Assembly: GCF_017349295.1 (NCBI RefSeq) | Contig: NZ_JAFMPK010000027.1 | Span: forward strand, 124,001 to 188,000 | DNA: 64,000 bases | From: Myceligenerans salitolerans | GTDB lineage: Bacteria > Actinomycetota > Actinomycetes > Actinomycetales > Cellulomonadaceae | Reading direction: 5' to 3' | Part shown: positions 1-64,000 of the stretch, piece after piece | Layout of the letters: every line of letters starts with the position of its first letter | Position numbering within the stretch: position 1 is the first letter of the stretch | Program-made: the position numbers and the translations under genes | The notes under the pieces: model-generated | Told to the model about the DNA's origin: nothing | The model's database searches: none | The model's input: only the letters and a program-made list of their open reading frames with translations

Positions 1-568
1 CCTCGGGATCTCGATGCCGGGCGACCCGGCGGGCCGGCTGCACGCGGACGCGCTGGAACGGGTCTGGGCGGTCGGCGACATCGCGACGCGCGACCACCCG
101 GTGTTCGGCCCGGTACCCGGCGGTCACTGGTCCGCGGCACTGCACGACCCCGAGCCCACGGCACGGGCCCTGCTCGGTGTCGACGAACGCCCCGCCGACC
201 CCGAGCCCGTGCGCGCGCGGCTCGGCCTCGCCCCCCTGCGCTCCCACGCGCCGTACGTGTTCAGCCGGCAGCTCGGCCACGACCTGGCACTCTTCGGCGT
301 GCCGTCACCGTTCGAGGAGGTGGCCCTCCGGGGTGACCCCTCGGGCGACGAACGCTGGGCGGCCTTCTACGTCGAGCACAGCCTGCACCGGAACCCGAAG
401 GTGACCGACCAGGGGCACCACGTCGCACACGTGCGCGCCGTGCTGCTCGTGGACTCGCCACGGGAGGTCGGCCAGGTCCGCAAGCTCATGAACCGGCCGG
501 AACCGCTGGTCGTCGATCTGGAGAAGATCGTCGACCCGGCGGTGCGGCTCCGGGACGCGGTCCTCTGA
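1..568 (+). CDS. FAD/NAD(P)-dependent oxidoreductase, C-terminal part (5' end outside window)
   Basis: The frame is open from the first complete codon at base 2 and ends at the TGA at 566-568, so the N-terminal part lies outside the window. The visible part opens with VWAVGDIAT. This matches the FAD-contacting Gly-Asp motif near the end of the two-dinucleotide-binding fold of ferredoxin/rubredoxin-type reductases. It is followed by GHWSAAL and ARALLG, in the place of the family's conserved W..A..Q..AA..ML stretch, and then by a C-terminal domain of about 95 residues like the Reductase_C domain. It probably passes electrons from NAD(P)H to a redox partner; the partner is not visible here. It converges on purH with only 15 bp between the stops, where a weak 6-bp stem (565-570 with 582-587) may act as terminator. 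Family fairly sure, substrate unknown. Confidence 0.75.
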   Translation, partial: LGISMPGDPAGRLHADALERVWAVGDIATRDHPVFGPVPGGHWSAALHDPEPTARALLGVDERPADPEPVRARLGLAPLRSHAPYVFSRQLGHDLALFGVPSPFEEVALRGDPSGDERWAAFYVEHSLHRNPKVTDQGHHVAHVRAVLLVDSPREVGQVRKLMNRPEPLVVDLEKIVDPAVRLRDAVL

Positions 569-583
569 GGCTGCCCCGTCCCC

Positions 584-2194
584 TCAGTGGGCGAAGTGGC
601 GGGTGCCCGTGAAGTACATCGTGATACCGGCCGCCTTCGCCGCCTCGACGACGTCCGCGTCACGGACCGACCCGCCGGGCTGCACCACGGCACGCACACC
701 GGCGTCGAGCAGCACCTGGAGACCGTCGGCGAACGGGAAGAAGGCGTCGGACGCGGCGACGGCACCCCGCGCCCGCTCCGCTCCCCCGGCGAGCGTGTTG
801 GCCCGCTCCACCGCGAGACGGCAGGAGTCGACGCGGTTCACCTGCCCCATGCCGATACCGACCGCGGCGCCGTCGGCCGCGAGCAGGACCGCGTTCGACT
901 TGGCGGCCCGCACGGCCCGCCAGGCGAACTCGAGGTCGGCGAGCGTCGCCTCGTCGGCGGCCGCCCCCGCGGCGAGCGTCCAGGAGGCCACGTCGTCGCC
1001 GTCCGCCTGGAAGGTGTCGCGCAGCTGCACGAGCAGCCCGCCACTGATCTGCCGCGTCTCGGCGGGCAGCTCGCCACCGGGTCGGTCGGCGACGAGGATG
1101 CGGAGGTTCTTCTTGCGGGCGAGCACCTCGACGGCCCCGTCCTCGTACCCGGGAGCCACGATGACCTCGGTGAACACGTCGGCCACCTGCTCAGCCATCG
1201 CGACCGAGACCGGCCGGTTCGCGGCGATCACACCGCCGTACGCGGAGACCGGGTCGGTGGCGTGCGCCCGCGCGTGCGCCTGCGCGATGTCACCGCCGAC
1301 CGCGAGACCGCACGGGTTCGCGTGCTTGATGATCGCGACCGCCGGCTCCGTGAAGTCGTACGCGGCGCGGCGTGCGGCGTCCGTGTCGACGTAGTTGTTG
1401 TACGACATCTCCTTGCCGTGCAGCTGCTCGGCCGCGGCGAGCCCGACCCCGCGGCCGTCGGAGTACAGCGCGGCCTCCTGGTGCGGGTTCTCGCCGTAGC
1501 GCAGGACGGCCTGCTTGGTCCAGGCCCCGCCGGTGAAGTCGGGCCAGCCGTCCTCGGTCCCGGCGTACGCGGTCGCGAACCAGTTGGCGACCGCGACGTC
1601 GTACTCCGCGGTGTGGGCGAACGCGGCGGCCGCGAGCCCCTTGCGCTGGGCGAAGGTGAAGCCGCCCGCCGCGACCGCGGCGACGACGTCATCGTATCGT
1701 GACGGGTCGACGACGACGGCGACGCTGGGGTGGTTCTTCGCCGCCGCACGGACCATGGACGGCCCGCCGATGTCGATCTGCTCGACGACGGCGTCCGGCT
1801 CCGCGCCCGAGGCCACGGTCTCCGCGAACGGGTAGAGGTTCACGACGACGAGCTCGAACGGCGCGATGTCCAGGTCCGCGAGCTGGTCGAGGTGGTCCTG
1901 CTTGCGGGTGTCGGCGAGGATGCCGGCGTGCACGCGGGGGTGAAGCGTCTTGACGCGTCCCTCGAGGCACTCGGGGAAGCCGGTGAGCTGTTCGACCGGG
2001 GTCACGGGAACGCCGGCGTCGGCGATGTGCCGTGCCGTGGAACCGGTGGAGACGAGTTCGACGCCCTCGCCGTGGAGCGCGGTGGCGAGCTCCACCAGGC
2101 CGGTCTTGTCGTACACGCTCAGCAGCGCCCGGCGGACCGGGCGCTGCGAGTCGTCGGCGAGCTGGGCATCGGGAGCGGTCGGGACGCCGGACAT
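584..2194 (-). CDS. purH: Bifunctional AICAR formyltransferase / IMP cyclohydrolase PurH
   Basis: Catalyses the last two steps of purine synthesis: formylation of AICAR and ring closure to IMP, in the cytoplasm. It has 536 residues, the usual length. The N-terminal MGS-like cyclohydrolase domain (about 1-170) carries [21 protein letters not shown] and [13 protein letters not shown]. The formyltransferase domain has [14 protein letters not shown], the Lys-His pair of IKHANPCG (about 290-291), [11 protein letters not shown] and the C-terminal [10 protein letters not shown]. The ATG at 2194 is chosen because GAGGAGA lies just upstream and the homology starts there; the frame stays open a further 97 codons upstream without family similarity. 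In relatives purH usually follows purN directly. Here a BCCT transporter gene and its terminator (2332-2372) lie between, so purH probably has its own promoter in 2195-2331. Confidence 0.96.
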
Positions 2195-2331
2195 GGAAGG
2201 TCTCCTCGTAATGTGGCTTCGCGGAAAACCCTGGCACCCAGGCGGGCGGTGCGCATCACGGGTCGGTGGCCGTCGACGGCCGGGCCGCTCCCCGGTGGTA
2301 CCCCACCCTCGCCAGTCACGACCACCACGAA

Positions 2332-2372
2332 CCCTACCGCCCCGACGGCGGGAGGCAGTCGGGGCGGTAGGG
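2332..2372 (-). terminator. Strong intrinsic-type hairpin after the BCCT transporter gene
   Basis: A perfect 15-bp inverted repeat (2332-2346 with 2358-2372, arm CCCTACCGCCCCGAC) has an 11-nt loop and starts 6 bp after the transporter stop. There is no T-run, which is common for high-GC actinobacterial terminators. It separates the transporter transcript from purH. Confidence 0.7.
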
Positions 2373-2378
2373 CGGCCG

Positions 2379-4091
2379 CTACCTGCCCCTGCCCTTGTTC
2401 CGGGCCTTGGCCCTGCCGCCGTTCTCGAGGTCGTAGATGTCCTTCGCGATCTGGCCGGCGTACCAGCGCCGCTGTTCACGCTCACGGAGCTTGTTCTCCC
2501 GCAGGAGAGCCCTCGCGGTGGCGAAGCACATCATCAGCATCACGATGCTGAACGGCAGCGCCAGCAGGATCGCCATCGTCTGCAACGCGCCGAGGGGACT
2601 GACGTCGAGGCCGGCCTCCGCCGCCCTGAGCCCGACCCAGAGCAGGACGGCGGCGATCGCACCCTCCATCGCGGCCCAGAACGCCCGGCTCCACACGGGC
2701 GGGTTCGGGTCGCCGCCGGAGGCCAGCATGTCGACCACGAACGATCCCGAGTCGGAGCTCGTGACGAAGAAGACCACGATGAGGATCACCGCGACGGTGC
2801 TCGTCACCGCGGCGAGCGGGAAACCGTCCAGCAGCTGGAACAGCGCGGTGTTCGAGTTCACCAGGCCGTCGGCGTCGACGATGCCGCCCTCGCCGAACAG
2901 CTCACGGTAGAGGCCGCTGCCGCCGAGCACGGAGAACCACAGGAACGTGACGATGGTCGGCACCAGCAGCACGCCGAACACGAACTCGCGGACGGTACGG
3001 CCCTTGGAGATGCGCGCGATGAACACGCCCACGAAGGGTGCCCAGCTCATCCACCAGCCCCAGTAGTACGTCGTCCAGCCGCCCAGCCACTCCTTGCCAC
3101 CCTCGGTGAACGGGCGCGCGTTGAACGTCAGCGCGAAGAAGTTCGTCAGGTACGAACCGATCTGCGTGAGGAAGTCGCTGAGGATGAACACCGTGGGGCC
3201 GACCACCAGGATGAAGACCACGAGCGCGATCGCCAGGCCCATGTTGATGTTCGACAGCCACTTGATGCCCTTGTCCACGCCCGTGACGACGGACACGAGC
3301 GCGATCGCCGTGATGACGATGATCAGGCCGATCAGCAGCCAGCTGGCCGGGTTGCCGGCGTCGTCCAGCTCGACCACGCCGAGGTAGCCGAGGCCCGCGC
3401 CGATCTGGCTGACGCCGATGCCGAGCGACGTCGCGACACCGAAGAGGGTGCCGAGGATGGCGATCACGTCGATGACGTCACCCCAGAAGCCCCGGATCCG
3501 GTCGCCGAGCAGCGGGTACAGAGCCCAGCGGATGGAGATCGGGTTGCCCCGCCGGTGCACCGAGTACGCGACGGCGAGACCGACGACGACGTAGATGGCC
3601 CAGGCGTGCAGGCCCCAGTGCAGGAAGGTGACGTTCATGGCGGACTTCGCCGCGAGCGCCGCGGTGGCGCCGGCCTCTCCCGGTGGGACCGAGGCGTAGT
3701 GGCTCAAGGGCTCCGCCACGCCCCAGTAGACGAGACCGATGCCCATGCCGGCCGCGAAGAGCATCGCGAACCAGGAGCCGAGGGAGAAATCCGGTTCGTC
3801 ATCGTTGTCCCGGGCCAGCACGATGGCGCCCATCGGTGACACGGCGAGCCAGATCGAGAAGAAGACGAAGAACGCGACGACCCCGATGTACCACCAGCCC
3901 AGCTCGGCGACGACGCTCGAGTTCGCCACGCTGATCCAGCTTCCCATCCATTCGGGGAAGATCGCCGTGGCGAGCACGAACAGCAGGAGTAGCCCGGCTG
4001 CCGGATAGAAGACCCTGGGTGCCGAGATGAGTCTCCTTCGCCCGGGCACCTCCTGCTCGTCGGATGCGGTTGCCTGCTGGTCGACAGCCAT
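2379..4091 (-). CDS. BCCT-family transporter (glycine betaine/choline/carnitine type)
   Basis: An integral membrane carrier of 570 residues with about 12 hydrophobic segments, the size and layout of BetP, OpuD and BetT proteins that import betaine or choline with sodium or protons during osmotic stress. The family signature is clear: [21 protein letters not shown] near the first helices (shown here as its main words) and [19 protein letters not shown] in the middle, the Trp-rich helix that forms the substrate aromatic box. The N-terminal cytoplasmic tail is short and polar, and the C-terminal tail is Lys/Arg-rich ([20 protein letters not shown]), as in osmosensing BCCTs, so osmoregulation is possible. 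The ATG at 4091 is preceded by GAGGAAAGG. The gene interrupts the purN-purH order and has its own promoter region (palindromes at 4122-4133 and 4191-4202) and terminator. The exact substrate cannot be read from sequence. Confidence 0.92.
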
Positions 4092-4121
4092 ACGACCTTT
4101 CCTCGCTCTCGGGGGCACTCT

Positions 4122-4133
4122 GACCAATCGGTC
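4122..4133. promoter_or_regulatory. Candidate TetR-type operator upstream of the BCCT gene
   Basis: GACCAATCGGTC is an imperfect palindrome (GACC.A/T.GGTC) 31 bp before the transporter start. TetR-family sites often show GACC...GGTC half-sites, and betaine/choline carriers are often controlled by the TetR protein BetI. No regulator gene is adjacent, so this is only suggestive. Confidence 0.3.
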
Positions 4134-4190
4134 CCTCACGCTAACGACAACTCCCGTCGGCACGGCGCGTCCGACGAGCGCCTGGGGCAA

Positions 4191-4202
4191 TCTTGATCAA
4201 GA
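4191..4202. promoter_or_regulatory. Perfect 12-bp palindrome between purN and the BCCT gene
   Basis: TCTTGATCAAGA reads the same on both strands and lies about 100 bp upstream of the transporter start and 26 bp after the purN stop. It stands out as AT-rich in GC-rich surroundings. It could be a protein-binding site; its function is unknown. Confidence 0.3.
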
Positions 4203-4227
4203 CGTGACCCAGATCGGGTCCGGGCGC

Positions 4228-4872
4228 TCATCCCCCGATCGTCGCGTGCCTTCCGGCGACGTACAGACCCTCGCGTGCGATCCGGCCCACCGTCTCCACC
4301 AGCAGGGCCCGCTCGGCGCTCTTGATGCGCTCGTGCAGGGTGGGCTCGTCGTCGCCGTCGTGCACCGGGACGGCGGCCTGGGCGAGGATCGGGCCGGTGT
4401 CGACGCCGTCGTCCACGAGGTGCACGGTGCAGCCGGTGATGCGGACCCCGTGTGCGAGCGCGTCGCGGACACCGTGCGCACCGGGGAAGGAGGGCAACAG
4501 CGCCGGGTGGGTGTTGAGGATCCGCCCCTCGAAGCGGCGGACGAACTGCGGTGCGAGGACGCGCATGAACCCGGCCAGCACCACCCAGTCCGGCCGGAAG
4601 ACTCGTACGGCCTGCGCGACTCCCTCGTTCCACGCGGCGCGGTCGTCGAAGTCCTTCATCGCCACCACGGCGGACGGGACGCCCGCGGCGTGCGCCAGGT
4701 CGAGCGCGCCGGCGCCGGGCCGGTCGGTCACCACCCCGACGACCCGCGCTCCGTAGGCGGGGTCGTCGTGCGCCGCGAGCAGCGCCGCGAGGTTGGATCC
4801 CCCGCCGGAGGCGAGAACGACGAGCCGCGAGGCGGAGGTGGCGTCTATCGCGTGGCCGGACGGAGTCTGCAC
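4228..4872 (-). CDS. purN: Phosphoribosylglycinamide formyltransferase PurN
   Basis: Transfers a formyl group from 10-formyl-tetrahydrofolate to GAR, the third step of purine synthesis. It has 214 residues, normal length. The phosphate-binding ASGGGSNLAAL is at about 21-31. The catalytic Asn and His lie in ILNTHPALLPSFPG (N120, H122), and the third catalytic residue is probably the Asp of VDTGP (about 158). The start ATG at 4872 is 9 bp after the DUF6350 stop on the same strand, so the two are probably cotranscribed and coupled. The neighbour order DUF6350-purN-(purH) is typical of Micrococcales. No oddities in the coding region. Confidence 0.96.
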   Translation of the reverse strand: MQTPSGHAIDATSASRLVVLASGGGSNLAALLAAHDDPAYGARVVGVVTDRPGAGALDLAHAAGVPSAVVAMKDFDDRAAWNEGVAQAVRVFRPDWVVLAGFMRVLAPQFVRRFEGRILNTHPALLPSFPGAHGVRDALAHGVRITGCTVHLVDDGVDTGPILAQAAVPVHDGDDEPTLHERIKSAERALLVETVGRIAREGLYVAGRHATIGG

Positions 4873-4881
4873 AGCGTGATC

Positions 4882-6168
4882 CTACGTTCCTGCCCGGGGC
4901 CGGCTCGCGAGGTGCCGAGGCAGGAGTACCGCGGTCGCGCCCACGAGCAGTTCGCCCGCGATCAGCAGCGCGGTCAGCCAGGGCGTCGCACCGACGTCGG
5001 ACAGCCGGTCCGTGCCCGCCGCGCCCGATGCCGCCCCCTGCAGCATGCCCACCAGCGACGCCGCCGTCGCCGCGAGACCGCCGAGGGCGAGCGCGACGTC
5101 GCGGAGACGGGGCTCACCGGGCTCCAGGCCCCGCCACGCGAACCAGCCGCCCACCGCTCCGCAGGCCACGACGACCAGTGGTGCCGTCCAGCCGAATCCG
5201 CCGGTCCAGTCCTGGCCCGGCAGTGCCGCGAGCAGCGGTACCGCGGGCAACGGACCGGCATCCACACCGAACGGCGTGAAGCTCGTTCCCGTCCCGACGG
5301 CGAATCCGGAGCCGCCGAGCCAGGACATCGCCCACAGGACCAGATCGGGCAGCAGCGCGAGCTGTGCGACCGCGAGCACGATCCCGCCCGCCCAGCCCGG
5401 GTCGAGCGCGCGGATGATGTCCGACGACGTCGCCCGGCCGGCCACCGCCCACACGCCGACGAGGAGGGCGGCCGCACCACCCAGCGATGCCACGGCCACG
5501 ACGCCGGCCCGCGCGCCGAGGCGAAACGTCGGCGGGCACCAGCCGCGCACGAGGCGGTCGAGACCCGCTCCCAGCTCGGCCGGCGACGGCAGGCCGCCGC
5601 GGGCGAGCGTTCCCCCGCCGAACCCGAGACCGCCGACGACGGCACCGGCCACCGGGGCCGCGAGCACCGACCAGACGGTGGCACCCGGGGCGGCCACGGC
5701 GACCACGGTGGTGGCCACGGCGTAGCAGCCCGTCGCGAACGCCCACGTGCGTGCCGACGCCCGCACCGCGTGACGCGTGGTGGCGTAGCAGGTGAACAGC
5801 GCGAGCACGGTGAGGCCGAGCGGGACGAGCGTGACGGTCGCGCCCGACGCCGTCACCGGGACACCGTGCCCCAGCAGCCAGATGCCCGAGGCGATCCCGA
5901 CCGGGGTGCGCCAGTCCTGGCCGTCCGGGGCGGCACCGGACGCCGCGGCGGCGAGATAGGCGACGAGCGCGGGAAGGACGATGACGGCGAGCGAGAGAGC
6001 GGCGGCCTGGACGGCGACGAGGAGCCCGGAGACCGCGTCCGCGACACGGCCGGCGAGCGGGGAGGCCGGCGGGCCGGCAGGGTCGACCGTCCGCGGGCGG
6101 GCCTCCGGACGCGGACGGGAGGCGGGACGGGACCGGGACACGGTTCGACCCCGGGTTGGTGCACTCAC
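4882..6168 (-). CDS. DUF6350 family multi-pass membrane protein
   Basis: A hydrophobic protein of about 428 residues with some nine or ten predicted membrane segments and no catalytic motif. The family is recognised by GGSGFAVGTGTSFTPFGV in the second half, a Gly-rich stretch conserved in DUF6350 proteins, and by its position between sucCD and purN/purH, which is conserved in many Actinobacteria. The GTG at 6168 is preferred; the frame extends to 6234 but those residues are only Arg-rich. The N-terminal ~50 residues are Arg/Pro-rich and probably cytoplasmic. The function is unknown; location in the cytoplasmic membrane is inferred from hydrophobicity. It lies 9 bp before purN and is probably cotranscribed with it. 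Confidence 0.8.
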   Translation of the reverse strand: MSAPTRGRTVSRSRPASRPRPEARPRTVDPAGPPASPLAGRVADAVSGLLVAVQAAALSLAVIVLPALVAYLAAAASGAAPDGQDWRTPVGIASGIWLLGHGVPVTASGATVTLVPLGLTVLALFTCYATTRHAVRASARTWAFATGCYAVATTVVAVAAPGATVWSVLAAPVAGAVVGGLGFGGGTLARGGLPSPAELGAGLDRLVRGWCPPTFRLGARAGVVAVASLGGAAALLVGVWAVAGRATSSDIIRALDPGWAGGIVLAVAQLALLPDLVLWAMSWLGGSGFAVGTGTSFTPFGVDAGPLPAVPLLAALPGQDWTGGFGWTAPLVVVACGAVGGWFAWRGLEPGEPRLRDVALALGGLAATAASLVGMLQGAASGAAGTDRLSDVGATPWLTALLIAGELLVGATAVLLPRHLASRPRAGT

Positions 6169-6274
6169 CCCGCCATACTCACCCGTGGCGGAGCGCCGCC
6201 GGGGGCAACCGCGCCCGGCGCGTCGGCGCCGCACGGTGAGACGTCGGGCACATACCGCCCGTGGGAGGCGAAAC

Positions 6275-6319
6275 CGTGCCGGGCCGGTCGGTCACCACAG
6301 GACGGACCAGCCCGGCACG
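6275..6319 (-). terminator. Hairpin terminator after sucD
   Basis: A perfect 10-bp inverted repeat (6275-6284 with 6310-6319, arm CGTGCCGGGC) lies 20 bp after the sucD stop, and its interior can pair further (GGTC/GACC). It probably ends the sucCD transcript before DUF6350. Confidence 0.6.
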
Positions 6320-6339
6320 CGGGCAGGGAAGCGCGGGGC

Positions 6340-7236
<897 letters not shown>

Positions 7237-7275
7237 GTCAGTCAGTCTCTGCTCTCTGTGGCGTCGTCGCGGGGC

Positions 7276-8454
7276 TCAGGCGGCCGGGGAGGCAGCCTTG
7301 GCAGCGGCCAGATCGGCGCCGCCGTCCATGGTGTCGGCCAGGGTGACCAGCGGGTGGTTGCGCGTGGCGAGGATCTCGCGGCCCAGGTCCACGTTGTTGC
7401 CGTCGAGGCGAACCACGAGCGGCTTGGTCGCGTGGTCGCCCAGCAGGTCGAGCGCGCCGACGATGCCCTTGGCGACCTCGTCGCAGGCGGTGATGCCGCC
7501 GAAGACGTTCACGAACACGGCCTTGACCTGCTCGTCGCCGAGGATGACGTCCAGGCCGTTGGCCATGACCTCGGCGTTCGCGCCGCCGCCGATGTCGAGG
7601 AAGTTCGCCGGCTTGACGCCGCCGTGCTTCTCGCCGGCGTAGGCCACGACGTCGAGCGTCGACATGACCAGGCCCGCGCCGTTGCCGATGATGCCGACCT
7701 CGCCGTCGAGCTTGACGTAGTTGAGGTTGTTCGCCTTGGCCTTGGCCTCGAGCGGGTCGGTGGCGGCCTTGTCCTCGAGCTCGGCGTGGTCGGGGTGGCG
7801 CACCTCCGACGCGTTCTCGTCGAGCGTGACCTTGCCGTCCAGCGCGACGATCGCGCCGTCCTCGGTCTTGACCAGCGGGTTCACCTCGACGAGCGTCGCG
7901 TCCTCGTTCGTGAAGACGGTCCACAGCGTCTGGATCGTCTCGGCGACCTTGCCCTTGACATCGTCGGCGAAGCCGGCGGCGTCCACGATCTCGGCGGCCT
8001 TGGCCTCGTCGATCCCGGTCAGCGGGTCGACGGCGACCTTGGCGAGCGCCTCGGGCCGCTCGACGGCGAGCTGCTCGATCTCCACGCCGCCCTCGACGGA
8101 GCACATGGCCAGGTAGTTGCGGTTCGCGCGGTCCAGCAGGATCGAGAAGTAGTACTCCTCCGCGATCTTCGCGCCGGCCGCGATCATCACACGGTGGACC
8201 GTGTGCCCCTTGATGTCCATGCCGAGGATCTCGGCGGCCTTGGCCTCCGCCTCCTGCGGCGAGTGGGCCAGCTTCACGCCGCCGGCCTTGCCCCGACCTC
8301 CGGTCTTCACCTGGGCCTTGACGACGACGGTGCCTCCGCCGAGCTTCTCAGCGCCTTCGCGAGCTTCCTGCGGCGTCGTCGCGACGACACCGCCCAGCAC
8401 GGGTACACCGTGCTTCTCGAAGATGTCGCGCGCCTGGTATTCGAACAGGTCCAC
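7276..8454 (-). CDS. sucC: Succinyl-CoA synthetase (ADP-forming) beta subunit
   Basis: The nucleotide-binding (ATP-grasp) subunit of succinyl-CoA synthetase. The GTG at 8454 gives [19 protein letters not shown], which aligns with the invariant N-terminus of the family and yields 392 residues; GGAAGGA lies 11 nt upstream. The frame runs 40 codons further upstream but without family similarity. ATP-grasp motifs [19 protein letters not shown] and the Mg-binding [12 protein letters not shown] are present, and [10 protein letters not shown] and [18 protein letters not shown] mark the C-terminal CoA-ligase domain. First gene of sucCD; a candidate promoter is at 8591-8618. Confidence 0.97.
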
Positions 8455-8590
8455 CCTGCTGCGTCCTTCCATCGGTCTCGCCCCCGCGCGCGCTCCACGA
8501 TCGCAGGGGCCTGCTAGGCAGATGTCCCTGGTCGAGTGGAAAACGCAGCGGATGACCGACGGCGTGTGCCTCACGGTCGAGGGCCGCTCG

Positions 8591-8618
8591 TCGATACCGG
8601 CCAGTGTCTCGACGTCAA
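8591..8618 (-). promoter_or_regulatory. Candidate sigma-70-type promoter for sucCD
   Basis: On the minus strand TTGACG (8618-8613) and TATCGA (8596-8591) are spaced by 16 nt, about 140 bp upstream of the sucC GTG. The rest of 8455-8680 shows no gene. Confidence 0.4.
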
Positions 8619-8680
8619 GACATCGCGTACAGCGTAGCCCTGTTGGCGGCCCCGCATAAGTTCAGGGTGTGGGAATCGCG

Positions 8681-9952
8681 TCACATCGCACGCAGCGCCG
8701 CCGCGAGCGTGGGCGCGAGCGGCAGCCGGGGGATCAGGGTCACCTGGAAGGCGTGGTAGACGTCCGGCTTGCCGGGCCACACCGTGGCGGCGGGCCGGTT
8801 GTCCGCGTCCAGCTCGTGGTGCCACGAGCCCCGGCGGCGGTCGATGAGGTGGTGCTCGGCGTAGTCCCACCACCGGGCGTACCAGCGCGCGAAGCGTGCG
8901 TCGCCGGTCCGCGCGTGCAGCGCGGCCGCCGCGCCGATCGCCTCGGCCAGCACCCAGTGCATGCGGGTGCGCACCACCGGCTCGCCGTCCCAGTCCGTGG
9001 TGTAGACGAAGCCGTCGGCGCCGTCCGTCGCCCACGCGTCCTCGACCGCGCGGTCGAACAGCGTGGTCGCCGTGTCCACCAGGCCCGCGTCCGGCCCGGT
9101 CGCCGCCTCCAGATGGAGGATCAGCCGGGCCCACTCCAGTCCGTGTCCCGGTGTGGCGCCGTACGGCTTGAACCGGTCGTCGGGCCGGTCGCGGTTCAGC
9201 CCGAGGTCCGGCGTCCAGTCGGGCCCGAAGTGCTCGGGCAGCCGCCCGTCGAACCGGGCCGCCAGCTCCGTCACGAAGGCGACGGCACGTGCCGCCCGCT
9301 CACGCCACGCGGCGCCGTCGCCCTGTTCGAGAAGAGCCGCCGCGGCCGGCGTGGCGGGATCGGCCGTGAGCGCGTCCACCGCGTCGGCGACCGCGAGCAT
9401 CGCCTCCACGGAGTGCATCGTCGCGTTGAGGCCCCGGTACCGGTCGCACACCGTGAACGCGACGTCCCAGGTGTCGACCGGCCGGCCGGCGTCCTCGTCC
9501 CAGAACTTCCGCAGGTACACGCCGGTCGCCTCGGCCAGCAGGTCCGTCCCGCCGGGCCGTCCCGCCAGCGCGGCCGAGGACGCCGCGAGCATCACGAAGG
9601 CGTGGTCGTAGCACGACTTGCCACCGTCGGCGTCGGGCGTGCCGCCGGCGTCCAGAGCGCGGTACCAGCCACCGTGGACGGTGTCACGCAGCGGGCCGGT
9701 GAGCCCGGCCAGGGCCGCGTCGGCCACGGCACCGCATCCCGGGACACCGAGCAGGGCGCCCAGGGAGAAGACGTGAACGGTCCGGCACGTGATCCAGGTC
9801 TGCACGCCGTGCGCGGGATCCGGGATCCCGTCGTCGTCCAGGTACGCGGCTCCGCCGCCGGGCAGCCCCGCTCCCAGGCCGAAGGAGAGCAGGCGCCGGC
9901 ACTCTGCGTCGAGCCAGGCGCGGTGGGAAGGCAGGTCGGTCCACGGAGTCAC
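8681..9952 (-). CDS. AGE-family sugar epimerase/isomerase (N-acylglucosamine 2-epimerase fold)
   Basis: A cytoplasmic (alpha/alpha)6-barrel sugar isomerase or epimerase of 423 residues, a normal size for mannose isomerase, YihS and N-acylglucosamine 2-epimerases. Motifs include YDHAFVMLA, NATMHSVEAMLA, TPGHGLEWARLIL and RTRMHWVLAEA; the His residues of the last three correspond to the family's catalytic and sugar-binding histidines. The C-terminus has GSWHHELD and KPDVYHAFQ, typical of the mannose/glucose isomerase branch. The substrate is not decided; the divergent alpha-galactosidase suggests use of a galactoside-derived hexose. The GTG start at 9952 has no Shine-Dalgarno, but a TAGGTT element ends 7 nt before it, so the mRNA is probably leaderless. 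A LacI-type operator lies upstream. Confidence 0.85.
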   Translation of the reverse strand: MTPWTDLPSHRAWLDAECRRLLSFGLGAGLPGGGAAYLDDDGIPDPAHGVQTWITCRTVHVFSLGALLGVPGCGAVADAALAGLTGPLRDTVHGGWYRALDAGGTPDADGGKSCYDHAFVMLAASSAALAGRPGGTDLLAEATGVYLRKFWDEDAGRPVDTWDVAFTVCDRYRGLNATMHSVEAMLAVADAVDALTADPATPAAAALLEQGDGAAWRERAARAVAFVTELAARFDGRLPEHFGPDWTPDLGLNRDRPDDRFKPYGATPGHGLEWARLILHLEAATGPDAGLVDTATTLFDRAVEDAWATDGADGFVYTTDWDGEPVVRTRMHWVLAEAIGAAAALHARTGDARFARWYARWWDYAEHHLIDRRRGSWHHELDADNRPAATVWPGKPDVYHAFQVTLIPRLPLAPTLAAALRAM

Positions 9953-9959
9953 AAGTGTG

Positions 9960-9965
9960 AACCTA
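9960..9965 (-). promoter_or_regulatory. -10 element of the AGE gene (leaderless)
   Basis: TAGGTT on the minus strand is followed by 7 nt and the GTG start. The 9981-10002 palindrome covers the position expected for the -35 box. Confidence 0.45.
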
Positions 9966-9980
9966 CTATGCTGGGAGGCG

Positions 9981-10002
9981 TCTACGACAACGCTGTCATA
10001 GA
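9981..10002. promoter_or_regulatory. LacI-family operator-like palindrome between AGE gene and alpha-galactosidase gene
   Basis: A 22-bp palindrome centred on CG; 9 of 11 positions match between the halves, with core GACAACGCTGTC. LacI-family regulators typically bind palindromes of this type with a central CG. It lies 16 bp before the alpha-galactosidase ATG, just downstream of its likely -10 (TACTAT, 9964-9969), and over the -35 region of the divergent AGE gene, so one repressor could control both. The regulator gene is not in the window. Confidence 0.6.
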
Positions 10003-10017
10003 TCCGCCACGGAGATA

Positions 10018-12159
10018 ATGAACCCGATGACTCTCACCACCCTCCGGCGCGACGGCGTCGCCGTCGTCCTCGAGCACCCGGCCACCGGCCTGCCGTCGGT
10101 CCTGCACTGGGGTGCCGACCTGGGACCGCTCACCGCCTCCGACCACGCGGCCCTCGACGCCGCCACCGATCCCCGGACCCCACCGGGCACGCTCGACGCC
10201 GGCCGGCGCGTCCCCCTGCTCCCGCAGGAGTCGGACGGCTGGTCGGGACGTCCCGGAGTCCTCCTGCTGCGCGACGGCGGCCCCGTGTTCCCCCGCTGGA
10301 CGGTGACCGGGTGCACCGGCGACGACGCCACACTGCGGCTCACCGCGACGTCGGACGGCCTCGAACTGCGCACCGAGCTCGCCGTCGCACAGGGCGGCCT
10401 GGTGACGCTGCGGCACGCCCTCACGAACACCGGCACCGGCGCCGTGACCGTGGAGCAGCTCGACGCCGTCCTTCCCGTGCCCCGCGCCGCCGGCCACCTG
10501 ACCGGTTTCACCGGCCGCTGGGCCCGGGAGAAGACGCCGGCCACCACCACGATGCCGTCCGGCGCCGCCACCGTGACGAGCCGGCGGGGACGTGGCGGGC
10601 ACGACGCGCCATGGGTGAGCATCGCCTCTGCCGGCCCGCCACGGAACCGGAGCGGCGAGGCGTGGGCGGTACATCTGGGATGGTCGGCCGACGTCGTGCA
10701 CCGGACGGACCGGATGACCGACCACGAGACCCAGCTCGGCGCCGGCGAGCTGCTCCGGCCCGGCGAGATCCGCCTGGCCCCCGGGCAGACCCACGAGACG
10801 CCCACCGCCTACTTCGCCTGGTCGGACAGCGGTCTGGACGGGCTCTCCCGCAGGTTCCACACCTGGCTCCGAGCCCGGGAGCAGCACCCGGCCGGTGTCC
10901 GGCCGCTCGTGCTGAACACCTGGGAGGCCGTGTACTTCGACCACGACCCGGAGCGTGTCGCGGCGCTCGCCCGGGCGGCCGCCGCCGTCGGCGTCGAACG
11001 GTTCGTGCTCGACGACGGCTGGTTCCACGACCGGCGGGACGACACCCGGGGACTCGGTGACTGGGTGGTGGATCCCGCGGTGTGGCCGGACGGGCTGAAG
11101 CCGCTGGCGGACCTGGTCCAGGAGCTCGGCATGCAGTTCGGGCTCTGGTTCGAGCCGGAGATGGTGAATCTCGACTCGGACCTCGCGCGCGCCCACCCGG
11201 AGTGGGTCCTCGGGAACGCCGCGTCCGTCCCCTCGCCGGACGGGCTCTCGTTCCGCAACCAGTACGTGCTCGACCTGGCCCACCCCGAGGCATGGGACCA
11301 CGTGCGCGGACAGATGTCCGCGCTCATCGACGCGCTCGGTATCGCGTTCGTGAAATGGGACCACAACCGGGATCTCGTGGAGCCCGTGCACGTCGAGGGC
11401 GGCACACCCCGCCCCGGCACCCACGCCCAGACACTCGCGGCCTACCGTCTCATGGACCGTCTGAAGGCGGACCATCCGGGGCTGGAGATCGAGTCCTGCT
11501 CGTCCGGTGGGGCACGCACCGACCTGGGCGTGCTTGCGCGGACCGACCGCGTGTGGGCGTCCGACTCGAACGACCCGGCGGAGCGGCAGGACATCCAGCG
11601 CTGGACCGAGCTCGTCCTGCCGCCGGAGCTGATCGGGGCGCACGTCGGGCCGTCGCCGGCGCACTCGTCCGGGCGCGCCACCGACCTCTCCTACCGGGTG
11701 GCGACCGCCCTCCAGGGACACGCCGGCTTCGAGTGGGACATTCTCGGCTGCACACCCGAGGAGACCGAGGCGATCGGCGCGTACGCCGCGCTCTACAAGG
11801 AGCTGCGCGGGCTGCTGCACTCCGGGACCGTCGTGCACGGTGATCCCGCCGACCCCGCGCTGCGGGTACGCGGCGTCGTGGCACCGGACGCGACCGAGGC
11901 CGTGTTCACGGTGGCGACCGTCGGCTCCCTGGCCGACGCGCGGCCCGAACGGGTCGTCCTGCCGGGCCTCGACCCGGACCGGCGCTACACCGTGCGGCTG
12001 CGGGACGAGGCGGGGCCGGCGAAGTGGTTCGGCGGGACGCCGCGGTGGCTGGGCAAGGAGACCGGCGACGTCCCGGGGACGGTCCTGGACCGGGTGGGGC
12101 TCCAGATCCCGAACCTGTGGCCGATGCAGGCCCTCGTCCTGCACCTGCGCGCGGTCTGA
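10018..12159 (+). CDS. Alpha-galactosidase, glycoside hydrolase family 36
   Basis: Hydrolyses terminal alpha-galactosides such as melibiose or raffinose. It has 713 residues with no signal peptide, so it is intracellular. The order is an N-terminal beta-sandwich, the (beta/alpha)8 barrel starting near FVLDDGWFHDRRDD, and a C-terminal beta domain. The nucleophile is the Asp of FVKWDHNRD (about D448) and the acid/base is the Asp of WASDSNDP (about D516). FGLWFEPEMVNLDSDL and ESCSSGGARTDLG are also GH36 hallmarks. The ATG at 10018 follows GGAG with 3 nt spacing; a second ATG at 10027 is possible. Divergent from the AGE-family gene and probably coregulated through the palindrome at 9981-10002. 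Confidence 0.94.
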   Translation: MNPMTLTTLRRDGVAVVLEHPATGLPSVLHWGADLGPLTASDHAALDAATDPRTPPGTLDAGRRVPLLPQESDGWSGRPGVLLLRDGGPVFPRWTVTGCTGDDATLRLTATSDGLELRTELAVAQGGLVTLRHALTNTGTGAVTVEQLDAVLPVPRAAGHLTGFTGRWAREKTPATTTMPSGAATVTSRRGRGGHDAPWVSIASAGPPRNRSGEAWAVHLGWSADVVHRTDRMTDHETQLGAGELLRPGEIRLAPGQTHETPTAYFAWSDSGLDGLSRRFHTWLRAREQHPAGVRPLVLNTWEAVYFDHDPERVAALARAAAAVGVERFVLDDGWFHDRRDDTRGLGDWVVDPAVWPDGLKPLADLVQELGMQFGLWFEPEMVNLDSDLARAHPEWVLGNAASVPSPDGLSFRNQYVLDLAHPEAWDHVRGQMSALIDALGIAFVKWDHNRDLVEPVHVEGGTPRPGTHAQTLAAYRLMDRLKADHPGLEIESCSSGGARTDLGVLARTDRVWASDSNDPAERQDIQRWTELVLPPELIGAHVGPSPAHSSGRATDLSYRVATALQGHAGFEWDILGCTPEETEAIGAYAALYKELRGLLHSGTVVHGDPADPALRVRGVVAPDATEAVFTVATVGSLADARPERVVLPGLDPDRRYTVRLRDEAGPAKWFGGTPRWLGKETGDVPGTVLDRVGLQIPNLWPMQALVLHLRAV

Positions 12160-12184
12160 GGCGCCGCGGTCGCGGAACGTCCGG

Positions 12185-12190
12185 TAACGT
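12185..12190 (+). promoter_or_regulatory. -10 element for the acyltransferase gene (leaderless)
   Basis: TAACGT followed by exactly 6 nt and GTG at 12197; no Shine-Dalgarno. Fits a leaderless transcript. Confidence 0.45.
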
Positions 12191-12196
12191 CCGGGT

Positions 12197-14056
12197 GTGG
12201 CCGATGTGACCACCACTTCCTGGACCGCGGCGTCACGCCCCGGCCCCCGGATCCGCGGGCTCGACGGTCTGCGTGCGCTCGCCGTGGCCGCCGTCGTCGC
12301 CTACCACCTCGAACCCGGGTGGGTTCCGGGCGGGTTCGTCGGCGTCGACATGTTCTTCGTCGTCAGCGGGTTCCTCATCACCACGCTGCTGCTCCGCGAG
12401 ATCAGCACCACGAGCTGGGTCGACCTGCCCCGCTTCTGGACGCGGCGTGCCCGCCGGCTGCTCCCCGCCCTGCTGCTCGTGCTGCTCGTCTCGATTCCCG
12501 TGGCGCGACTGGTCGAGTCCGACCTCACCGTCGGGATCGGGCGCCAGCTGCTCGGCGCGGTGACGTTCGGCACCAACTGGCTGGAGATCTCCGCCGGCTC
12601 CGACTACTTCGACGAGACCGCTCCGGAGCTGCTGCGTCCCCTGTGGTCCCTGGCCATCGAGGAGCAGTTCTACCTCGCCTGGCCGGTGCTCCTCGTGGCC
12701 CTGCTGCTCGCCGTGCGGTCCGCGCGCCGGCGCACGCCGATCCTCGTCACCGCGGCCGTCGCCTCCGCGGCAGCGATGGCGTTGCTCCACACCGGCGACG
12801 ACCCCACCCGGGTCTACTACGGCACCGACACCCACGCGTTCGGCCTGCTGCTCGGCGCGGCTCTCGCACTGCGCCCGCCCGCGACCGGGACGCAGTTCGG
12901 CGGCATCGGGGCACGTCTGGTGCCACCGCTCGCCCTCGGCGGTCTGATCGCGCTCTGGGCCCTGCTGCGCGACGACAGCGCCCTGACCTACCCGCTCGGG
13001 CTCGCGCTCGCCTCGCTGCTGACGGTCGTGCTCGTGCTGGCGTGCGCCTCCGAGGTGCGGTGGCTGACCGTCGTCATGGAACTGGCGCCGCTGCGCTGGA
13101 TCGGTGAGCGGTCGTACGGGATCTACCTGTGGCACTGGCCCGTGCTGCTCGTGGTCGGGGCCGTGATACGGCAGGGGTGGGCCGTCGGCGGGACGGTGGT
13201 CGTCGCGACACTGGCCCTGGCCGCGGCGTCGTACCGGTTCGTGGAGATGCCGGTGCGGCGGCTCGGCTTCCGGGGCGCGTTCCGTGCGCTGTGGGCGCAG
13301 GTCGCGGCCCGGGTCCCGAACACACGCGTCTGGGCGGCCCGGGTCGCCGTCGGCGTCACCGTCCTGGCTCTCGCGGGGACGACGACGGCGGTCGCCACCG
13401 CACCTCGGGTCTCGGGTGCGCAGCAGGCGGTCGAGGCAGGGCTGGCCGTTCAGTCCGCCGCGGACCGCGACGGCGATGACGAGGGCGGGACGGGGACGGC
13501 CGGTTCCACCGCCGGTCCGGAGAGCGGCCTCGACCGGGCGGCAGCACCCGGAGCGGGCAGCGGCAGGCATGTCGTCGGGTTCGGCGACTCGGTACTGTCG
13601 GCCGCGGCGCCGGCGCTGATCGACCGCTGGCCCCGCTCCGACATCGACGCCGTGCCCAACCGCAAGTGGACCGACGCGCCGGGAATCGTTCGCGACGCGA
13701 AGAAGAAGGGCACGCTGCGCGACGTCGTCGTCCTCAACTTCGGTACCAACGCCGGGTTCCAGGAGGACGGGTCCGTCGCGGCGGCGGAGAAGACACTGGA
13801 CCTCATCGGCCCGGAGCGGCTGGTGGTGCTGGTGAACACGGTCGGGATCTCGTACTGGGTGCCGGACGCGAACGCCCGGCTCGAGAAGATTGCGGAAGGC
13901 CGGGCGAACGTCGTGGTCGTGGACTGGAACGCCGTGTGCGCGAAACGGCCCGAGCTGCTGCACGCGGACGCGACCCACCCCACCATGGAGGGCATCGCGG
14001 TGTACACGGACCAGATCCAGGAGGCCTTCGACGAGCTGGAGGAACGCTCGGCCTGA
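12197..14056 (+). CDS. Acyltransferase-3 family membrane protein with C-terminal SGNH domain (OafA-like)
   Basis: Probably O-acetylates a cell-surface glycan such as peptidoglycan or an exopolysaccharide. Residues 1 to about 380 form an acyltransferase-3 domain with about ten membrane helices; motifs are RGLDGLRALAVAAVVAYHL (the conserved R..D.LRA..V..V..YH), GGFVGVDMFFVVSGFLIT, WSLAIEEQFYLAWP and RSYGIYLWHWPVLL. After a flexible Asp/Gly/Thr-rich linker a periplasm-side SGNH hydrolase-like domain has GDSV (nucleophile Ser), FGTNAG (Asn block) and DATHPT (Asp/His). This two-domain layout is that of OafA/OatA proteins. The GTG at 12197 is chosen because the TAACGT element lies just before it. 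It converges on pcrA; the 106-bp gap (14057-14162) has no clear gene. Acyl group and acceptor are not known. Confidence 0.9.
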   Translation: MADVTTTSWTAASRPGPRIRGLDGLRALAVAAVVAYHLEPGWVPGGFVGVDMFFVVSGFLITTLLLREISTTSWVDLPRFWTRRARRLLPALLLVLLVSIPVARLVESDLTVGIGRQLLGAVTFGTNWLEISAGSDYFDETAPELLRPLWSLAIEEQFYLAWPVLLVALLLAVRSARRRTPILVTAAVASAAAMALLHTGDDPTRVYYGTDTHAFGLLLGAALALRPPATGTQFGGIGARLVPPLALGGLIALWALLRDDSALTYPLGLALASLLTVVLVLACASEVRWLTVVMELAPLRWIGERSYGIYLWHWPVLLVVGAVIRQGWAVGGTVVVATLALAAASYRFVEMPVRRLGFRGAFRALWAQVAARVPNTRVWAARVAVGVTVLALAGTTTAVATAPRVSGAQQAVEAGLAVQSAADRDGDDEGGTGTAGSTAGPESGLDRAAAPGAGSGRHVVGFGDSVLSAAAPALIDRWPRSDIDAVPNRKWTDAPGIVRDAKKKGTLRDVVVLNFGTNAGFQEDGSVAAAEKTLDLIGPERLVVLVNTVGISYWVPDANARLEKIAEGRANVVVVDWNAVCAKRPELLHADATHPTMEGIAVYTDQIQEAFDELEERSA

Positions 14057-14162
14057 GAGCGCGCGCGGGGCTGCGTTGCCGTGCACGATGCCCCTCGACC
14101 GGGTCGAGCTGGTCGACGTCGCGCGACGCTGGGCGGGCCTCATCTGATCCCGGGTCTCGAGG

Positions 14163-16832
14163 TCAGAGCTTGGTGACCTTGGTGTACTTGAGGGCGATGC
14201 GCTTGCTTCCGTCGCTGCCGAAGTCGATCTTGACCACGTCGTTCTTCTCGACACCGATCACCGTGCCGAGGCCGTAGGTGTCGTGGGTGACCTTGTCGCC
14301 CACGTCCAGGGACGGGACGGACTTCTGCACGTTGACCGAACCGAACCCGGGGACCTTGCCCGACGACGGTCCTGCCGCGCCCCGGCCGTTCGCGGCACGA
14401 TCCGAGCGCGAGCGTGAGCCGCCCCACGAGGTGTCCACCCGGGAGCCGGAGGCTCCACCACGACGACCGTCACCCGAGCCGTAGCTGCCCGCCCCCCAGC
14501 CGCCGTACCCGCCGCGGATCGCCTGCGTCGAGGACTCGCGCCGCTTCCAGTCCCAGAGCTCCTCCGGGATCTCGTCGAGGAAACGGCTCGGCGGGAACTC
14601 GTTGGACATCCCGAACGCCGACCGGACGGCCGACCGGGAGATGTACAGCCGCTCGCGCGCCCGCGTGATGCCCACGTAGGCGAGCCGGCGTTCCTCGGCG
14701 AGCTCGACGTCGTCGTTCATGGAGCGCATGTGCGGGAACGTGCCGTCCTCCATGCCCGTGAGGAACACGACCGGGAACTCCAGGCCCTTCGCGGTGTGCA
14801 GGGTCATGAGGGTGACGACGCCGCGGTCGGCCGACTCGTCCTTGGCCTCCTCGGCGGCGCCGTCCGCCACGTCCTCGTCCGGGATCTGGTCCGCGTCCGC
14901 GACGAGCGACACCCGCTCCAGGAAGTCGGCGAGGTCACCCTCGGGCTCCAGCTCGCTGAACTCCGTCGCCACGGCGTGCAGCTCGGCGAGGTTCTCCACG
15001 CGGGAGGCATCCTGCGGGTCGTCCGACGCCCGGAGCTCCGCCAGGTAGCCCGTCCGGTCCAGCACGGCCGACAGGATCTCGGCCGGCCCGGCGCCGTCGT
15101 CGACCAGCTCGCGGAGGCCGGTCATGAGCTCGGCGAACGCCCGCAGCGGCTTCAGGGACCGGGTCGTCATGCCCGGGATCTCCTCGACCCGGTCGAGGGC
15201 CGCGCCGAACGAGATCCGCTCCCGCTCCGCGAAGTCCGCGACCAGCGACTCGGCCCGCGCCCCCAGCCCGCGCTTGGGGACGTTGACGATACGGCGCAGG
15301 TTCACGTCGTCGTCCGCGTTGGCGAGCGCGCGCAGGTAGGCGACCGCGTCCTTGACCTCCTTGCGCTCGTAGAAGCGCGTGCCGCCCACCACCTTGTACG
15401 GCAGGCCGACGCGGATCAGCACCTCCTCCAGCGCGCGCGACTGGGCGTTGGTGCGGTAGAAGATCGCGACGTCGCCCGGGCGCACGCCGTCCTCGTCGCC
15501 CAGCCGGTCGATCTCCTGGGCGACGTACCGTGCCTCCGCGTGCTCGTCGTCGGCGACGTAGCCGGTGATCCTGGCGCCCGATCCGGCGTCCGTCCACAGC
15601 CGCTTCGGCTTGCGGCCGGCGTTGCGGGAGATGACGGCGTTCGCTGCGCTGAGGATGTTCTGCGTGGAGCGGTAGTTCTGCTCCAGCAGCAGGGTCGTCG
15701 CGTTCGGGTAGTCGGCCTCGAACTCCTCGATGTTGCGGATCGTGGCGCCACGGAACGCGTAGATCGACTGGTCGGCATCGCCGACGACGGTCAGCTCGGC
15801 CGGGTCGAGGGCGACCGCCCCACCGTCTCCCGCCGCGCCTGTCGCTTCCTCCGGCACTCCCGCGAGCTCACGCACCAGGACGTACTGCGCGTGGTTCGTG
15901 TCCTGGTACTCGTCCACGAGGATGTGCCGGAACCGGCGGCGGTAGTGCTCGGCGACGTTCGGGAACGCCTGGAGCAGGTTCACCGTGGTCATGATGATGT
16001 CGTCGAAGTCCAGGGCGTGCGCCTGGGAGAGGCGCTGCTGGTAGCGCGTGTAGACGTCGGCGAGCACCTGGTCGAAGCGCTGCTTGTCCCGCGCGGCGGC
16101 CCAGCCGACACCCGCGGGTACCTCCTCCTCGGAGCCCGCCTGACGCGCGTACGTGTCCGGATCGATCAGCTCGTTCTTCAGGTCGCTGATCCGGTTCGCC
16201 AGGGAGCGCGCCGGGTACTTCTTCAGGTCCAGGTTCTGCTCGCGCGCCACCAGCTCGATCAGGCGACGGCTGTCGGCGGCGTCGTAGATGGAGAAGGACG
16301 ACTTGAGCCCCAGCGTCTTGGCCTCACGGCGCAGGATCCGCACGCACGCGCTGTGGAACGTGGAGACCCACATCCGGCCCGCGGCCGGGCCCACCAGGTG
16401 CTCGACCCGCTCGCGCATCTCGGCGGCGGCCTTGTTGGTGAACGTGATCGCCAGGATCTCCCCCGCCCGGGCGCGGCCCGTCGCCAGAAGGTAGGCGATG
16501 CGATGGGTGAGCACACGGGTCTTGCCCGAGCCGGCCCCCGCCACGATGAGCAGCTGCCCGCCCTCGTGCACGACGGCGGCCCGCTGCTGCGGGTTCAACC
16601 CCTCCAGCAGTTCCTGCGGATCGAGGTGCGCGTACGCTCCCCCGGCCCGCGGCGCCTCCGCCTCGTGCGGCAAGCCGGCCAGCCACTCGGGCTCGGCCGG
16701 GACCGCCGAGTCACCCGCACCGTCGTCGTCCCATCGGGGCGCCACGCTCGGCAGGCGCGACGTACCGCCCGGCTCGGCCTCGGGGCCGCCGGGAAAGCCA
16801 GGAAGATGCAGGGAGTCGAAGAGGGAGGTCAT
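14163..16832 (-). CDS. pcrA: ATP-dependent 3'-5' DNA helicase PcrA/UvrD
   Basis: An SF1A helicase acting in nucleotide excision repair and replication-fork clearing. It has about 889 residues. Motifs in order: Q-region GLNPQQRAAV, motif I AGAGSGKTRVLTHRIA, motif Ia ITFTNKAAAEMRERV, motif II DEYQDTNHAQY, motif III GDADQSIYAFRGA, motif IV LEQNYRSTQNIL, motif V MTLHTAKGLEFPVVFLTGM and motif VI ERRLAYVGITRARERLYI. The C-terminal region has a Gly/Ser/Arg-rich linker and then a small SH3/Tudor-like barrel (VGDKVTHDTYGLGTVIGVE), the known RNA-polymerase-interacting end of PcrA. The ATG at 16832 is preferred because a TAGGCT element ends 8 nt before it (leaderless); a TTG at 16841 is possible but weaker. 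Confidence 0.95.
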   Translation of the reverse strand: MTSLFDSLHLPGFPGGPEAEPGGTSRLPSVAPRWDDDGAGDSAVPAEPEWLAGLPHEAEAPRAGGAYAHLDPQELLEGLNPQQRAAVVHEGGQLLIVAGAGSGKTRVLTHRIAYLLATGRARAGEILAITFTNKAAAEMRERVEHLVGPAAGRMWVSTFHSACVRILRREAKTLGLKSSFSIYDAADSRRLIELVAREQNLDLKKYPARSLANRISDLKNELIDPDTYARQAGSEEEVPAGVGWAAARDKQRFDQVLADVYTRYQQRLSQAHALDFDDIIMTTVNLLQAFPNVAEHYRRRFRHILVDEYQDTNHAQYVLVRELAGVPEEATGAAGDGGAVALDPAELTVVGDADQSIYAFRGATIRNIEEFEADYPNATTLLLEQNYRSTQNILSAANAVISRNAGRKPKRLWTDAGSGARITGYVADDEHAEARYVAQEIDRLGDEDGVRPGDVAIFYRTNAQSRALEEVLIRVGLPYKVVGGTRFYERKEVKDAVAYLRALANADDDVNLRRIVNVPKRGLGARAESLVADFAERERISFGAALDRVEEIPGMTTRSLKPLRAFAELMTGLRELVDDGAGPAEILSAVLDRTGYLAELRASDDPQDASRVENLAELHAVATEFSELEPEGDLADFLERVSLVADADQIPDEDVADGAAEEAKDESADRGVVTLMTLHTAKGLEFPVVFLTGMEDGTFPHMRSMNDDVELAEERRLAYVGITRARERLYISRSAVRSAFGMSNEFPPSRFLDEIPEELWDWKRRESSTQAIRGGYGGWGAGSYGSGDGRRGGASGSRVDTSWGGSRSRSDRAANGRGAAGPSSGKVPGFGSVNVQKSVPSLDVGDKVTHDTYGLGTVIGVEKNDVVKIDFGSDGSKRIALKYTKVTKL

Positions 16833-16840
16833 CGAGGCCA

Positions 16841-16846
16841 AGCCTA
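16841..16846 (-). promoter_or_regulatory. -10 element for pcrA (leaderless)
   Basis: TAGGCT on the minus strand, 8 nt before ATG 16832, no Shine-Dalgarno visible. Confidence 0.4.
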
Positions 16847-16853
16847 TGCGGGC

Positions 16854-17258
16854 TCACTGACATCGACGAAGGCGCCGGTATGGCGCCGGCCGCGGATCGT
16901 CACGGGAGATCGGCTCGAGCGATCGGGCCAGTTCCTTGAACGTCTCCAGGTCCGCGTCGGCGTCGGACAGCATGTACGACACGTCGTCCTCGACCCAACG
17001 GAACACGCCCGCTGCAAGCCCGGTGGAGGGCCTGTAGAGCGCCACACCGCTGTCGAACGGCACCACCTCGGCACCATCAAGACTTCTGAGGTGTTCTTCG
17101 ACAGGTCCGGACGGCCAGGTAACTTCCTGCAAGCACGGTTCCGCACCGGGCGGAACGGGCCGTCGTCGCCCTCGCACACCGCGCCCTGCCTTCGCCTCGT
17201 GGGCCAGCAGGCTCGCGCCCGTCGCACGCTCAAGCGGTGCCGGCGTCCTGGGCGGCAC
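16854..17258 (-). pseudogene. Possible gene remnant; coherent only over its last ~80 codons
   Basis: The 388-bp gap between the polymerase-like gene and pcrA holds an open frame of 134 codons that overlaps the upstream gene by 29 bp. Its first ~53 residues are Arg/Pro-rich and look like frame noise. From about 17099 down it reads like a real globular domain: LDGAEVVPFDSGVALYRPST, then GVFRWVEDDVSYMLSDADAD and a closing helix LETFKELARSLEPI. This resembles the C-terminal strand-helix domain found in some anti-sigma or DUF4367-like extracytoplasmic proteins, but I cannot name the family. The local composition is less GC-rich than the flanks. It may be the tail of a decayed gene whose front is lost or frameshifted, or a short real gene. 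No promoter was recognised. Confidence 0.35.
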
Positions 17259-18639
17259 CTGCCTTCCCCGCGGGCTCGGACTCGCCGCTCACCGCGTCCG
17301 CCCAGCGGGGCAGGAGCACCGCCACCGCCAGGATCAGCATCGGCACCGAGGCGTAGATCGGGCTGAAGAACAGGTTCCACGCGGTGAGGATCGCGACGTA
17401 GACGAGCAGCGCGTCCGCCATCCCGCGCACCGTCCTCCGCACCAGTGCGACCACGACGAGCAGCAGGAGGAACAGCCAGAGCAGGACACCGGCCGGCCCG
17501 TGGACCGCCCAGAAGTCACCGAACAGGGAGTGCAGCTCGATGCCCCGGCCGAACATGTAGTCGTAGACGTAGTTGTTCTCGGGGTCGTAGCCGAGCAAAG
17601 ACATCCCGTGCTTGGCCACCGCCAGGTCCTCGCTGTTGACCGGCACGCCGGGCCCGAAGCCGAGCGGCCGGTGCGCGATCAGCGCCGCCGTCGCCCCCAT
17701 CTCGGGACGCCCGGCCGCGAGCAGGTTGCCGCTCAGCTCGAGCTGCGCCGCCGTGCGCTGCGCCATCGCCGTCCCGAACGCGCCGTCCAGGATCAGGGCC
17801 CGCGCACCGCCGTACGCCGCGAGACCCGCCGCGACCACGGCCCCGACCGTGACCCATGCCGACCGGCGGAGCGACCGCTTGTCCATCCGCACCTGCCAGA
17901 GCACCACCGCCGCGGTCAGCAGCAGCATCGCGAACGCGGACCGCCCGTTGTCCACCGCGAACAGCACCCCCAGGCACACGCACGCGATCGCCTGCGCCGT
18001 GCGCGGGATACGCCGCCACACGTCCCTGCCCGGACGCAGGCCGGGCGTGAGCCACCCGAGCACGATCACCGTCACCGCGAGACCCGCGCCGAACTTGAAA
18101 CTCGGCTCGCCGCGCTGGACGACGTCGATCAGCATCCCCGTGCCGTAGGCGACCGCCAGCCATCGCACGCCGAGGTGCAGCCGGGCCCACAGCAACGCGC
18201 CGGCACCGAGCACCAGCTCGGCGAGCCGCACGTAGTTCTCGCGCAGCAGCAGCGGGTCGACGACGTGGGCCGGTTCGGCCAGTGTGGTGAGGACCGGCCC
18301 CGTGACCGCGCAGAGCGCGCCCAGCGCCAGGAACGTCCGGGCCCAGCGGTACTTGGCCGCCGCCGAGAGCCACACCGGCGCGAGCGCCACCGCGAGCAGC
18401 GTACCGACCGACACGCCCGCGGCGACGACGAGCCGCGAGCCGACCGCGGCGGTCAGGATCAGTGCGACGACGACGGCGGCGCTCTCCCACTCCCGCACCG
18501 GAGCCGGGCCACGCCGGCGACGCGGAACGGCGTCCTCGGCCCCGGCCGCGGGACCGGCGGCCACCGCGGCGACAGGGATGGGCTCGGTCACGGCGGCACG
18601 GGCCGCCGCGCGAGCACGTGCCCCGCTGTCGTTCGTCAC
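17230..18639 (-). CDS. O-antigen ligase/Wzy-like polysaccharide polymerase (membrane)
   Basis: A multi-pass membrane protein of 469 residues with about 11-12 hydrophobic segments and a large extracytoplasmic loop in the second half. The loop has HRPLGFGPG followed by ENNYVYDYMFGRGIELHSL. This matches the Wzy_C/O-antigen ligase layout (a G.G...N....L Gly-Pro and His-rich loop between late helices). It probably polymerises lipid-linked repeat units on the outer face of the membrane, using units made by the neighbouring glycosyltransferases and exported by the flippase at 25479-26981. The GTG start at 18639 overlaps the upstream stop by 4 bp (GTGA), so translation is coupled; it is the last gene of a five-gene operon. 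The N-terminal ~50 residues are a polar Ala/Arg-rich tail. Confidence 0.8.
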   Translation of the reverse strand: MTNDSGARARAAARAAVTEPIPVAAVAAGPAAGAEDAVPRRRRGPAPVREWESAAVVVALILTAAVGSRLVVAAGVSVGTLLAVALAPVWLSAAAKYRWARTFLALGALCAVTGPVLTTLAEPAHVVDPLLLRENYVRLAELVLGAGALLWARLHLGVRWLAVAYGTGMLIDVVQRGEPSFKFGAGLAVTVIVLGWLTPGLRPGRDVWRRIPRTAQAIACVCLGVLFAVDNGRSAFAMLLLTAAVVLWQVRMDKRSLRRSAWVTVGAVVAAGLAAYGGARALILDGAFGTAMAQRTAAQLELSGNLLAAGRPEMGATAALIAHRPLGFGPGVPVNSEDLAVAKHGMSLLGYDPENNYVYDYMFGRGIELHSLFGDFWAVHGPAGVLLWLFLLLLVVVALVRRTVRGMADALLVYVAILTAWNLFFSPIYASVPMLILAVAVLLPRWADAVSGESEPAGKAGAAQDAGTA

Positions 18640-19637
18640 GCTGCCACCCGTCGGTACACCTCGGCGTGGGCCGTTCCGATCTCCGGCCACGTCCGGCCCC
18701 GGAACCGTACCGGATCGGCGGGCAGCGGCTCGGCCAGCGCGGCCGCGAGCGCCGGGCCGTCGAGTTCTCCCTCGTACGTCCGCACCCATCCGGGGCCGGT
18801 CTCCTCGGCGAGATCGCGGTTGACGGGGTTGTCGGGCACGAGCACGGGCCGTCCGAGGGAGAGGGCCAGGAGCGCCGCGCCGGAGTTGTGCATCCGCCGG
18901 TAGGGCAGCACGACGAGGTGCGCCTCGCCGATCTCGCGGACCAGGGCGTCGTCGGGCACGAAGCCGGGGCGCAGCACGATCCGGTCGTCCCCGGCGGCCA
19001 GGGCCCGCACCTCGTCGAGCACGCCGGGGTCCTTCGCCGGGCCGATCACGTGGAGTGCGGCGCCGTCGTCGGCGAGCGTCCGGAACGCCCGCACGAGCGT
19101 GTCGATGCCCTTGTACGGGCGGATCAGGCCGAAGTGCAGGGCACGTCCGGGTTTCCCGGCGGGGACGGCGAAGCGGGCGTAGGTCGAGGCGTGCTCGCCG
19201 AGCGGGATCACGGTGCCGGTGAGGTCGCGACCGAACCGGGTGTGCGGGTTGAGCAGGATCAGCTCGTCGGTCCACCGGTCCATGAGCCGCAGCAGCCATC
19301 CCTCGAGGCCGGTGGGGGCCTCGTGCGGCGACTCATTGTGCACGGTCCGCACGGTCCGCACGCCTCGTACGCGCATCGCGGCCAGGCAGACCACGAGCAG
19401 CGCGGCGGCCACGGCCGTCCGCAGCGGGCTCCGGCGCCGGAACAGGGTCTCGGGCCAGTGCACGTGCAGGACGTCGACCGGCCCGAGGAGGGCGCGGCGG
19501 CGGGAGAAGGTCACGGCCTCCACGTCGTCGGGCAGGGACGCCATGAGCTCCGTGAGGTAGGGGTTGGTGGTGGTCCGTATCGCCTCGGCGGAGAACATCA
19601 CGACGGTCGCGCCGGACCGCCGTGCGGTGGCGGTCAC
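18636..19637 (-). CDS. Glycosyltransferase (GT-B fold, GT4-like)
   Basis: A cytoplasmic glycosyltransferase of 333 residues. The N-terminal half has LGPVDVLHVHWPETLF and VRTVHNESPHEAP, typical of the acceptor domain. The C-terminal donor domain has ALHFGLIRPYKGIDTLVRAF, LRPGFVPDDALVREIGEAHL and LPYRRMHNSGAALLALSLGR, where the usual GT4 Glu of E.FG is replaced by the N-S-G-A-A form seen in GumK/GT4-like enzymes. GTG at 19637 overlaps the upstream GT2 stop by 4 bp, and its own stop overlaps the polymerase gene by 4 bp. It probably adds one sugar to the lipid-linked repeat unit. The sugar is not predictable. Confidence 0.85.
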   Translation of the reverse strand: MTATARRSGATVVMFSAEAIRTTTNPYLTELMASLPDDVEAVTFSRRRALLGPVDVLHVHWPETLFRRRSPLRTAVAAALLVVCLAAMRVRGVRTVRTVHNESPHEAPTGLEGWLLRLMDRWTDELILLNPHTRFGRDLTGTVIPLGEHASTYARFAVPAGKPGRALHFGLIRPYKGIDTLVRAFRTLADDGAALHVIGPAKDPGVLDEVRALAAGDDRIVLRPGFVPDDALVREIGEAHLVVLPYRRMHNSGAALLALSLGRPVLVPDNPVNRDLAEETGPGWVRTYEGELDGPALAAALAEPLPADPVRFRGRTWPEIGTAHAEVYRRVAA

Positions 19638-20590
19638 GACGGCACCCCGACGGGGTGTTGCCGGCTGGGTGCCGCCCGTGAGTACTCGGTGTACACGACA
19701 CCGACCGCGCCCGTGATCATCCCCGCGCCGCGGGCCGAGGTCCGGATCCCACGCGCCGAGCCCCGGCCGGTGACCGTGCCGGCGGCGGCGCGGGCGAGCC
19801 CGCCGATCACCCGCGTCACGCCGGCCCCCACGCCGCGTGCCCGGGCGGCGAGGCGGGCGGGCGTGCTCTCGGCGATCTGGACCTCGGCCCGCGCCGTGCA
19901 GTTCCCGACCCGGTAGGCACGGCGCACCACCCAGCTGCGCGTGAACCGCTTGGCCGGGACGGGGTCCTCGACGACGGCCTCGTCGCACCAGTACAGCGCG
20001 CCGCCCCGGGCGGTGATCCGGAGGGTGAGCATGGTGTCCGATCCCCCGGTGAGCCCGAACTCCTCGTCGAACCGGAGGTCGTGCCGGGCGAGCCAGCCGA
20101 CGTCGAGCAGCAGGTTGTTGCTGGCGGCCACGCCGACGCGGGTGCCGCTGGGATGCCGCGGGCGGGCGAAGAACCCGCCGGACTCGATCCACGGGTCGCG
20201 TCCCGGCAGGCGGGGGACGGCGGGCCCGGCGACGCCCGTCCCGCCGTAGCGTTCGTGAGCGGCGAGGAGGGTGGCGAGCCAGGCCTCCCCCGGGGTCTCG
20301 TCGTCGTCCACGAACACGACCAGTTCCGATCCGGAGGCCGCGACCTCGTCGAGGGCGCGGTTGCGCGCGGCGGCGATGCCCGGGGTGGGTTCGTGGACGT
20401 ACCGGACGTCCTCCCGGCCGGCGGTGACGCGCTCGAAGACCGGCCGGGCCGACTCCGTGACGTCGTTGTCGACGACCAGCAGACTCGCCCCGGTGGCGGA
20501 CACGTGCGGCAGGAGCGCCCGCAGCGCCGTGGCGAGCCGCTCGGGACGCCGGTACGTGAGGACCGCTACCGTGGCAGGTCGCGCGGTCAT
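19634..20590 (-). CDS. Glycosyltransferase family 2 (GT-A fold)
   Basis: A cytoplasmic or membrane-associated glycosyltransferase of 318 residues. It opens with VAVLTYRRPERLATALRALL, the canonical GT2 beginning, followed by LLVVDNDVTESA (nucleotide-sugar Asp), PGIAAARNRALDEV and FVDDDETPGEAWL with the metal-binding DXD. An acceptor-side GGSDTMLTLRITARGG block carries the likely catalytic Asp. The C-terminal 80 residues are Ala/Gly/Arg-rich with hydrophobic stretches and may bind the membrane. The ATG at 20590 overlaps the propeller gene stop by 4 bp (ATGA), and the stop overlaps the next GT by 4 bp, so the gene is tightly embedded in the operon. Confidence 0.9.
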   Translation of the reverse strand: MTARPATVAVLTYRRPERLATALRALLPHVSATGASLLVVDNDVTESARPVFERVTAGREDVRYVHEPTPGIAAARNRALDEVAASGSELVVFVDDDETPGEAWLATLLAAHERYGGTGVAGPAVPRLPGRDPWIESGGFFARPRHPSGTRVGVAASNNLLLDVGWLARHDLRFDEEFGLTGGSDTMLTLRITARGGALYWCDEAVVEDPVPAKRFTRSWVVRRAYRVGNCTARAEVQIAESTPARLAARARGVGAGVTRVIGGLARAAAGTVTGRGSARGIRTSARGAGMITGAVGVVYTEYSRAAPSRQHPVGVPS

Positions 20591-22335
20591 CCCCCGTTCA
20601 CCGCGACGTCGGCCCACTGCGACCAGGCGGCGTTCCCCCACGGGTCGCGGGCCACGACGATGTACCGCTCGGTCGTGCCGGGCCTGGCCCCGGTGTCGGT
20701 GAACGACATGGTCTCGCCCTGCCAGAAGCTGCCGGTGCGCTCCCGGACCTCGATCGGTTCGTTCGACGTGGTCCCGCGGTACAGCGAGTAGGTGAGGGTG
20801 CCGTCGTCCCGGTCGTGGTTCGAGGGCCAGGTCGCCTTGACGGTGCCCCGCTGGGTCGACACCAGGCTCAGGCGGAACTTCGCGCCGCCGAGACGTGGTC
20901 CGTCGGCGTTGGGGGCGACGTCCCGCACGGCGAACCGCACGAGGCCCTGCTGCGGCCGGTTGTTCACCTTCGTGAACTCGCCGCCGTAGAGGAGGTAGTC
21001 GCCCGCGGCCGTGACGTCCCACGGGCCCTGGTTCTGTCCGGTGTAGGCGCCCGGTGTGAAGTCCGGGTACCAGTTGAGGATCTCGGGCCGGGGTGTGCCG
21101 GGGCTGTCGGGGTAGCTCTGGTCGTCGTCGGCGATGTTCTCGCCCTCGACGGTCCGCGTGGTGGCCGTACCGTGATGGAAGCTGCGCGGGTCGGTGTCCG
21201 GGAAGCCGCCGCTGGTGCTGCAGTCGTGCTTGTGGCTGGCCATGAAGACGGAGCCCCGGAACGGCACGACCGAGTAGGTGTCGCCGTGGCAGTCCTCCAG
21301 CCACACGAGCCGGCCGGTCTCCCAGCTGGCGGCGAACGTCCCCTCCGTGGAGCCCTTCTTGTTCCAGTGGTAGCCCGTGCCGTAGAAGTACTCGCCGTCG
21401 CCGGCGAGGGACAGGATCGCGGAGTACTGGCCCGCGTTCCGCACCACCTGGTTCACGGGCATCGGCAGCATCGCGCCGGTGGTGGCGTCGAGCCGGGCCA
21501 GGCCGTAGCCGGGGTTCTGCGAGCCGTTCACCGCGGTGAAGTTCCCTGCGATGACCACCGTGCCGCGGTCGGGCGAGATGAGGAGGTCCTGTACCGAGCG
21601 GTCGGCGACGTCGGCCCTGAAGGCCCGCGTGGTCGTGCCCGAGGAGTTGTCGACGGCGGCGACCCGCACGCGCTTCTGCTTGTTCACCGAGGTGAAGCTG
21701 CCGCCGAGGTAGACGTTGCCGCCGGCCACGTCCACGGTGTTGACCGCCGCGTTCACCGCCGGCCGGAAGCCGGTGAGCGCACCCGTGGAGGTGTTGAAGG
21801 CGGCCGCGCGGTAGCGGGTGGTGCCGCCCACGGACGTGAACCGTCCGACGGCGTACAGCCGCTTCCCGTCCGGCGACACCGCCAGATCCTTGACCTCGCC
21901 GTTCACCCGGGGTGCCCAGCCCTGGACCAGTTCTCCGCTGTTCAGGTCGTAGGCCAGGAGGTTGCTGCGCGCCACCTCCTGGGTCCCGGGTGCGGCACCC
22001 GCCGGGCGGGCCGCCGTGAAGGAGCCGCCCACGTAGACGACGTCGCCGACGACCTGCTGCGCCCACACGACGCCGTCGATCTGCACGGTGGGCAGGACGT
22101 CGGTGCTGACGGGCGCGGCCGGCACGCCGTCAGGGCCGGCGGGGGCGGCGGTGGTCCCGTTCCGTCCGGACTTGGACGACAGGCCCAGGTCGTCCAAGGC
22201 CGACCGCAGTCCCACCCCCGACTTCGAGACCGGGTCCTCGTCCGTGTCCGCGGCCGCGGACGGGCCGGCTCCCAGGGAGGCGGCGAGGAGAGCTCCGGCC
22301 GCGACGGCGGCCAGGGCGGCGGGTGCGATTCTCAT
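20587..22335 (-). CDS. Secreted beta-propeller protein with delta-60-type repeats and C-terminal FN3-like domain
   Basis: A predicted exported protein of 582 residues. Residues 1-29 form a signal peptide with cleavage after an AAA motif. A Ser/Pro/Gly linker follows, then at least five propeller-blade motifs of the form Y.GG.FT.V: YVGGSFTAA (101), YAVGRFTSVGG (161), YLGGSFTSVNK (209), IAGNFTAVNGS (262) and YGGEFTKVNN (450), each followed by an A-x-x-D/N strand. Two Cys (LEDCHGDT, KHDCSTSGG) may form a disulfide. From about 480 a fibronectin-III-like domain ends the protein. GGGGGAG is 9 nt before ATG 22335. The start overlaps the lipoprotein stop by 4 bp and the stop overlaps a GT2 start by 4 bp. 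An extracellular role in binding or organising the exported polymer is inferred only from this operon context. Confidence 0.8.
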   Translation of the reverse strand: MRIAPAALAAVAAGALLAASLGAGPSAAADTDEDPVSKSGVGLRSALDDLGLSSKSGRNGTTAAPAGPDGVPAAPVSTDVLPTVQIDGVVWAQQVVGDVVYVGGSFTAARPAGAAPGTQEVARSNLLAYDLNSGELVQGWAPRVNGEVKDLAVSPDGKRLYAVGRFTSVGGTTRYRAAAFNTSTGALTGFRPAVNAAVNTVDVAGGNVYLGGSFTSVNKQKRVRVAAVDNSSGTTTRAFRADVADRSVQDLLISPDRGTVVIAGNFTAVNGSQNPGYGLARLDATTGAMLPMPVNQVVRNAGQYSAILSLAGDGEYFYGTGYHWNKKGSTEGTFAASWETGRLVWLEDCHGDTYSVVPFRGSVFMASHKHDCSTSGGFPDTDPRSFHHGTATTRTVEGENIADDDQSYPDSPGTPRPEILNWYPDFTPGAYTGQNQGPWDVTAAGDYLLYGGEFTKVNNRPQQGLVRFAVRDVAPNADGPRLGGAKFRLSLVSTQRGTVKATWPSNHDRDDGTLTYSLYRGTTSNEPIEVRERTGSFWQGETMSFTDTGARPGTTERYIVVARDPWGNAAWSQWADVAVNGG

Positions 22336-23054
22336 GGACTTGACTCCCCCTCGAACAGTGCGACGTGCAGCTGCGGGTCGACGTCGATCTCGACGAGCAC
22401 CCGTCCGGGCCGGTCCTCGGGGACCGCGAACTCGTAGGTTCCGGTCACGGTCTGCCCGGCCGGCACGGAATCCGGGAGGTCCTCCTGCCCGGAACCGGAG
22501 AGCGAGCTCGCCGGTATGCGGTCGGGACCGTAGTACAGGTTCACGACGCTCGCACCAAGAGGGTGATATGTGCCGCCGGAGTTGATCACCGCTACCTCGA
22601 CCCGAACGGCCGGCCCCGCGATCTCGCCCGGCATGGAGGGTTTCGTCTCCGTCCACTCGACGGCGGCCAGCTTCACGGACAGGTCGTGCTCCGGGGCCTC
22701 GCCGATCGGGACCGCCTTCGAGGTGAGCGGGACGACGCCGGTCGTGGCGCGTCCCGCGACGACGATGTCGCCCACCTCACCGGAGTCGGACGACGCCCCG
22801 GCGTCCTTCTCGCCCTCCGTCGCGTCACCGTCGGCGGCGGGTGAGGCGGTTCCACGGCGTCCCGGCTCCGACGTCGCCGAGGAGGAGGCGCCGGCGGACG
22901 GGTGCACGCCGACGGCCCGGTTCTCCGCGGACCCGCACGCCGACAACGCGGTCGACAGCACGAACGAGACCGCGAGAACCGCGGTGGTGTTCCGGGTGAC
23001 CGCCCCCGTCCGGATTCTCTGCCGTGAGCCTCTCGTCCGGCTGAAGGATGTCAT
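22332..23054 (-). CDS. Putative lipoprotein, first gene of the polysaccharide operon
   Basis: 240 residues. The N-terminus has a twin-Arg-free charged region, a hydrophobic stretch TAVLAVSFVLSTA and a lipobox LSAC, so lipidation at about Cys40 is predicted. A Ser/Gly/Asp-rich low-complexity linker (about 45-95) spans the wall. The C-terminal domain (about 100-240) is all-beta-like, with LAAVEWTETKPSM, VRVEVAVINSGGTYHPL and GQTVTGTYEFAVPEDRP, similar to DUF4352/telokin-like immunoglobulin-type domains of Gram-positive lipoproteins. The start ATG 23054 has TAACCT 7 nt upstream (leaderless). Its stop overlaps the propeller start by 4 bp, suggesting that the two work together outside the membrane. 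The precise function is unknown. Confidence 0.75.
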   Translation of the reverse strand: MTSFSRTRGSRQRIRTGAVTRNTTAVLAVSFVLSTALSACGSAENRAVGVHPSAGASSSATSEPGRRGTASPAADGDATEGEKDAGASSDSGEVGDIVVAGRATTGVVPLTSKAVPIGEAPEHDLSVKLAAVEWTETKPSMPGEIAGPAVRVEVAVINSGGTYHPLGASVVNLYYGPDRIPASSLSGSGQEDLPDSVPAGQTVTGTYEFAVPEDRPGRVLVEIDVDPQLHVALFEGESSP

Positions 23055-23061
23055 GCGAGAA

Positions 23062-23067
23062 AGGTTA
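23062..23067 (-). promoter_or_regulatory. -10 element for the five-gene polysaccharide operon
   Basis: TAACCT on the minus strand, 7 nt before the lipoprotein ATG (leaderless). The divergent GT2 gene starts at 23157, leaving about 100 bp for both promoters. Confidence 0.4.
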
Positions 23068-23156
23068 TGGGTATGTGGCCGGATATTCTCGCCGGTGTCG
23101 CCATTTCACCCGAGCCAGCACTCGCCCTCGCCCCGCCGTTCCGGCAGGATGCACTG

Positions 23157-24134
23157 GTGCCCACCACCCCCAGACCGGCTGTCGTCGTCGTGAACTACGG
23201 GTCGGTACACCTCGCCACCGCCGCGCTGCGACCGTTCGCGGGCACGTCCTGGACCCGGGTACTCGTGGACTGCTGGAGTTCGCCGGCCGAGCGGGCCCGT
23301 GTCGTCGCGGCAGGCTCCGCGCAGGACTGGACGCTCGTCCTGCCCGGGAAGAACCTCGGGTTCGGCGGCGGCGCCGACGCCGGGATCCGCGCCGCGCGCG
23401 ACGCGGGTTGCGACGTGAGCCTGGTCCTGAACCCCGACGCGAGCCTCGGCCTCGACGCCGCGGACGCCCTGGTGGCCGACGTCGCCGACGACGCCCGGCT
23501 TCTCGTGGCCCCGGCCGTCCGTACCCCTCAGGGCCGTGACTGGTTCACCGGGGCCGTCGTCGACATGCGCCGGGGCCGCACCAGGAGAGGCACGCCCACC
23601 GGCCCGGACGACGTGCCCTGGGTCTCGGGCGCCTGCTTCGCCGCGTCGACCGAACGGCTCCTCGACGTCGGCGGGTTCGGCCCGGAGTACTTCCTGTACT
23701 GGGAGGACGTCGACCTCAGCGTGCGCTGGACGCGCTCCGGCGGACGCCTGGCCCTGCGGGACGACCTCACCTGCGTCCACGACGCCGGCGGCACGCAGGA
23801 GGGCACCGCACGAGGCACGGGGCACGGCAGGGGCAAGTCGCCGCAGTACCACTACTACAACACGCGCAACCGCCTGCTCTTCGCGTCGCGGCACGTGGCG
23901 CGGGAACGCTGGGGCGGCTGGCTGCGCGCCACACCGGGCCACACGCGCGAGGTCCTGCTCCGGGGCGGCCGCCGCGCCGTCGTCCGGCATCCGCTGCGGA
24001 CGCTGTGGCCCGCGCTGCGCGGCACCGCGGCCGGTCTGCGATGCCTGGCGACCGCCCGCCGCACCGAGCCCGCCGCCGCGGCTATCATGCCCGCGACCGC
24101 CGATCGGAAAGGCCTGATGGATGGAGCTCGCTGA
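23157..24134 (+). CDS. Glycosyltransferase family 2 (rhamnosyltransferase-like)
   Basis: A GT-A glycosyltransferase of 325 residues. AVVVVNYGSVHLATAALRPF opens the fold. WTLVLPGKNLGFGGGADAGI, LVLNPDASLG (metal-binding Asp), WVSGACFAASTERLLDVGGF and FLYWEDVDLSVRWTRSGGR (catalytic ED) match the rhamnosyl/galactofuranosyl-transferase branch of GT2. The GTG at 23157 is preferred over an in-frame ATG at 23067, because the homology begins there and the ATG would leave only 12 bp to the divergent gene. The 3' end overlaps the BY-kinase gene start (24121) by 14 bp. First gene of a four-gene plus-strand operon with chain-length regulator, flippase and phosphotransferase. Confidence 0.85.
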   Translation: MPTTPRPAVVVVNYGSVHLATAALRPFAGTSWTRVLVDCWSSPAERARVVAAGSAQDWTLVLPGKNLGFGGGADAGIRAARDAGCDVSLVLNPDASLGLDAADALVADVADDARLLVAPAVRTPQGRDWFTGAVVDMRRGRTRRGTPTGPDDVPWVSGACFAASTERLLDVGGFGPEYFLYWEDVDLSVRWTRSGGRLALRDDLTCVHDAGGTQEGTARGTGHGRGKSPQYHYYNTRNRLLFASRHVARERWGGWLRATPGHTREVLLRGGRRAVVRHPLRTLWPALRGTAAGLRCLATARRTEPAAAAIMPATADRKGLMDGAR

Positions 24135-25482
24135 CTACGTCGCCGCCCTGCGCAAGCGGTGGGTGGTCCTCGTCGTGGCCATGCTGGCCGGCGGCCTCGC
24201 GGGTCTCGGCTTCGCGCAGACCGTCCCGCCCCAGTACCGCGCCACCACCAGCGTCTTCGTCAGCCTCGAACGCGGCGACACCGTCTCGGAGCTCATGCAG
24301 GGGGCGACCTACACGCAGAACCTGGTGACCTCGTACGCGTCGCTCGCCACGATGCCCGCGGTGCTGAACCCCGTGATCACGGAGCTCGGACTGAACACGA
24401 CGCCGCGCGACCTGTCCGAGCAGATCGAGGCCGTGGTCCCGCTGGAGACCGCGATCATCGAGATCTCCGCCGAGGCCGAGGGCCCCTGGCAGGCCGCCGA
24501 GGTCGCGAACTCCGTGGCCCGCCACCTGTCCGAGACGGTGTCCGAGGTGTCGCCGTCGAACGCCGACGGGCGCAGCGCCGTCCGGCTGACCGTCGTCGCG
24601 ACGGCCGAGGCGCCCGAGTACCCCTTCGCCCCCAACACGCGGCTCCTCACGGCCGGCGGCGCGGCGGCGGGCCTCGGCGTCGGCGTGCTCGTCGCCATCG
24701 GCCTGGCGCTGTTCGACACGCGCATCCGGACCGCGAAGGACCTCCCGGCCGGCGACGACCTCGCCGTGCTCGGCACCGTGCCCCAGGTCCGCAAGGGCAC
24801 GGCCGAGCCGCAGCTGCTGGCCGAGTCGTACCGCCGGATCCGGACCAACCTGCAGTTCCTGGACGTCGGCGCGCCGGTCCGGTCGTTCGTCGTCACGTCG
24901 TCCGTCCCGGACGAGGGCAAGACGACGACGGCGATCGGCCTGGCCCACGCGCTGGCCGAACGCGGGTCCCGGGTACTGCTCATCGACGCCGACCTGCGCC
25001 GCCCGTCGCTGGCGGACCGGCTCGGGCTCGAGGGCACGGCGGGCCTGTCGACCGTCCTCATCGGCCGCGCCGACCTGGACGACGTGGTGCAGCAGGTGGG
25101 GCCGCCACGGTTCGCGGTCCTGACGGCCGGGGACCTCCCGCCCAACCCGGGCCGGCTCATCGAGGCCGAGTCGATGGACCAGCTCGTGCGGCAGGCCCGC
25201 ACGAGCTACGACGTCGTCATCTTCGACGTCCCCCCGCTGCTCCCGGTGACGGACGCCGCGCTTCTGGCACGCCGTACCCAGGGTGCCGTCGTCGTCGCGC
25301 GGGCGCGGAAGGTCCGCCGTGCCCAGCTGCACGACGCCATCGCGTCCCTGGACGCGATCGGCGCGACCTGCCTCGGGCTCATCGCCACCGGTGTCTCGCG
25401 CAAGGACCACGACTTCGACACGTACGCCGCCTACGGCGACGGGGACGCCGGAAGTCTCCGGCACCGGTGGCGCCGGACGTGA
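24121..25482 (+). CDS. Polysaccharide chain-length regulator fused to tyrosine autokinase (Wzz-BY-kinase)
   Basis: Controls chain length and export of surface polysaccharide; 453 residues. The N-terminal Wzz domain starts with MELADYVAALRKRW and a membrane helix (14-32). A second helix at about 175-197 closes the extracytoplasmic part. The cytoplasmic BY-kinase has Walker A SVPDEGKTTTA (261-271), Walker A' LLIDADLRRP (287-296) and Walker B VVIFDVPP (365-372), with the interaction arm ESYRRIRTNLQFL. The C-terminal tail has only two Tyr (435 and 438), a minimal cluster for autophosphorylation compared with enterobacterial homologues. Translation is coupled to the flippase gene through a 4-bp GTGA overlap. 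Confidence 0.93.
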   Translation: MELADYVAALRKRWVVLVVAMLAGGLAGLGFAQTVPPQYRATTSVFVSLERGDTVSELMQGATYTQNLVTSYASLATMPAVLNPVITELGLNTTPRDLSEQIEAVVPLETAIIEISAEAEGPWQAAEVANSVARHLSETVSEVSPSNADGRSAVRLTVVATAEAPEYPFAPNTRLLTAGGAAAGLGVGVLVAIGLALFDTRIRTAKDLPAGDDLAVLGTVPQVRKGTAEPQLLAESYRRIRTNLQFLDVGAPVRSFVVTSSVPDEGKTTTAIGLAHALAERGSRVLLIDADLRRPSLADRLGLEGTAGLSTVLIGRADLDDVVQQVGPPRFAVLTAGDLPPNPGRLIEAESMDQLVRQARTSYDVVIFDVPPLLPVTDAALLARRTQGAVVVARARKVRRAQLHDAIASLDAIGATCLGLIATGVSRKDHDFDTYAAYGDGDAGSLRHRWRRT

Positions 25483-26981
25483 CCGAGCACGACGTGGCGG
25501 AGGAGGGCGGGACACGGCAGAGCCTCGGGCGCCGTGCCGCACGGGGCGCCACGGTCACCGCCGCGTCCCAGGGCGCGCGCATCCTGCTCCAGGTCGCGGC
25601 GGTCGCGGTACTCGCCCGGCTGGTGCCGCCCGCCGAGTACGGGCTCGTGGCCATGGTCGCCGCCGTCGTCGGGATCGGGGAGATCCTGCGTGACGCCGGC
25701 CTGTCGTCCGCGGCGATGCGCGCCCCCGGCCTGACCCGGCAGCAGCGCGACAACCTCTTCTGGGTCAACGTCGCGATCGGCGCGGTCCTGTGCGTCGCGT
25801 GCTTCGCCGCGGCGCCACTGATCGCGCGCCTGTTCGACGAGCCCGCGTTGACGGGGATCTGCCGTGCGCTGGCCTTCGTCTTCCTCGTCAACGGGCTCGC
25901 CACCCAGCACAAGGCCGGACTCGTCCGGGAGATGCGTTTCCGGACCCTCGCCGTGGTGGAGGTGGCCGCGCCCGTGGTCGCCCTGGGTGCCGCGATCGCC
26001 GTCGGCGTCGCGACGCACGACCACCGCGCCGTCGTCGTCCAGCAGGTCGCGACGGCGGCCGTCACGCTCGCGGGCGTCTGGGTGGCGGGCCGGTGGCTTC
26101 CCGCCCGGCCACGGCGCGGCGCGGGTACCCGCGGCTTCTTCCGGTTCGGCGGTGGGTTGCTCGGCTCGCAGCTCGTCGGCTACGGGGCTGACAACCTGGC
26201 CACGTTCGTCATCGGGCTCTCCCTCGGCCCCGGCCCGCTGGGCCTCTACAACCGGGCGTACCACCTGCTCATGCGGCCTCTGACCCAGCTGCGCCAGCCG
26301 TCCACGACGGTGGCGCTGCCGGTGCTCGCCCGCCTCGCGGACGAGCCCGCCCGGTTCGACCGCATGCTGCTGCGCGGCCAGCAGGTGCTGGCCCTCCCGG
26401 TGGTCCTGGTGCTCGCGGTGGTCGTCGGGGCGTCCGACGTCGTGGTGGGGGTGTTCCTCGGGCCGGGCTGGGAGTCGGCGGCACCCCTCCTCGCGGCCTT
26501 CGCCGTGGCCGGCGGCTGCCAGACGCTCGCCTACGTCGGCTACTGGACGTACCTGGCGCGCGGGCTGAGCGGCACGCTGCTGGCCTACTCCCTGGTGACG
26601 GCCGTGCTCAAGATCGCCGGGGTGCTGATCGGCAGCTTCTGGGGAGTGAACGGTATCGCCGCCGGTTTCGCCGCGTCGGCACTGCTCGAGTGGCCGTTGT
26701 CGTTCTGGTGGCTGTCCCGCGTCACGTCGTATCCGGGCGGGCGGCTGGCCCTGGGCGGCCTGCGGATCCTGGCGCAGGCGCTGCCCGTCGGGCTCGCGGC
26801 GTGGCTCGCCGCGTCGCTGCCGGCGGCGGGCGCGGCGGGCTCGCCGGTGACCGGCCTGCTCCTCGCGATCGCGAGCGCGGTGCTGGTGTGGGCCCTGTGC
26901 CTGCTGGTGGCACCCCCGCTGCGGCGCGATGCCGTGCTCCTGGTCGAGGTGCTGCGCGCGGTCAGGAGCAGGGCCCGATGA
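25479..26981 (+). CDS. Wzx-like polysaccharide flippase (MOP superfamily)
   Basis: A membrane flippase of 500 residues with about 12-14 helices that moves lipid-linked repeat units across the membrane. It has the polysaccharide-synthesis (RfbX/TuaB) profile: GARILLQVAAVAVLARLVPPAEYGLVAM at the first helices (given here as its leading words), AGLSSAAMRAP, then GFFRFGGGLLGSQLVGYGAD and FVIGLSLGPGPLGLYNRAY, which are closest to the TuaB/WzxC-type flippases. GTG 25479 overlaps the BY-kinase stop by 4 bp and its TGA overlaps the next ATG. Works with the Wzy-like polymerase at 17230-18639. The cargo sugar is not predictable. Confidence 0.9.
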   Translation: MTEHDVAEEGGTRQSLGRRAARGATVTAASQGARILLQVAAVAVLARLVPPAEYGLVAMVAAVVGIGEILRDAGLSSAAMRAPGLTRQQRDNLFWVNVAIGAVLCVACFAAAPLIARLFDEPALTGICRALAFVFLVNGLATQHKAGLVREMRFRTLAVVEVAAPVVALGAAIAVGVATHDHRAVVVQQVATAAVTLAGVWVAGRWLPARPRRGAGTRGFFRFGGGLLGSQLVGYGADNLATFVIGLSLGPGPLGLYNRAYHLLMRPLTQLRQPSTTVALPVLARLADEPARFDRMLLRGQQVLALPVVLVLAVVVGASDVVVGVFLGPGWESAAPLLAAFAVAGGCQTLAYVGYWTYLARGLSGTLLAYSLVTAVLKIAGVLIGSFWGVNGIAAGFAASALLEWPLSFWWLSRVTSYPGGRLALGGLRILAQALPVGLAAWLAASLPAAGAAGSPVTGLLLAIASAVLVWALCLLVAPPLRRDAVLLVEVLRAVRSRAR

Positions 26982-28009
26982 CGGGGCGCGGTCCGCGGCA
27001 CCCCAGGTCGAGGGCGCGACTGGGCACGGGCGCGACGGCGTCCGGCCGGGCGAGCCTCGTCCGGCCCGCCATGGGGACGCGGAACGTCCTGGTTCCCGCC
27101 GGCTCCCGGCGCGGCGCGGCCGCCGGAATCTCGCTGATCACACGGTCACGCTGGTACGCCGTCACGTCGCAGTGGGCGCTGTGGGGAGCGGCCACGCTGC
27201 TCGGCCCGCGCGCGGTACCGGGCGAGCGGGTCCTGTGGGAGGCGCCCGGCGGTCCCGGCCTGTGGACGGCGCTGCGGGCTTCCCTGCCGGCGTTCGACGA
27301 GCTCGCGGTCTACTCGCGTCCGCAGGCGTCGCGGACGGGCATGGCGGTGCTCCTGCTGCGCGCCTCCCGGCCGGTCGGGTTCCTCAAGCTGCGCGAGGAC
27401 CCGGCCGAGCTCGACCGCGAGCAACGCGCGCTGTCCGCGTTCCCGGACGGGACGGCGGAGACCTTCCGGGTTCCTCGGGTGCTCGACCGGGGGGAGGTCG
27501 CCGGCCTGCACTGGTTGCTGATCACGGCGATGCCGCCGCGCCCCGCCGCCCCGGCGTGGCGCACCCCGGTCGGTCCGCTGCTGGCCGACGTACGGAACCA
27601 CCTGGGCCGGGTGCTGGACCGGCCCGCAGGGACTCCCGAGCACTGGGAGCCGATGCACGGCGACCTCACCGCCTGGAACCTGCGGCGCAACGGCCGGGGC
27701 CTTCCCTGGCTGATCGACTGGGAGGACGCCTCGTGGGCACCGCCCGGAGCCGACCTGTCCTACTACCGGGCGTCGAGCGTGGCCGCCTTCGGCCGCCCGC
27801 CGCGCGGAGCGGCGATGGGCGGCACGACGGCGGGCGAGGCAGCGCCCGGCCACACCGAGGCCGCCTCGTTCTGGCTGGACCGGTTGCGCGTCCGGTCGGA
27901 CGCCGACCACGACGCGGCGTTCACGGCTCGGCTCGTCGAGGAGTTCCGCCGGATCGCCGGCGTCACCACGGAAGGTCCCGGTTCAGGAGCTGGGCCAGCT
28001 CCTCGTTGA
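26978..28009 (+). CDS. APH/choline-kinase-fold phosphotransferase in polysaccharide operon
   Basis: 343 residues. Kinase-like landmarks: Lys of VGFLKLRE (about 137, ATP-binding position), the catalytic loop MHGDLTAWNL (HGD..xN, 227-234) and the metal-binding IDWEDAS (246-252), all diagnostic of the aminoglycoside phosphotransferase/choline kinase fold. The N-terminal ~60 residues are Arg-rich and unlike the family. It overlaps the flippase stop by 4 bp (ATGA) and its 3' end overlaps the convergent sulfotransferase gene by 47 bp. Context suggests phosphorylation of a sugar, lipid carrier or small alcohol used to decorate the polymer, rather than antibiotic resistance; this is inference. The substrate is unknown. 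Confidence 0.75.
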   Translation: MTGRGPRHPRSRARLGTGATASGRASLVRPAMGTRNVLVPAGSRRGAAAGISLITRSRWYAVTSQWALWGAATLLGPRAVPGERVLWEAPGGPGLWTALRASLPAFDELAVYSRPQASRTGMAVLLLRASRPVGFLKLREDPAELDREQRALSAFPDGTAETFRVPRVLDRGEVAGLHWLLITAMPPRPAAPAWRTPVGPLLADVRNHLGRVLDRPAGTPEHWEPMHGDLTAWNLRRNGRGLPWLIDWEDASWAPPGADLSYYRASSVAAFGRPPRGAAMGGTTAGEAAPGHTEAASFWLDRLRVRSDADHDAAFTARLVEEFRRIAGVTTEGPGSGAGPAPR

Positions 28010-28844
28010 ACGGGGCGTAGTGCCGGGTCAGTTCCTCCCGGGTGGCCGGGAGCAGGGTGCTGCTCGGAGCGGCGTTCCGCGGAGTGCGCGCCTCGGCCGA
28101 CAGCGGTGCCGGGTCGAGCCCCAGGAAAGCGGCGACACCGTCGCAGGCGCGCTGCGGATCGGCGTAGAACTCCTCGGCGACCAGGACGTGCACGCGCTCG
28201 GCCGGGTAGTGCTTCAGCCAGCGGCGCAGATGGGGCGCGTACTCCCCCTGCGCCCGGTACGACAGCTGCTCGTGCGCGTAGCTGCGGTAGCCCGGATCGG
28301 AGACGATCCGCTCCTCCTCCCCGGCGAGCCGTCCGGCCTCGGCCGCGAGCGCCTCCTCGAAGGTCTCGAGCGGCTCGGCGTGCTCCCGGCGACGCTCCCG
28401 GTAGTGGGAGAAGGCGCGCTCCACGGGGTCGCGCACGACGAGCAGGATCCGGGCGTCCGGCGCCTCCCGGGCCGCGCGTTCCGCGGCGAGCGGGTGGAAG
28501 AGGTAGTAGGGCGACCCTTCGCCGACGACCTTGCCGCCACGACGCGACGAGGCCGGGAAGTGCGACCGGTACCAGGCGCTTCCCCGGTCGTGGTGGGAGT
28601 CGAAGTAGTGCACGCCCTTGGTGTGGTTGTCCTTCGGGAGCCACCGGGCGCTGGGGAACAGGGGCATGACCCGCGGGTGGTCGAGCAGGGCGAAGTACAG
28701 GGAGGTGGAGCCGGCTCGCTTGCCGCCGATGAGCAGGAAGTCCGGGCCGCCGCGGAGTCTCGACGTCGCCATCCCGTAGCCGCGGATCGTGGCGCGTCCC
28801 GCGTCGATCACGGGACGGGGCAGCGCGGAGCTGGTCAGTCTCAC
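27963..28844 (-). CDS. PAPS-dependent sulfotransferase
   Basis: 293 residues with the two PAPS-binding motifs of the sulfotransferase family: the 5'-phosphosulfate loop FLLIGGKRAGSTSLY (37-50) and the 3'-phosphate motif LLVVRDPVERAFSHY (134-148). The intervening HYFDSHHDRGSAWYRSHFP and the conserved YRSYAHEQLSYRAQGEYAPHL resemble carbohydrate (heparan N-deacetylase/sulfotransferase-like) members rather than small-molecule ones. No signal peptide, so it acts on a cytoplasmic precursor. GTG 28844 overlaps the GT4 stop by 4 bp, so the pair is coupled; the 3' end overlaps the phosphotransferase gene by 47 bp on the other strand. It suggests that the exported polymer or a glycolipid is sulfated, which is uncommon in this group. 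Confidence 0.88.
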   Translation of the reverse strand: MRLTSSALPRPVIDAGRATIRGYGMATSRLRGGPDFLLIGGKRAGSTSLYFALLDHPRVMPLFPSARWLPKDNHTKGVHYFDSHHDRGSAWYRSHFPASSRRGGKVVGEGSPYYLFHPLAAERAAREAPDARILLVVRDPVERAFSHYRERRREHAEPLETFEEALAAEAGRLAGEEERIVSDPGYRSYAHEQLSYRAQGEYAPHLRRWLKHYPAERVHVLVAEEFYADPQRACDGVAAFLGLDPAPLSAEARTPRNAAPSSTLLPATREELTRHYAPFNEELAQLLNRDLPW

Positions 28845-30016
28845 GGCTGGAACACCCGCCTGCGCCGCCGCCGGGCGAACGGGCGGGGGCCGGGGGTGGT
28901 TCGCGCGGCCAGATCGCGCGCGAGCTGTTCGTAGCCGTCGACGACCACGTCCCAGTCGTAGTCCTTCGCCCGCCGGGCGAGGGCGGTGGCACGCGCTGCG
29001 GTGTCCTCCGGGTTGGCCTCGGCGGTGAGGACCTGTTCGGCCAGGTCCACCGGTGTGCGGAAGTACCGGCCGGCCTCCCGCAGCACCTCACGGTTGAACG
29101 GCACGTCGTACGCGATGGTGGAGGTGCCGCCGCCGATCGCGCGCAGCAGCGACGGGTTGGTGCCGCCCACGGAGTGGCCGTGCAGGTAGGTGAAGGCGTT
29201 GGCGTAGAGCTGGTCGAGCAGTTCCTGGTCCCACACGCCTCCGAGCAGCCGCACGCGGGGGTCGCCGTCGGCGAGGTCCTGGATGCGCCGCGTGTACTCC
29301 TCGGAGTACGGGGCGGAGCCGACGACGACGAGCGGGAGCTCGGCGTCGTTCGCCACGTAGCCCTCGACGACGACGTCGACGTGGTTCTCCGGTTCGAACC
29401 TGGCGACGACGAGGTGGTAGCCGCCGGGTGTCAGGTCCAGCTCGGCGAGGCGGTCGCTGCCGGCCGCGGAGAGGTCGGGGGCCCCGTACGTGAGGAGGCG
29501 GCTTCCGACGTCGTACTGGGTGGCGTAGTAGTCGGCGATGCCCTGGGCGTCGGCGATGAGGGCGTCGGAGAGGCGGACGGACGCCGTCTCCATCTCCCGG
29601 TAGTAGCGCTTGCCCACCAGCCCCCACTTGGCGCGCCGCCACTCGAGGCCGTCGACGTGCGTGGCGACCGGGACGCGGGCGGCGCGCAGCACGGGGAGCA
29701 GGGGCGCGTTGGCCGCGTTGAACACGATGGCGGCGTCGGTGCGGTGGGCGACGAGGTGGGCCACCGACAGGGCGGTGTGGCTCAGCGTCTCCAGGGAGCG
29801 GCGGCGCATCGCGGGGAGGACGACGCGTTCCATGCCCAGGTAGGTCGGGGGGTCGGACACCTGCTGCTCGGCGGGGCGGCGGCAGTACACGCGCACCTGG
29901 TGGCCGCGGTCCGCGAGCCGCGACCCGATCTCCTCGACGGCCGTCTCGAAGCCCCCGTACCGCGCGGGCACACCTCGGGTTCCGATCATCGCGATGCGCA
30001 GGGGTTCCATCGGCAT
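28841..30016 (-). CDS. Glycosyltransferase family 4 with DUF1972 N-terminal domain (rhamnosyltransferase-like)
   Basis: 391 residues, GT-B fold. The N-terminus IAMIGTRGVPARYGGFETAV is the hallmark of DUF1972 glycosyltransferases such as the beta-1,4-rhamnosyltransferases that act early in capsule and rhamnan synthesis. The donor domain shows HLVVARFEPENHVDVVVEGY, VRLLGGVWDQELLDQLYANA and HGHSVGGTNPSLLRAIGGGT with the conserved Glu replaced by the NPSLL form. Two close ATGs (30016 and 30010) are possible. TACTCT ends 7 nt before 30016, favouring a leaderless start there, while GGAG could serve 30010. The stop overlaps the sulfotransferase start, so these two genes form an operon. Confidence 0.9.
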   Translation of the reverse strand: MPMEPLRIAMIGTRGVPARYGGFETAVEEIGSRLADRGHQVRVYCRRPAEQQVSDPPTYLGMERVVLPAMRRRSLETLSHTALSVAHLVAHRTDAAIVFNAANAPLLPVLRAARVPVATHVDGLEWRRAKWGLVGKRYYREMETASVRLSDALIADAQGIADYYATQYDVGSRLLTYGAPDLSAAGSDRLAELDLTPGGYHLVVARFEPENHVDVVVEGYVANDAELPLVVVGSAPYSEEYTRRIQDLADGDPRVRLLGGVWDQELLDQLYANAFTYLHGHSVGGTNPSLLRAIGGGTSTIAYDVPFNREVLREAGRYFRTPVDLAEQVLTAEANPEDTAARATALARRAKDYDWDVVVDGYEQLARDLAARTTPGPRPFARRRRRRVFQP

Positions 30017-30023
30017 GAGCTCC

Positions 30024-30029
30024 AGAGTA
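30024..30029 (-). promoter_or_regulatory. -10 element for the GT4-sulfotransferase operon
   Basis: TACTCT on the minus strand, 7 nt before ATG 30016. The rest of 30017-30090 shows no gene. Confidence 0.4.
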
Positions 30030-30090
30030 GAGACCCTGAGCCGGGCGGCATATCACACGAGCGGGTGAATCCGGCGGTGAGTGGTGGTGC

Positions 30091-31137
30091 TCACAGGTCG
30101 ATGACCGTCTTGATGTCGTGCGGCCTGTTCTCGAACGCCTCGCCCGCCCGCTCCAGGGGCACCCGCCGGGTGACGAGCCGGCTCAGCCAGTCGAGGTCCG
30201 CCCGGCCGAGCGCCTCGGCCGCGGCGCGGTAGTGGGCGAGGTTCGCGTTGACGGAGCCGACGACGGCGTCGTTCTCCAGGACGATCTCGCGGTTCAGGGC
30301 GCCGGCGTCGACCTTCACGCGCCGCCCGGCCGGTGACACGCCCGTGAGGCAGACGACGCCGTAGTGCGCGGTCCCGCCCATGACCTCCAGGACGACGCTG
30401 CTGGCACCGGTCGCCTCGACGACGACGTCGGGACGCAGCTCTCGCATCACGTCGCCCACGTCCTCCGTGTGGTACTCGGCGCCGAGGTCACGGACGACGC
30501 CCGGTTTCGGACCGTCGGTGACCCGGTCGAGCAGGTGGACGTCGAGTCCCCGCTGCGTGCCGAGCAACGCGGCGAGGAGGCCGATGGGCCCCGCACCGGT
30601 GACCAGGACCGTGCGAGGTTCGAACCACGACCGGCGTCCGACGCTCTCGATCTGGTCCCAGGCCTTGGCCACCACGGACGTGGGTTCCAGCAGCATGCCG
30701 ACGTCGGCGAGCCGCGCGTCGAGCCGCACGGCGTAGTCGGGCTCGACGCGCCAGCGCTGCGCGCCGTAGCCGTCGAGCTCCTTGATCCCTCGTTCCGTGT
30801 ACCGCCCGTTGCGGCACATGTCGAACTCGCCGACGGCGCACGCACCGCACGGGACCGGGTCGGGCCGGCGTACGACGCCCACGACCAGGTCCCCGCGGGA
30901 GAGGCCCGAACCGTCAGGGGCCTCCAGGACGCGTCCGAGCGACTCGTGCCCGAGGACCAGGTGGTCCTGCCCTGCCGGGGCGGAGCCGTACTCACCGGCG
31001 GCGATCTCGCGGTCGGTACCGCAGACGCCGAGGGCGACTCCCTCGACGAGGACCGAACCGTGCGTCGCCGCCGGCTCCGGGACGTCCGTCACCGCGAGGG
31101 AGTCCGTCCGTGCGGGATGGATGGTCAGGGCCCTCAT
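30091..31137 (-). CDS. Zinc-dependent MDR alcohol dehydrogenase, glucose 1-dehydrogenase type
   Basis: 348 residues. The N-terminal GroES-like domain has GVALGVCGTDREI (first zinc Cys), LGHESLGRV (His-Glu) and PCGACAVGEFDMCRNG, a structural zinc-like Cys cluster. RYTERGIKELDGYGAQRW is highly typical of the microbial glucose/galactose 1-dehydrogenases. The Rossmann domain follows with VLVTGAGPIGLLAALLG and a Glu_dehyd_C-like C-terminus. It probably oxidises an aldose to the lactone with NAD(P). The ATG at 31137 overlaps the GH15 stop by 4 bp, so a sugar released by the hydrolase may be its substrate (inference). Confidence 0.87.
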   Translation of the reverse strand: MRALTIHPARTDSLAVTDVPEPAATHGSVLVEGVALGVCGTDREIAAGEYGSAPAGQDHLVLGHESLGRVLEAPDGSGLSRGDLVVGVVRRPDPVPCGACAVGEFDMCRNGRYTERGIKELDGYGAQRWRVEPDYAVRLDARLADVGMLLEPTSVVAKAWDQIESVGRRSWFEPRTVLVTGAGPIGLLAALLGTQRGLDVHLLDRVTDGPKPGVVRDLGAEYHTEDVGDVMRELRPDVVVEATGASSVVLEVMGGTAHYGVVCLTGVSPAGRRVKVDAGALNREIVLENDAVVGSVNANLAHYRAAAEALGRADLDWLSRLVTRRVPLERAGEAFENRPHDIKTVIDL

Positions 31138-32969
31138 GGGTGCTGCTCCTCGCCGGGTCCGGAGGTTCCTCCGCGCGGGGTCTCCGCGGTGGTGGTCGGC
31201 GCCCCGCTGAGCCGGCGGGCGGCGTTGACCAGGGCGAAGTGGCTGAACGCCTGCGGGGTGTTGCCGAGCTGCCGGCGCAGGCCGGTGTGGTACTGCTCGC
31301 TGAGCAGGCCCAGGTCGTTGCGCAGGTCGAGGAGTCGTTCGAACACCTCGACCGCCTCCTCGTGGCGCCCGATGCCGTGGAGCGCGTCGGCGAGCCACGC
31401 CGTGCACGCGAGGAAGACGCCCTCGTCGCCGGGCAGACCGTCCACCCGGCCGTCGGCCTCGGGGCGGTACCGGAGCAGGAATCCGTCCTCGGACAGTTCT
31501 CTCTGCACCGCCTCGACGGTGCCGACCACGCGCGGGTCGTGCCAGGGCAGGAACCCCACCCGGGGGATCAGCAGGAGCGCCGCGTCGAGGCCCTCGGAAC
31601 CGTAGAACTGGGTGAACGTTCCGCGGCGTTCGTCGAAGCCGCGGGCGAGCACGTCGGCACGGATCCGGTCCCGCAGGGCGCGCCAGCGTTCGACCGGCCC
31701 TTCGAGGCCGTGCTCCTCCACCGCCCGGACCGCGCGGTCCACGCCGGCCCAGGCCATCACCTTGGAGTGGACGAAGTGCCGCCGCGGCCCGCGGACCTCC
31801 CACAGCCCGTTGTCCGGCTGGTCCCAGGCGCCCTCGAGGAAGTCCAGGAGCGCCCGTTGCAGTTCCCACGCCTCCGTCATGGGCGCGATCCCGGACTCCC
31901 GTGCGACGTGCAGGCAGTCCAGCACCTCGCCCCAGACGTCGAGCTGGTACTGGCCGGCCGCGGCGTTGCCCACCCGCACGGGCCGGGAGTTCTCGTAGCC
32001 GGCCAGCCAGGGAAGCTCGTACTCGCCGAGGCGCCGGGTCCCGTCCAGGCCGTACATGATCTGCAGGTCGGCCGGGTCGCCCGCGACCGCCCGCAGCAGC
32101 CAGTCCCGCCAGGCCCGGGCCTCGTCGACGAACCCGGTCGAGACGAGGGCCTGCAGCGTGAACGCCGCGTCACGCAGCCAGCAGTACCGGTAGTCCCAGT
32201 TCCGCACGCCCCCGAGGTTCTCGGGCAGCGACGTCGTCGCCGCGGCCGCGATACCTCCCGTCGGCGCGTAGGTGAGCGCCTTCAGGACGATCAGCGAGCG
32301 CACCACCGCGTCGCGCCACCTGCCGTCGTAGTCGGCCTGCTCGACCCAGCGCGCCCAGAAGTCCTCTGTGTCGTGCAGCGCACGGTCGGGGTCCGCGGGC
32401 CGGGGAGCGGGCAGGTGAGAGGGGTGATAGGTCAGCACGAAGGCACAGGACTCCCCGGCCGACACCTCCACCTCGGCGGACACGTCACCGTCGCGGATCC
32501 GCAGCGGGACGTCGGCCGACAGCTGTACGGCGTCGGGCCCCGCCACGCCGGTCACGGACCGTTCGTGCGCGGTGAGCCACGGGTCCACGTGGCCGTAGTC
32601 GAACCGCAGGCGCAGGTCGCTGCGCATCCGGACCCGTCCGCTCACGCCTCGCACCACGCGCACCAGGTCGGCGGCGTCGCCGCGGGGCGGCATCGCGTCC
32701 ACGACCTGGACCGTCCCGTCGGGCGTTTCCCAGGTGGTCTCCAGCACGAGCGTCTCGCCCCGGTACCGGCGCGAGCTCGCGGTTGCCGCGTCCACGGGAG
32801 CGATCCGCCACCGGCCGGCGTTCTCGTCGCCGAGCAGGGCCGCGAAGCACGCGGGCGAGTCGAACCGTGGCAGGCAGAGCCAGTCGACCGAGCCGTCCCG
32901 GCCGATCAGCGCGCCCGTCTGGAGATCACCGATGAAGCCGTAGTCCTCGATCGCCGCCGGCACAGGCAT
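31134..32969 (-). CDS. Glycoside hydrolase family 15 protein (glucoamylase/trehalase type)
   Basis: A cytoplasmic enzyme of 611 residues, the size of actinobacterial GH15 proteins, some of which are trehalases. It opens with AAIEDYGFIGDLQTGALIG and GSVDWLCLPRFDSPA, a strongly conserved start. The (alpha/alpha)6 barrel has GGVRNWDYRYCWLRDAAFTL (the acid-side motif) and AGQYQLDVWGEVLDCL, followed by GLWEVRGPRRHFVHSKVMAW with the catalytic Glu region. The ATG at 32969 has only GAGAGG directly upstream; a GTG at 33038 is possible, but it would abut the terminator hairpin. Coupled by a 4-bp overlap to the glucose-dehydrogenase-like gene. The substrate (trehalose, malto-oligosaccharide or isomaltoside) cannot be fixed. 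Confidence 0.88.
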   Translation of the reverse strand: MPVPAAIEDYGFIGDLQTGALIGRDGSVDWLCLPRFDSPACFAALLGDENAGRWRIAPVDAATASSRRYRGETLVLETTWETPDGTVQVVDAMPPRGDAADLVRVVRGVSGRVRMRSDLRLRFDYGHVDPWLTAHERSVTGVAGPDAVQLSADVPLRIRDGDVSAEVEVSAGESCAFVLTYHPSHLPAPRPADPDRALHDTEDFWARWVEQADYDGRWRDAVVRSLIVLKALTYAPTGGIAAAATTSLPENLGGVRNWDYRYCWLRDAAFTLQALVSTGFVDEARAWRDWLLRAVAGDPADLQIMYGLDGTRRLGEYELPWLAGYENSRPVRVGNAAAGQYQLDVWGEVLDCLHVARESGIAPMTEAWELQRALLDFLEGAWDQPDNGLWEVRGPRRHFVHSKVMAWAGVDRAVRAVEEHGLEGPVERWRALRDRIRADVLARGFDERRGTFTQFYGSEGLDAALLLIPRVGFLPWHDPRVVGTVEAVQRELSEDGFLLRYRPEADGRVDGLPGDEGVFLACTAWLADALHGIGRHEEAVEVFERLLDLRNDLGLLSEQYHTGLRRQLGNTPQAFSHFALVNAARRLSGAPTTTAETPRGGTSGPGEEQHP

Positions 32970-33038
32970 CCTCTCGTCGACATCGCGTACCGCGTCCCAT
33001 CCTGCGCGCGACGGCGGCCGTTGGCCAGCGGGAATCAC

Positions 33039-33092
33039 TGAGCGCCGGTCCCGCCGCCGATGGGCCTTCGGTGCGGCGGGAGCCGGCGCTCA
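33039..33092 (-). terminator. Hairpin terminator after the sulfur assimilation operon
   Basis: Arms 33039-33057 and 33073-33092 pair over 19 bp with one bulge (TGAGCGCCGG with CCGGCGCTCA, then TCCCGCCGC with GCGGCGGGA), closing a 15-nt loop. It starts 18 bp after the siroheme synthase stop and separates it from the GH15 gene. Confidence 0.65.
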
Positions 33093-33110
33093 GCTGTCTG
33101 TGGGGCCGGC

Positions 33111-34430
33111 TCAGCCGGCCGGCCGGTCGTGCCAGGCGGGCGCGAGGCGGACGACGTCGCCGACGACGACGACTGCGGGTGGGCGGACCTCCGCTTGCGC
33201 GGCCCGGTCCGCGATGTCGGCGAGGGTGCCCACGGTGACGCGCTGGCGAGGACCGTAGCCGTCCTCGACGACCGCCACCGGGGTGTCGGCGCGGCGCTCG
33301 CCCGTGACGAGCGCCGCGGCGGTCTCGGCGAGGCGTGAGACTCCCATGAGCAGGACCAGGGTGTGGTCGGGGCCGCCGGCCACACCGGCGCCGTCGGCGG
33401 CCGGACCTTTCGCCTGGAGGGCGTCGTGCCCGGTGAGCACACTGAAACCGCGGGCGACGCCCCGGTGCGTGAGGGGGATGCCGACGGCCGCGGGCACCGA
33501 GACGGCGCTCGTCACGCCCGGCACCACCTCGGTCTCGATCCCGGCGTCGAGGCACGCGGCCAGTTCCTCGCCGCCCCGCCCGAAGACGTAGGGATCGCCT
33601 CCCTTGAGCCGCACCACGTTCCGCCCGGCGGTGGCGTGCTGCACGAGGATCCGGTTGATCTCGTCCTGCGGCACGGGATGGTTGCCCGCGGTCTTCCCGA
33701 CCTCGACCACCTGCACGTCGGGCGCCAGTTCGTCGAGCAGCGACCGCGGCCCGAGCCGGTCGGCCACGACGACGTCGGCCCGGGCGAGCAGCGACCGTCC
33801 GCGGACACTGATCAGCCCGGCCTCACCCGGGCCGCCGCCGACGAGCGCCACCCGGCCCGGACGGACGGTGGCGCCGGCCGACGCCACCGGCCTGCGACGG
33901 CGGATCGGGAGCTCGCCCGACTCCAGCTGGGCCTGCACCTCGGAACGGATCGCCTGGGCGCGCCGCGGGTCGCGGCCCGCGTGCACGGCGACGGTGATCT
34001 CCTCCGTCAGGCCGGCGCCGTGGAGCCGGACCCGCGCGACGGCCGGGGTCCAGGCGGTCCCGGCCCCGGCGTCACCGGCCGTGACGCAGAAGACGCGGAG
34101 TGCCTCGGCGTCGTCGGCCACCTGGCGGTCCGTGGACCGGTCACCGGTCGCGGTGTGGGCCAGCCAGGCCTCGGCCAGGTCGCCCGTGCGGTACTCGCGC
34201 CGCACCCACTCGGCGGCACCGTCGGCCGGCCCGGTCTCGGCGCCCGCGACCAGCGCCGCCAGGTCCTCGCAGAGCTCCGGAGCGATCACCCGCACCCGCG
34301 CGCCCGCGTCGACCAGGCCCCGCGCGCGCCGCGCGGCCACGGGCCCGCCGCCGACCACGACGACGAGCCTGCCCGCCACGCGCAGGCCCAGCGGGTACGG
34401 GAAGCCGTCCGGCCCGGAGGTCTCAGCCAT
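33111..34430 (-). CDS. cysG: Siroheme synthase: uroporphyrinogen-III C-methyltransferase with precorrin-2 dehydrogenase domain
   Basis: Makes siroheme, the cofactor of the sulfite reductase encoded two genes upstream. It has 439 residues. The N-terminal domain has an NAD fold LVVVVGGGPVAARRARGLVD and IAPELCEDL, as in CysG/Met8. The C-terminal uroporphyrinogen methyltransferase has VALVGGGPGEAGLISVRG, VRLKGGDPYVFGRGGEEL, VVPGVTSAVSVPAAVGIPLT and a C-terminal VVVVGDVVRLA. The N-terminal domain contains an extra segment (about 75-130) without known motifs, so whether its ferrochelatase activity is complete is uncertain. ATG 34430 overlaps the cysH stop by 8 bp. Last gene of the operon, followed by a hairpin. 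Confidence 0.93.
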   Translation of the reverse strand: MAETSGPDGFPYPLGLRVAGRLVVVVGGGPVAARRARGLVDAGARVRVIAPELCEDLAALVAGAETGPADGAAEWVRREYRTGDLAEAWLAHTATGDRSTDRQVADDAEALRVFCVTAGDAGAGTAWTPAVARVRLHGAGLTEEITVAVHAGRDPRRAQAIRSEVQAQLESGELPIRRRRPVASAGATVRPGRVALVGGGPGEAGLISVRGRSLLARADVVVADRLGPRSLLDELAPDVQVVEVGKTAGNHPVPQDEINRILVQHATAGRNVVRLKGGDPYVFGRGGEELAACLDAGIETEVVPGVTSAVSVPAAVGIPLTHRGVARGFSVLTGHDALQAKGPAADGAGVAGGPDHTLVLLMGVSRLAETAAALVTGERRADTPVAVVEDGYGPRQRVTVGTLADIADRAAQAEVRPPAVVVVGDVVRLAPAWHDRPAG

Positions 34431-35385
34431 GGAGACCGCACTCCACCTTGTCGCGCCCCGCCCAGCGGCCGGAGCGCTTGTCCGCACCCGCCGCCACGCG
34501 CTGGGTGCAGGGAGCGCACCCGATCGACGGGTAGCCGTCGCCGAGCAGCGGGTTGACGACCAGCCCGTGCTCCTGCGCGTACTCGTCGACCTGCTCGTCC
34601 GTCCAGCCGGCGAGCGGGTTGATCTTCACCACCTGGTTCTTCTCGTCCCAGGTGATCAGCGGCGCGTTCCGGCGGGTCGAGGCCTCGCCCCGGCGCAGAC
34701 CGGTGGCCCATGCCTCGTAGCCGCGCAGTGCCTGGCGCATCGGTGCCACCTTGCGCAGCGCGCAGCACTTCTCGGGGTCACGCTCGTACAGGCGCGGACC
34801 GTGGGTCGCGTCCTGCTCCCCGACGGTCCGTTCCGGGCGCACGTCCACGATGTTCACGTCCAGCGACAGCTCGGCCGCGTCCCTCGTGCCGATCGTCTCG
34901 GCGAAGTGGTAGCCGGTGTCGCCGAACAGCACGTCGACCCACGGCAGCTGCTTCGCGACGAGGTGCGCCAGCACGGTGTCCTGCATCGACGACGCCACCG
35001 CGAGCCAGGGACCGAACTCTCGCACCGCCCAGGCGATGACGGCCTCGGCCGACGCCTCACGATGCGTGTCCGGCCCTCCCGGAAGCGAGGTCCCGTGCAG
35101 GAGGGCCTGCCCGCGCTCGACGACGTTCTTCAGCTCCTCGGGGGTACGACGGCGGCGCACGCCCCCCGCCCGGATGTGCGCGTGCGCCTCGCGTGCGGCC
35201 GCCCGGGCGCGTTCGCGGGCCTTCGCGCGGGCGCGGATCTGCTCGAGTCGCGGCAGGCTGCCGCCGAGGCTGGTGGCCGTCCCGTCCGCGACCGGCGCGA
35301 TCACCGACGTCGCCGCAGAGGAAGGCTCCTCGGAGCCGGCGGCCACGCCCGTGACCGTCGTCGAGCCGGAATGAGGACCGCTCAT
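34423..35385 (-). CDS. cysH: Adenylyl-sulfate (APS) reductase, iron-sulfur type
   Basis: Reduces activated sulfate to sulfite with thioredoxin. It has 320 residues. The N-terminal ~85 residues are a poorly conserved Arg/Ala-rich extension. The nucleotide-binding part has WLAVASSMQDTVLAHL and VLFGDTGYHF. The four iron-sulfur Cys are C207-C208 (EKCCALRKV) and C290/C293 (GCAPCTQRV), which places it with APS reductases rather than PAPS reductases. The catalytic Cys is C316 of ECGLHG. TGLRRGEASTRRNAP is also diagnostic. GAGGAGG precedes ATG 35385, and the start overlaps the sulfite reductase stop by 4 bp. No ATP sulfurylase genes (cysD/cysN) are in this operon, unlike many relatives. Confidence 0.95.
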   Translation of the reverse strand: MSGPHSGSTTVTGVAAGSEEPSSAATSVIAPVADGTATSLGGSLPRLEQIRARAKARERARAAAREAHAHIRAGGVRRRRTPEELKNVVERGQALLHGTSLPGGPDTHREASAEAVIAWAVREFGPWLAVASSMQDTVLAHLVAKQLPWVDVLFGDTGYHFAETIGTRDAAELSLDVNIVDVRPERTVGEQDATHGPRLYERDPEKCCALRKVAPMRQALRGYEAWATGLRRGEASTRRNAPLITWDEKNQVVKINPLAGWTDEQVDEYAQEHGLVVNPLLGDGYPSIGCAPCTQRVAAGADKRSGRWAGRDKVECGLHG

Positions 35386-37118
35386 CGAAGTGCCTCCTCG
35401 TCCGCGCGGTGTGCCCACTGCGCGAAGGTCTCGTCACCCTCGCGCTCCTTCTCGAACTGGCGCGTGACGCGCTCCACGTAGTCCGCGATGCCGTCGGCGG
35501 TCACCTTGAGGCCGCGCACCGTCCGGCCCAGGCCGGCCTCGTCGCGCTCCTTCGAGGCGAGCCCACCGCCCAGGTGCACCTGGTAGCCGGGCACCTGGTT
35601 GCCGTCGTCGTCCATCACGAGCTGGCCCTTGAGGCCGATGTCCGCCGTCTGGATGCGCGCGCACGAGTTGGGGCAGCCGTTGATGTTCAGACTGATCGGC
35701 TTCAGCCGCGACATGTCCCCGAGCCGCTCCTCGAGCTGGTCGATGGCGATCGCCGCGTTCTGCTTCGTCTCGACGATCGCCAGCTTGCAGTACTCGATGC
35801 CGGTGCACGCGATCGTACGGCGGCGGAACTCGCTGGGTCGCGTGTGCAGGCCGATCTCGCGCAGTTCCTTGGCCAGCGCCTTGACCTCCTCGCCCGGCAC
35901 GTCCAGCACCAGGAGCTTCTGGTGCGGGGTGAGCCGGACGCGCTCACTGCCGTGCGCCTCGGCGAGGTCCGCGACGCGGGCGAGGATGTCACCCGACACG
36001 CGCCCCACCGTCGGCGCGACCCCGATGAAGAACGTGCCGCCCTTCTGCGGGTGCACGCCGACGTGGTCGTTGTCCGACGACGGCGCGGGCGGCTCGACGC
36101 CGTCCGGCAGCTCGTACCCGAGGTACTCGTCCTGCAGCACCTGGCGGAACTTCTCCGTGCCCCAGTCCTTGAGCAGGAACTTCAGGCGGGCCTTGTTGCG
36201 CAGGCGGCGGTAGCCGTAGTCACGGAAGATCCGCACCACGCCGTGCCACACGTCCGGGGCCTGCTCCTCGGTGACGAAGACACCGAGGCGCTCCGCGAGC
36301 CGCGGGGCGGTCGAGAGGCCGCCGCCCACCCACAGGTCGTAGCCGATGCCGAGCTCGGGGTGCTCGACCGCGACGAACGAGATGTCGTTGATCTCGTGCA
36401 CCACGTCCTGGCTGGGATGACCGGTGATGGCCGACTTGAACTTGCGTGGCAGGTTCGCCAGCGACGGGTCGCCGATGAAGCGCTCCTGGATCCGCTCGAT
36501 CACCGGCGTCGGGTCGATGAGCTCGTCCGTGGCGATGCCGGCCACCGGGCTGCCGAGGATGACGCGGGGGCAGTCGCCGCACGCCTCGGTGGTGGACAGG
36601 CCCACGGACTCCAGGCGGCGCCAGATCTCCGGGACGTTCTCCACCTCCACCCAGTGCAGCTGGATGTTCTGCCGGTCGGTGATGTCGGCCGAGCCGCGGC
36701 CGAAGTCCTTGCTGATCTGAGCGATGGTGCGCAGCTGGGTGGTGCTGAGGGCGCCGCCGTCGACCCGCACGCGGAGCATGAAGTAGCGGTCCTCGAGCTC
36801 GTGCGGCTCCAGGGTGGCGGTCCTGCCGCCGTCGATCCCGGGCTTGCGCTGGGTGTACAGACCCCACCAGCGGAAGCGTCCGTGCAGGTCGTCGTCGGTG
36901 ATGGCGTCGAAGCCCTCGCGGGCGTAGACCTGCTCGATGCGCTCGCGCACCTGGAGCGGCGCCGACTCCTGCTTGAACTCCTCGTTGTGGTTCAGCGGCG
37001 TGGTGCCGTCGATCTTCCACTGACCGTTGGGGCGGGCCTTGCGGGCCGGACGGGCGGTACCGGTGGCCGCGTCCGAGGGGGTCGGCCGCGCGGAGGCGTG
37101 CTCGGGTGCCTGAGTCAT
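35382..37118 (-). CDS. sir: Ferredoxin-dependent sulfite reductase (nitrite/sulfite reductase family)
   Basis: Reduces sulfite to sulfide with six electrons from ferredoxin, using siroheme and a 4Fe-4S cluster. It has 578 residues. Ferrodoxin-like half-domains alternate: GRFRWWGLYTQRKPGIDGG, RQNIQLHWVEVENVPEIW, TEACGDCPRVILGSPVAG, then IACTGIEYCKLAIVETK and LNINGCPNSCARIQTADIG, where the last two supply the four cluster/siroheme Cys. It is closer to actinobacterial NirA/SirA than to the NADPH-linked CysI. The start ATG 37118 has AAGGATC upstream. First structural gene of the sir-cysH-cysG operon, preceded by a Cys-containing leader ORF and hairpin (37161-37252). Confidence 0.95.
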   Translation of the reverse strand: MTQAPEHASARPTPSDAATGTARPARKARPNGQWKIDGTTPLNHNEEFKQESAPLQVRERIEQVYAREGFDAITDDDLHGRFRWWGLYTQRKPGIDGGRTATLEPHELEDRYFMLRVRVDGGALSTTQLRTIAQISKDFGRGSADITDRQNIQLHWVEVENVPEIWRRLESVGLSTTEACGDCPRVILGSPVAGIATDELIDPTPVIERIQERFIGDPSLANLPRKFKSAITGHPSQDVVHEINDISFVAVEHPELGIGYDLWVGGGLSTAPRLAERLGVFVTEEQAPDVWHGVVRIFRDYGYRRLRNKARLKFLLKDWGTEKFRQVLQDEYLGYELPDGVEPPAPSSDNDHVGVHPQKGGTFFIGVAPTVGRVSGDILARVADLAEAHGSERVRLTPHQKLLVLDVPGEEVKALAKELREIGLHTRPSEFRRRTIACTGIEYCKLAIVETKQNAAIAIDQLEERLGDMSRLKPISLNINGCPNSCARIQTADIGLKGQLVMDDDGNQVPGYQVHLGGGLASKERDEAGLGRTVRGLKVTADGIADYVERVTRQFEKEREGDETFAQWAHRADEEALR

Positions 37119-37160
37119 GTGAAGGTGATCCTTGTCCGTCGTTCGCTGGTCGGTCGGGGC

Positions 37161-37220
37161 GGCGTACGACGGCAGGAGGATCAGCCGTCCCGAGAGGGGC
37201 GTCGATCGCCGGCGTACGCC
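37161..37220 (-). promoter_or_regulatory. Candidate attenuator hairpin in the leader of the sulfur operon
   Basis: Arms 37208-37220 (GGCGTACGCCGGC on the minus strand) and 37161-37173 (GCCGTCGTACGCC) match at 12 of 13 positions, with a 34-nt loop. The upstream arm lies within the leader ORF, a few codons after its two Cys codons; the downstream arm lies between the leader stop and the sir start. A ribosome pausing at the Cys codons would cover part of the upstream arm. Cys-responsive leader ORFs upstream of sulfur operons are described in mycobacteria. Confidence 0.45.
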
Positions 37221-37252
37221 AGTGGACACGGGCACATTCGCGTGCCGCGCAT
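37181..37252 (-). CDS. Putative leader peptide with Cys-Pro-Cys-Pro, upstream of sir-cysH-cysG
   Basis: A 23-codon open frame, MRGTRMCPCPLAYAGD and then a polar tail ending RDG, 62 bp upstream of the sulfite reductase ATG. GAGGAG is immediately before the first ATG and about 13 nt before the second ATG at 37237, so the exact start is open. Its two Cys codons (TGC, TGT) are separated by one Pro codon at 37226-37234. The position, the Cys content and the overlapping hairpin fit a translation attenuator that senses Cys-tRNA. It could also be a chance ORF in high-GC DNA; codon-level conservation in relatives would decide. Confidence 0.45.
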   Translation of the reverse strand: MRGTRMCPCPLAYAGDRRPSRDG

Positions 37253-37286
37253 CTCCTCGGGGCGCATCGACCGGATCACGTCACCG

Positions 37287-37292
37287 ACAGTA
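37287..37292 (-). promoter_or_regulatory. Candidate -10 of the sulfur operon
   Basis: TACTGT on the minus strand would give a start near 37280 and a leader of about 160 nt that carries the short ORF and hairpin. TTACGC 17 nt upstream is a poor -35. Confidence 0.3.
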
Positions 37293-37322
37293 ACCAGCCG
37301 GGATGGTGTGCGTAATCCCCTT

Positions 37323-37347
37323 CTCACATCGTGGATACCGATGTGAG
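37323..37347. promoter_or_regulatory. Inverted repeat between divergent sir operon and small membrane protein gene
   Basis: CTCACATCG (37323-37331) and CGATGTGAG (37339-37347) form a perfect 9-bp inverted repeat with a 7-bp spacer, with no T-run. It lies 45-65 bp upstream of the likely start of the sulfur transcript. The geometry suits a dimeric GntR- or Crp-type regulator; which protein binds is unknown. Confidence 0.45.
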
Positions 37348-37395
37348 CCATCGATCATGTCGATGTCTCGTGCATCGCGCCCGGAACGGCGGGGA

Positions 37396-37401
37396 TAAGC
37401 T
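37396..37401 (+). promoter_or_regulatory. -10 element for the small membrane protein gene (leaderless)
   Basis: TAAGCT followed by 7 nt and ATG 37409. Confidence 0.45.
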
Positions 37402-37408
37402 GCCGGAC

Positions 37409-37759
37409 ATGGAGTTTCTCTACGACGTCTTCGTGTTCGTGCACTTCGCGAGCTGGGCCCTGGTGTTCGGCGGCACCATCGCATCGATGCGCAGCAAGGC
37501 GCTCTACAGGGCGGTCTCGCACGGAGCCTGGGGCGCCCTGGTGGCCGGCGTCGTCATGGTCGGCATCGACGAGATGGCGGACCTGGGCCACACCGAAGGG
37601 CTGATGGCCAAGATCGGCGTGAAGCTGGTCGTCGCGCTCGCCGTCGCGGTCGTCGCCCAGCTCGCGGTGCGCAAGGGCGAGAACGTCTCCCAGGGCCTCA
37701 AGGGCGCGATCCTCGGTCTGACCCTGGTCAACATCCTGGTCGCGGTCTTCTGGCACTGA
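37409..37759 (+). CDS. Small four-helix membrane protein, function unknown
   Basis: 116 residues with about four hydrophobic segments: YDVFVFVHFASWALVFGGTI, ALVAGVVMVGIDEM, KLVVALAVAVVAQLAV and GAILGLTLVNILVAVFW. Charged residues are confined to short loops. I do not recognise a catalytic motif; the pattern resembles small integral membrane proteins of unknown function in Actinobacteria. His12 and Trp17 in the first helix, and Asp/Glu in GIDEMADL, could be functional. The ATG at 37409 is supported by the TAAGCT element. Divergent from the sulfur operon, convergent with the serine hydrolase (18 bp gap). A link to sulfur metabolism is not shown. Confidence 0.7.
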   Translation: MEFLYDVFVFVHFASWALVFGGTIASMRSKALYRAVSHGAWGALVAGVVMVGIDEMADLGHTEGLMAKIGVKLVVALAVAVVAQLAVRKGENVSQGLKGAILGLTLVNILVAVFWH

Positions 37760-37777
37760 GGACGCCCGCGCGCCCTG

Positions 37778-39100
37778 TCAGCAGGTCGCCAGCAGCATCG
37801 GCGTCAGGAGCACGCCGAGGTCGTACAACGGGGCCTCGCCGCCGCTAATGTCGCGGGCGTTGACGCCCAGGGTGATCTGGCGCTCGCCGTCGAGCGAGGA
37901 CCAGTTGATGCTCACCGTCCCGTACGCGGCGCCGTCGTGCCCGTACAGGAACTCGCCCGGCTCGCAGGGGTCGGGGACGCGGTAGACGCCGAGCCCGTAC
38001 TCGATGGTGCCGCCGAACAGGGTGCCGCGTGGCGTGACCATGTCCTCGACCGTCTCCGACGACACCAGCCGCCCCGAGAACAGCGCCTCGTTCAGCCGGT
38101 TCAGGTCCCGCGTCCCGGCCGTGGCCGCACCCGCGGCGGCGAACATCGTCGGGTCCCACTCGTCCAGCGACTCCCAGCCGCCTTCCTCGCCGGCGTACGC
38201 CGCACCCACCATGAAGGGGCCGCGGACACCGGGCTCCTCCGGGTAGCCGGCGTGCCACATCCCGGCCGGGAGGAAGACGCGCCACGTCAGCAGCTTGTCG
38301 AGCGGCCACCCGGTCTCCTCCTCGAGCATCAGCCCGAGCAGCACGTAGCCCGCGTTCGAGTAGGCCCCGTCCGTTCCGGGCTCGAAGTCCCACGGCAGGT
38401 TCCCGATCGTGGTCAGGTGGTCGTCGATCGTGTACCGCTGCTCGAGCGCGTCGAGGAAGTCCTCCCACGACTCCAGGTCGGAGACGCGATCGATGATCAT
38501 CTGCTGGATGTGCAGCGCCGGCGCACCCGAACGGTGGCTCATCAGCTGCTCGACGGTCACGACACCGGCGATCTCGGCCGGGAGCACTCCCGGCAGCACG
38601 TCCTCGACGGTGGTGTCGAGGGTCCACCGGCCGCGCTCCACCTCCTGCATCACCAGCGTGGCCACCATGGTCTTGGTGTTGCTCGCCACGCGGAAACGGT
38701 CGTACGCCCTCGCCGGGGCGTTCCCGCCGAGCTCGCGCAGCCCGGCAGCACCCGTCCAGCGCACGCCCGGCGCCTCCACGCGGGCGGTGGCACCCAGGGC
38801 GCCGTCGGCCACCACGGCCGCGACCGCGTCGTCGAGCGCCTCGTCCACGTCGTCCGACGCGGGGCCGGGCTCGGCGCCACGGGTCCGCGGCCCGGCCGTC
38901 CGGGCGTCCTGGATCCGCTTCGCCTCGGCGACCGCGTCGTCGATCTCGGCGACGAGCCGTTCCCGTCCGTCCGGCTCCGGAGCCGACGGCGCCGGCGCTG
39001 CCGCGGCCACGCCCGCGGCCGGGACCGTCACCGCGAGCAGCGCGCCCGCGAGAATCCGCACGCCCCGGCGGGAGCGGGACATCCTTGCTGTTCGGGTCAT
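37778..39100 (-). CDS. Secreted serine hydrolase (beta-lactamase / D-Ala-D-Ala carboxypeptidase family, class C fold)
   Basis: 440 residues. A signal peptide (Arg-rich start, hydrophobic stretch at about 15-35) is followed by a Pro/Ala linker. The catalytic S-x-x-K is SNTK (140-143), the Y-x-N is YSN (247-249), and the third motif is HDG in YGHDGAAYG near residue 405, in place of KTG, typical of the beta-lactamase-related hydrolase family. It probably acts on peptidoglycan peptides or small esters in the cell envelope. GGAGGAGAAC precedes the ATG at 39100. A long helical Asp/Ala-rich stretch (45-100) lies before the catalytic domain. Antibiotic resistance is not indicated. Confidence 0.88.
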   Translation of the reverse strand: MTRTARMSRSRRGVRILAGALLAVTVPAAGVAAAAPAPSAPEPDGRERLVAEIDDAVAEAKRIQDARTAGPRTRGAEPGPASDDVDEALDDAVAAVVADGALGATARVEAPGVRWTGAAGLRELGGNAPARAYDRFRVASNTKTMVATLVMQEVERGRWTLDTTVEDVLPGVLPAEIAGVVTVEQLMSHRSGAPALHIQQMIIDRVSDLESWEDFLDALEQRYTIDDHLTTIGNLPWDFEPGTDGAYSNAGYVLLGLMLEEETGWPLDKLLTWRVFLPAGMWHAGYPEEPGVRGPFMVGAAYAGEEGGWESLDEWDPTMFAAAGAATAGTRDLNRLNEALFSGRLVSSETVEDMVTPRGTLFGGTIEYGLGVYRVPDPCEPGEFLYGHDGAAYGTVSINWSSLDGERQITLGVNARDISGGEAPLYDLGVLLTPMLLATC

Positions 39101-39170
39101 GTTCTCCTCCTTCGCTCGCGACCATCGTCACGGCGGACGACGGCGTGACGGATCCGCCGCCGGGAGGACA

Positions 39171-40331
39171 TCACCGGGAGGCGGTCTCCTCCCCGGGACG
39201 GAGGCCGAGGACCACACGTGCCATCCGGGCACGGTACTGCTCCACGCCGAAGCGCTCCTGGGCGTCCTTGCGGCCGGCCGCGGCGAGCGCGGCGGCCCGC
39301 TCCGGGTCGTCGAGCAGTTCCGCGACCGCCCGCGCGAGAGCGGCGGGGTCGCCGGGCGGGACACCGATCCCGGTCTCGCCGTCGCGCACGATCTCCGCCA
39401 GGCCCTGTGTGCGGCTCGCGACGAGGGGCCGTTCGGCGCTCAGCGCCTGGACCGCGACGTTCCCGAAGGGCTCGACGCGCGAGGGCACCACGACGACGTC
39501 GGCCCGGGCGAACCACTCCCACGGGTCGGCGTAGCCGACGAAGTCGACGGCGCCGGCGAGGTCGGGACGTGCCGCCCGCGACCGGAGCTCGTCCTCGAAC
39601 CACTCGTAGCCCGTGAACGCCGTACCGCACAGGGTCAGCCGGACGTCGCGGCCGCCCTCCCGCAGCCTGCCCACGGCGTCCAGCGCGACGTCCGTCCCCT
39701 TGCGAGGGCTGAGCCGCCCGACGAGGACGACCCGCGCGGGCCGGGACGCCGAACCGTCCGCGGGCGCATCGGCCCTGCCGGTACGGTCGGGCACGGGCAC
39801 GCCGTTGTAGATCACCTGGGTCCGGCGCCGGAGCAGGGGCACGGCACCGACGACGACGTCGCGGGCCGACGCCGAGTTCACCACCACGTCCCGGGCGAGC
39901 AGCAGCGGCGCGTTGAGGCCGATCCGCAGGGGAAGCGCGGCGTCCGCCTCCGCCTCGTGCACGTGACACACGGGTGCGACCCGGGCCCACCGCGCGGCGA
40001 CGAGCCAGGCGGGAATGGTCACGGTGTTCACCACCACCGTGTGTGGCCGATGACGTCGGACGATGCGTACCATGCGCGGGGCCGCCCGCAGGGTGTGCGC
40101 GAGGAGTCCGACGATCCCGCGAGGGCTCAGGACGGCCTTGCGCAGCACCGGCATGTCGACGATCTCGACGCCGGCGCCCGCGCCCAGCAGTTCCTTGACG
40201 AGCGGCCCTTCGTGCGGAAGCGCGACGACGACTTCCGCTCCGGCCTCCCTGAGGGCTGTCGCGGTCTCGACCAGCTGCAGGTCGGACCCGTACAACTCGG
40301 CGGACGCGTGGGCAAGAAGGACCGTCGTCAT
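39171..40331 (-). CDS. Glycosyltransferase family 4
   Basis: 386 residues, GT-B fold. The N-terminal half begins TTVLLAHASAELYGSDLQLV, with the Gly-rich loop that contacts the donor, and has PHTVVVNTVTIPAWL and VCHVHEAEADAAL. The C-terminal half has VVLVGRLSPRKGTDVALDAV and VVVPSRVEPFGNVAVQALSA, the E..FG..E-like motif that binds nucleotide sugar. It is divergent from the priming phosphoglycosyl transferase (40585), across a 253-bp intergenic region, so it probably serves the same exopolysaccharide. ATG 40331 has only a weak CAGG upstream. The sugar specificity is unknown. Confidence 0.88.
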   Translation of the reverse strand: MTTVLLAHASAELYGSDLQLVETATALREAGAEVVVALPHEGPLVKELLGAGAGVEIVDMPVLRKAVLSPRGIVGLLAHTLRAAPRMVRIVRRHRPHTVVVNTVTIPAWLVAARWARVAPVCHVHEAEADAALPLRIGLNAPLLLARDVVVNSASARDVVVGAVPLLRRRTQVIYNGVPVPDRTGRADAPADGSASRPARVVLVGRLSPRKGTDVALDAVGRLREGGRDVRLTLCGTAFTGYEWFEDELRSRAARPDLAGAVDFVGYADPWEWFARADVVVVPSRVEPFGNVAVQALSAERPLVASRTQGLAEIVRDGETGIGVPPGDPAALARAVAELLDDPERAAALAAAGRKDAQERFGVEQYRARMARVVLGLRPGEETASR

Positions 40332-40584
40332 GCCTGAACTGTGCCATCCCGCCGCGGCTGCGCGCCCCTCAGGCCGGGCCGGAGGCCTCCGCCGGGGGCT
40401 CGACACGCCAATCACGAAACGCGGTATATCGGATGAAATCACGGGTGAACTTGCGATGAACGACGAGCAAGAGGGCACTTTCCGATTTACCGTGATCAGT
40501 GCCCCGCCTCCGCCGGGGCACTCCACCTCGCCCGGAACACCATGACCGGCACCGCTCACCGATGAATCTGAGGGGAAATCGCGC
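40332..40584. promoter_or_regulatory. Divergent promoter region of GT4 and priming transferase genes
   Basis: 253 bp without a convincing long gene. The part at 40410-40500 is much richer in AT than the flanks and contains TATATC/GATATA at 40425-40430, usable as a -10 on either strand. It also holds a 29-codon ORF (40456-40545) and a strong hairpin (40498-40522). Confidence 0.45.
40498..40522 (+). terminator. Terminator-like hairpin in the leader of the priming transferase gene
   Basis: A perfect 9-bp inverted repeat AGTGCCCCG / CGGGGCACT with a 7-nt loop, ending 62 bp before the GTG start. There is no T-run. It lies downstream of the likely promoter, so it may attenuate transcription of the exopolysaccharide gene. 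Confidence 0.4.
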
Positions 40585-42108
40585 GTGACGACAGAGGCCG
40601 TGATGGCCGGGGCCCCAGCCGTATCCGCCGGCAGCACGACAACCCAGCACGAGGCCGCCCCCGGCTCCCTGCCCGCAGCCGCCGCCGACCTCCGGTCCGT
40701 ACCGGTCCGGTGGTGGTCGCGGCATCGCGTGCTGGTCCGGCTGACCGACGCCCTCGTCGTGGTCGGCGCGGCGCTCGTCGCCTCACTGGTGCACCTCGCG
40801 CGCCCGGTCGGCGAGGCGCACCCCATGACCGCGCCGGTGCTCCTGTCGACGGTGGTCGCCTGGCTGGTCGCGCTGGAGTGGGGCAAGTCCTACGACTGGC
40901 ACCTCTTCGGCGGGGGCATGGCCGAGTACCGACGGGTGCTCGGTGCCACCGGGAAGACGTTCGGCGTCGTGGCGGTCGCCGCCTGGCTCACCGGGCTCAC
41001 GGACGCGCGGGCCGTGGTGCTCGTGACGTTCGTGCTCGGCGTGGCCGGCCTCCTGGCGGCACGGTTCTCCTGGCGCCGCCGGATCCTCCGCCTGCGGGAG
41101 CAGCGCGCGGCCTGCGTCACGGACGTCGTCGCCGTGGGGCACCCGGCGCAGGTGTCCCGGTTCGTCGAGCGGGTCACCGCCGCACCGCACCACGGACTCC
41201 GCGTGGTCGGGGCGTGCGTCCCCGCCGGAGAGGCCGACGCCGGCGACCTGATCGACGGCGTCCCGGTGCTCGGCGTCCCGGACGAGGCGGGTGAGGCCGC
41301 GGAACGGGCCGGCGCCAGTGCCGTGGTCGTGAGCGGGTCCCACGAGGTCACCTCCGACGTCGTCCGCCGCCTCGGCTGGGCGCTCGAGGAACGCGGCGTC
41401 AGCCTGATGCTCACGACCGAGCTCACGGACATCGCTCCCCCGCGCATCAGCGTGTCCCGGGTTCCGGGGATGTCGCTGCTGCACGTCGACCTCCCGCGGT
41501 TCACGGGGCCCAAGTACGTCGTGAAGCAGGTGATGGACGGCGTGCTGGCTCTCGTCCTGGCCGTGATCGCCGCGCCGCTGATCGGAGTTCTCGCCCTCGC
41601 CGTCGCCCTGACGAGCCGCGGGTCGCCGTTCTACGTCTCCGAGCGCGTGGGGCGGGACGGCCGCATCTTCTCCATGGTCAAGCTCCGGACGATGCACCAG
41701 GACGCCGACCGCCTCGTCCCCATGCTGTCCGCCGTCGACGACGGCGCGGGCGTCCTGTTCAAGATGCGCGAGGACCCGCGTGTCACGTCGATCGGGCGGG
41801 TGCTGCGCCGCTACTCGCTCGACGAGCTGCCGCAGCTCTTCAACGTCCTCGCCGGCCACATGAGCCTGGTCGGCCCGCGCCCGCCGCTCCCGCACGAGGC
41901 CGCCGAGTACGAGGAACGGATGCGCCGCCGCCTGCTGGTCAAGCCGGGCATGACCGGCCTGTGGCAGGTTCGCGGCCGCTCGGACCTGTCCTGGGAGGAG
42001 ACCGTCCGGTGCGACGTGTACTACGCCGAGAACTGGACGCCTCAGCTCGACCTGCTCATCCTCGCGGACACGGCCCGAGCGGTGATCAGCGCGAAGGGCG
42101 CCTACTGA
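40585..42108 (+). CDS. Exopolysaccharide polyprenyl glycosylphosphotransferase (priming transferase, WbaP/WcaJ type)
   Basis: Starts repeat-unit synthesis by moving a sugar-1-phosphate onto undecaprenyl phosphate. It has 507 residues. About four to five N-terminal helices (40-150) are followed by a CoA-binding-like domain (about 170-290). The catalytic bacterial sugar transferase domain runs from about 310: KYVVKQVMDGVLAL (re-entrant helix), SPFYVSERVGRDGRIFSMVK, KLRTMHQDAD, DELPQLFNVLAGHMSLVGPR and LLVKPGMTGLWQVRGRS, all conserved. GAGGGG precedes GTG 40585 by about 10 nt. It probably feeds the Wzx/Wzy genes at 17-30 kb; no second priming transferase is seen in the window. Confidence 0.94.
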   Translation: MTTEAVMAGAPAVSAGSTTTQHEAAPGSLPAAAADLRSVPVRWWSRHRVLVRLTDALVVVGAALVASLVHLARPVGEAHPMTAPVLLSTVVAWLVALEWGKSYDWHLFGGGMAEYRRVLGATGKTFGVVAVAAWLTGLTDARAVVLVTFVLGVAGLLAARFSWRRRILRLREQRAACVTDVVAVGHPAQVSRFVERVTAAPHHGLRVVGACVPAGEADAGDLIDGVPVLGVPDEAGEAAERAGASAVVVSGSHEVTSDVVRRLGWALEERGVSLMLTTELTDIAPPRISVSRVPGMSLLHVDLPRFTGPKYVVKQVMDGVLALVLAVIAAPLIGVLALAVALTSRGSPFYVSERVGRDGRIFSMVKLRTMHQDADRLVPMLSAVDDGAGVLFKMREDPRVTSIGRVLRRYSLDELPQLFNVLAGHMSLVGPRPPLPHEAAEYEERMRRRLLVKPGMTGLWQVRGRSDLSWEETVRCDVYYAENWTPQLDLLILADTARAVISAKGAY

Positions 42109-42127
42109 CGTCCGCTCACGTACGGCC

Positions 42128-42586
42128 TCAGGACCGGCGCAGACGCATCGGGGTGTGCGGGATGCCGTCCTCGAGGAACTCCTCGCCGTCCGGGGCGAAC
42201 CCGAACGTGGCGTACCAGCCCACGAGCGGGGACTGCGCGTCCAGCACGACGTCCCGGCCGTCACCCGCCTCGTCGATGTGCGCGAGCGCGGCACGCATGA
42301 CCTGATCGGCGAGGCGCTTGCCACGGGCCGTGCGGTCCAGGCAGACCCGGCCGACCCGCCAGAGCGCGTCGTCGTCCAGGACACGCGCCGCGCCGAGGAC
42401 CCGGCGGCCGGCGTCGTCCGCGGGGGCGAGCAGGGCCACGTGCGCGGTCGTCGGTTCCGTGTCGCGGCCGTCGAGGTCCGGGTACGGACAGTCCTGCTCG
42501 ACCACGAACACGTCCTGACGCAACCGCCACAGGCCGTAGGCGACGGCGGGCTCCAGCTTGTCGAACGGTGCGACGAGAATCTCCAT
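42128..42586 (-). CDS. GNAT-family N-acetyltransferase, ElaA-like
   Basis: 152 residues. YGLWRLRQDVFVVEQDCPYP and DGRDTEPTTAHVAL match the ElaA branch of the GNAT family almost word for word. The acetyl-CoA loop is WRVGRVCLDRTARGKRLADQV (R-x-x-G-x-G/A variant), with LDAQSPLVGWYATFGFAPDG and HTPMRLRR at the end. The acceptor is unknown. The ATG at 42586 is 30 bp after the DUF456 stop, so the two may be cotranscribed. It is convergent with the priming transferase (19 bp gap). Confidence 0.87.
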   Translation of the reverse strand: MEILVAPFDKLEPAVAYGLWRLRQDVFVVEQDCPYPDLDGRDTEPTTAHVALLAPADDAGRRVLGAARVLDDDALWRVGRVCLDRTARGKRLADQVMRAALAHIDEAGDGRDVVLDAQSPLVGWYATFGFAPDGEEFLEDGIPHTPMRLRRS

Positions 42587-42616
42587 GCGCCTATTCTCGG
42601 GCCGGAGCGGAGTCGC

Positions 42617-43111
42617 TCAGACCAGGAAGAGGCCGACGATCCACGTCGTCGCGGCGGCCAGCGCGCCCAGGAGCTGGATGCCGATCGTCATGGCGCTCGC
42701 CTGCAGGGCGGCGACGGTCGCACGCCAGGCCGTCACCCGGTCACGCCGCCGGATCAGCTCGACCGCGAACACCGCCGCGGCGAAGAACAGGAACAGGCCC
42801 ACCACGGGCACCACGAAGAAGCCCACCACCCCGGCGACACCGCCGATCACGATGGTCGACGTCGGCACCTCGGACCGCTTCATGTGCCCGCCGGCCACGA
42901 CGTACTGCAGCACCTCGGCGATCACGAGGAAGGCCGCCGCGACCGCGAAGACCGTCCACGCCACGGGGCCACCGGTGAGGAACGCCCACACCAGGATCGC
43001 GGCACCGACCAAGATGCTCCCGGGGAGCACCGGGACCACGATCCCGATGAGCCCCACCAGGATGGCGAGCCCGACGAGGGTCTCGGTGATGCCGTCGAAG
43101 TTGACGTCCAC
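42617..43111 (-). CDS. DUF456 family membrane protein
   Basis: 164 residues with about four to five membrane helices. GLAILVGLIGIVVPVLPGSI followed by LVGAAILVWAF is the DUF456 signature, with its conserved PVLPG. The next Gly-rich helices (IGGVAGVVGFFVVPVVGLFL) also match. The GTG at 43111 is chosen because it starts the homology and has AGGAAG upstream; the frame extends to 43198 without similarity. The function is unknown. Located after a response regulator on the same strand with a hairpin between. Confidence 0.85.
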   Translation of the reverse strand: MDVNFDGITETLVGLAILVGLIGIVVPVLPGSILVGAAILVWAFLTGGPVAWTVFAVAAAFLVIAEVLQYVVAGGHMKRSEVPTSTIVIGGVAGVVGFFVVPVVGLFLFFAAAVFAVELIRRRDRVTAWRATVAALQASAMTIGIQLLGALAAATTWIVGLFLV

Positions 43112-43170
43112 GGTTCGGTACTTCCTGTCCGTCGGGGAGGGTGACGGGCTTGAGCGTACCGTCAGTTTTG

Positions 43171-43191
43171 TCCGGAGCTTTGCTCTCCGGA
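43171..43191 (-). terminator. Hairpin after the LiaR-like regulator gene
   Basis: TCCGGAG / CTCCGGA with a 7-nt loop, 17 bp after the regulator stop, no T-run. A moderate candidate. Confidence 0.4.
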
Positions 43192-43207
43192 GCCACACGC
43201 ACCGGCG

Positions 43208-43900
43208 TCACAGGAGCCGGCGTGCGGCGGCCCAGCGGGTCAGCTCGTACCGCGACGAGAGCTGCAGCTTCCGCAGCACCGCCGACACGTGGGTCTCGAC
43301 CGTCTTGATCGAGATGAACAGCTCGCTCGCGACCTCGCGGTAGGAGTATCCGCGGGCGATCAGCCGCATCACCTCCTGCTCGCGCTTGGAGAGGCGGTCC
43401 AGCTCGTCGTCGGCGACCGCGATGTCGGCGGCGCCCGTCCCGAACGCGTCCAGCACGAACCCGGCGAGCCGGGGCGAGAACACCGCGTCGCCGCCCGCGA
43501 CGCGGACCACCGCCGCCGACAGCTCCGGCCCCGAGATGTTCTTCGTGACGTAGCCGCGAGCGCCCGCCCGGATCACGGCGACGACGTCCTCGGCGGCGTC
43601 GGAGACGGACAGGGCGAGGAACCTCACGGCGGGCCCGCTGCCGTTCGGGCGCGCCAGGTCGGCGCAGCGCCCGACCACCTCCGCTCCCCCGCCGCCGTTC
43701 CCGCCGGGCAGGTGGACGTCGAGCAGGACGACGGGCGGGCGCTTCTCGTGCACGACCGCGACGGCGGAGTCGACGTCGTCCGCCTCGCCGACGACGGCGA
43801 CCCGCTCGTCGAGGGAGGCGCGTACGCCGGTGCGGAACATGTGGTGGTCGTCGACGAGCACCACGGGTACGCGCGAGCGGGGCTGTGCGTCGGCGGTCAT
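43208..43900 (-). CDS. NarL/LuxR-family response regulator (LiaR/EsrR-like)
   Basis: 230 residues. The receiver domain has VVLVDDHHMFRTGVRASL, the phosphoacceptor Asp in PVVLLDVHLPGGNG, the Ser of LALSVSD and the Lys of GYVTKNISG. A Gly-rich insert (GGNGGGGAEV) extends the loop after the Asp. The C-terminal LuxR helix-turn-helix is LSKREQEVMRLIARGYSYRE followed by SIKTVETHVSAVLRKL. ATG 43900 overlaps the kinase stop by 4 bp. With the kinase at 43897-45321 and the divergent PspC/LiaF-like gene it resembles LiaFSR or the corynebacterial EsrISR envelope-stress system. Confidence 0.93.
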   Translation of the reverse strand: MTADAQPRSRVPVVLVDDHHMFRTGVRASLDERVAVVGEADDVDSAVAVVHEKRPPVVLLDVHLPGGNGGGGAEVVGRCADLARPNGSGPAVRFLALSVSDAAEDVVAVIRAGARGYVTKNISGPELSAAVVRVAGGDAVFSPRLAGFVLDAFGTGAADIAVADDELDRLSKREQEVMRLIARGYSYREVASELFISIKTVETHVSAVLRKLQLSSRYELTRWAAARRLL

Positions 43901-45321
43901 GCGTTCTCCTCGGTCTTCGTCCCGTTGGTCTTCGTCCTGCCGGCGTTCCCGCCGTTGGCCTTCGTCCTGTCCGACGGCGGTTCCTCGCGGGGCACCCGCA
44001 TCCGCACCTCGGTGCCCCATCCGGGCCGACTCTGCACCTCGGCGACGCCGTCACGCCGTCGGACACGCCCGAGGATGGATTCCCGGACGCCGAACCGGTC
44101 GGGTGCGATCTCCTCGAGGTCGAAGCCGTCGCCTCGGTCGCGGACGAACGTCTCCACGGTGTCGTCACCCACCTCCAGGTAGACGGAGACGGGCGGGCGC
44201 CCGTGGGTGGCGGCGTTGACGAGAGCCTCGCGCGTGGCCTGGAGCAGGGCGGCCGTGGTGGGGCCGGGTACGCAGTCGCCCACCGCGACGGTGTCGACGG
44301 TCAGGGGAGCGAACGCGTCCTCGACCTGGCCGACGAGGTCCCGGAGCTCGGCGGCGAGGGACTCGCCGGGTGAGGGCCGGTCGTCGTAGAGCCACTCGCG
44401 CAGTTCGCGTTCCTGGGCGCGGGCCATGCGGGAGACGAACTCGGAGTCCTCGGCGCGGGCGCGGATGAGGGCGAGCGTCTGGAGCACGGAGTCGTGCAGG
44501 TGGGCGGCGATGTCGGCGCGTTCGGCCTCGCGGGCGCGGGCGGCGCGCTCGTCGCCGAGTTCCCGCACGAGCTTCAGCCACCACGGTGCGAGCACGAGGA
44601 TGACGCCGGCCACCACGGCGACGGAGGCGACGGTGGCCTGCACCATGGTGTTGAGCGAGGCTTCCTGGCCCACGAGCATGAGCACGCCGACCATCGTCAG
44701 CAGGATGCCCCCGACGAGGCGCAGCACGCCGGCGCGCGTGCGCGGGCTGCCGCCCAGCCAACGGCCGCGTGACGTCCCGTCGAGCTGGCTCCAGGCCAGA
44801 GCGATACCGCCGAGGACGATGAGGGCGGGAAGCAGCCAGGAGGCCCACAGCTGCCAGCCCGCCTGGACCGCGAGGAGGAGCGCGGCGCCGCTGAGCAGGA
44901 CCACACCGATGGTGATGTCGCGCGTGTCGAGCCGGGTGACCGGGCCGGAGAGGCGCAGGCGGTCGGTGAGCGACCGCGCCGTCGCCTCCTCGCGGTTGTC
45001 GTCCGTGCCGGCCAGCCGCGGTGCGAGCCGCTGCCGTGCGGGGTCGCCGGGCGTGGCGGGTTCCGGACGGCCGAACGGGACGGTCACCCACCAGAACAGG
45101 TAAACGACGGCGCCGGCGCCGTTCAGGAGCGTCGCCAGGACGAACAGCGCCCGCACCAGCCAGACGGGCACGCTCAGGTGCGCCGCGAGGCCCGCGGCCA
45201 CGCCGGCGATCCAGCGCCCCTCGCGGGGGCGCCGCAGGGTGAGGCGAGCGGGGGCCGAGGGCGCGTCGTCGCCGGGACCGGCGGGCAGACCGCTCTCCGT
45301 CGGCGGTGCTGGTTTCGTCAC
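43897..45321 (-). CDS. Sensor histidine kinase with N-terminal PspC domain (LiaS/EsrS-like)
   Basis: 474 residues from the GTG at 45321 (an ATG at 45342 is also possible). The N-terminal PspC domain (about 25-85) has REGRWIAGVAAGLAAHLSV and FVLATLLNGAGAVVYLFWW. About four further membrane helices (125-265) follow, without an extracellular sensor domain. The HisKA_3 dimerisation helix has RADIAAHLHDSVLQTLALIR with the phospho-His. The ATPase has ATREALVNAATHG, DRGDGFDLE and a shortened GWGTEVRMRVP. The C-terminal ~20 residues are a Thr/Lys/Asn/Gly repeat (KANGGNAGRTKTNGTKTEEN). Coupled to the regulator and divergent from a second PspC gene (45457), suggesting a PspC-PspC signalling unit. Confidence 0.92.
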   Translation of the reverse strand: MTKPAPPTESGLPAGPGDDAPSAPARLTLRRPREGRWIAGVAAGLAAHLSVPVWLVRALFVLATLLNGAGAVVYLFWWVTVPFGRPEPATPGDPARQRLAPRLAGTDDNREEATARSLTDRLRLSGPVTRLDTRDITIGVVLLSGAALLLAVQAGWQLWASWLLPALIVLGGIALAWSQLDGTSRGRWLGGSPRTRAGVLRLVGGILLTMVGVLMLVGQEASLNTMVQATVASVAVVAGVILVLAPWWLKLVRELGDERAARAREAERADIAAHLHDSVLQTLALIRARAEDSEFVSRMARAQERELREWLYDDRPSPGESLAAELRDLVGQVEDAFAPLTVDTVAVGDCVPGPTTAALLQATREALVNAATHGRPPVSVYLEVGDDTVETFVRDRGDGFDLEEIAPDRFGVRESILGRVRRRDGVAEVQSRPGWGTEVRMRVPREEPPSDRTKANGGNAGRTKTNGTKTEENA

Positions 45322-45456
45322 ACCATGATCGTGGCACGTCATGCGGGCCCTGAGGAGCGGCGGGCGCGGATCTCAGGGTGCCGGGGACACCGAACCAGGG
45401 TCGGTTCAGGGCAGCACCCGATCCATATCGCGCCTGCCGTGGACGAGCATGGAGAC

Positions 45457-47019
45457 ATGACCACAGACCCGACCGCAGGCGAGGGGCCGACGCCATCGGG
45501 CGAACCCGCGCCGAGCGCACAGCAGACCTCGTTCGAGGAGCAGGCCCCGCCGCGGCCGCAGCAACCGCCGGTGGCGCCGCCGCGTCCGGCCGGCTCCGGC
45601 TTCTTCGACTCGATCCGCCGCAGCGGCCTCTACCGCGCCGATCAACGATGGGTGGGAGGCGTCGCGTCCGGTGTGGCCGCTCGGCTGGGCTGGGATCCGC
45701 TGCTGGTGCGGGGGCTCTTTCTCATCACCTTCTTCCTGGGCGGGATCGGCCTCATCGCGTACGGCCTCGGCTGGGCGCTGCTGCCGGAGCAGTCCGACGG
45801 CCGCATCCACCTCGAGCAGGCGGTCCGCGGCACGTTCGACGTCGCCCTCCTGGGAGCGGCCGTGTTGTTCCTGTCGGGGTTCGCCTGGGGCGGCCCGTGG
45901 GACTGGTGGGACGTGAACGGGGGCTGGATCTCCACGGTGTTCTGGCTCGCGGTCATCAGCGGGATCGTGTACCTGCTGGTCCAAGCGGTCCGACGCCGGC
46001 CCTCCACGGAGGGTGAACCGCACGCGCAGCCGTACCCCGGCACGACGTCGGCCCCCGTGGCGCCCGGTCACCCGGCACCGCCGGCGGCCAACGGGGTCGT
46101 CGGGCTCGACGACCGGTCGGCGACCGCCGTACGACCGGGCGACGTCCCGTCCGGCCACATGCCCTCGGGCGGCGGGCCGCAGCCCCCGTACACGGCCACG
46201 GCCGTACCGCCCGGGGCCGCCCCGTACCCGCCGGCCACCCCCTACACGCCGGCGACCCCGCCGCGGCCGCCGCGTCGCAAGGGCGGCGGGATCGGGATCG
46301 TCTTCGGGCTGATGCTCCTTGCCGGGGCGCTGCTCCTGCTCGACCGTCTCGTCCTGGGCGGCGTGGCGCCCTCCCTGTCCACGGACGGGGAGATGGGCCT
46401 CTGGGGCGCCTGGCTGGGCATCTCCCTGGTGATCATCGGCGTCGCGATCGTCGTGGCCGGGCTCCGGGGGCGGACCAGCGGAGGTCTGGGGGCGCTGGCG
46501 ATCGTCGGCCTGATCCTGGGTCTCCCGACGCTCGCGTGGCTGCAGGCGGACGTCTCCGCCCGGATCGACGACGGCCGCGCGGTCGTCGGCGAGGTGCTCG
46601 AGTTCGACGGCCGGGTCGACGGCTACGAGCCGGGCGCGCCCGTCAGCGAGGGCACGTTCTCACCGAACCGGATCTCCGAGGCCGAGAACGGCTACTCGGT
46701 CAGCTGGGGAGATCCCACGATCGATCTGACGGATCTCGACCTGTCCACGGTCGGCCCGGACGATCCGGTCGAGGTACCGATCGCCGTCGGCGCGGGCTCG
46801 GCGACCGTCATCGTGCCCGAGGACGCCGCGGTCGAGGTCGACGGACGCATCTCCGCCGGAGCGTTGCAGTGGTTCGCGGACGGCGACGACCGGACCTACA
46901 GCGGCGTCAACGACCAACGGGTCGAGATCGCCGGCGACGAGGTCGGCGACGACGGGGCCGAGCTCCGGCTGCTCGTCGAGATCGCCGCGGGCGAACTCAT
47001 CATCGAGGAGGAACAGTGA
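45457..47019 (+). CDS. PspC-domain membrane protein with C-terminal LiaF-like domain
   Basis: 520 residues. A Pro-rich cytoplasmic start is followed by a PspC domain (about 50-115): YRADQRWVGGVASGVAARLG and FLGGIGLIAYGLGWALLPE. More helices follow, then a long Pro/Gly/Thr-rich linker (about 185-285) and another group of helices. The C-terminal ~130 residues are soluble and beta-rich, with DLSTVGPDDPVEVPIAVGAG and SATVIVPEDAAVEVDGRISA, as in the LiaF C-terminal domain that inhibits LiaS. GGAG lies just before ATG 45457. It is divergent from the kinase and coupled by 4 bp to the small protein 47016-47411. It probably holds the kinase inactive until envelope stress. Confidence 0.85.
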   Translation: MTTDPTAGEGPTPSGEPAPSAQQTSFEEQAPPRPQQPPVAPPRPAGSGFFDSIRRSGLYRADQRWVGGVASGVAARLGWDPLLVRGLFLITFFLGGIGLIAYGLGWALLPEQSDGRIHLEQAVRGTFDVALLGAAVLFLSGFAWGGPWDWWDVNGGWISTVFWLAVISGIVYLLVQAVRRRPSTEGEPHAQPYPGTTSAPVAPGHPAPPAANGVVGLDDRSATAVRPGDVPSGHMPSGGGPQPPYTATAVPPGAAPYPPATPYTPATPPRPPRRKGGGIGIVFGLMLLAGALLLLDRLVLGGVAPSLSTDGEMGLWGAWLGISLVIIGVAIVVAGLRGRTSGGLGALAIVGLILGLPTLAWLQADVSARIDDGRAVVGEVLEFDGRVDGYEPGAPVSEGTFSPNRISEAENGYSVSWGDPTIDLTDLDLSTVGPDDPVEVPIAVGAGSATVIVPEDAAVEVDGRISAGALQWFADGDDRTYSGVNDQRVEIAGDEVGDDGAELRLLVEIAAGELIIEEEQ

Positions 47020-47411
47020 GCGAGAACAAGCACGAGCCCGATGAGGCCCGGGAACGGACGTCACCGCACGACGACGCGGCGGAGCGGGCCGGCGTCCCGG
47101 GGACGGCGGATCCGACCGAGACGATCGAGGGCCCTCCCGCCCCGTCGCCGAACCACGATCCGCTCCCCACCGCGGTGCAGACCGTGCCCCACCCGAACGC
47201 CGGCGCCCGGCCGGCGCCGTCCCAGGGTCCACGCGTCGGGACGGTCGTCTGGGGCCTGGTGGTCCTGGCGATCGGGCTGGGCGTCCTCGCCGCCGCGGCG
47301 GGCGCCCGCATCGACGTCAGCCTGGCGGCGATCCTGCTGCTGGGCGGCGCCGGCATCGCCCTGGTGGCCGGCTCGATCGTCTCGAGCTTCCGCCGCCGCG
47401 GCGAACCGTGA
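47016..47411 (+). CDS. Small membrane protein, second gene of the PspC operon
   Basis: 131 residues. A long polar, acidic and Pro-rich N-terminus (1-75) is followed by two hydrophobic segments (VGTVVWGLVVLAIGLGVLAA and VSLAAILLLGGAGIALVAGS) and a basic tail FRRRGEP. No known domain is recognised. The GTG at 47016 lies in the GTGA overlap with the PspC gene stop and is preceded by GGAGGAACA, so translation is coupled. By context it belongs to the envelope-stress unit. It ends 6 bp before a very strong hairpin. Confidence 0.75.
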   Translation: MSENKHEPDEARERTSPHDDAAERAGVPGTADPTETIEGPPAPSPNHDPLPTAVQTVPHPNAGARPAPSQGPRVGTVVWGLVVLAIGLGVLAAAAGARIDVSLAAILLLGGAGIALVAGSIVSSFRRRGEP

Positions 47412-47416
47412 CGACC

Positions 47417-47478
47417 GCGGCGACCACGTCGCCGTGTGCCGTGGGTGTCGCCACGGCGCACGGCGACGTGGTCGCCGC
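47417..47478. terminator. Very strong bidirectional terminator hairpin
   Basis: Arms 47417-47436 and 47459-47478 are a perfect 20-bp inverted repeat. One T/G wobble (47437/47458) and seven more pairs (47438-47444 with 47451-47457) extend the stem to 28 bp, with a 6-nt loop. It fills the space between two convergent genes (stops at 47411 and 47493), so it can end both transcripts. Confidence 0.8.
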
Positions 47479-47492
47479 AGGTTCACGGCGCG

Positions 47493-48116
47493 TCAGGACG
47501 CGAGGCGCTCCCACGTGAGGGCCACCACCACCCCGAGGAGCATGAACGGGCCGAACGGGATGTACGACTTGCGGCCGGCCAGCCGGAACAGCAGGAGCGC
47601 GACGGCGACGACACCGCCCACGACGTACGGCGCCACCGCCGCGACGAGGAACGCGTCCCAGCCCCACCAGGCGGTGACCGCCCCGAGGACACCGGCCAGT
47701 TTCACGTCCCCCAGGCCCACCCCGCCCTTGAAGACCAGCCACATCAGCAGGTAGAAGCCCGCGTGGGCGGCGAACCCCAGCGTCGCCCGCCAGAGCGCCT
47801 CCCAGGACGGCCCCCCGGTGACCGCCCCGGCCACCGCGGCGAGCGCGAGGAGAACCGGCACCACCGCCGTCGTCGGGTACACGATCGCGTTCGGCAGGCG
47901 ATGCGTCCGCGCGTCGATCACCCCCAGTGCCGCCCCCGCCACCGCGAGGACGACGACGGCCGGCGTCGCCCACGAAGGGCCGCTCGCCCAGACCGCCCAG
48001 ACGACGGCCAGGGCGGCGGTCGCGAGCGTGGACCGCGCGAACGGCCGCACCTCGCCGAGGATTCTGGTGGACAGCGAACCGGCCGGGATCGCCGGTCGGG
48101 TTTCGGACTCGGTCAC
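47493..48116 (-). CDS. Prepilin peptidase (A24 aspartic peptidase family)
   Basis: A membrane-embedded peptidase of 207 residues that cleaves type IV pilin-like leader peptides. It is the short form without an N-terminal methylase domain. The two catalytic Asp lie in VIDARTHRLPNAIVYP (about D69) and GGVGLGDVKLAG (the G-x-G-D motif, about D133). Six or seven hydrophobic segments are visible. No pilin or Tad genes are near, so substrates are elsewhere. GTG 48116 has TACGCT 6 nt upstream, fitting a leaderless mRNA. Confidence 0.88.
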   Translation of the reverse strand: MTESETRPAIPAGSLSTRILGEVRPFARSTLATAALAVVWAVWASGPSWATPAVVVLAVAGAALGVIDARTHRLPNAIVYPTTAVVPVLLALAAVAGAVTGGPSWEALWRATLGFAAHAGFYLLMWLVFKGGVGLGDVKLAGVLGAVTAWWGWDAFLVAAVAPYVVGGVVAVALLLFRLAGRKSYIPFGPFMLLGVVVALTWERLAS

Positions 48117-48122
48117 GGGACG

Positions 48123-48128
48123 AGCGTA
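48123..48128 (-). promoter_or_regulatory. -10 element for the prepilin peptidase gene (leaderless)
   Basis: TACGCT on the minus strand followed by 6 nt and GTG 48116. Confidence 0.45.
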
Positions 48129-48172
48129 GACAGGTCGTCCCGAACCGCACAGTCGTTCCGGACCCGGTGCCT

Positions 48173-49438
48173 TCAGGACCTGTCGGTCAGTTCCGCCGCC
48201 CGGGCGTACGCCTTCTCGGTCTGCGCGAGGACACCGGGCCAGTCGTAGGCCGACAGGCGGGCCGCGTCCCGGGAACGGTCCAGCAGTCCCCGCAGCAGGC
48301 CGGGCTCGGTCGCGAGCCGCACGAGGGCGTGCGCGAGGCCGTCGTCGTCGGGCACGACCAGGCCGTCGATGCCGTCCGCGACCCGCTCCGCGACCCCCGA
48401 CCCGGCCCGCGTCAGGACCGCGAGACCGGCCGCCTGCGCCTCGAGCGCGGCGATCCCGAACGCCTCCGCCACGGCCGGCGCGACGAACACGTCGGCGCCG
48501 GCATGGAGCGCACGGAGCTCGCCGGCATCGAGGGGGCCGGGAAGCGAGACCACGCCGGACAGCCCGTGGTCGGCGACGAACCGGCGAGCTCGCCCGAGCT
48601 CGGCCCCGTCGCCGGCGAGCGTCACACGGAGTCGGCCGTGGCCACGGTTCCCGCCGCGACCGGCCCTCGACAACGCCTCGTGCGCCCGCAGGACCGCGGC
48701 CAGCAGCGGGAGCATCCGCTTGCGTGGCGCGAATCGCGCCGCGGAGACCACGTGCACCCCGGCGCCGGAGTCCTGCGCCCGTGTCCCGGTCGGCACGGCC
48801 TCCGCCGTGGTGCCGCCGTCCGGACCCGCCGCCCCGGTGCTCCACTCCGCCAGGTCCAGCCCGTTCGGCAGGACCATCACCTCACCGCGCGTCCCGACGA
48901 TGCGCCGCAGCGGCGCCGCGGTCAGCTCGCTCACCGCCGACCACAGCACGGGCCACCGCGACCACCCGGTGACCAGGTCGGCGGCGGCGAACGCGCGCCA
49001 TGCGGAGCCCCACACGCTGTGCACGGTCAGCACGGTGGGCAGGCCGAGCCGGGTGACCGGCCGCAGTGCGGCCTGGACCGTGGGCGCGAGCACCCCCAGG
49101 TGCAGATGGACGACGTCGGGCCGCGCCCCACGTGCCGCCGGCTCGCGCAACCGCCGTATCACGTGTGCCGTCGACCGCGGATGGACCGGCCAGCCCCCAG
49201 GAACCCGCGCGGCGATGCGGTGCACCGTCACGTCGGGTGCCGCGACGGCGCCGGGCCTGGAGGGCCCCAGGCGCTCGACGGCCGTGGTCACCCCGCTTTC
49301 GCCGGGTGCCCGCGGTGTCGTGGTGACGACCTCGACGTCGTGCCCGGACGCGGCCTGCCGCGCGGCGAGCCGCGCCACCTGCGTCTCGATCCCGCCCATC
49401 AGGGGCGCGAAGGTGTCGGAGACGTGCACGATCCGCAT
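48173..49438 (-). CDS. Glycosyltransferase family 4
   Basis: 421 residues, GT-B fold. MRIVHVSDTFAPLMGGIETQV is the classic GT4 start. VVHLHLGVLAPTVQAAL and VLTVHSVWGSAWRAF come next. The donor half has VHVVSAARFAPRKRMLPLLA, VTLAGDGAELGRARRFV, GVVSLPGPLDAGELRALHAG and FVAPAVAEAFGIAALEAQAAG with the E.FG..ALEA motif. It is closest in outline to phosphatidylinositol mannosyl- and glucosyltransferases of Actinobacteria, but specificity is not assignable. GGAG is about 12 nt before ATG 49438. It is 34 bp after guaA on the same strand; a shared transcript is possible. Confidence 0.88.
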   Translation of the reverse strand: MRIVHVSDTFAPLMGGIETQVARLAARQAASGHDVEVVTTTPRAPGESGVTTAVERLGPSRPGAVAAPDVTVHRIAARVPGGWPVHPRSTAHVIRRLREPAARGARPDVVHLHLGVLAPTVQAALRPVTRLGLPTVLTVHSVWGSAWRAFAAADLVTGWSRWPVLWSAVSELTAAPLRRIVGTRGEVMVLPNGLDLAEWSTGAAGPDGGTTAEAVPTGTRAQDSGAGVHVVSAARFAPRKRMLPLLAAVLRAHEALSRAGRGGNRGHGRLRVTLAGDGAELGRARRFVADHGLSGVVSLPGPLDAGELRALHAGADVFVAPAVAEAFGIAALEAQAAGLAVLTRAGSGVAERVADGIDGLVVPDDDGLAHALVRLATEPGLLRGLLDRSRDAARLSAYDWPGVLAQTEKAYARAAELTDRS

Positions 49439-49476
49439 CGGGGGCGCCTCCGGCCTGCTGTTTCTCGGCCGGGCAC

Positions 49477-51078
49477 TCACTCCCACTCGATGGTCCCGGG
49501 CGGCTTGCTCGTCACGTCGAGCGTCACCCGGTTGACCTCGCGCACCTCGTTGGTGATGCGCGTGGAGATGACCGACAGGACGTCGTACGGGAGCCGCGTC
49601 CAGTCGGCCGTCATGGCGTCCTCGGAGCTCACCGGGCGCAGCACGATCGGGTGCCCGTAGGTACGGCCGTCGCCCTGCACGCCCACGGACCGCACGTCCG
49701 CGAGCAGCACCACGGGGCACTGCCAGATCTCGCCGTCGAGCCCCGCCCGGGTCAGCTCCTCCCGCGCGATCGCGTCGGCGCGGCGCAGGATCTCCAGGTT
49801 GCGCTCGGTCACCTCGCCCACGATCCGGATACCCAGGCCCGGCCCCGGGAACGGCTGACGCGAGACGATCTCCTCCGGCACGCCGAGCTCGCGTCCCACG
49901 GCGCGCACCTCGTCCTTGAACAGCGTCCGCAGTGGCTCGACCAGGGAGAACGTGAGGTCGTCCGGCAGCCCGCCCACGTTGTGGTGCGACTTGATGTTGG
50001 CCGCTCCCTCGCCGCCGCCCGACTCGACGACATCGGGGTACAGGGTGCCCTGCACCAGGAACCTCACCTCCTCGCCGTGCGCGCCGGCCTCGGCGACGAT
50101 GTCCCGCTGCGCGTCCTCGAACACGCGGATGAACTCGCGCCCGATGATCTTGCGCTTCTGCTCGGGGTCGGTCACGCCGGCGAGCGCCGCCAGGAACCGT
50201 TCCTTCTCGTGCCGGATGACCAGGTTCACGCCCGTCGCGGCGACGAAGTCACGCTCGATCTGCTCCACCTCGCCGGCCCGCATCAGGCCGTGGTCCACGT
50301 GCACGCAGGTGAGCTGGTCCCCCACGGCCTTCTGCACGAGCGCGGCCGCGACGGCCGAGTCGACCCCGCCGGACAGCGCGCAGATCACGCGCGCGTCCCC
50401 GATCTGGGCGCGGATGGCCTCGACCTGCTCGGCCACGACGTTGTCGGCCGTCCAGTCGGGAGCCAGCCCCGCGCCGTCGTACAGGAAGTGCTCGAGGACG
50501 GCCTGGCCGTGCGCGGAGTGCTTGACCTCCGGGTGCCACTGCACGCCGTAGAGGCGCCGCTCGCGGTCCTCGAAGGCCGCGACGGGGGCGCCGGCGCTGG
50601 TGGCGAGCACCTCGAAGCCGGGGGGCGCGGACCGCACCGCGTCGCCGTGGCTCATCCAGGCGGTCTGGTGCTCAGGGGTGCCGGCGAGCAGGACGCCCGC
50701 GGCGCACACGTCGATGCCGGTCCCGCCGAACTCACTGAGCCCGGTCCGGGCGACCTCGCCGCCGAGCGCCTGCGCCATGGCCTGGAAGCCGTAGCAGATG
50801 CCCATCACGGGAACGCCGGCGTCGAACAGCTTGGGGTCGACGCCGGGCGCCCCCTCGGCGTAGACCGACGACGGCCCGCCCGACAGGATGATCGCCGCGG
50901 GGTCCTTGGCGAGCATCTCGTCGACGGTGGCCGTGTGCGGCACGATCTCCGAGTACACCTTCGCCTCGCGCACGCGGCGCGCGATGAGCTGGGCGTACTG
51001 GGCGCCGAAGTCCACCACCAGCACCGGGCGGTGCTGGTGCGGTTCGGCGAGGGGCTGGTTCGCGGCGGGCGTCGTCAC
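49477..51078 (-). CDS. guaA: GMP synthase (glutamine-hydrolysing)
   Basis: Converts XMP to GMP with glutamine and ATP. It has 533 residues. The glutamine amidotransferase domain has [20 protein letters not shown], the nucleophile Cys95 in [17 protein letters not shown] and VQWHPEV for the catalytic His-Glu pair. The ATP pyrophosphatase domain has [18 protein letters not shown] (P-loop) and the C-terminal dimerisation domain ends [14 protein letters not shown]. The GTG at 51078 is preferred because TAGAAT stands exactly 6 nt upstream with no Shine-Dalgarno (leaderless). Divergent from a DUF3817 gene, a neighbourhood common in Actinobacteria. Confidence 0.97.
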
Positions 51079-51084
51079 CCCAAG

Positions 51085-51090
51085 ATTCTA
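51085..51090 (-). promoter_or_regulatory. -10 element for guaA (leaderless)
   Basis: TAGAAT on the minus strand, 6 nt before GTG 51078; close to consensus TATAAT. Confidence 0.55.
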
Positions 51091-51146
51091 AGTGTCCGAC
51101 GGCGGTGCGCGGGTGCCCGGCCGGCGAAGCACCGGCGTCGGCCCAC

Positions 51147-51152
51147 TAGGCT
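51147..51152 (+). promoter_or_regulatory. -10 element for the DUF3817 gene (leaderless)
   Basis: TAGGCT followed by 6 nt and GTG 51159. Confidence 0.45.
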
Positions 51153-51158
51153 CGCGGT

Positions 51159-51572
51159 GTGAGCACCGCCGAGCCCGAGAGCCCGTCCGTTCCCTCCTCC
51201 GAGACCGCCGCCACCGCGATCCGCAAGGCGCGCGGCGCGCTCTCGCGATATCGCGTCCTGGCGCTGGTGACCGGCGTGATGCTGCTGGTCCTGGTGGTCG
51301 AGATGGGCATCAAGTACGTCCTCGGGGCCGTCGTCGACGTCGACCCCGTCATGCCGTTCATCGCATGGGTACCGTTCGCGCACGGGTGGATCTACGTCGT
51401 CTACCTCGTCACGGTGGCCGACCTGTGGTCGAAGATGCGCTGGGGTTTCGGGCGCCTGGTGACGATGGTGCTGGCGGGGGTCGTGCCGGTGATGTCGTTC
51501 GTGCTGGAGCGCAAGGTCCACGGCGAGGCGGAGGCCAAGCTGGCCGCGCTCGAGGAGCGCTTCGGCGTCTGA
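51159..51572 (+). CDS. DUF3817 family integral membrane protein
   Basis: 137 residues with three membrane segments: LVTGVMLLVLVVEMGIKYVL, WIYVVYLVTVADLW and LVTMVLAGVVPVMSFVLERK. The conserved VPFAHGWIYVVYL with its His and the end SFVLERKVH are typical of DUF3817. The N-terminal 25 residues are polar and the C-terminal 15 form a charged helix. The function is unknown. The GTG at 51159 is supported by the TAGGCT element. It is divergent from guaA with an 80-bp gap. Confidence 0.88.
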   Translation: MSTAEPESPSVPSSETAATAIRKARGALSRYRVLALVTGVMLLVLVVEMGIKYVLGAVVDVDPVMPFIAWVPFAHGWIYVVYLVTVADLWSKMRWGFGRLVTMVLAGVVPVMSFVLERKVHGEAEAKLAALEERFGV

Positions 51573-51706
51573 GGACCGGACACATCCGTTGCGTCCGTCA
51601 CTTCCCTCTGATTTCCATCTCAACAGCGTAACGATCATTGACCCCAATCGCCAAGGTTTGGAAAGATAGTTCCACGTAGAACTTCACCCGGAATCAGGGG
51701 GCGGTT

Positions 51707-52846
51707 ATGGGTGAGACGACTTTCCTCCATCTGGCCGTCGCGACCGCCGTCCTGGCGATCCCCGCGGTCGTCCTGGTCTCGATCGCGACCGTGGCGTCAA
51801 GCTTCTCCGGCCTCCTCAGACTCGGCTTCGGGGCACTCCGGGCAGGTCTGGTCCCTGAGCACCGATACGTCCGTGACCACGGCATAGACCACCTTTCGGC
51901 AGTTCGGGGAATCGTCGGCGTCCTGCTGCTGCTCACGGCGGAACTGATGCGGTCGCGCGCCGTGCCGACCACGCTGCCGGGCCCGGTCCCGGACACCGGC
52001 CTGCCGTCCTGGATCGGCATCCTGGCCCACGGGACCCTCTGGGCGGTGAGCTCTCTGGCAGCCGTCGCCCTTTTCATTTCTCTTGGTTCGCTCTTGATGT
52101 ACAAGCGACGAGTTCGTTACCCACCACCCGTCACTCCCGAGGACGGGCGCGCGCGGTCGGTCCTCTCCCCCTTCCTCCCCCTGCGCGTCCCCGCCACGCT
52201 CGCGGTCATCGGCGTCCTGACCGTCGCCTACGTGATGGTCCTTCCTCCGCTCTGGCCGGAGGGCGGCGCCGAGCTTCCCGAGGCGCGGCCTCCGGACGTC
52301 GGAACGCTGGCCCTGCTGGCCGGGCTCATGATCCTGGGCATCATCGGGCTCATCCTGCTCGTCGGCGTCGTCGCCGTCGGGCTGCCGCTGGCCATCACGT
52401 TCCACTCGCGCGGCGCCGACGGCCACCCCACGCTCCCCGCACTCTGGTCGCTCGCGCTCGCCGGCCTCTACGTGACCCAGCGCGGCCCGGAGTGGTTCGC
52501 CGTGGCGTCCGACGCCGTGGCGGGCCGCGCCTCGGGCACGCTGCCCGGCGGCGCCACGGGCGAGCACCTCGTCACCGCGGGCATGGCCGGCCTCACCGGA
52601 ACCCTGATCGTCGTCGTGATCTCGGTGTGGGAACTGGCGCGCCTGCACGCGGTGCACGGGATCGACCCGTGGACGCCGACGGCCGTCCTGCTTCCGGCGC
52701 ACGCCACCGAGGCCGACAACCCGCTCGTCGAGCCGCACGCCGTTCCGGGCCTGCGTTCCGACAACCCGCGCAAGACCGCGGCGGCGCGCATCCCGCGCTA
52801 CCTCAAGAGCAAGCTGGGGCAGGTCGGCCAGACGGTGAAGGGGTGA
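51707..52846 (+). CDS. Unrecognised multi-pass membrane protein
   Basis: 379 residues with about six or seven hydrophobic segments: near 6-30, 64-82, 103-128, 160-182, 200-232, 245-260 and 288-312. Between them lie a short Arg-rich loop (YKRRVRYPPPVTPEDGR) and a C-terminal tail of about 65 residues (HATEADNPLVEPHAVPGLRS and a Lys-rich end). I find no catalytic motif and no known family. GGGGGCGG is 4 nt before ATG 51707. The upstream 134 bp (51573-51706) are clearly richer in AT than the surroundings and contain TTGACC (51638-51643) and GATAGT (51665-51670), but their spacing (21 nt) is too long for a standard promoter. Its codon usage looks like the neighbours. Confidence 0.65.
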   Translation: MGETTFLHLAVATAVLAIPAVVLVSIATVASSFSGLLRLGFGALRAGLVPEHRYVRDHGIDHLSAVRGIVGVLLLLTAELMRSRAVPTTLPGPVPDTGLPSWIGILAHGTLWAVSSLAAVALFISLGSLLMYKRRVRYPPPVTPEDGRARSVLSPFLPLRVPATLAVIGVLTVAYVMVLPPLWPEGGAELPEARPPDVGTLALLAGLMILGIIGLILLVGVVAVGLPLAITFHSRGADGHPTLPALWSLALAGLYVTQRGPEWFAVASDAVAGRASGTLPGGATGEHLVTAGMAGLTGTLIVVVISVWELARLHAVHGIDPWTPTAVLLPAHATEADNPLVEPHAVPGLRSDNPRKTAAARIPRYLKSKLGQVGQTVKG

Positions 52847-52892
52847 CCGGGCCACGTCCCGAACACCCTGTCGTGCCGGGCCGGCGCTTTGG

Positions 52893-52898
52893 TTGAAT
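52893..52898 (+). promoter_or_regulatory. -10-like element for the MalY-type gene (leaderless)
   Basis: TTGAAT followed by 6 nt and GTG 52905; the same spacing as other leaderless genes here, but the second base deviates from TANNNT. Confidence 0.3.
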
Positions 52899-52904
52899 GC
52901 CTTC

Positions 52905-54080
52905 GTGACCACGCACCCGTTCGACGCCATCACCGCCGAGCAGCTCCGCGACGCGGGCAGCATGAAGTGGACCGCCTTTCCGGGCACCATCGGAGCCTGG
53001 GTGGCCGAGATGGACTTCGGCACCTCACCCGAGGTCACGGCCGCCCTGCACGCCGCCGTGGACCGCGCCGTGTTCGGCTACCTGCCCCAGGCTCTGGTCA
53101 CGGAGATGTCCGGGTCCTACGCGCGGTTCGCCGCCGACCGGTACGGCTGGGACGTGGACCCTGCGCGGGTCCGGCCCGTGTCCGACGTGCTCACCGCCCT
53201 CGAGGTGGTCATCGCCCACTACTCACGGCCTGGTTCGCCCGTCATCCTGCCCACCCCGGCCTACATGCCGTTCCTCACCCTGCCGGGCACGCTGGGACGC
53301 GACGTCATCCAGGTGCCGATGGCGGTCGCCGAGGGACCCGACGGCCCGCGGTACACCTACGACCTCGACGCGCTGGACGCCGCGTTCGCCGCGGGCGGCC
53401 ACCTGCTGGTGCTGTGCAACCCGCACAACCCGATCGGCCGGGTGCTCACGCCGGACGAGCTGCGCGCGATCTCCGAGGTCGTGGACCGGCACGGCGGCCG
53501 GGTGTTCGCCGACGAGATCCACGCGCCGCTGACCTTCGCCCCGCACCGTCACGTGCCCTACGCCTCGCTCTCCGCGACGGCGGCCGGTCACACGGTCACG
53601 GCGACGTCGGCGTCCAAGGCGTGGAACCTGCCGGGGCTGAAGTGCGCCCAGCTCGTGCTGTCGAACGACGCGGACGTCACGACCTGGAAGGCGGTGGGCC
53701 ACCACGCGGAGATGCAGGCCGCGACGCTCGGCCTGGTCGCGGCCGCGGCCGCCTACGACCACTCCCGTGACTGGCTCGACGACACCGTCGCCTACCTCGC
53801 CGGGAACGTCCGCGCACTGGCCGACGAGGTCGCGCGCCACGTCCCGGACGTGGCCGTCACCCCGCTGGAGGGCACCTACCTGTCCTGGCTGGACTGCCGC
53901 AAGCTGGACCTGGGCGACGCGTCGTCCCCGGCGGCGTACTTCCGTGAGCACGCGGGGGTCGCGCTGACGGACGGCGCGCTCTGCGGCGAGGCGGGCCGAG
54001 GCTTCGTCCGCCTCAACCTCGCCACCCCTCGCCCCGTCCTGCGTGAGGCCCTGACCCGCATGGCGGGCTCACTGGGATGA
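52905..54080 (+). CDS. PLP-dependent aminotransferase / cystathionine beta-lyase, MalY/PatB type
   Basis: 391 residues, fold-type I PLP enzyme. The N-terminal MKWTAFPGTIGAWVAEMDFG is the MalY/PatB signature. The cofactor site has LCNPHNPIGRVLTPDELRAI, RVFADEIHAPLTF (PLP-pyridine Asp) and TSASKAWNLPGLKCAQLV, where the Lys of SASKAWN is the Schiff-base residue. LEGTYLSWLDCRKL and RGFVRLNLATPRPVL end the protein. It most likely cleaves C-S bonds of cystathionine or cysteine conjugates; aminotransferase activity is also possible. GTG 52905 is preferred over the in-frame TTG at 52893. A hairpin (54123-54141) follows. Confidence 0.92.
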   Translation: MTTHPFDAITAEQLRDAGSMKWTAFPGTIGAWVAEMDFGTSPEVTAALHAAVDRAVFGYLPQALVTEMSGSYARFAADRYGWDVDPARVRPVSDVLTALEVVIAHYSRPGSPVILPTPAYMPFLTLPGTLGRDVIQVPMAVAEGPDGPRYTYDLDALDAAFAAGGHLLVLCNPHNPIGRVLTPDELRAISEVVDRHGGRVFADEIHAPLTFAPHRHVPYASLSATAAGHTVTATSASKAWNLPGLKCAQLVLSNDADVTTWKAVGHHAEMQAATLGLVAAAAAYDHSRDWLDDTVAYLAGNVRALADEVARHVPDVAVTPLEGTYLSWLDCRKLDLGDASSPAAYFREHAGVALTDGALCGEAGRGFVRLNLATPRPVLREALTRMAGSLG

Positions 54081-54122
54081 CCGCCCGGCCCGCGCACCGA
54101 CGCCGTCGTCGCGTGCCGGGGA

Positions 54123-54141
54123 CACCGGCCGGCTGCCGGTG
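54123..54141. terminator. Hairpin between convergent MalY-type and SURF1 genes
   Basis: CACCGGC / GCCGGTG with a 5-nt loop, in the 66-bp gap between the two stops. It could terminate both transcripts. Confidence 0.4.
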
Positions 54142-54146
54142 CAGCC

Positions 54147-55007
54147 TCATGCCGCCGGCAGCCCCGCGATTCCCGTCCCGGGGTCGGTGGCGTTGCCGCC
54201 ACGCCTGCCGCCCGCCATCTCGTCGCGGACCAGCCGGATCCACAGCGCCACCGCGAAGCCGCCGAAAACCCACCACTGCAACGCGTAGAACGCGTTCTGC
54301 AGGTTGACGCCGGTACCCCCGTCGATCATCGGGCGGGGCAGCTGCTCCAGACCGGTCCCCTCGGTCTCCGAGTCCACGACGTACGCCGAGTAGATCGGCC
54401 CGCCCCATTCCTGGACCAGGGCACCGAGTGCGATCCCGTGCACGACCGGCCAGGGCGAGCCCTCGCCCCCGCCGCCGTCACCGGTGGCCACGTCGGCCGC
54501 CACGCCCTCGCTCGCCGCCTCTCCCGCCTGCAGCCAGCCCGTCACGCTCACGGTGCCCGACGGCGGATCGTCCGCGGCCGCCGGGTCCGCCACCCAGCCG
54601 CGCACGACGGCGAGCACAGGGGCCCCGGACAGGTCGGACCAGGACCGGCCACCGGTGCCGTCGTCGGACACCCGGAGCGGGGCGAGCACCAGGTAGCCGA
54701 CCTCGCCCGAACGTCCGACCCGGCCCGCGACCAGCGACTGCCTGCCGGGTTCGAACTCACCGGTGACCTCGACCTGCCGGCCCACGAGTTCGCCCGGGAA
54801 CGACGCCTGCGGCTCCAGAACCTCTCCCAGCCCGGCCGGGCCGGCGCTCGCCTGCTCCCGCGCCTCCTGCTCGGCCGCGAGTTCCGCCCGCTCGAAGGCG
54901 CGATCGAGCTGCCACTTGCCGAGCCAGCCGCACCCGCCGGCGGCCAGCAGGAACACCAGCAGCAGCGCGATCATGCGCGGCCGCCGCGCCACCGCCCAGA
55001 AACTCAC
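54147..55007 (-). CDS. SURF1 family protein (cytochrome c oxidase assembly)
   Basis: 286 residues with an N-terminal helix (about 11-29) and a C-terminal helix (NAFYALQWWVFGGFAVALWI), the two-helix layout of SURF1. GGCGWLGKWQLDRAFERAEL carries the conserved G.WQ..R. Family strands follow: FPGELVGRQVEVTGEFEPGR, LVLAPLRVSDDG, PVLAVVRGWVADP and VSVTGWLQAGE. GTG 55007 is preceded by GGGGG. SURF1 helps insert haem into the aa3-type oxidase; no oxidase genes are in the window. Convergent with the MalY-type gene; divergent from the phosphoketolase gene. Confidence 0.9.
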   Translation of the reverse strand: MSFWAVARRPRMIALLLVFLLAAGGCGWLGKWQLDRAFERAELAAEQEAREQASAGPAGLGEVLEPQASFPGELVGRQVEVTGEFEPGRQSLVAGRVGRSGEVGYLVLAPLRVSDDGTGGRSWSDLSGAPVLAVVRGWVADPAAADDPPSGTVSVTGWLQAGEAASEGVAADVATGDGGGGEGSPWPVVHGIALGALVQEWGGPIYSAYVVDSETEGTGLEQLPRPMIDGGTGVNLQNAFYALQWWVFGGFAVALWIRLVRDEMAGGRRGGNATDPGTGIAGLPAA

Positions 55008-55260
55008 GCCCCCACGCTACCCGCACCCCCGGCGCGCCTCGGAATCGCGCACGGAAAGGAGGTGGAGATCACGCCTCGGGACGCCCGCCCCGGCGCGGGC
55101 GGGCACCGTGCCGGTTCTTTCCGGAATGTCAAGGGGCGTCGGGCCCGGAGGCCCGTGACGTCCACCCCTGGCGAGCCACCGCGTCCTGCGGTCGAATGAG
55201 AGACGCGGCCCGTCGGACCGCATCCGACGTCAGGACTCCAGCGGAACCAAGGAGCGTGTG
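55008..55260. promoter_or_regulatory. Divergent intergenic region SURF1 / phosphoketolase
   Basis: 253 bp without a gene. On the minus strand TTGACA (revcomp of tgtcaa near 55128) is a perfect -35 but has no good -10 at 17 nt. A GCCCGCC/GGCGGGC stem lies near 55085-55107. An AAAGGAGGTG at 55055-55064 has no start codon at a suitable distance. Confidence 0.3.
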
Positions 55261-57816
55261 ATGACGACCCTCCCGGCAACGACCTCCCCAGCCACCGCAC
55301 CGCCGTCGTCCGCGGACGGCGACCGGCCCGGACCGGCCGCCAGCTCCCCCACCTGCCCGGTCCCGGGCGCCACACCCTGGACGGCGTCCGCCACGAACCG
55401 CCCGGATGACGAGGAGCTCGCCCGCCTGGACGCCTGGTGGCGCGCGTCCAACTACCTGTCGGTGGGCCAGATCTACCTGCTCGGGAACCCGCTGCTGCGC
55501 GAGCCCCTCACCCACGACCACGTCAAGCCCCGCCTGCTGGGCCACTGGGGCACGACCCCGGGGCTGAACTTCCTGTACGCGCACCTGAACCGCGCGATCC
55601 GGGAACGCCGGCAGCCCACCCTGTACCTCACGGGTCCGGGACACGGCGGGCCGGGACTGGTCGCGTCCGCGTACCTGGACGGCACCTACTCCGAGGTCTA
55701 CTCCGACATCACGCAGGACACCGAGGGGGTGCGGAGGCTGTTCCGGCAGTTCAGCTTCCCCGGTGGGATCCCGAGCCATGTCGCGCCGGAGACGCCCGGC
55801 TCGATCCACGAGGGCGGCGAGCTCGGCTACGCCCTGAGCCACGCCTACGGCGCGGTCTTCGACAACCCCGACCTGCTCGTGGCGGCCGTGGTGGGCGACG
55901 GTGAGGCCGAGACCGGTCCGCTGGCCACCTCCTGGCACTCGAACAAGTTCCTCAACCCCGCCCGTGACGGCGTGGTCCTGCCGATCCTGCACCTGAACGG
56001 CTACAAGATCGCGAACCCGACGGTGCTGGCCCGCATCGGCCAGGAGGAACTCGGCGCGCTGCTCACCGGGTACGGCCACAAGCCGTACTTCTTCGAGGTG
56101 CCCGACGGCTCGGACGAGCCCCCTGAGGTGACGCACCGCCGGTTCGCGGGGCTGCTCGACGAGGTCCTGGACGACATCGCCGCGATCAAGGCGCGTGCCG
56201 CCGACGGTGACGTCACCCGGCCGGTCTGGCCGATGATCGTGTTCCGCACCCCGAAGGGCTGGACGGGACCGGCAGAGATCGACGGGAAGAAGACCACCGG
56301 CTCGTGGCGCGCGCACCAGGTGCCGCTCGCGAACGCCCGCGACACCGACGACCACCTGCGCGTCCTGGAGCAGTGGCTGCGGTCGTACCGTCCCGAGGAG
56401 CTGTTCGACGACGACGGCGCGGTGCGGGCCGAGATCACGGCCCTGGCGCCGCCCGGTGAGCTGCGGATGAGTGCCACGCCGTACGCCAACGGAGGGCTCC
56501 TGCTCCGCGACCTGCGGCTGCCCGACTTCCGGGAGTTCGCGGTGGACGTGCCCACGCCGGGCGGATCCACGGCGGAGGCGACGCGGGTGCTGGGCCAGTG
56601 GCTCACCGACGTCGTGCGGCACAACCCCGACAACTTCCGGATCTTCGGGCCGGACGAGGTGGCGTCCAACCGCCTGCAGGCCGTGTACGAGGTCACGGAC
56701 AAGCAGTGGGACGCCGAGTTCTACGGCCCCGACGTGGACGAGCACCTGGCCCGTGCCGGACGGGTGATGGAGATGCTCAGCGAGCACCAGTGCCAGGGCT
56801 GGCTGGAGGGCTACCTGCTGACGGGACGGCACGGCCTGTTCACCAGCTACGAGGCCTTCATCCACATCGTCGACTCGATGGTCAACCAGCACGCGAAGTG
56901 GCTCAAGGTCACCAACCACATCCCGTGGCGGCGCCCGATCGCGTCCCTCAACTACCTGCTCTCGAGTCACGTCTGGCGCCAGGACCACAACGGGTTCAGC
57001 CACCAGGACCCGGGCTTCATCGACCACATGATGAACAAGAAGGCGGAGATCGTGCGCGTCTACCTGCCGCCGGACGCCAACACGCTCCTGTCCACCTACG
57101 ACCACTGCCTCCGCGGCCGGCAGTACATCAACGTCGTGGTGGCGGGCAAGCAGCCCGCCCCCAACTGGCTGCCCATGGACCGGGCCATCGAGCACTGCAC
57201 GCGTGGCCTGGGCATCTGGGACTGGGCCGGGACGGAGGAGCCGGGCACGAAGCCCGACGTCGTGCTCGCCGCCGCCGGCGACATCCCCACGCTGGAGGTC
57301 CTGGCCGCCGCCGACATCCTGCGCCACGAGCTGCCCGACCTGAAGGTACGGGTGATCAACGTCGTGGACCTGATGCGGCTGCAGGACGCGGCCGAGCACC
57401 CGCACGGGCTCACCCACCCGCAGTTCGACGGCCTGTTCACCCCCGACCGGCCGATCATCTTCGCCTACCACGGCTACCCCTGGCTCATCCACCGCCTCAC
57501 CTACCGCCGCACCGGCCACGGCAACCTGCACGTGCGCGGCTACAAGGAGGAGGGCACGACGACCACCCCGTTCGACATGGTCATGCTCAACGACCTGGAC
57601 CGGTACCACCTCGTCATCGACGTCATCGACCGCGTGCCGTCCCTCGGCTCGGCCCAGGCCGGCCTCCGGCAGCGGATGCAGGACGCCCGCCTGCGCGCTC
57701 GCGCCTGGACCCGGGAGCACGGAGAGGACATTCCCGACGTGCGCGACTGGGTCTGGCCGGGCTCCGAGAAGGCGGCGGCGCCGGCGACCGCCGACACGGG
57801 AGGTGACAACGAGTAG
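55261..57816 (+). CDS. xfp: Xylulose-5-phosphate/fructose-6-phosphate phosphoketolase
   Basis: A thiamine-diphosphate enzyme that splits xylulose-5-P or fructose-6-P with phosphate to acetyl-phosphate. It has 851 residues. [36 protein letters not shown] and [20 protein letters not shown] give the TPP phosphate His residues. [20 protein letters not shown] is the Mg/TPP motif GDG...N. Further signatures include [20 protein letters not shown] and [26 protein letters not shown] is 6 nt before ATG 55261. An N-terminal ~40-residue Ala/Pro/Ser/Thr-rich tail is longer than in bifidobacterial enzymes. Followed by pta and ackA on the same strand, so acetyl-P made here can give acetate and ATP. Confidence 0.96.
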
Positions 57817-57863
57817 CCGTCGATGTCACACCGCGAGCGCCCCGGCACGCCACGCGCGGCCGC

Positions 57864-57869
57864 TAGGTT
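57864..57869 (+). promoter_or_regulatory. Candidate -10 for pta
   Basis: TAGGTT 39 nt upstream of the pta GTG would give a short leader with the Shine-Dalgarno GAGGAG, so pta-ackA may be expressed apart from xfp. Confidence 0.35.
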
Positions 57870-57908
57870 GGGGACAGACGACCCGAGACCGTCCCTGAGG
57901 AGCAGCAC

Positions 57909-60023
57909 GTGACCGGCGCGACCCGCAGCATCGTCATCGCGTCACCGGAGGGTGAGAGCGGCAAGTCCACGGTGGCGCTCGGCGTCCTCGACCTGCTCGT
58001 ACGGCAGGCCCAGCGGGTCGGCGTCTACCGGCCCGTCTCCCGGGTCACCGGCACCGGCACCGAGCCGGCACGGGACTACGTGCTCGAGATGCTCCTCGAG
58101 CACGACGGCGTCGACCTCCCCTACGAGGACGCCGTCGGCGTCACCTACGCGGATCTGCACCTCGACCCCGACGACGCCATGGCACGGATCGTGTCCCGCT
58201 TCCACGCGATGGCGGAGCGCTGTGACGCCGTCGTCGTGCTCGGCACCGACTACACGGACGTCGCCGGCGTCAACGAGCTCGCGTTCAACGCCAAGATCGC
58301 GGCCAACCTCGGCGCGCCCGTGCTCCTCGTGACCTCCGGCCGCGAGCGCACGCCCGAGGAGGTCGTCACGCTCACCGACGCCGCGCTCGCCGAGCTCGGC
58401 GCGTACTACGCGCACGCGGTCGGGCTGGTGGTGAACCGGTGCGACACGCTCAACGCGGCCGACGTCCGCAAGGCCGTGTCGTCGGCGCACCCGGACGTGC
58501 CCGTCTGGACGATCCCCGAGGAGCCCTTCCTGTCCGCGCCGACCGTGGGCCAGCTGCTGGAGGCCGTGGACGGCGAACTCGCGCTCGGGGACGCCGAGCT
58601 GCTGGGCCGTGAGGCGCTGGACGTCCTCGTCGGCGCGATGAGCTTCGAGCACCTGCTGGCGCGCCTCTCCGACGGCGCCGTCGTCATCACGCCGGGCGAC
58701 CGCACCGACGTCCTCACCGGGCTGCTCGCCGCCCACGCCGCACCGTCGTTCCCGTCACTGGCGGGGATCGTGCTCAACGGCGGGTTCTTCCCCGAGGGCC
58801 CGGCGCGAGAGCTGCTGGAGGCGCTCACGCCCCGGGTACCCGTCATCCGCACCGACCTCGACACGTACGTCACCGCGCGTCTGGCGTCCCACGTCCGCGG
58901 ACGTGTCACCCGTGACTCCCAGCGCAAGATCGACGTCGCCCGCGCCCTGTTCGAGCGCTTCGTGGACGCGGAGACCCTCGCCGAACGGCTGGACCTGCCC
59001 CGTCCCGACGTCGTCACCCCGCTCATGTTCGAGCACCAGCTCATCGAACGCGCCCGCACGCAGCGACGGCACGTCGTCCTCCCCGAGGGCGACGACGACC
59101 GCATCCTGCGCGCGGCCTCCACCGTGCTGGCCCGGGGGATCGCGGACCTGACGATCCTGGGCGACGAGACCGCGATCCGCGGCCGCGCCGCCGAGCTCGG
59201 CCTGAACCTGGACGCCGCCCGCGTCCTGTCACCGACGGGCGCCACGCCCGAGAGCGCCGAGCTCGTGGAACGGTTCGCGCTCGAGTACACCCGGTTGCGC
59301 GCGCACAAGGGCATGACGACCGAACGCGCGCGCGAGGTGGTCACCGACGTCTCCTACTTCGGCACGCTCATGGTGCACCTCGGCCTGGCCGACGGCATGG
59401 TCTCCGGCGCCGCCCACTCCACCGCCCACACCATCAGGCCGTCGTTCGAGATCATCAGGACCCGCCCCGACACGTCGTCGGTCTCGTCGGTGTTCTTCAT
59501 GTGCCTCACCGACCGCGTGCTCGTGTACGGCGACTGCGCCGTCATCCCGGATCCGACGTCGGACGAGCTCGCCGACATCGCCGTCTCGTCGGCCGCCACC
59601 GCCGCGCAGTTCGGCGTCGAACCACGCGTCGCGATGCTCTCCTACTCCACCGGCACGTCGGGCTCCGGCGCCGACGTCGACAAGGTGCGCGCCGCCACCG
59701 AGGCGGTGAAGCAGCGCGCGCCCGGCCTCGTCGTCGAGGGCCCCATCCAGTACGACGCCGCCGTCGACGCCTCGGTCGCCGCGTCCAAGCTGCCCGGTTC
59801 CGACGTCGCCGGCCGCGCCACCGTGTTCGTGTTCCCCGACCTCAACACCGGCAACAACACCTACAAGGCGGTGCAGCGCTCCGCCGGTGCCGTCGCCGTC
59901 GGCCCCGTCCTGCAGGGTCTCAACAAGCCGGTCAACGACCTCTCCCGGGGCGCGCTCGTGCAGGACATCGTCAACACGGTCGCGATCACCGCCATCCAGG
60001 CCCAGACCGCACCCGGCGCCTAG
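57909..60023 (+). CDS. pta: Phosphate acetyltransferase (long form with N-terminal DRTGG region)
   Basis: Interconverts acetyl-CoA and acetyl-phosphate. It has 704 residues, the long form. The N-terminal part is a BioD/CobQ-like P-loop fold with IVIASPEGESGKSTVALGVL, then VVLGTDYTDVAGVNELAFNA. The DRTGG-like region (about 215-340) is followed by the catalytic PTA domain from about 375: LMFEHQLIERARTQRRHVVL, GDDDRILRAASTVLARGIAD, MTTERAREVVTDVSYFGTLM, DGMVSGAAHSTAHTIRPSFE and FPDLNTGNNTYKAVQRSAGA. GAGGAG precedes GTG 57909. It lies 33 bp before ackA. The N-terminal domain may regulate activity, as known for the enterobacterial long form. Confidence 0.96.
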   Translation: MTGATRSIVIASPEGESGKSTVALGVLDLLVRQAQRVGVYRPVSRVTGTGTEPARDYVLEMLLEHDGVDLPYEDAVGVTYADLHLDPDDAMARIVSRFHAMAERCDAVVVLGTDYTDVAGVNELAFNAKIAANLGAPVLLVTSGRERTPEEVVTLTDAALAELGAYYAHAVGLVVNRCDTLNAADVRKAVSSAHPDVPVWTIPEEPFLSAPTVGQLLEAVDGELALGDAELLGREALDVLVGAMSFEHLLARLSDGAVVITPGDRTDVLTGLLAAHAAPSFPSLAGIVLNGGFFPEGPARELLEALTPRVPVIRTDLDTYVTARLASHVRGRVTRDSQRKIDVARALFERFVDAETLAERLDLPRPDVVTPLMFEHQLIERARTQRRHVVLPEGDDDRILRAASTVLARGIADLTILGDETAIRGRAAELGLNLDAARVLSPTGATPESAELVERFALEYTRLRAHKGMTTERAREVVTDVSYFGTLMVHLGLADGMVSGAAHSTAHTIRPSFEIIRTRPDTSSVSSVFFMCLTDRVLVYGDCAVIPDPTSDELADIAVSSAATAAQFGVEPRVAMLSYSTGTSGSGADVDKVRAATEAVKQRAPGLVVEGPIQYDAAVDASVAASKLPGSDVAGRATVFVFPDLNTGNNTYKAVQRSAGAVAVGPVLQGLNKPVNDLSRGALVQDIVNTVAITAIQAQTAPGA

Positions 60024-60056
60024 CCGCGACCCGACCCACCAGGAGACCATCCGGCC

Positions 60057-61271
60057 ATGCCCACCGTCCTCGTCCTGAACTCCGGCTCGTCCTCGCTCAA
60101 GTACCAGCTCGTCGACCCGGGCTCCGGCGAGGTGCTCGCGGGAGGCGTCGTGGAACGCATCGGTGAGGGAACCGGCCGGGTCGCGCACGAGGTCGCCGGG
60201 GAGGAGGTGAGCCGCGAGCAGCCGGTGGCCGACCACGGCGCCGCCCTGCGGCTGGTCCTCGACCTGTTCGAGGAGGCGGGTCCGTCGCTGCGCGAGGCGG
60301 GGATCGCCGCCGTCGGGCACCGTGTGGTGCACGGCGGGACGTCGTTCACGGCGCCCGTGGTGGTGGACGACGACGTCGTGGAGGCGGTCCGCGGCCTCGT
60401 GCCGCTCGCCCCGCTGCACAACCCGGCCAACGTCACCGGGATCGAGGTGGCGCGTGAGCTGCTCGACGTGCCGCACGTGGCGGTGTTCGACACGGCGTTC
60501 TTCACCGATCTGCCGCCCGCTGCCGCCACGTACGCGATCGACGCCGGGACGGCGGCGGAGCACGGCGTGCGGCGGTACGGGTTCCACGGCACGTCGCACC
60601 AGTTCGTGTCGTCGGCGGTGGCCGAGCACCCGGCCGTCACGGCCATGCTCGCCGCCGCGGGACGGGAGCCGGGCACCCTGCGGCAGGTGGTGCTGCACCT
60701 GGGCAACGGCGCGTCGGCGTCGGCGGTGCTCGGGGAACGCGCCGTGGAGACGTCGATGGGGCTGACACCGCTCGAGGGCCTCGTCATGGGGACCCGGTCG
60801 GGAGACCTCGACCCGGGGATCATCTTCCATCTGGTGCGGTCGGCGCACCTGTCGGTGGACGACGTCGACACGCTCCTGAACAAGCGCTCCGGACTCCTCG
60901 GTCTCAGCGGGGTCAACGACATGCGCGAGCTCACCCGGCTCGTCGGGGACGGCGACCCGGACGCCCGGCTGGCCCTCGACGTGTACCTGCACCGGCTGCG
61001 CAAGTACGTGGGCGCCTACGCGGCCGTGCTGGGCGGGATCGACGTTCTGGCGTTCACGGCCGGCGTGGGCGAGAACGCCGCCCACGTGCGTGCGGGCGTG
61101 GTGGAAGGGCTGGAGTTCCTCGGCCTGGCGGTGGACCGGGAGCGCAACGAGGCCGGGTCCCGTGCTTCCCGGGTGATCTCCCCGGCGGCGGGGACGCCGT
61201 TGGTCATGGTCGTCCCCACCAACGAGGAACTGGCCATCGCCCGCCAGACGATCGCGCTGGTCGCTCCGTGA
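60057..61271 (+). CDS. ackA: Acetate kinase
   Basis: Transfers phosphate between acetyl-phosphate and ADP, giving acetate and ATP. It has 404 residues. The ASKHA fold shows VLVLNSGSSSLKYQLVDPGS, GHRVVHGGTSF (catalytic Arg), VFDTAFFTDLPP, RRYGFHGTSHQFVSSAV and VVLHLGNGASASAVLGER, with the C-terminal DVLAFTAGVGENAAHVRAGV. The Shine-Dalgarno AGGAG is 12 nt upstream of ATG 60057. The stop overlaps the next gene by 4 bp (GTGA), which links AckA to the DUF4031-HD protein. Confidence 0.97.
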   Translation: MPTVLVLNSGSSSLKYQLVDPGSGEVLAGGVVERIGEGTGRVAHEVAGEEVSREQPVADHGAALRLVLDLFEEAGPSLREAGIAAVGHRVVHGGTSFTAPVVVDDDVVEAVRGLVPLAPLHNPANVTGIEVARELLDVPHVAVFDTAFFTDLPPAAATYAIDAGTAAEHGVRRYGFHGTSHQFVSSAVAEHPAVTAMLAAAGREPGTLRQVVLHLGNGASASAVLGERAVETSMGLTPLEGLVMGTRSGDLDPGIIFHLVRSAHLSVDDVDTLLNKRSGLLGLSGVNDMRELTRLVGDGDPDARLALDVYLHRLRKYVGAYAAVLGGIDVLAFTAGVGENAAHVRAGVVEGLEFLGLAVDRERNEAGSRASRVISPAAGTPLVMVVPTNEELAIARQTIALVAP

Positions 61272-62206
61272 CCGTCCTCATCGATCCGCCGGCGTGGCCG
61301 GCGCACGGCACGCTGTTCTCCCACCTGGTGTCGGACGCCTCCCTGATCGAGCTGCGCGGCTTCGCGCGCGCCGCCGGGGTCCCGGACCGTGCCTTCGACC
61401 TGGACCACTACGACGTCCCGGAATCCCGTTACGGGGCTCTCGTCGCGGCGGGCGCGGTCCCGGTGCCGGGCGGCGAGCTGGCCCGCCGCCTGGCCTCCTC
61501 CGGCCTGCGCGTCCCCGGGGTCGAACGCGCCGGCAGCAAGGCGGGAACGCTGCTGTCCCGCTGGGGTGCGCTCCACCCGGCGGCGTCGGCGGTGCCGCGC
61601 GACGCCTGGCGCGGCGTGGGTGAGGAGCTGATCGCGCGATGGCGGGAACCGCACCGGACGTACCACACGACCTTCCACCTCTCCTCGGCGCTGGACGCTC
61701 TCGACGTGCTCCTCGCCGATGCCGGTGCGGCGGGGGACCCGGTACCGCCGCGGACCGCGTGGCGGGCCCGGGTCGCCCTGTGGTTCCACGACGCCGTGCA
61801 CGACGGTGCCACGCCGGCCGACGAGCGCGCGTCCGCGGCGCTGGTCCACGACCTCCTGGGCGCGGTGGCACCGCCGGGGCGGGCCGACCGTGACGAGATC
61901 GCCCGCCTGGTCCTGGTGACCGCCGACCATGCCCCGGACCCCGACGACCTGGCCGGCTGCCTCGTCAGCGACGCGGACCTGGCCGTGCTCGGCGGCGCCC
62001 CCGCCGCCTACGTCCGCTACACCCATCAGGTGCGCGCCGAGTACGCCCGGGTCCCCGGTCCGCTCTTCCGCCGCGGCCGTGCCCGGGTGCTGCGCGGCCT
62101 GCTCGGTGACGGCGACCTCTTCCGCACCGGCTGGGGCCGGGCCCGCTGGGAGGCGTCGGCGGCGGCGAACCTGGCCGCGGAGCTGCGCTCGCTGGGCTCC
62201 GGGTGA
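61268..62206 (+). CDS. DUF4031 domain fused to HD-type metal-dependent phosphohydrolase-like domain
   Basis: 312 residues. The first ~80 match DUF4031: TVLIDPPAWPAHGTLFSHLV, LRGFARAAGVPDRAFDLDHYD and ARRLASSGLRVP. The rest is a predicted HD-superfamily domain with the metal residues in order: His of YHTTFHLSSALD, His-Asp of VALWFHDAVHDG, His of VTADHAPDPDD and Asp of LVSDADLAVLGG. Arg-rich ends (FRRGRARVLRGLLGDGDLFR) follow. GTG 61268 overlaps the ackA stop by 4 bp, so it is translationally coupled to acetate metabolism. The substrate is unknown; both domains are described mainly as uncharacterised. Confidence 0.82.
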   Translation: MTVLIDPPAWPAHGTLFSHLVSDASLIELRGFARAAGVPDRAFDLDHYDVPESRYGALVAAGAVPVPGGELARRLASSGLRVPGVERAGSKAGTLLSRWGALHPAASAVPRDAWRGVGEELIARWREPHRTYHTTFHLSSALDALDVLLADAGAAGDPVPPRTAWRARVALWFHDAVHDGATPADERASAALVHDLLGAVAPPGRADRDEIARLVLVTADHAPDPDDLAGCLVSDADLAVLGGAPAAYVRYTHQVRAEYARVPGPLFRRGRARVLRGLLGDGDLFRTGWGRARWEASAAANLAAELRSLGSG

Positions 62207-62217
62207 CACGCGGAGCG

Positions 62218-62235
62218 ACACGCGGGCGCGCGTGT
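62218..62235 (+). terminator. Short hairpin after the ackA operon
   Basis: ACACGCG / CGCGTGT with a 4-nt loop, 12 bp after the DUF4031-HD stop. The next gene has its own -10, so termination here is plausible. Confidence 0.4.
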
Positions 62236-62261
62236 GATCGGCGGTGTCCGGCACCGGGCGG

Positions 62262-62267
62262 TAGGTT
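62262..62267 (+). promoter_or_regulatory. -10 element for the DUF218 gene (leaderless)
   Basis: TAGGTT followed by 6 nt and GTG 62274. Confidence 0.45.
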
Positions 62268-62273
62268 GCCCCC

Positions 62274-62960
62274 GTGGCCATCCCCGTGAACCCCCGTCTG
62301 AGATTCCTGCGGCGGGTGTTCGACGTCGTCGCCATCGCCGTGGGCGTGGTCACGCTGCCGGTCGCGTTGCCGGTCTTCTGGGTCCAGGCCGTGGGCCACT
62401 CCCGCGTGGTGAGTGCCGCCGACGCGCCCGAGGCGGACGCCGTCGTCGTGCTCGGCGCCGGGCTGCGGGCGGACGGGACGCCGTCCACCTACCTGCGCCG
62501 GCGTGTCGAGGCGGGAGCCGCGCTGTACCGGTCGGGCCGGGCCGACCAGGTCATCCTCTCCGGCGATGCCCACGCCCTGCCGGGCGGAGGGCTCTACGAC
62601 GAACCGGGCTCGATGCGCGCCTACATCCTCACGCTCGGCGTACCCGACGACGCGCTGGTCCTCGACCGCGAGGGGTTCGACACGGACGCGACCTGCCGCC
62701 GGGCCCGCGACGAGTACGGCGTCCGGACGGCCGTCGTCGTCACGCAGGACTACCACCTGCGCAGGGCGCTGTTCACCTGCCGGTACGCCGGCCTGGACGC
62801 GCTCGGCGTCGGTGTGAGCAGCGAGAGCGTGACCCCGGTCAAGGCGCTCCTCGCATGGAAGCTGCGCGAGATCCCCGCGAGCTGGAAGGCGGCGCTGGAG
62901 TCGGTGCTCCACCGGCGGTCGGCGGACCACACGGACTCGCCCGTGGGCGGGAGCCGCTGA
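62274..62960 (+). CDS. DUF218 (YdcF/SanA-like) membrane-anchored protein
   Basis: 228 residues. One N-terminal membrane helix (about 15-38) is followed by the DUF218 domain: ADAVVVLGAGLRADGTPSTY, LRRRVEAGAALYRSGRADQV, ILSGDAHALPGGG, DREGFDTDATCRRARDEYGV and VVVTQDYHLRRALFTCRYAG. The Asp/Gly-rich and QDYH motifs are the family's core. SanA proteins affect envelope permeability and vancomycin sensitivity in Gram-negatives; the role here is unknown. GTG 62274 is fixed by the TAGGTT element. Convergent with a response regulator gene (22 bp). Confidence 0.88.
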   Translation: MAIPVNPRLRFLRRVFDVVAIAVGVVTLPVALPVFWVQAVGHSRVVSAADAPEADAVVVLGAGLRADGTPSTYLRRRVEAGAALYRSGRADQVILSGDAHALPGGGLYDEPGSMRAYILTLGVPDDALVLDREGFDTDATCRRARDEYGVRTAVVVTQDYHLRRALFTCRYAGLDALGVGVSSESVTPVKALLAWKLREIPASWKAALESVLHRRSADHTDSPVGGSR

Positions 62961-62982
62961 GCCCCGGGGCCGGCCCGGCCTC

Positions 62983-63621
62983 TCAGAGGTCGATCAGGCC
63001 CGCCTGGTAGGCACGGACCACCGCCTGGGTGCGGTCGCGGGCACCCAGCTTCGCGAGCGCCGACGAGACATGGGTACGGACCGTCTCCACCCCCACCACG
63101 AGCGACGCGGCGATCTCCGCGTTGGTCAGACCGTCGGCGACCAGGATGAGCACCTCACGCTCCCGGGCGGTCAGGCGCACGCCCGCCCCGGCCCCGCGGG
63201 GCCGTGACCGGACCAGGCGACGGACAGCGTCCGGGAACAGCAGACTCTGCCCGCCGGCCACGGTGCGCACCGCCTGCACCATCTCGTCGGCGCCGGCGCG
63301 CTTGAGCAGGAACCCCGACGCGCCGGCCTGCAGCGCGTCCAGCACGTGGTCGTCGTGCTCGAAGGTGGTCACGACGAGAACGCGGGGCGGCGTGGGCAGC
63401 CGCAGCACCAGCTCGGTCGCGCGGATCCCGTCCACGCCGGGCATACGTACGTCCATGCAGACCACGTCCGGCCGTACGTCCCGGGCGAGAGAGACCGCCT
63501 CGGCACCGTCGCCGGCCTCGGCGACGACCTCCAGGTCCGGCTCGCCGTCCAGGATCAGCCGTATGCCGCCCCGTACCAGGGGCTCGTCGTCGGCGAGCAG
63601 CACCCGCACGTGGTCAACCAT
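62983..63621 (-). CDS. NarL/LuxR-family response regulator
   Basis: 212 residues. The receiver domain begins VRVLLADDEPLVRGGIRLIL, with the phosphoacceptor Asp in VVCMDVRMPGVDG, the Thr of LVVTTFEHDD and the Lys of GFLLKRAGADE. The LuxR DNA-binding domain is LTAREREVLILVADGLTNAE followed by VGVETVRTHVSSALAKL. ATG 63621 overlaps the stop of the upstream kinase gene by 8 bp, so they form an operon. The genes regulated are not known; the closest types are DesR/NarL-like actinobacterial regulators. Confidence 0.94.
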   Translation of the reverse strand: MVDHVRVLLADDEPLVRGGIRLILDGEPDLEVVAEAGDGAEAVSLARDVRPDVVCMDVRMPGVDGIRATELVLRLPTPPRVLVVTTFEHDDHVLDALQAGASGFLLKRAGADEMVQAVRTVAGGQSLLFPDAVRRLVRSRPRGAGAGVRLTAREREVLILVADGLTNAEIAASLVVGVETVRTHVSSALAKLGARDRTQAVVRAYQAGLIDL

Positions 63622-64000
63622 TCCGTTCCTCTCCTCCGGCCGCTCCGGGCGGCCGCGGTTCCCGGGCCGTGGCGGTGGCCGACGACGCGGTGAGGTGCGG
63701 CAGGCGGACGGACAGCAGCCAGCGTCCGGCCTCGTCCTCCGGTCCGTCGGCGTGTGCCACGACCCCTGCCTCCGCGCTCCCGCCGAAGAGCGAAGCCCGT
63801 TCCCGGATGCCCGCCAGCCCGCGACCGCCGTCCCGCGTGGCCGCCCCGGGTGCCACGGCGTTGCTCACCCGCACGACCACCTCCTGCTCCGTGTGCCCGA
63901 CGGCGAGCTTCACCTCGCCGGGCGCCCCGTGCCGCCGCGCGTTCGTCAGCCCTTCGGTCACGACGCGGACCACCGTACGGTGCAGCAGCGGCGGGAGGCC
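63614..64000 (-). CDS. Sensor histidine kinase, C-terminal part (5' end outside window)
   Basis: The frame is open to the window edge at 64000, so only the ATPase part is visible (about 128 residues). LPPLLHRTVVRVVTEGLTNARRHG is the N-box of HisKA_3-type (NarX/DesK-like) kinases, followed by GGRGLAGIRERASLFGG (G-box) and RWLLSVRLPHL at the end of the ATPase fold. The C-terminus TASSATATAREPRPPGAAGG is disordered. It partners the response regulator 62983-63621, with an 8-bp overlap. Sensor domain and signal cannot be judged. Confidence 0.9.
   Translation of the reverse strand, partial: GLPPLLHRTVVRVVTEGLTNARRHGAPGEVKLAVGHTEQEVVVRVSNAVAPGAATRDGGRGLAGIRERASLFGGSAEAGVVAHADGPEDEAGRWLLSVRLPHLTASSATATAREPRPPGAAGGEERNG

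Follow-up and report, generated by a model that had tools for sequence, protein, structure and literature searches.

Matrix proteins encoded together with their polysaccharide are already known as a kind of system. In Vibrio cholerae, Bap1 and RbmC attach to the matrix polysaccharide by their propeller and to surfaces by other modules, with rbmC located between the vps clusters and bap1 elsewhere among unrelated genes, according to excerpts of PMC10102183. In Streptomyces, the copper radical oxidase GlxA works with the cellulose synthase CslA, as excerpts of PMC11022532 describe. Extracellular domains including propellers, coupled to lipocone enzymes and distinct from the protein pair studied here, are treated in excerpts of PMC12419801, and the DUF5122 domain appears in one paper of the open-licence full-text literature, on repeat-protein modeling (PMC8078820). 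The DUF5122 (delta-60) and Rax2 propellers, PF17164 and PF12768, belong to the same repeat family as the propeller studied here; both families are defined by the repeat alone, and Pfam gives neither a function nor a partner for them.

Here we report a computational analysis of a membrane-anchored protein, LIP, and a secreted propeller, PROP, encoded in the window, a 64,000-nucleotide stretch (G000:C22:124001-188000) of the 4.58 Mb genome of Myceligenerans salitolerans, and in related genomes. To our knowledge, the surface holding of Wzy-made polymer in actinobacteria is poorly understood. We found that the pair is widespread in the order and accessory to exopolysaccharide (EPS) loci.

By the excerpted account, PROP resembles RbmC and Bap1 in being secreted and modular, with a propeller and lectin-type modules (the latter in PROP relatives), and the gene placement is similar as well, with a short PROP in the EPS operon and a long paralogue on another contig. 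Unlike PROP, RbmC and Bap1 are eight-bladed proteins with beta-prism modules from a Gram-negative organism, and the excerpts of PMC10102183 mention no membrane-anchored partner. Comparison of the profile A2 with PDB sequences at E<=10 gave five weak matches, none of them named Bap1 or RbmC, and no beta-prism or crystallin family was seen in the scanned propellers among the 25 of 26 families listed. The best reading is that PROP would work like RbmC/Bap1 but is not detectably related to them. The likeness to CslA-GlxA, again as excerpted, lies in an actinobacterial protein outside the cytoplasm, anchored in the membrane and linked to a polysaccharide synthase; unlike that system, the window locus is of the Wzx/Wzy type and the window propeller (P0002) has no copper radical oxidase match. 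A GlxA-type copper radical oxidase was rejected as a candidate, P0002 having no galactose-oxidase-like match in Pfam or NCBIfam. The original prediction knew of no described system of such composition; this holds for the open-licence full-text literature, in which we found no description of the LIP-PROP partnership, although the similarly working RbmC/Bap1 of V. cholerae are known from the excerpts cited above.

The operon and its exopolysaccharide locus

LIP (P0001, 22332..23054) consists of a lipobox, a Ser/Thr/Pro-rich linker and a C-terminal DUF4352-like domain. It is followed by PROP (P0002, 20587..22335), a secreted DUF5122/Rax2-like propeller with an FN3-like end, which at 582 aa is a short form without LamG and PKD modules, by a GT2 (P0003, 19634..20590) and a GT4 (P0004, 18636..19637) glycosyltransferase, both assigned by Pfam, and by a Wzy-like polymerase with nine hydrophobic segments (P0005, 17230..18639), all on the minus strand. 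Neither P0001 nor P0005 has a Pfam match at E<=0.1; the "Wzy-like" label, proposed earlier for P0005, stands because Wzy_C matches 7 of 23 of its relatives (best 1.4e-8).

The four 4-bp overlaps reported for these five genes were confirmed from the coordinates, 23054 down to 17230, and read ATGA, ATGA, GTGA and GTGA along LIP/PROP/GT2/GT4/Wzy; both GTGA overlaps hinge on picking a GTG start. The original prediction had treated them as strict coupling, a view that we abandoned as special evidence: such overlaps are ordinary in the window, where, by the gene calls of our own script, a 4-bp overlap is possible in 13 of 34 neighboring same-strand pairs, the four of the operon included. The ATGA at LIP/PROP and PROP/GT2, as well as the GTGA at GT2/GT4, are kept in all four genus loci (the GT4 match of L064 starts already upstream of the GTGA), and the GT4/Wzy junction reads GTGA in two and TTGA in two (the Wzy match of L065 starts further on). 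Among the loci read, the five-gene order is seen in the four genus genomes and nowhere else; the nearest approach in other family loci is L078, where Wzy is inverted. A check of the gene order across relatives thus found the exact order to be genus-only, whereas linkage to repeat-unit polysaccharide loci holds across relatives for LIP and PROP alike. Of named relatives, the closest found was Myceligenerans pegani, with 80% identity in the best segment and the whole propeller matched.

The window region is a Wzx/Wzy-type exopolysaccharide locus, in which a flippase, a PCP/kinase, an initiating transferase and glycosyltransferases are all present by Pfam and NCBIfam. On the plus strand, a divergent neighbor encodes a GT2-like protein (23067..24134; weak Pfam match, below the cut-off), followed by a Wzz chain-length domain fused to a BY-kinase domain (24121..25482) and a Wzx-type flippase (25467..26981), and the initiating sugar transferase (Bac_transf) is located at 40585..42108. 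On the minus strand, a sulfotransferase domain protein (27963..28844) and a GT4 (DUF1972) glycosyltransferase (28841..30016) are encoded. The sulfotransferase gene adjoins the EPS genes, and sulfation of the polymer or of a partner is a possibility. At 12197-14056, the window encodes an Acyltransferase-3 protein with a weak C-terminal GDSL-lipase match, a candidate polymer O-acetylase. A second Wzz/BY-kinase protein of the same genome (G000:C43:6869-8203) is 45% identical and suggests a second EPS locus.

Distribution of the pair and its genomic neighborhood

Single-sequence searches of 200 family genomes at E<=0.001 gave propeller matches in 79 and lipoprotein matches in 62, and 54 of 63 lipoprotein matches are located 0-351 bp upstream of a propeller match on the same strand. 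A LIP profile built from 30 sequences (E<=1e-13) identified 68 LIP genomes in this sample, including each of the 67 genomes whose propeller match was strong (E<1e-79), 12 genomes with weaker propellers having been removed (79 to 67). Among 297 genomes of the order, a strong full-length propeller was found in 45 and a strong LIP in the same 45, with 12 families represented; 34 of their 50 LIPs are immediately upstream of a propeller on the same strand (distance <700 bp), and a propeller is found within 6 kb of 48. The "strong" cut-offs behind these counts were placed at visible gaps after the results had been seen (in the order search, 457 to 353 bits for the propeller and 3e-17 to 3.8e-11 for LIP), with weaker rows removed before counting. 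Altogether, the pair is present in 104 distinct genomes, 67 from the family sample and 37 from other families of the order, counts that are not independent since the sampled genomes are phylogenetically related. Copy numbers may be underestimated, since the genome search scored just a subset of first-look candidates. Strong propellers without LIP were absent from the family and order samples, and LIP without a propeller occurs in one genome, G177, the only such case in the family sample, where LIP (L195, G177:C11) lies among EPS genes and the 19 kb read contained no propeller.

With the cut-off at E<=0.001, the LIP profile reaches 239 of 297 order genomes, the weak matches listed covering mostly the hydrophobic and linker part. 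In a phylum sample (296 genomes, E<=1e-40), the best propeller stretches outside the order are partial, covering approximately the first 320 of 516 positions; for one of them, L196, the second half was found too.

Neighborhoods were read in the window and at 40 family and 20 order loci. Gene calls were made with a home-made GC3 script that missed lower-GC loci and some starts, and the marker counts given here come from six-frame searches that replaced those calls. At least one of Wzy, Wzz/kinase, Wzx and initiating transferase accompanies LIP in 37 of 40 family loci (at least two in 32), and a glycosyltransferase likewise in 37 of 40. Because the EPS profiles came from family loci, the 20 order loci provide a fairer comparison; here at least one core marker was found in 15 (at least two in 10) and a glycosyltransferase in 19. 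Of 20 control regions, hand-chosen at round coordinates in 11 family genomes, one has at least one core marker, none has two or more, and one has a glycosyltransferase. Three of the 40 family loci and five of the 20 order loci lack all four core markers, and three of these eight are on short or cut contigs. The predicted tie of both extracytoplasmic proteins to polysaccharide loci is thereby upheld (37/40 and 15/20 vs 1/20), and the opposite situation, a pair that in most relatives lies away from polysaccharide genes, was looked for and not found.

A Wzz/BY-kinase protein is encoded in all 67 family genomes with the pair and in 52 family genomes without it. Because of these 52 genomes, the pair is an accessory module and not a general biosynthetic step; it follows the polysaccharide machine, not the reverse. 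Mirror-tree correlations on common pairs were 0.84 for LIP-PROP, 0.85 for PROP-Wzy and 0.84 for Wzz-Wzy, with partial correlations of 0.58 for LIP-PROP given Wzz, 0.56 for PROP-Wzz given LIP and 0.17 for LIP-Wzz given PROP. Mirror-tree was rejected as a LIP-PROP-specific signal, co-divergence being not clearly above that of other locus genes.

Domain make-up and two propeller types

The lipobox noted earlier in the window LIP was recognized by eye as LSAC. The designation "lipoprotein" does not extend to the homologues as a conserved or defining trait, and it was rejected as such, most of them being held by a transmembrane (TM) helix: a scripted classification of 63 rows, one locus being counted twice (L098, L107), gave 41 TM, 10 lipobox and 12 unclassified, and four of the 41 TM rows look like lipobox by eye. 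The LIP anchor is convertible, and the rest of LIP is a linker with a DUF4352-like domain. DUF4352 matches 22 of 30 LIP relatives at E<=1 (best 1.7e-4), P0001 itself having no match.

PROP starts with a Sec-type signal peptide (by eye). P0002 passes the Pfam cut-off of DUF5122 (27.9 bits, cut-off 27), in agreement with the delta-60 propeller originally predicted, and falls below that of Rax2 (26.1 vs 28.8 bits); DUF5122 was found in 23 of 34 scanned propellers at E<=0.001, and Rax2 in 32 of the 34. Laminin_G_3 and PKD_4 were each detected in 33 of these 34, all from family loci, the exception being P0002 of the window. An FN3 end had also been predicted; P0002 has no Pfam fn3 match, although fn3 was found in 4 of 34 family propellers. 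Complete propellers of family loci outside the genus are about 1000-2200 aa long and often in tandem, with one to three PROP copies per family locus read, usually with one LIP, and among propeller proteins from the order's remaining families some reach no more than about 620-770 aa. Neither a C-terminal hydrophobic anchor nor an LPXTG-like motif is present in any of 75 complete propellers.

About seven blades were counted by eye. AlphaFold2 gave a pLDDT of 42.6 for P0002 alone and, for residues 76-482 with the M. pegani homologue only, a pTM of 0.53, with mostly pLDDT 50-84 in the first ~200 residues and low values in the rest. Most of the 50 PDB matches listed for this low-confidence model are proteins titled or known as propellers (best E 3.7e-8), and the model may be described as propeller-like. 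Profile searches of PDB sequences gave no convincing relative, the best A2 match starting at a His-tag, and no relative was found in a viral collection scanned with two peptide patterns.

In all four genus genomes, a long propeller is encoded away from LIP (L103-L106), with EPS markers and glycosyltransferases in none of the four loci in the stretch read. The copy in the window's genome (L103, 5438-8701 of G000:C14) is 65% identical to P0002 over the match and has LamG and PKD; the downstream genes resemble fabD, fabH and fabF.

A conserved stretch of PROP spans D348 to C372 (DCHGDTY ... HxHxC; 21220..21294, minus strand), in blade 6 by eye. Its motif, with residues numbered as in P0002, is C349-x-G351-D352-x-Y354 ... 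H368-x-H370-x-C372. By six-frame searches, C349, G351 and D352 are each present in 62/62 family-locus rows and Y354 in 61/62, these rows taking in the four orphan paralogues. In 27 order rows, C349, G351, H368, H370 and C372 are invariant, D352 and Y354 are kept in 26, and D348 and H350 in 19. A third set of 20 rows comprised weaker propeller matches picked for having no strong LIP alongside. Here C349, H370 and C372 are kept in 19 and G351 and H368 in all 20, D352 is replaced by Ala in 18 and Y354 by Gln in 18. These CLGATQ...HxHxC propellers form a second subfamily (L179-L193 and L196-L198, with L196 from the same class and another order), homologous to PROP and differing by the absence of LIP from the locus and by the two substitutions at D352 and Y354. 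LIP was not seen in any locus of the 20 rows, genomes outside the order being checked at the locus only.

Thus, GDxY propellers largely occur with the membrane partner and GATQ propellers largely without it, and this two-residue signature largely separates the two types. Two GATQ-set exceptions, L184 and L186, come from genomes with LIP and a GDxY propeller some 20-30 kb off; the orphan paralogues carry GDxY with no LIP beside, and L194 of the GATQ set is of another type. A Wzz/BY-kinase or sugar-transferase gene is present in 13 of 18 GATQ-type loci. The split in sequence suggests that the motif blade may contact LIP, or a ligand common to LIP and PROP.

Proposed role and alternatives

We propose, at about even confidence, that LIP and PROP constitute a surface-retention module of the Wzx/Wzy exopolysaccharide locus, a polymer-binding matrix protein with its membrane tether. 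PROP, secreted and without an anchor of its own, would grip the polymer by its propeller, and the LamG and PKD modules carried by family relatives and by the paralogue encoded elsewhere in the genome would face outward as lectin and spacer. LIP, membrane-anchored through a lipid or a transmembrane helix, would project its DUF4352-like domain on the Ser/Thr/Pro linker and hold PROP, and hence the polymer, close to the cell, PROP acting as a matrix protein. Retention at the cell or adhesion to surfaces is the simplest reading because the paired proteins face outward, one of them is membrane-bound, the other has no anchor but carries lectin-type modules in relatives, and the polymer machine exists elsewhere without them. 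If true, the pair would be to Gram-positive bacteria what the "double-sided tape" adhesins are to Vibrio cholerae. Several observations count against retention. The CxGDxY...HxHxC blade is near-invariant, more conserved than would be due to a polymer-specific lectin site if the polymers differ; the window PROP lacks LamG and PKD, with only the propeller and the FN3-like end left; and the long propellers of the genus lie away from LIP and EPS genes. Further counterpoints are the short propeller proteins in other families of the order, the unspecific LIP-PROP co-divergence and the eight loci without core markers. The original prediction had the pair acting on, anchoring or length-sorting the polymer. 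Anchoring the polymer or acting on it is plausible, and length sorting was rejected as unlikely, since the locus already has a Wzz-kinase (24121-25482) and such a protein is present in the 52 pair-less family genomes.

The conserved blade could also belong to an enzyme. It is possible, though we consider it unlikely, that PROP represents an undescribed carbohydrate-active family that trims or modifies the polymer or ligates it to wall or protein; the CxGDxY/HxHxC blade would then be its active or metal site and LIP a membrane-bound cofactor. Enzymes with a propeller fold are common, C, G, D, Y, H, H and C are near-invariant in 89 LIP-type propeller rows (four orphan paralogues included), and invariant polar or aromatic residues are mildly enriched in top-face loops (15/165 vs 8/232 other positions, p 0.027, blades by eye). 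However, this enrichment is weak and fails against the bottom face alone (p 0.10), P0002 matches no enzyme family of Pfam or NCBIfam, the two invariant Cys may simply form a disulfide, and the LIP-less related propellers lose D352 and Y354 yet keep C, H, H and C.

The operon shared with Wzy in the genus, the correlation of PROP and Wzy distances (0.85 on common pairs) and the CslA-GlxA precedent, as excerpted in PMC11022532, would fit a part of the assembly machine that binds the Wzy or Wzz protein outside the membrane and tunes polymerization or export, as GlxA does for CslA. We regard this as improbable: against it stand the 52 family genomes with Wzz/BY-kinase and no pair, the variable copy number of PROP with its large and variable tails, and the missing copper-oxidase domain match in P0002. 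Slightly more doubtful still is that the pair is an undescribed, obligate device fixing Wzy-made polysaccharide to the Gram-positive membrane, in which the CxGDxY/HxHxC blade would catalyze ligation, transferring the polymer covalently to a protein or envelope acceptor instead of only binding it.

A locus that makes a surface glycoprotein, with PROP or LIP as the protein acceptor of its glycan, would agree with the Ser/Thr/Pro-rich LIP linker, the PKD-rich PROP tails and the coupling in one locus, but seems distinctly improbable, the short window PROP lacking such a tail and no oligosaccharyltransferase appearing among the Pfam-scanned neighbors. Finally, coincidental operon packing in a GC-rich genome, which the frequent 4-bp overlaps might suggest, is scarcely credible, being contradicted by the co-occurrence counts (45/45 and 67/67) and by an EPS location far above that of the controls.
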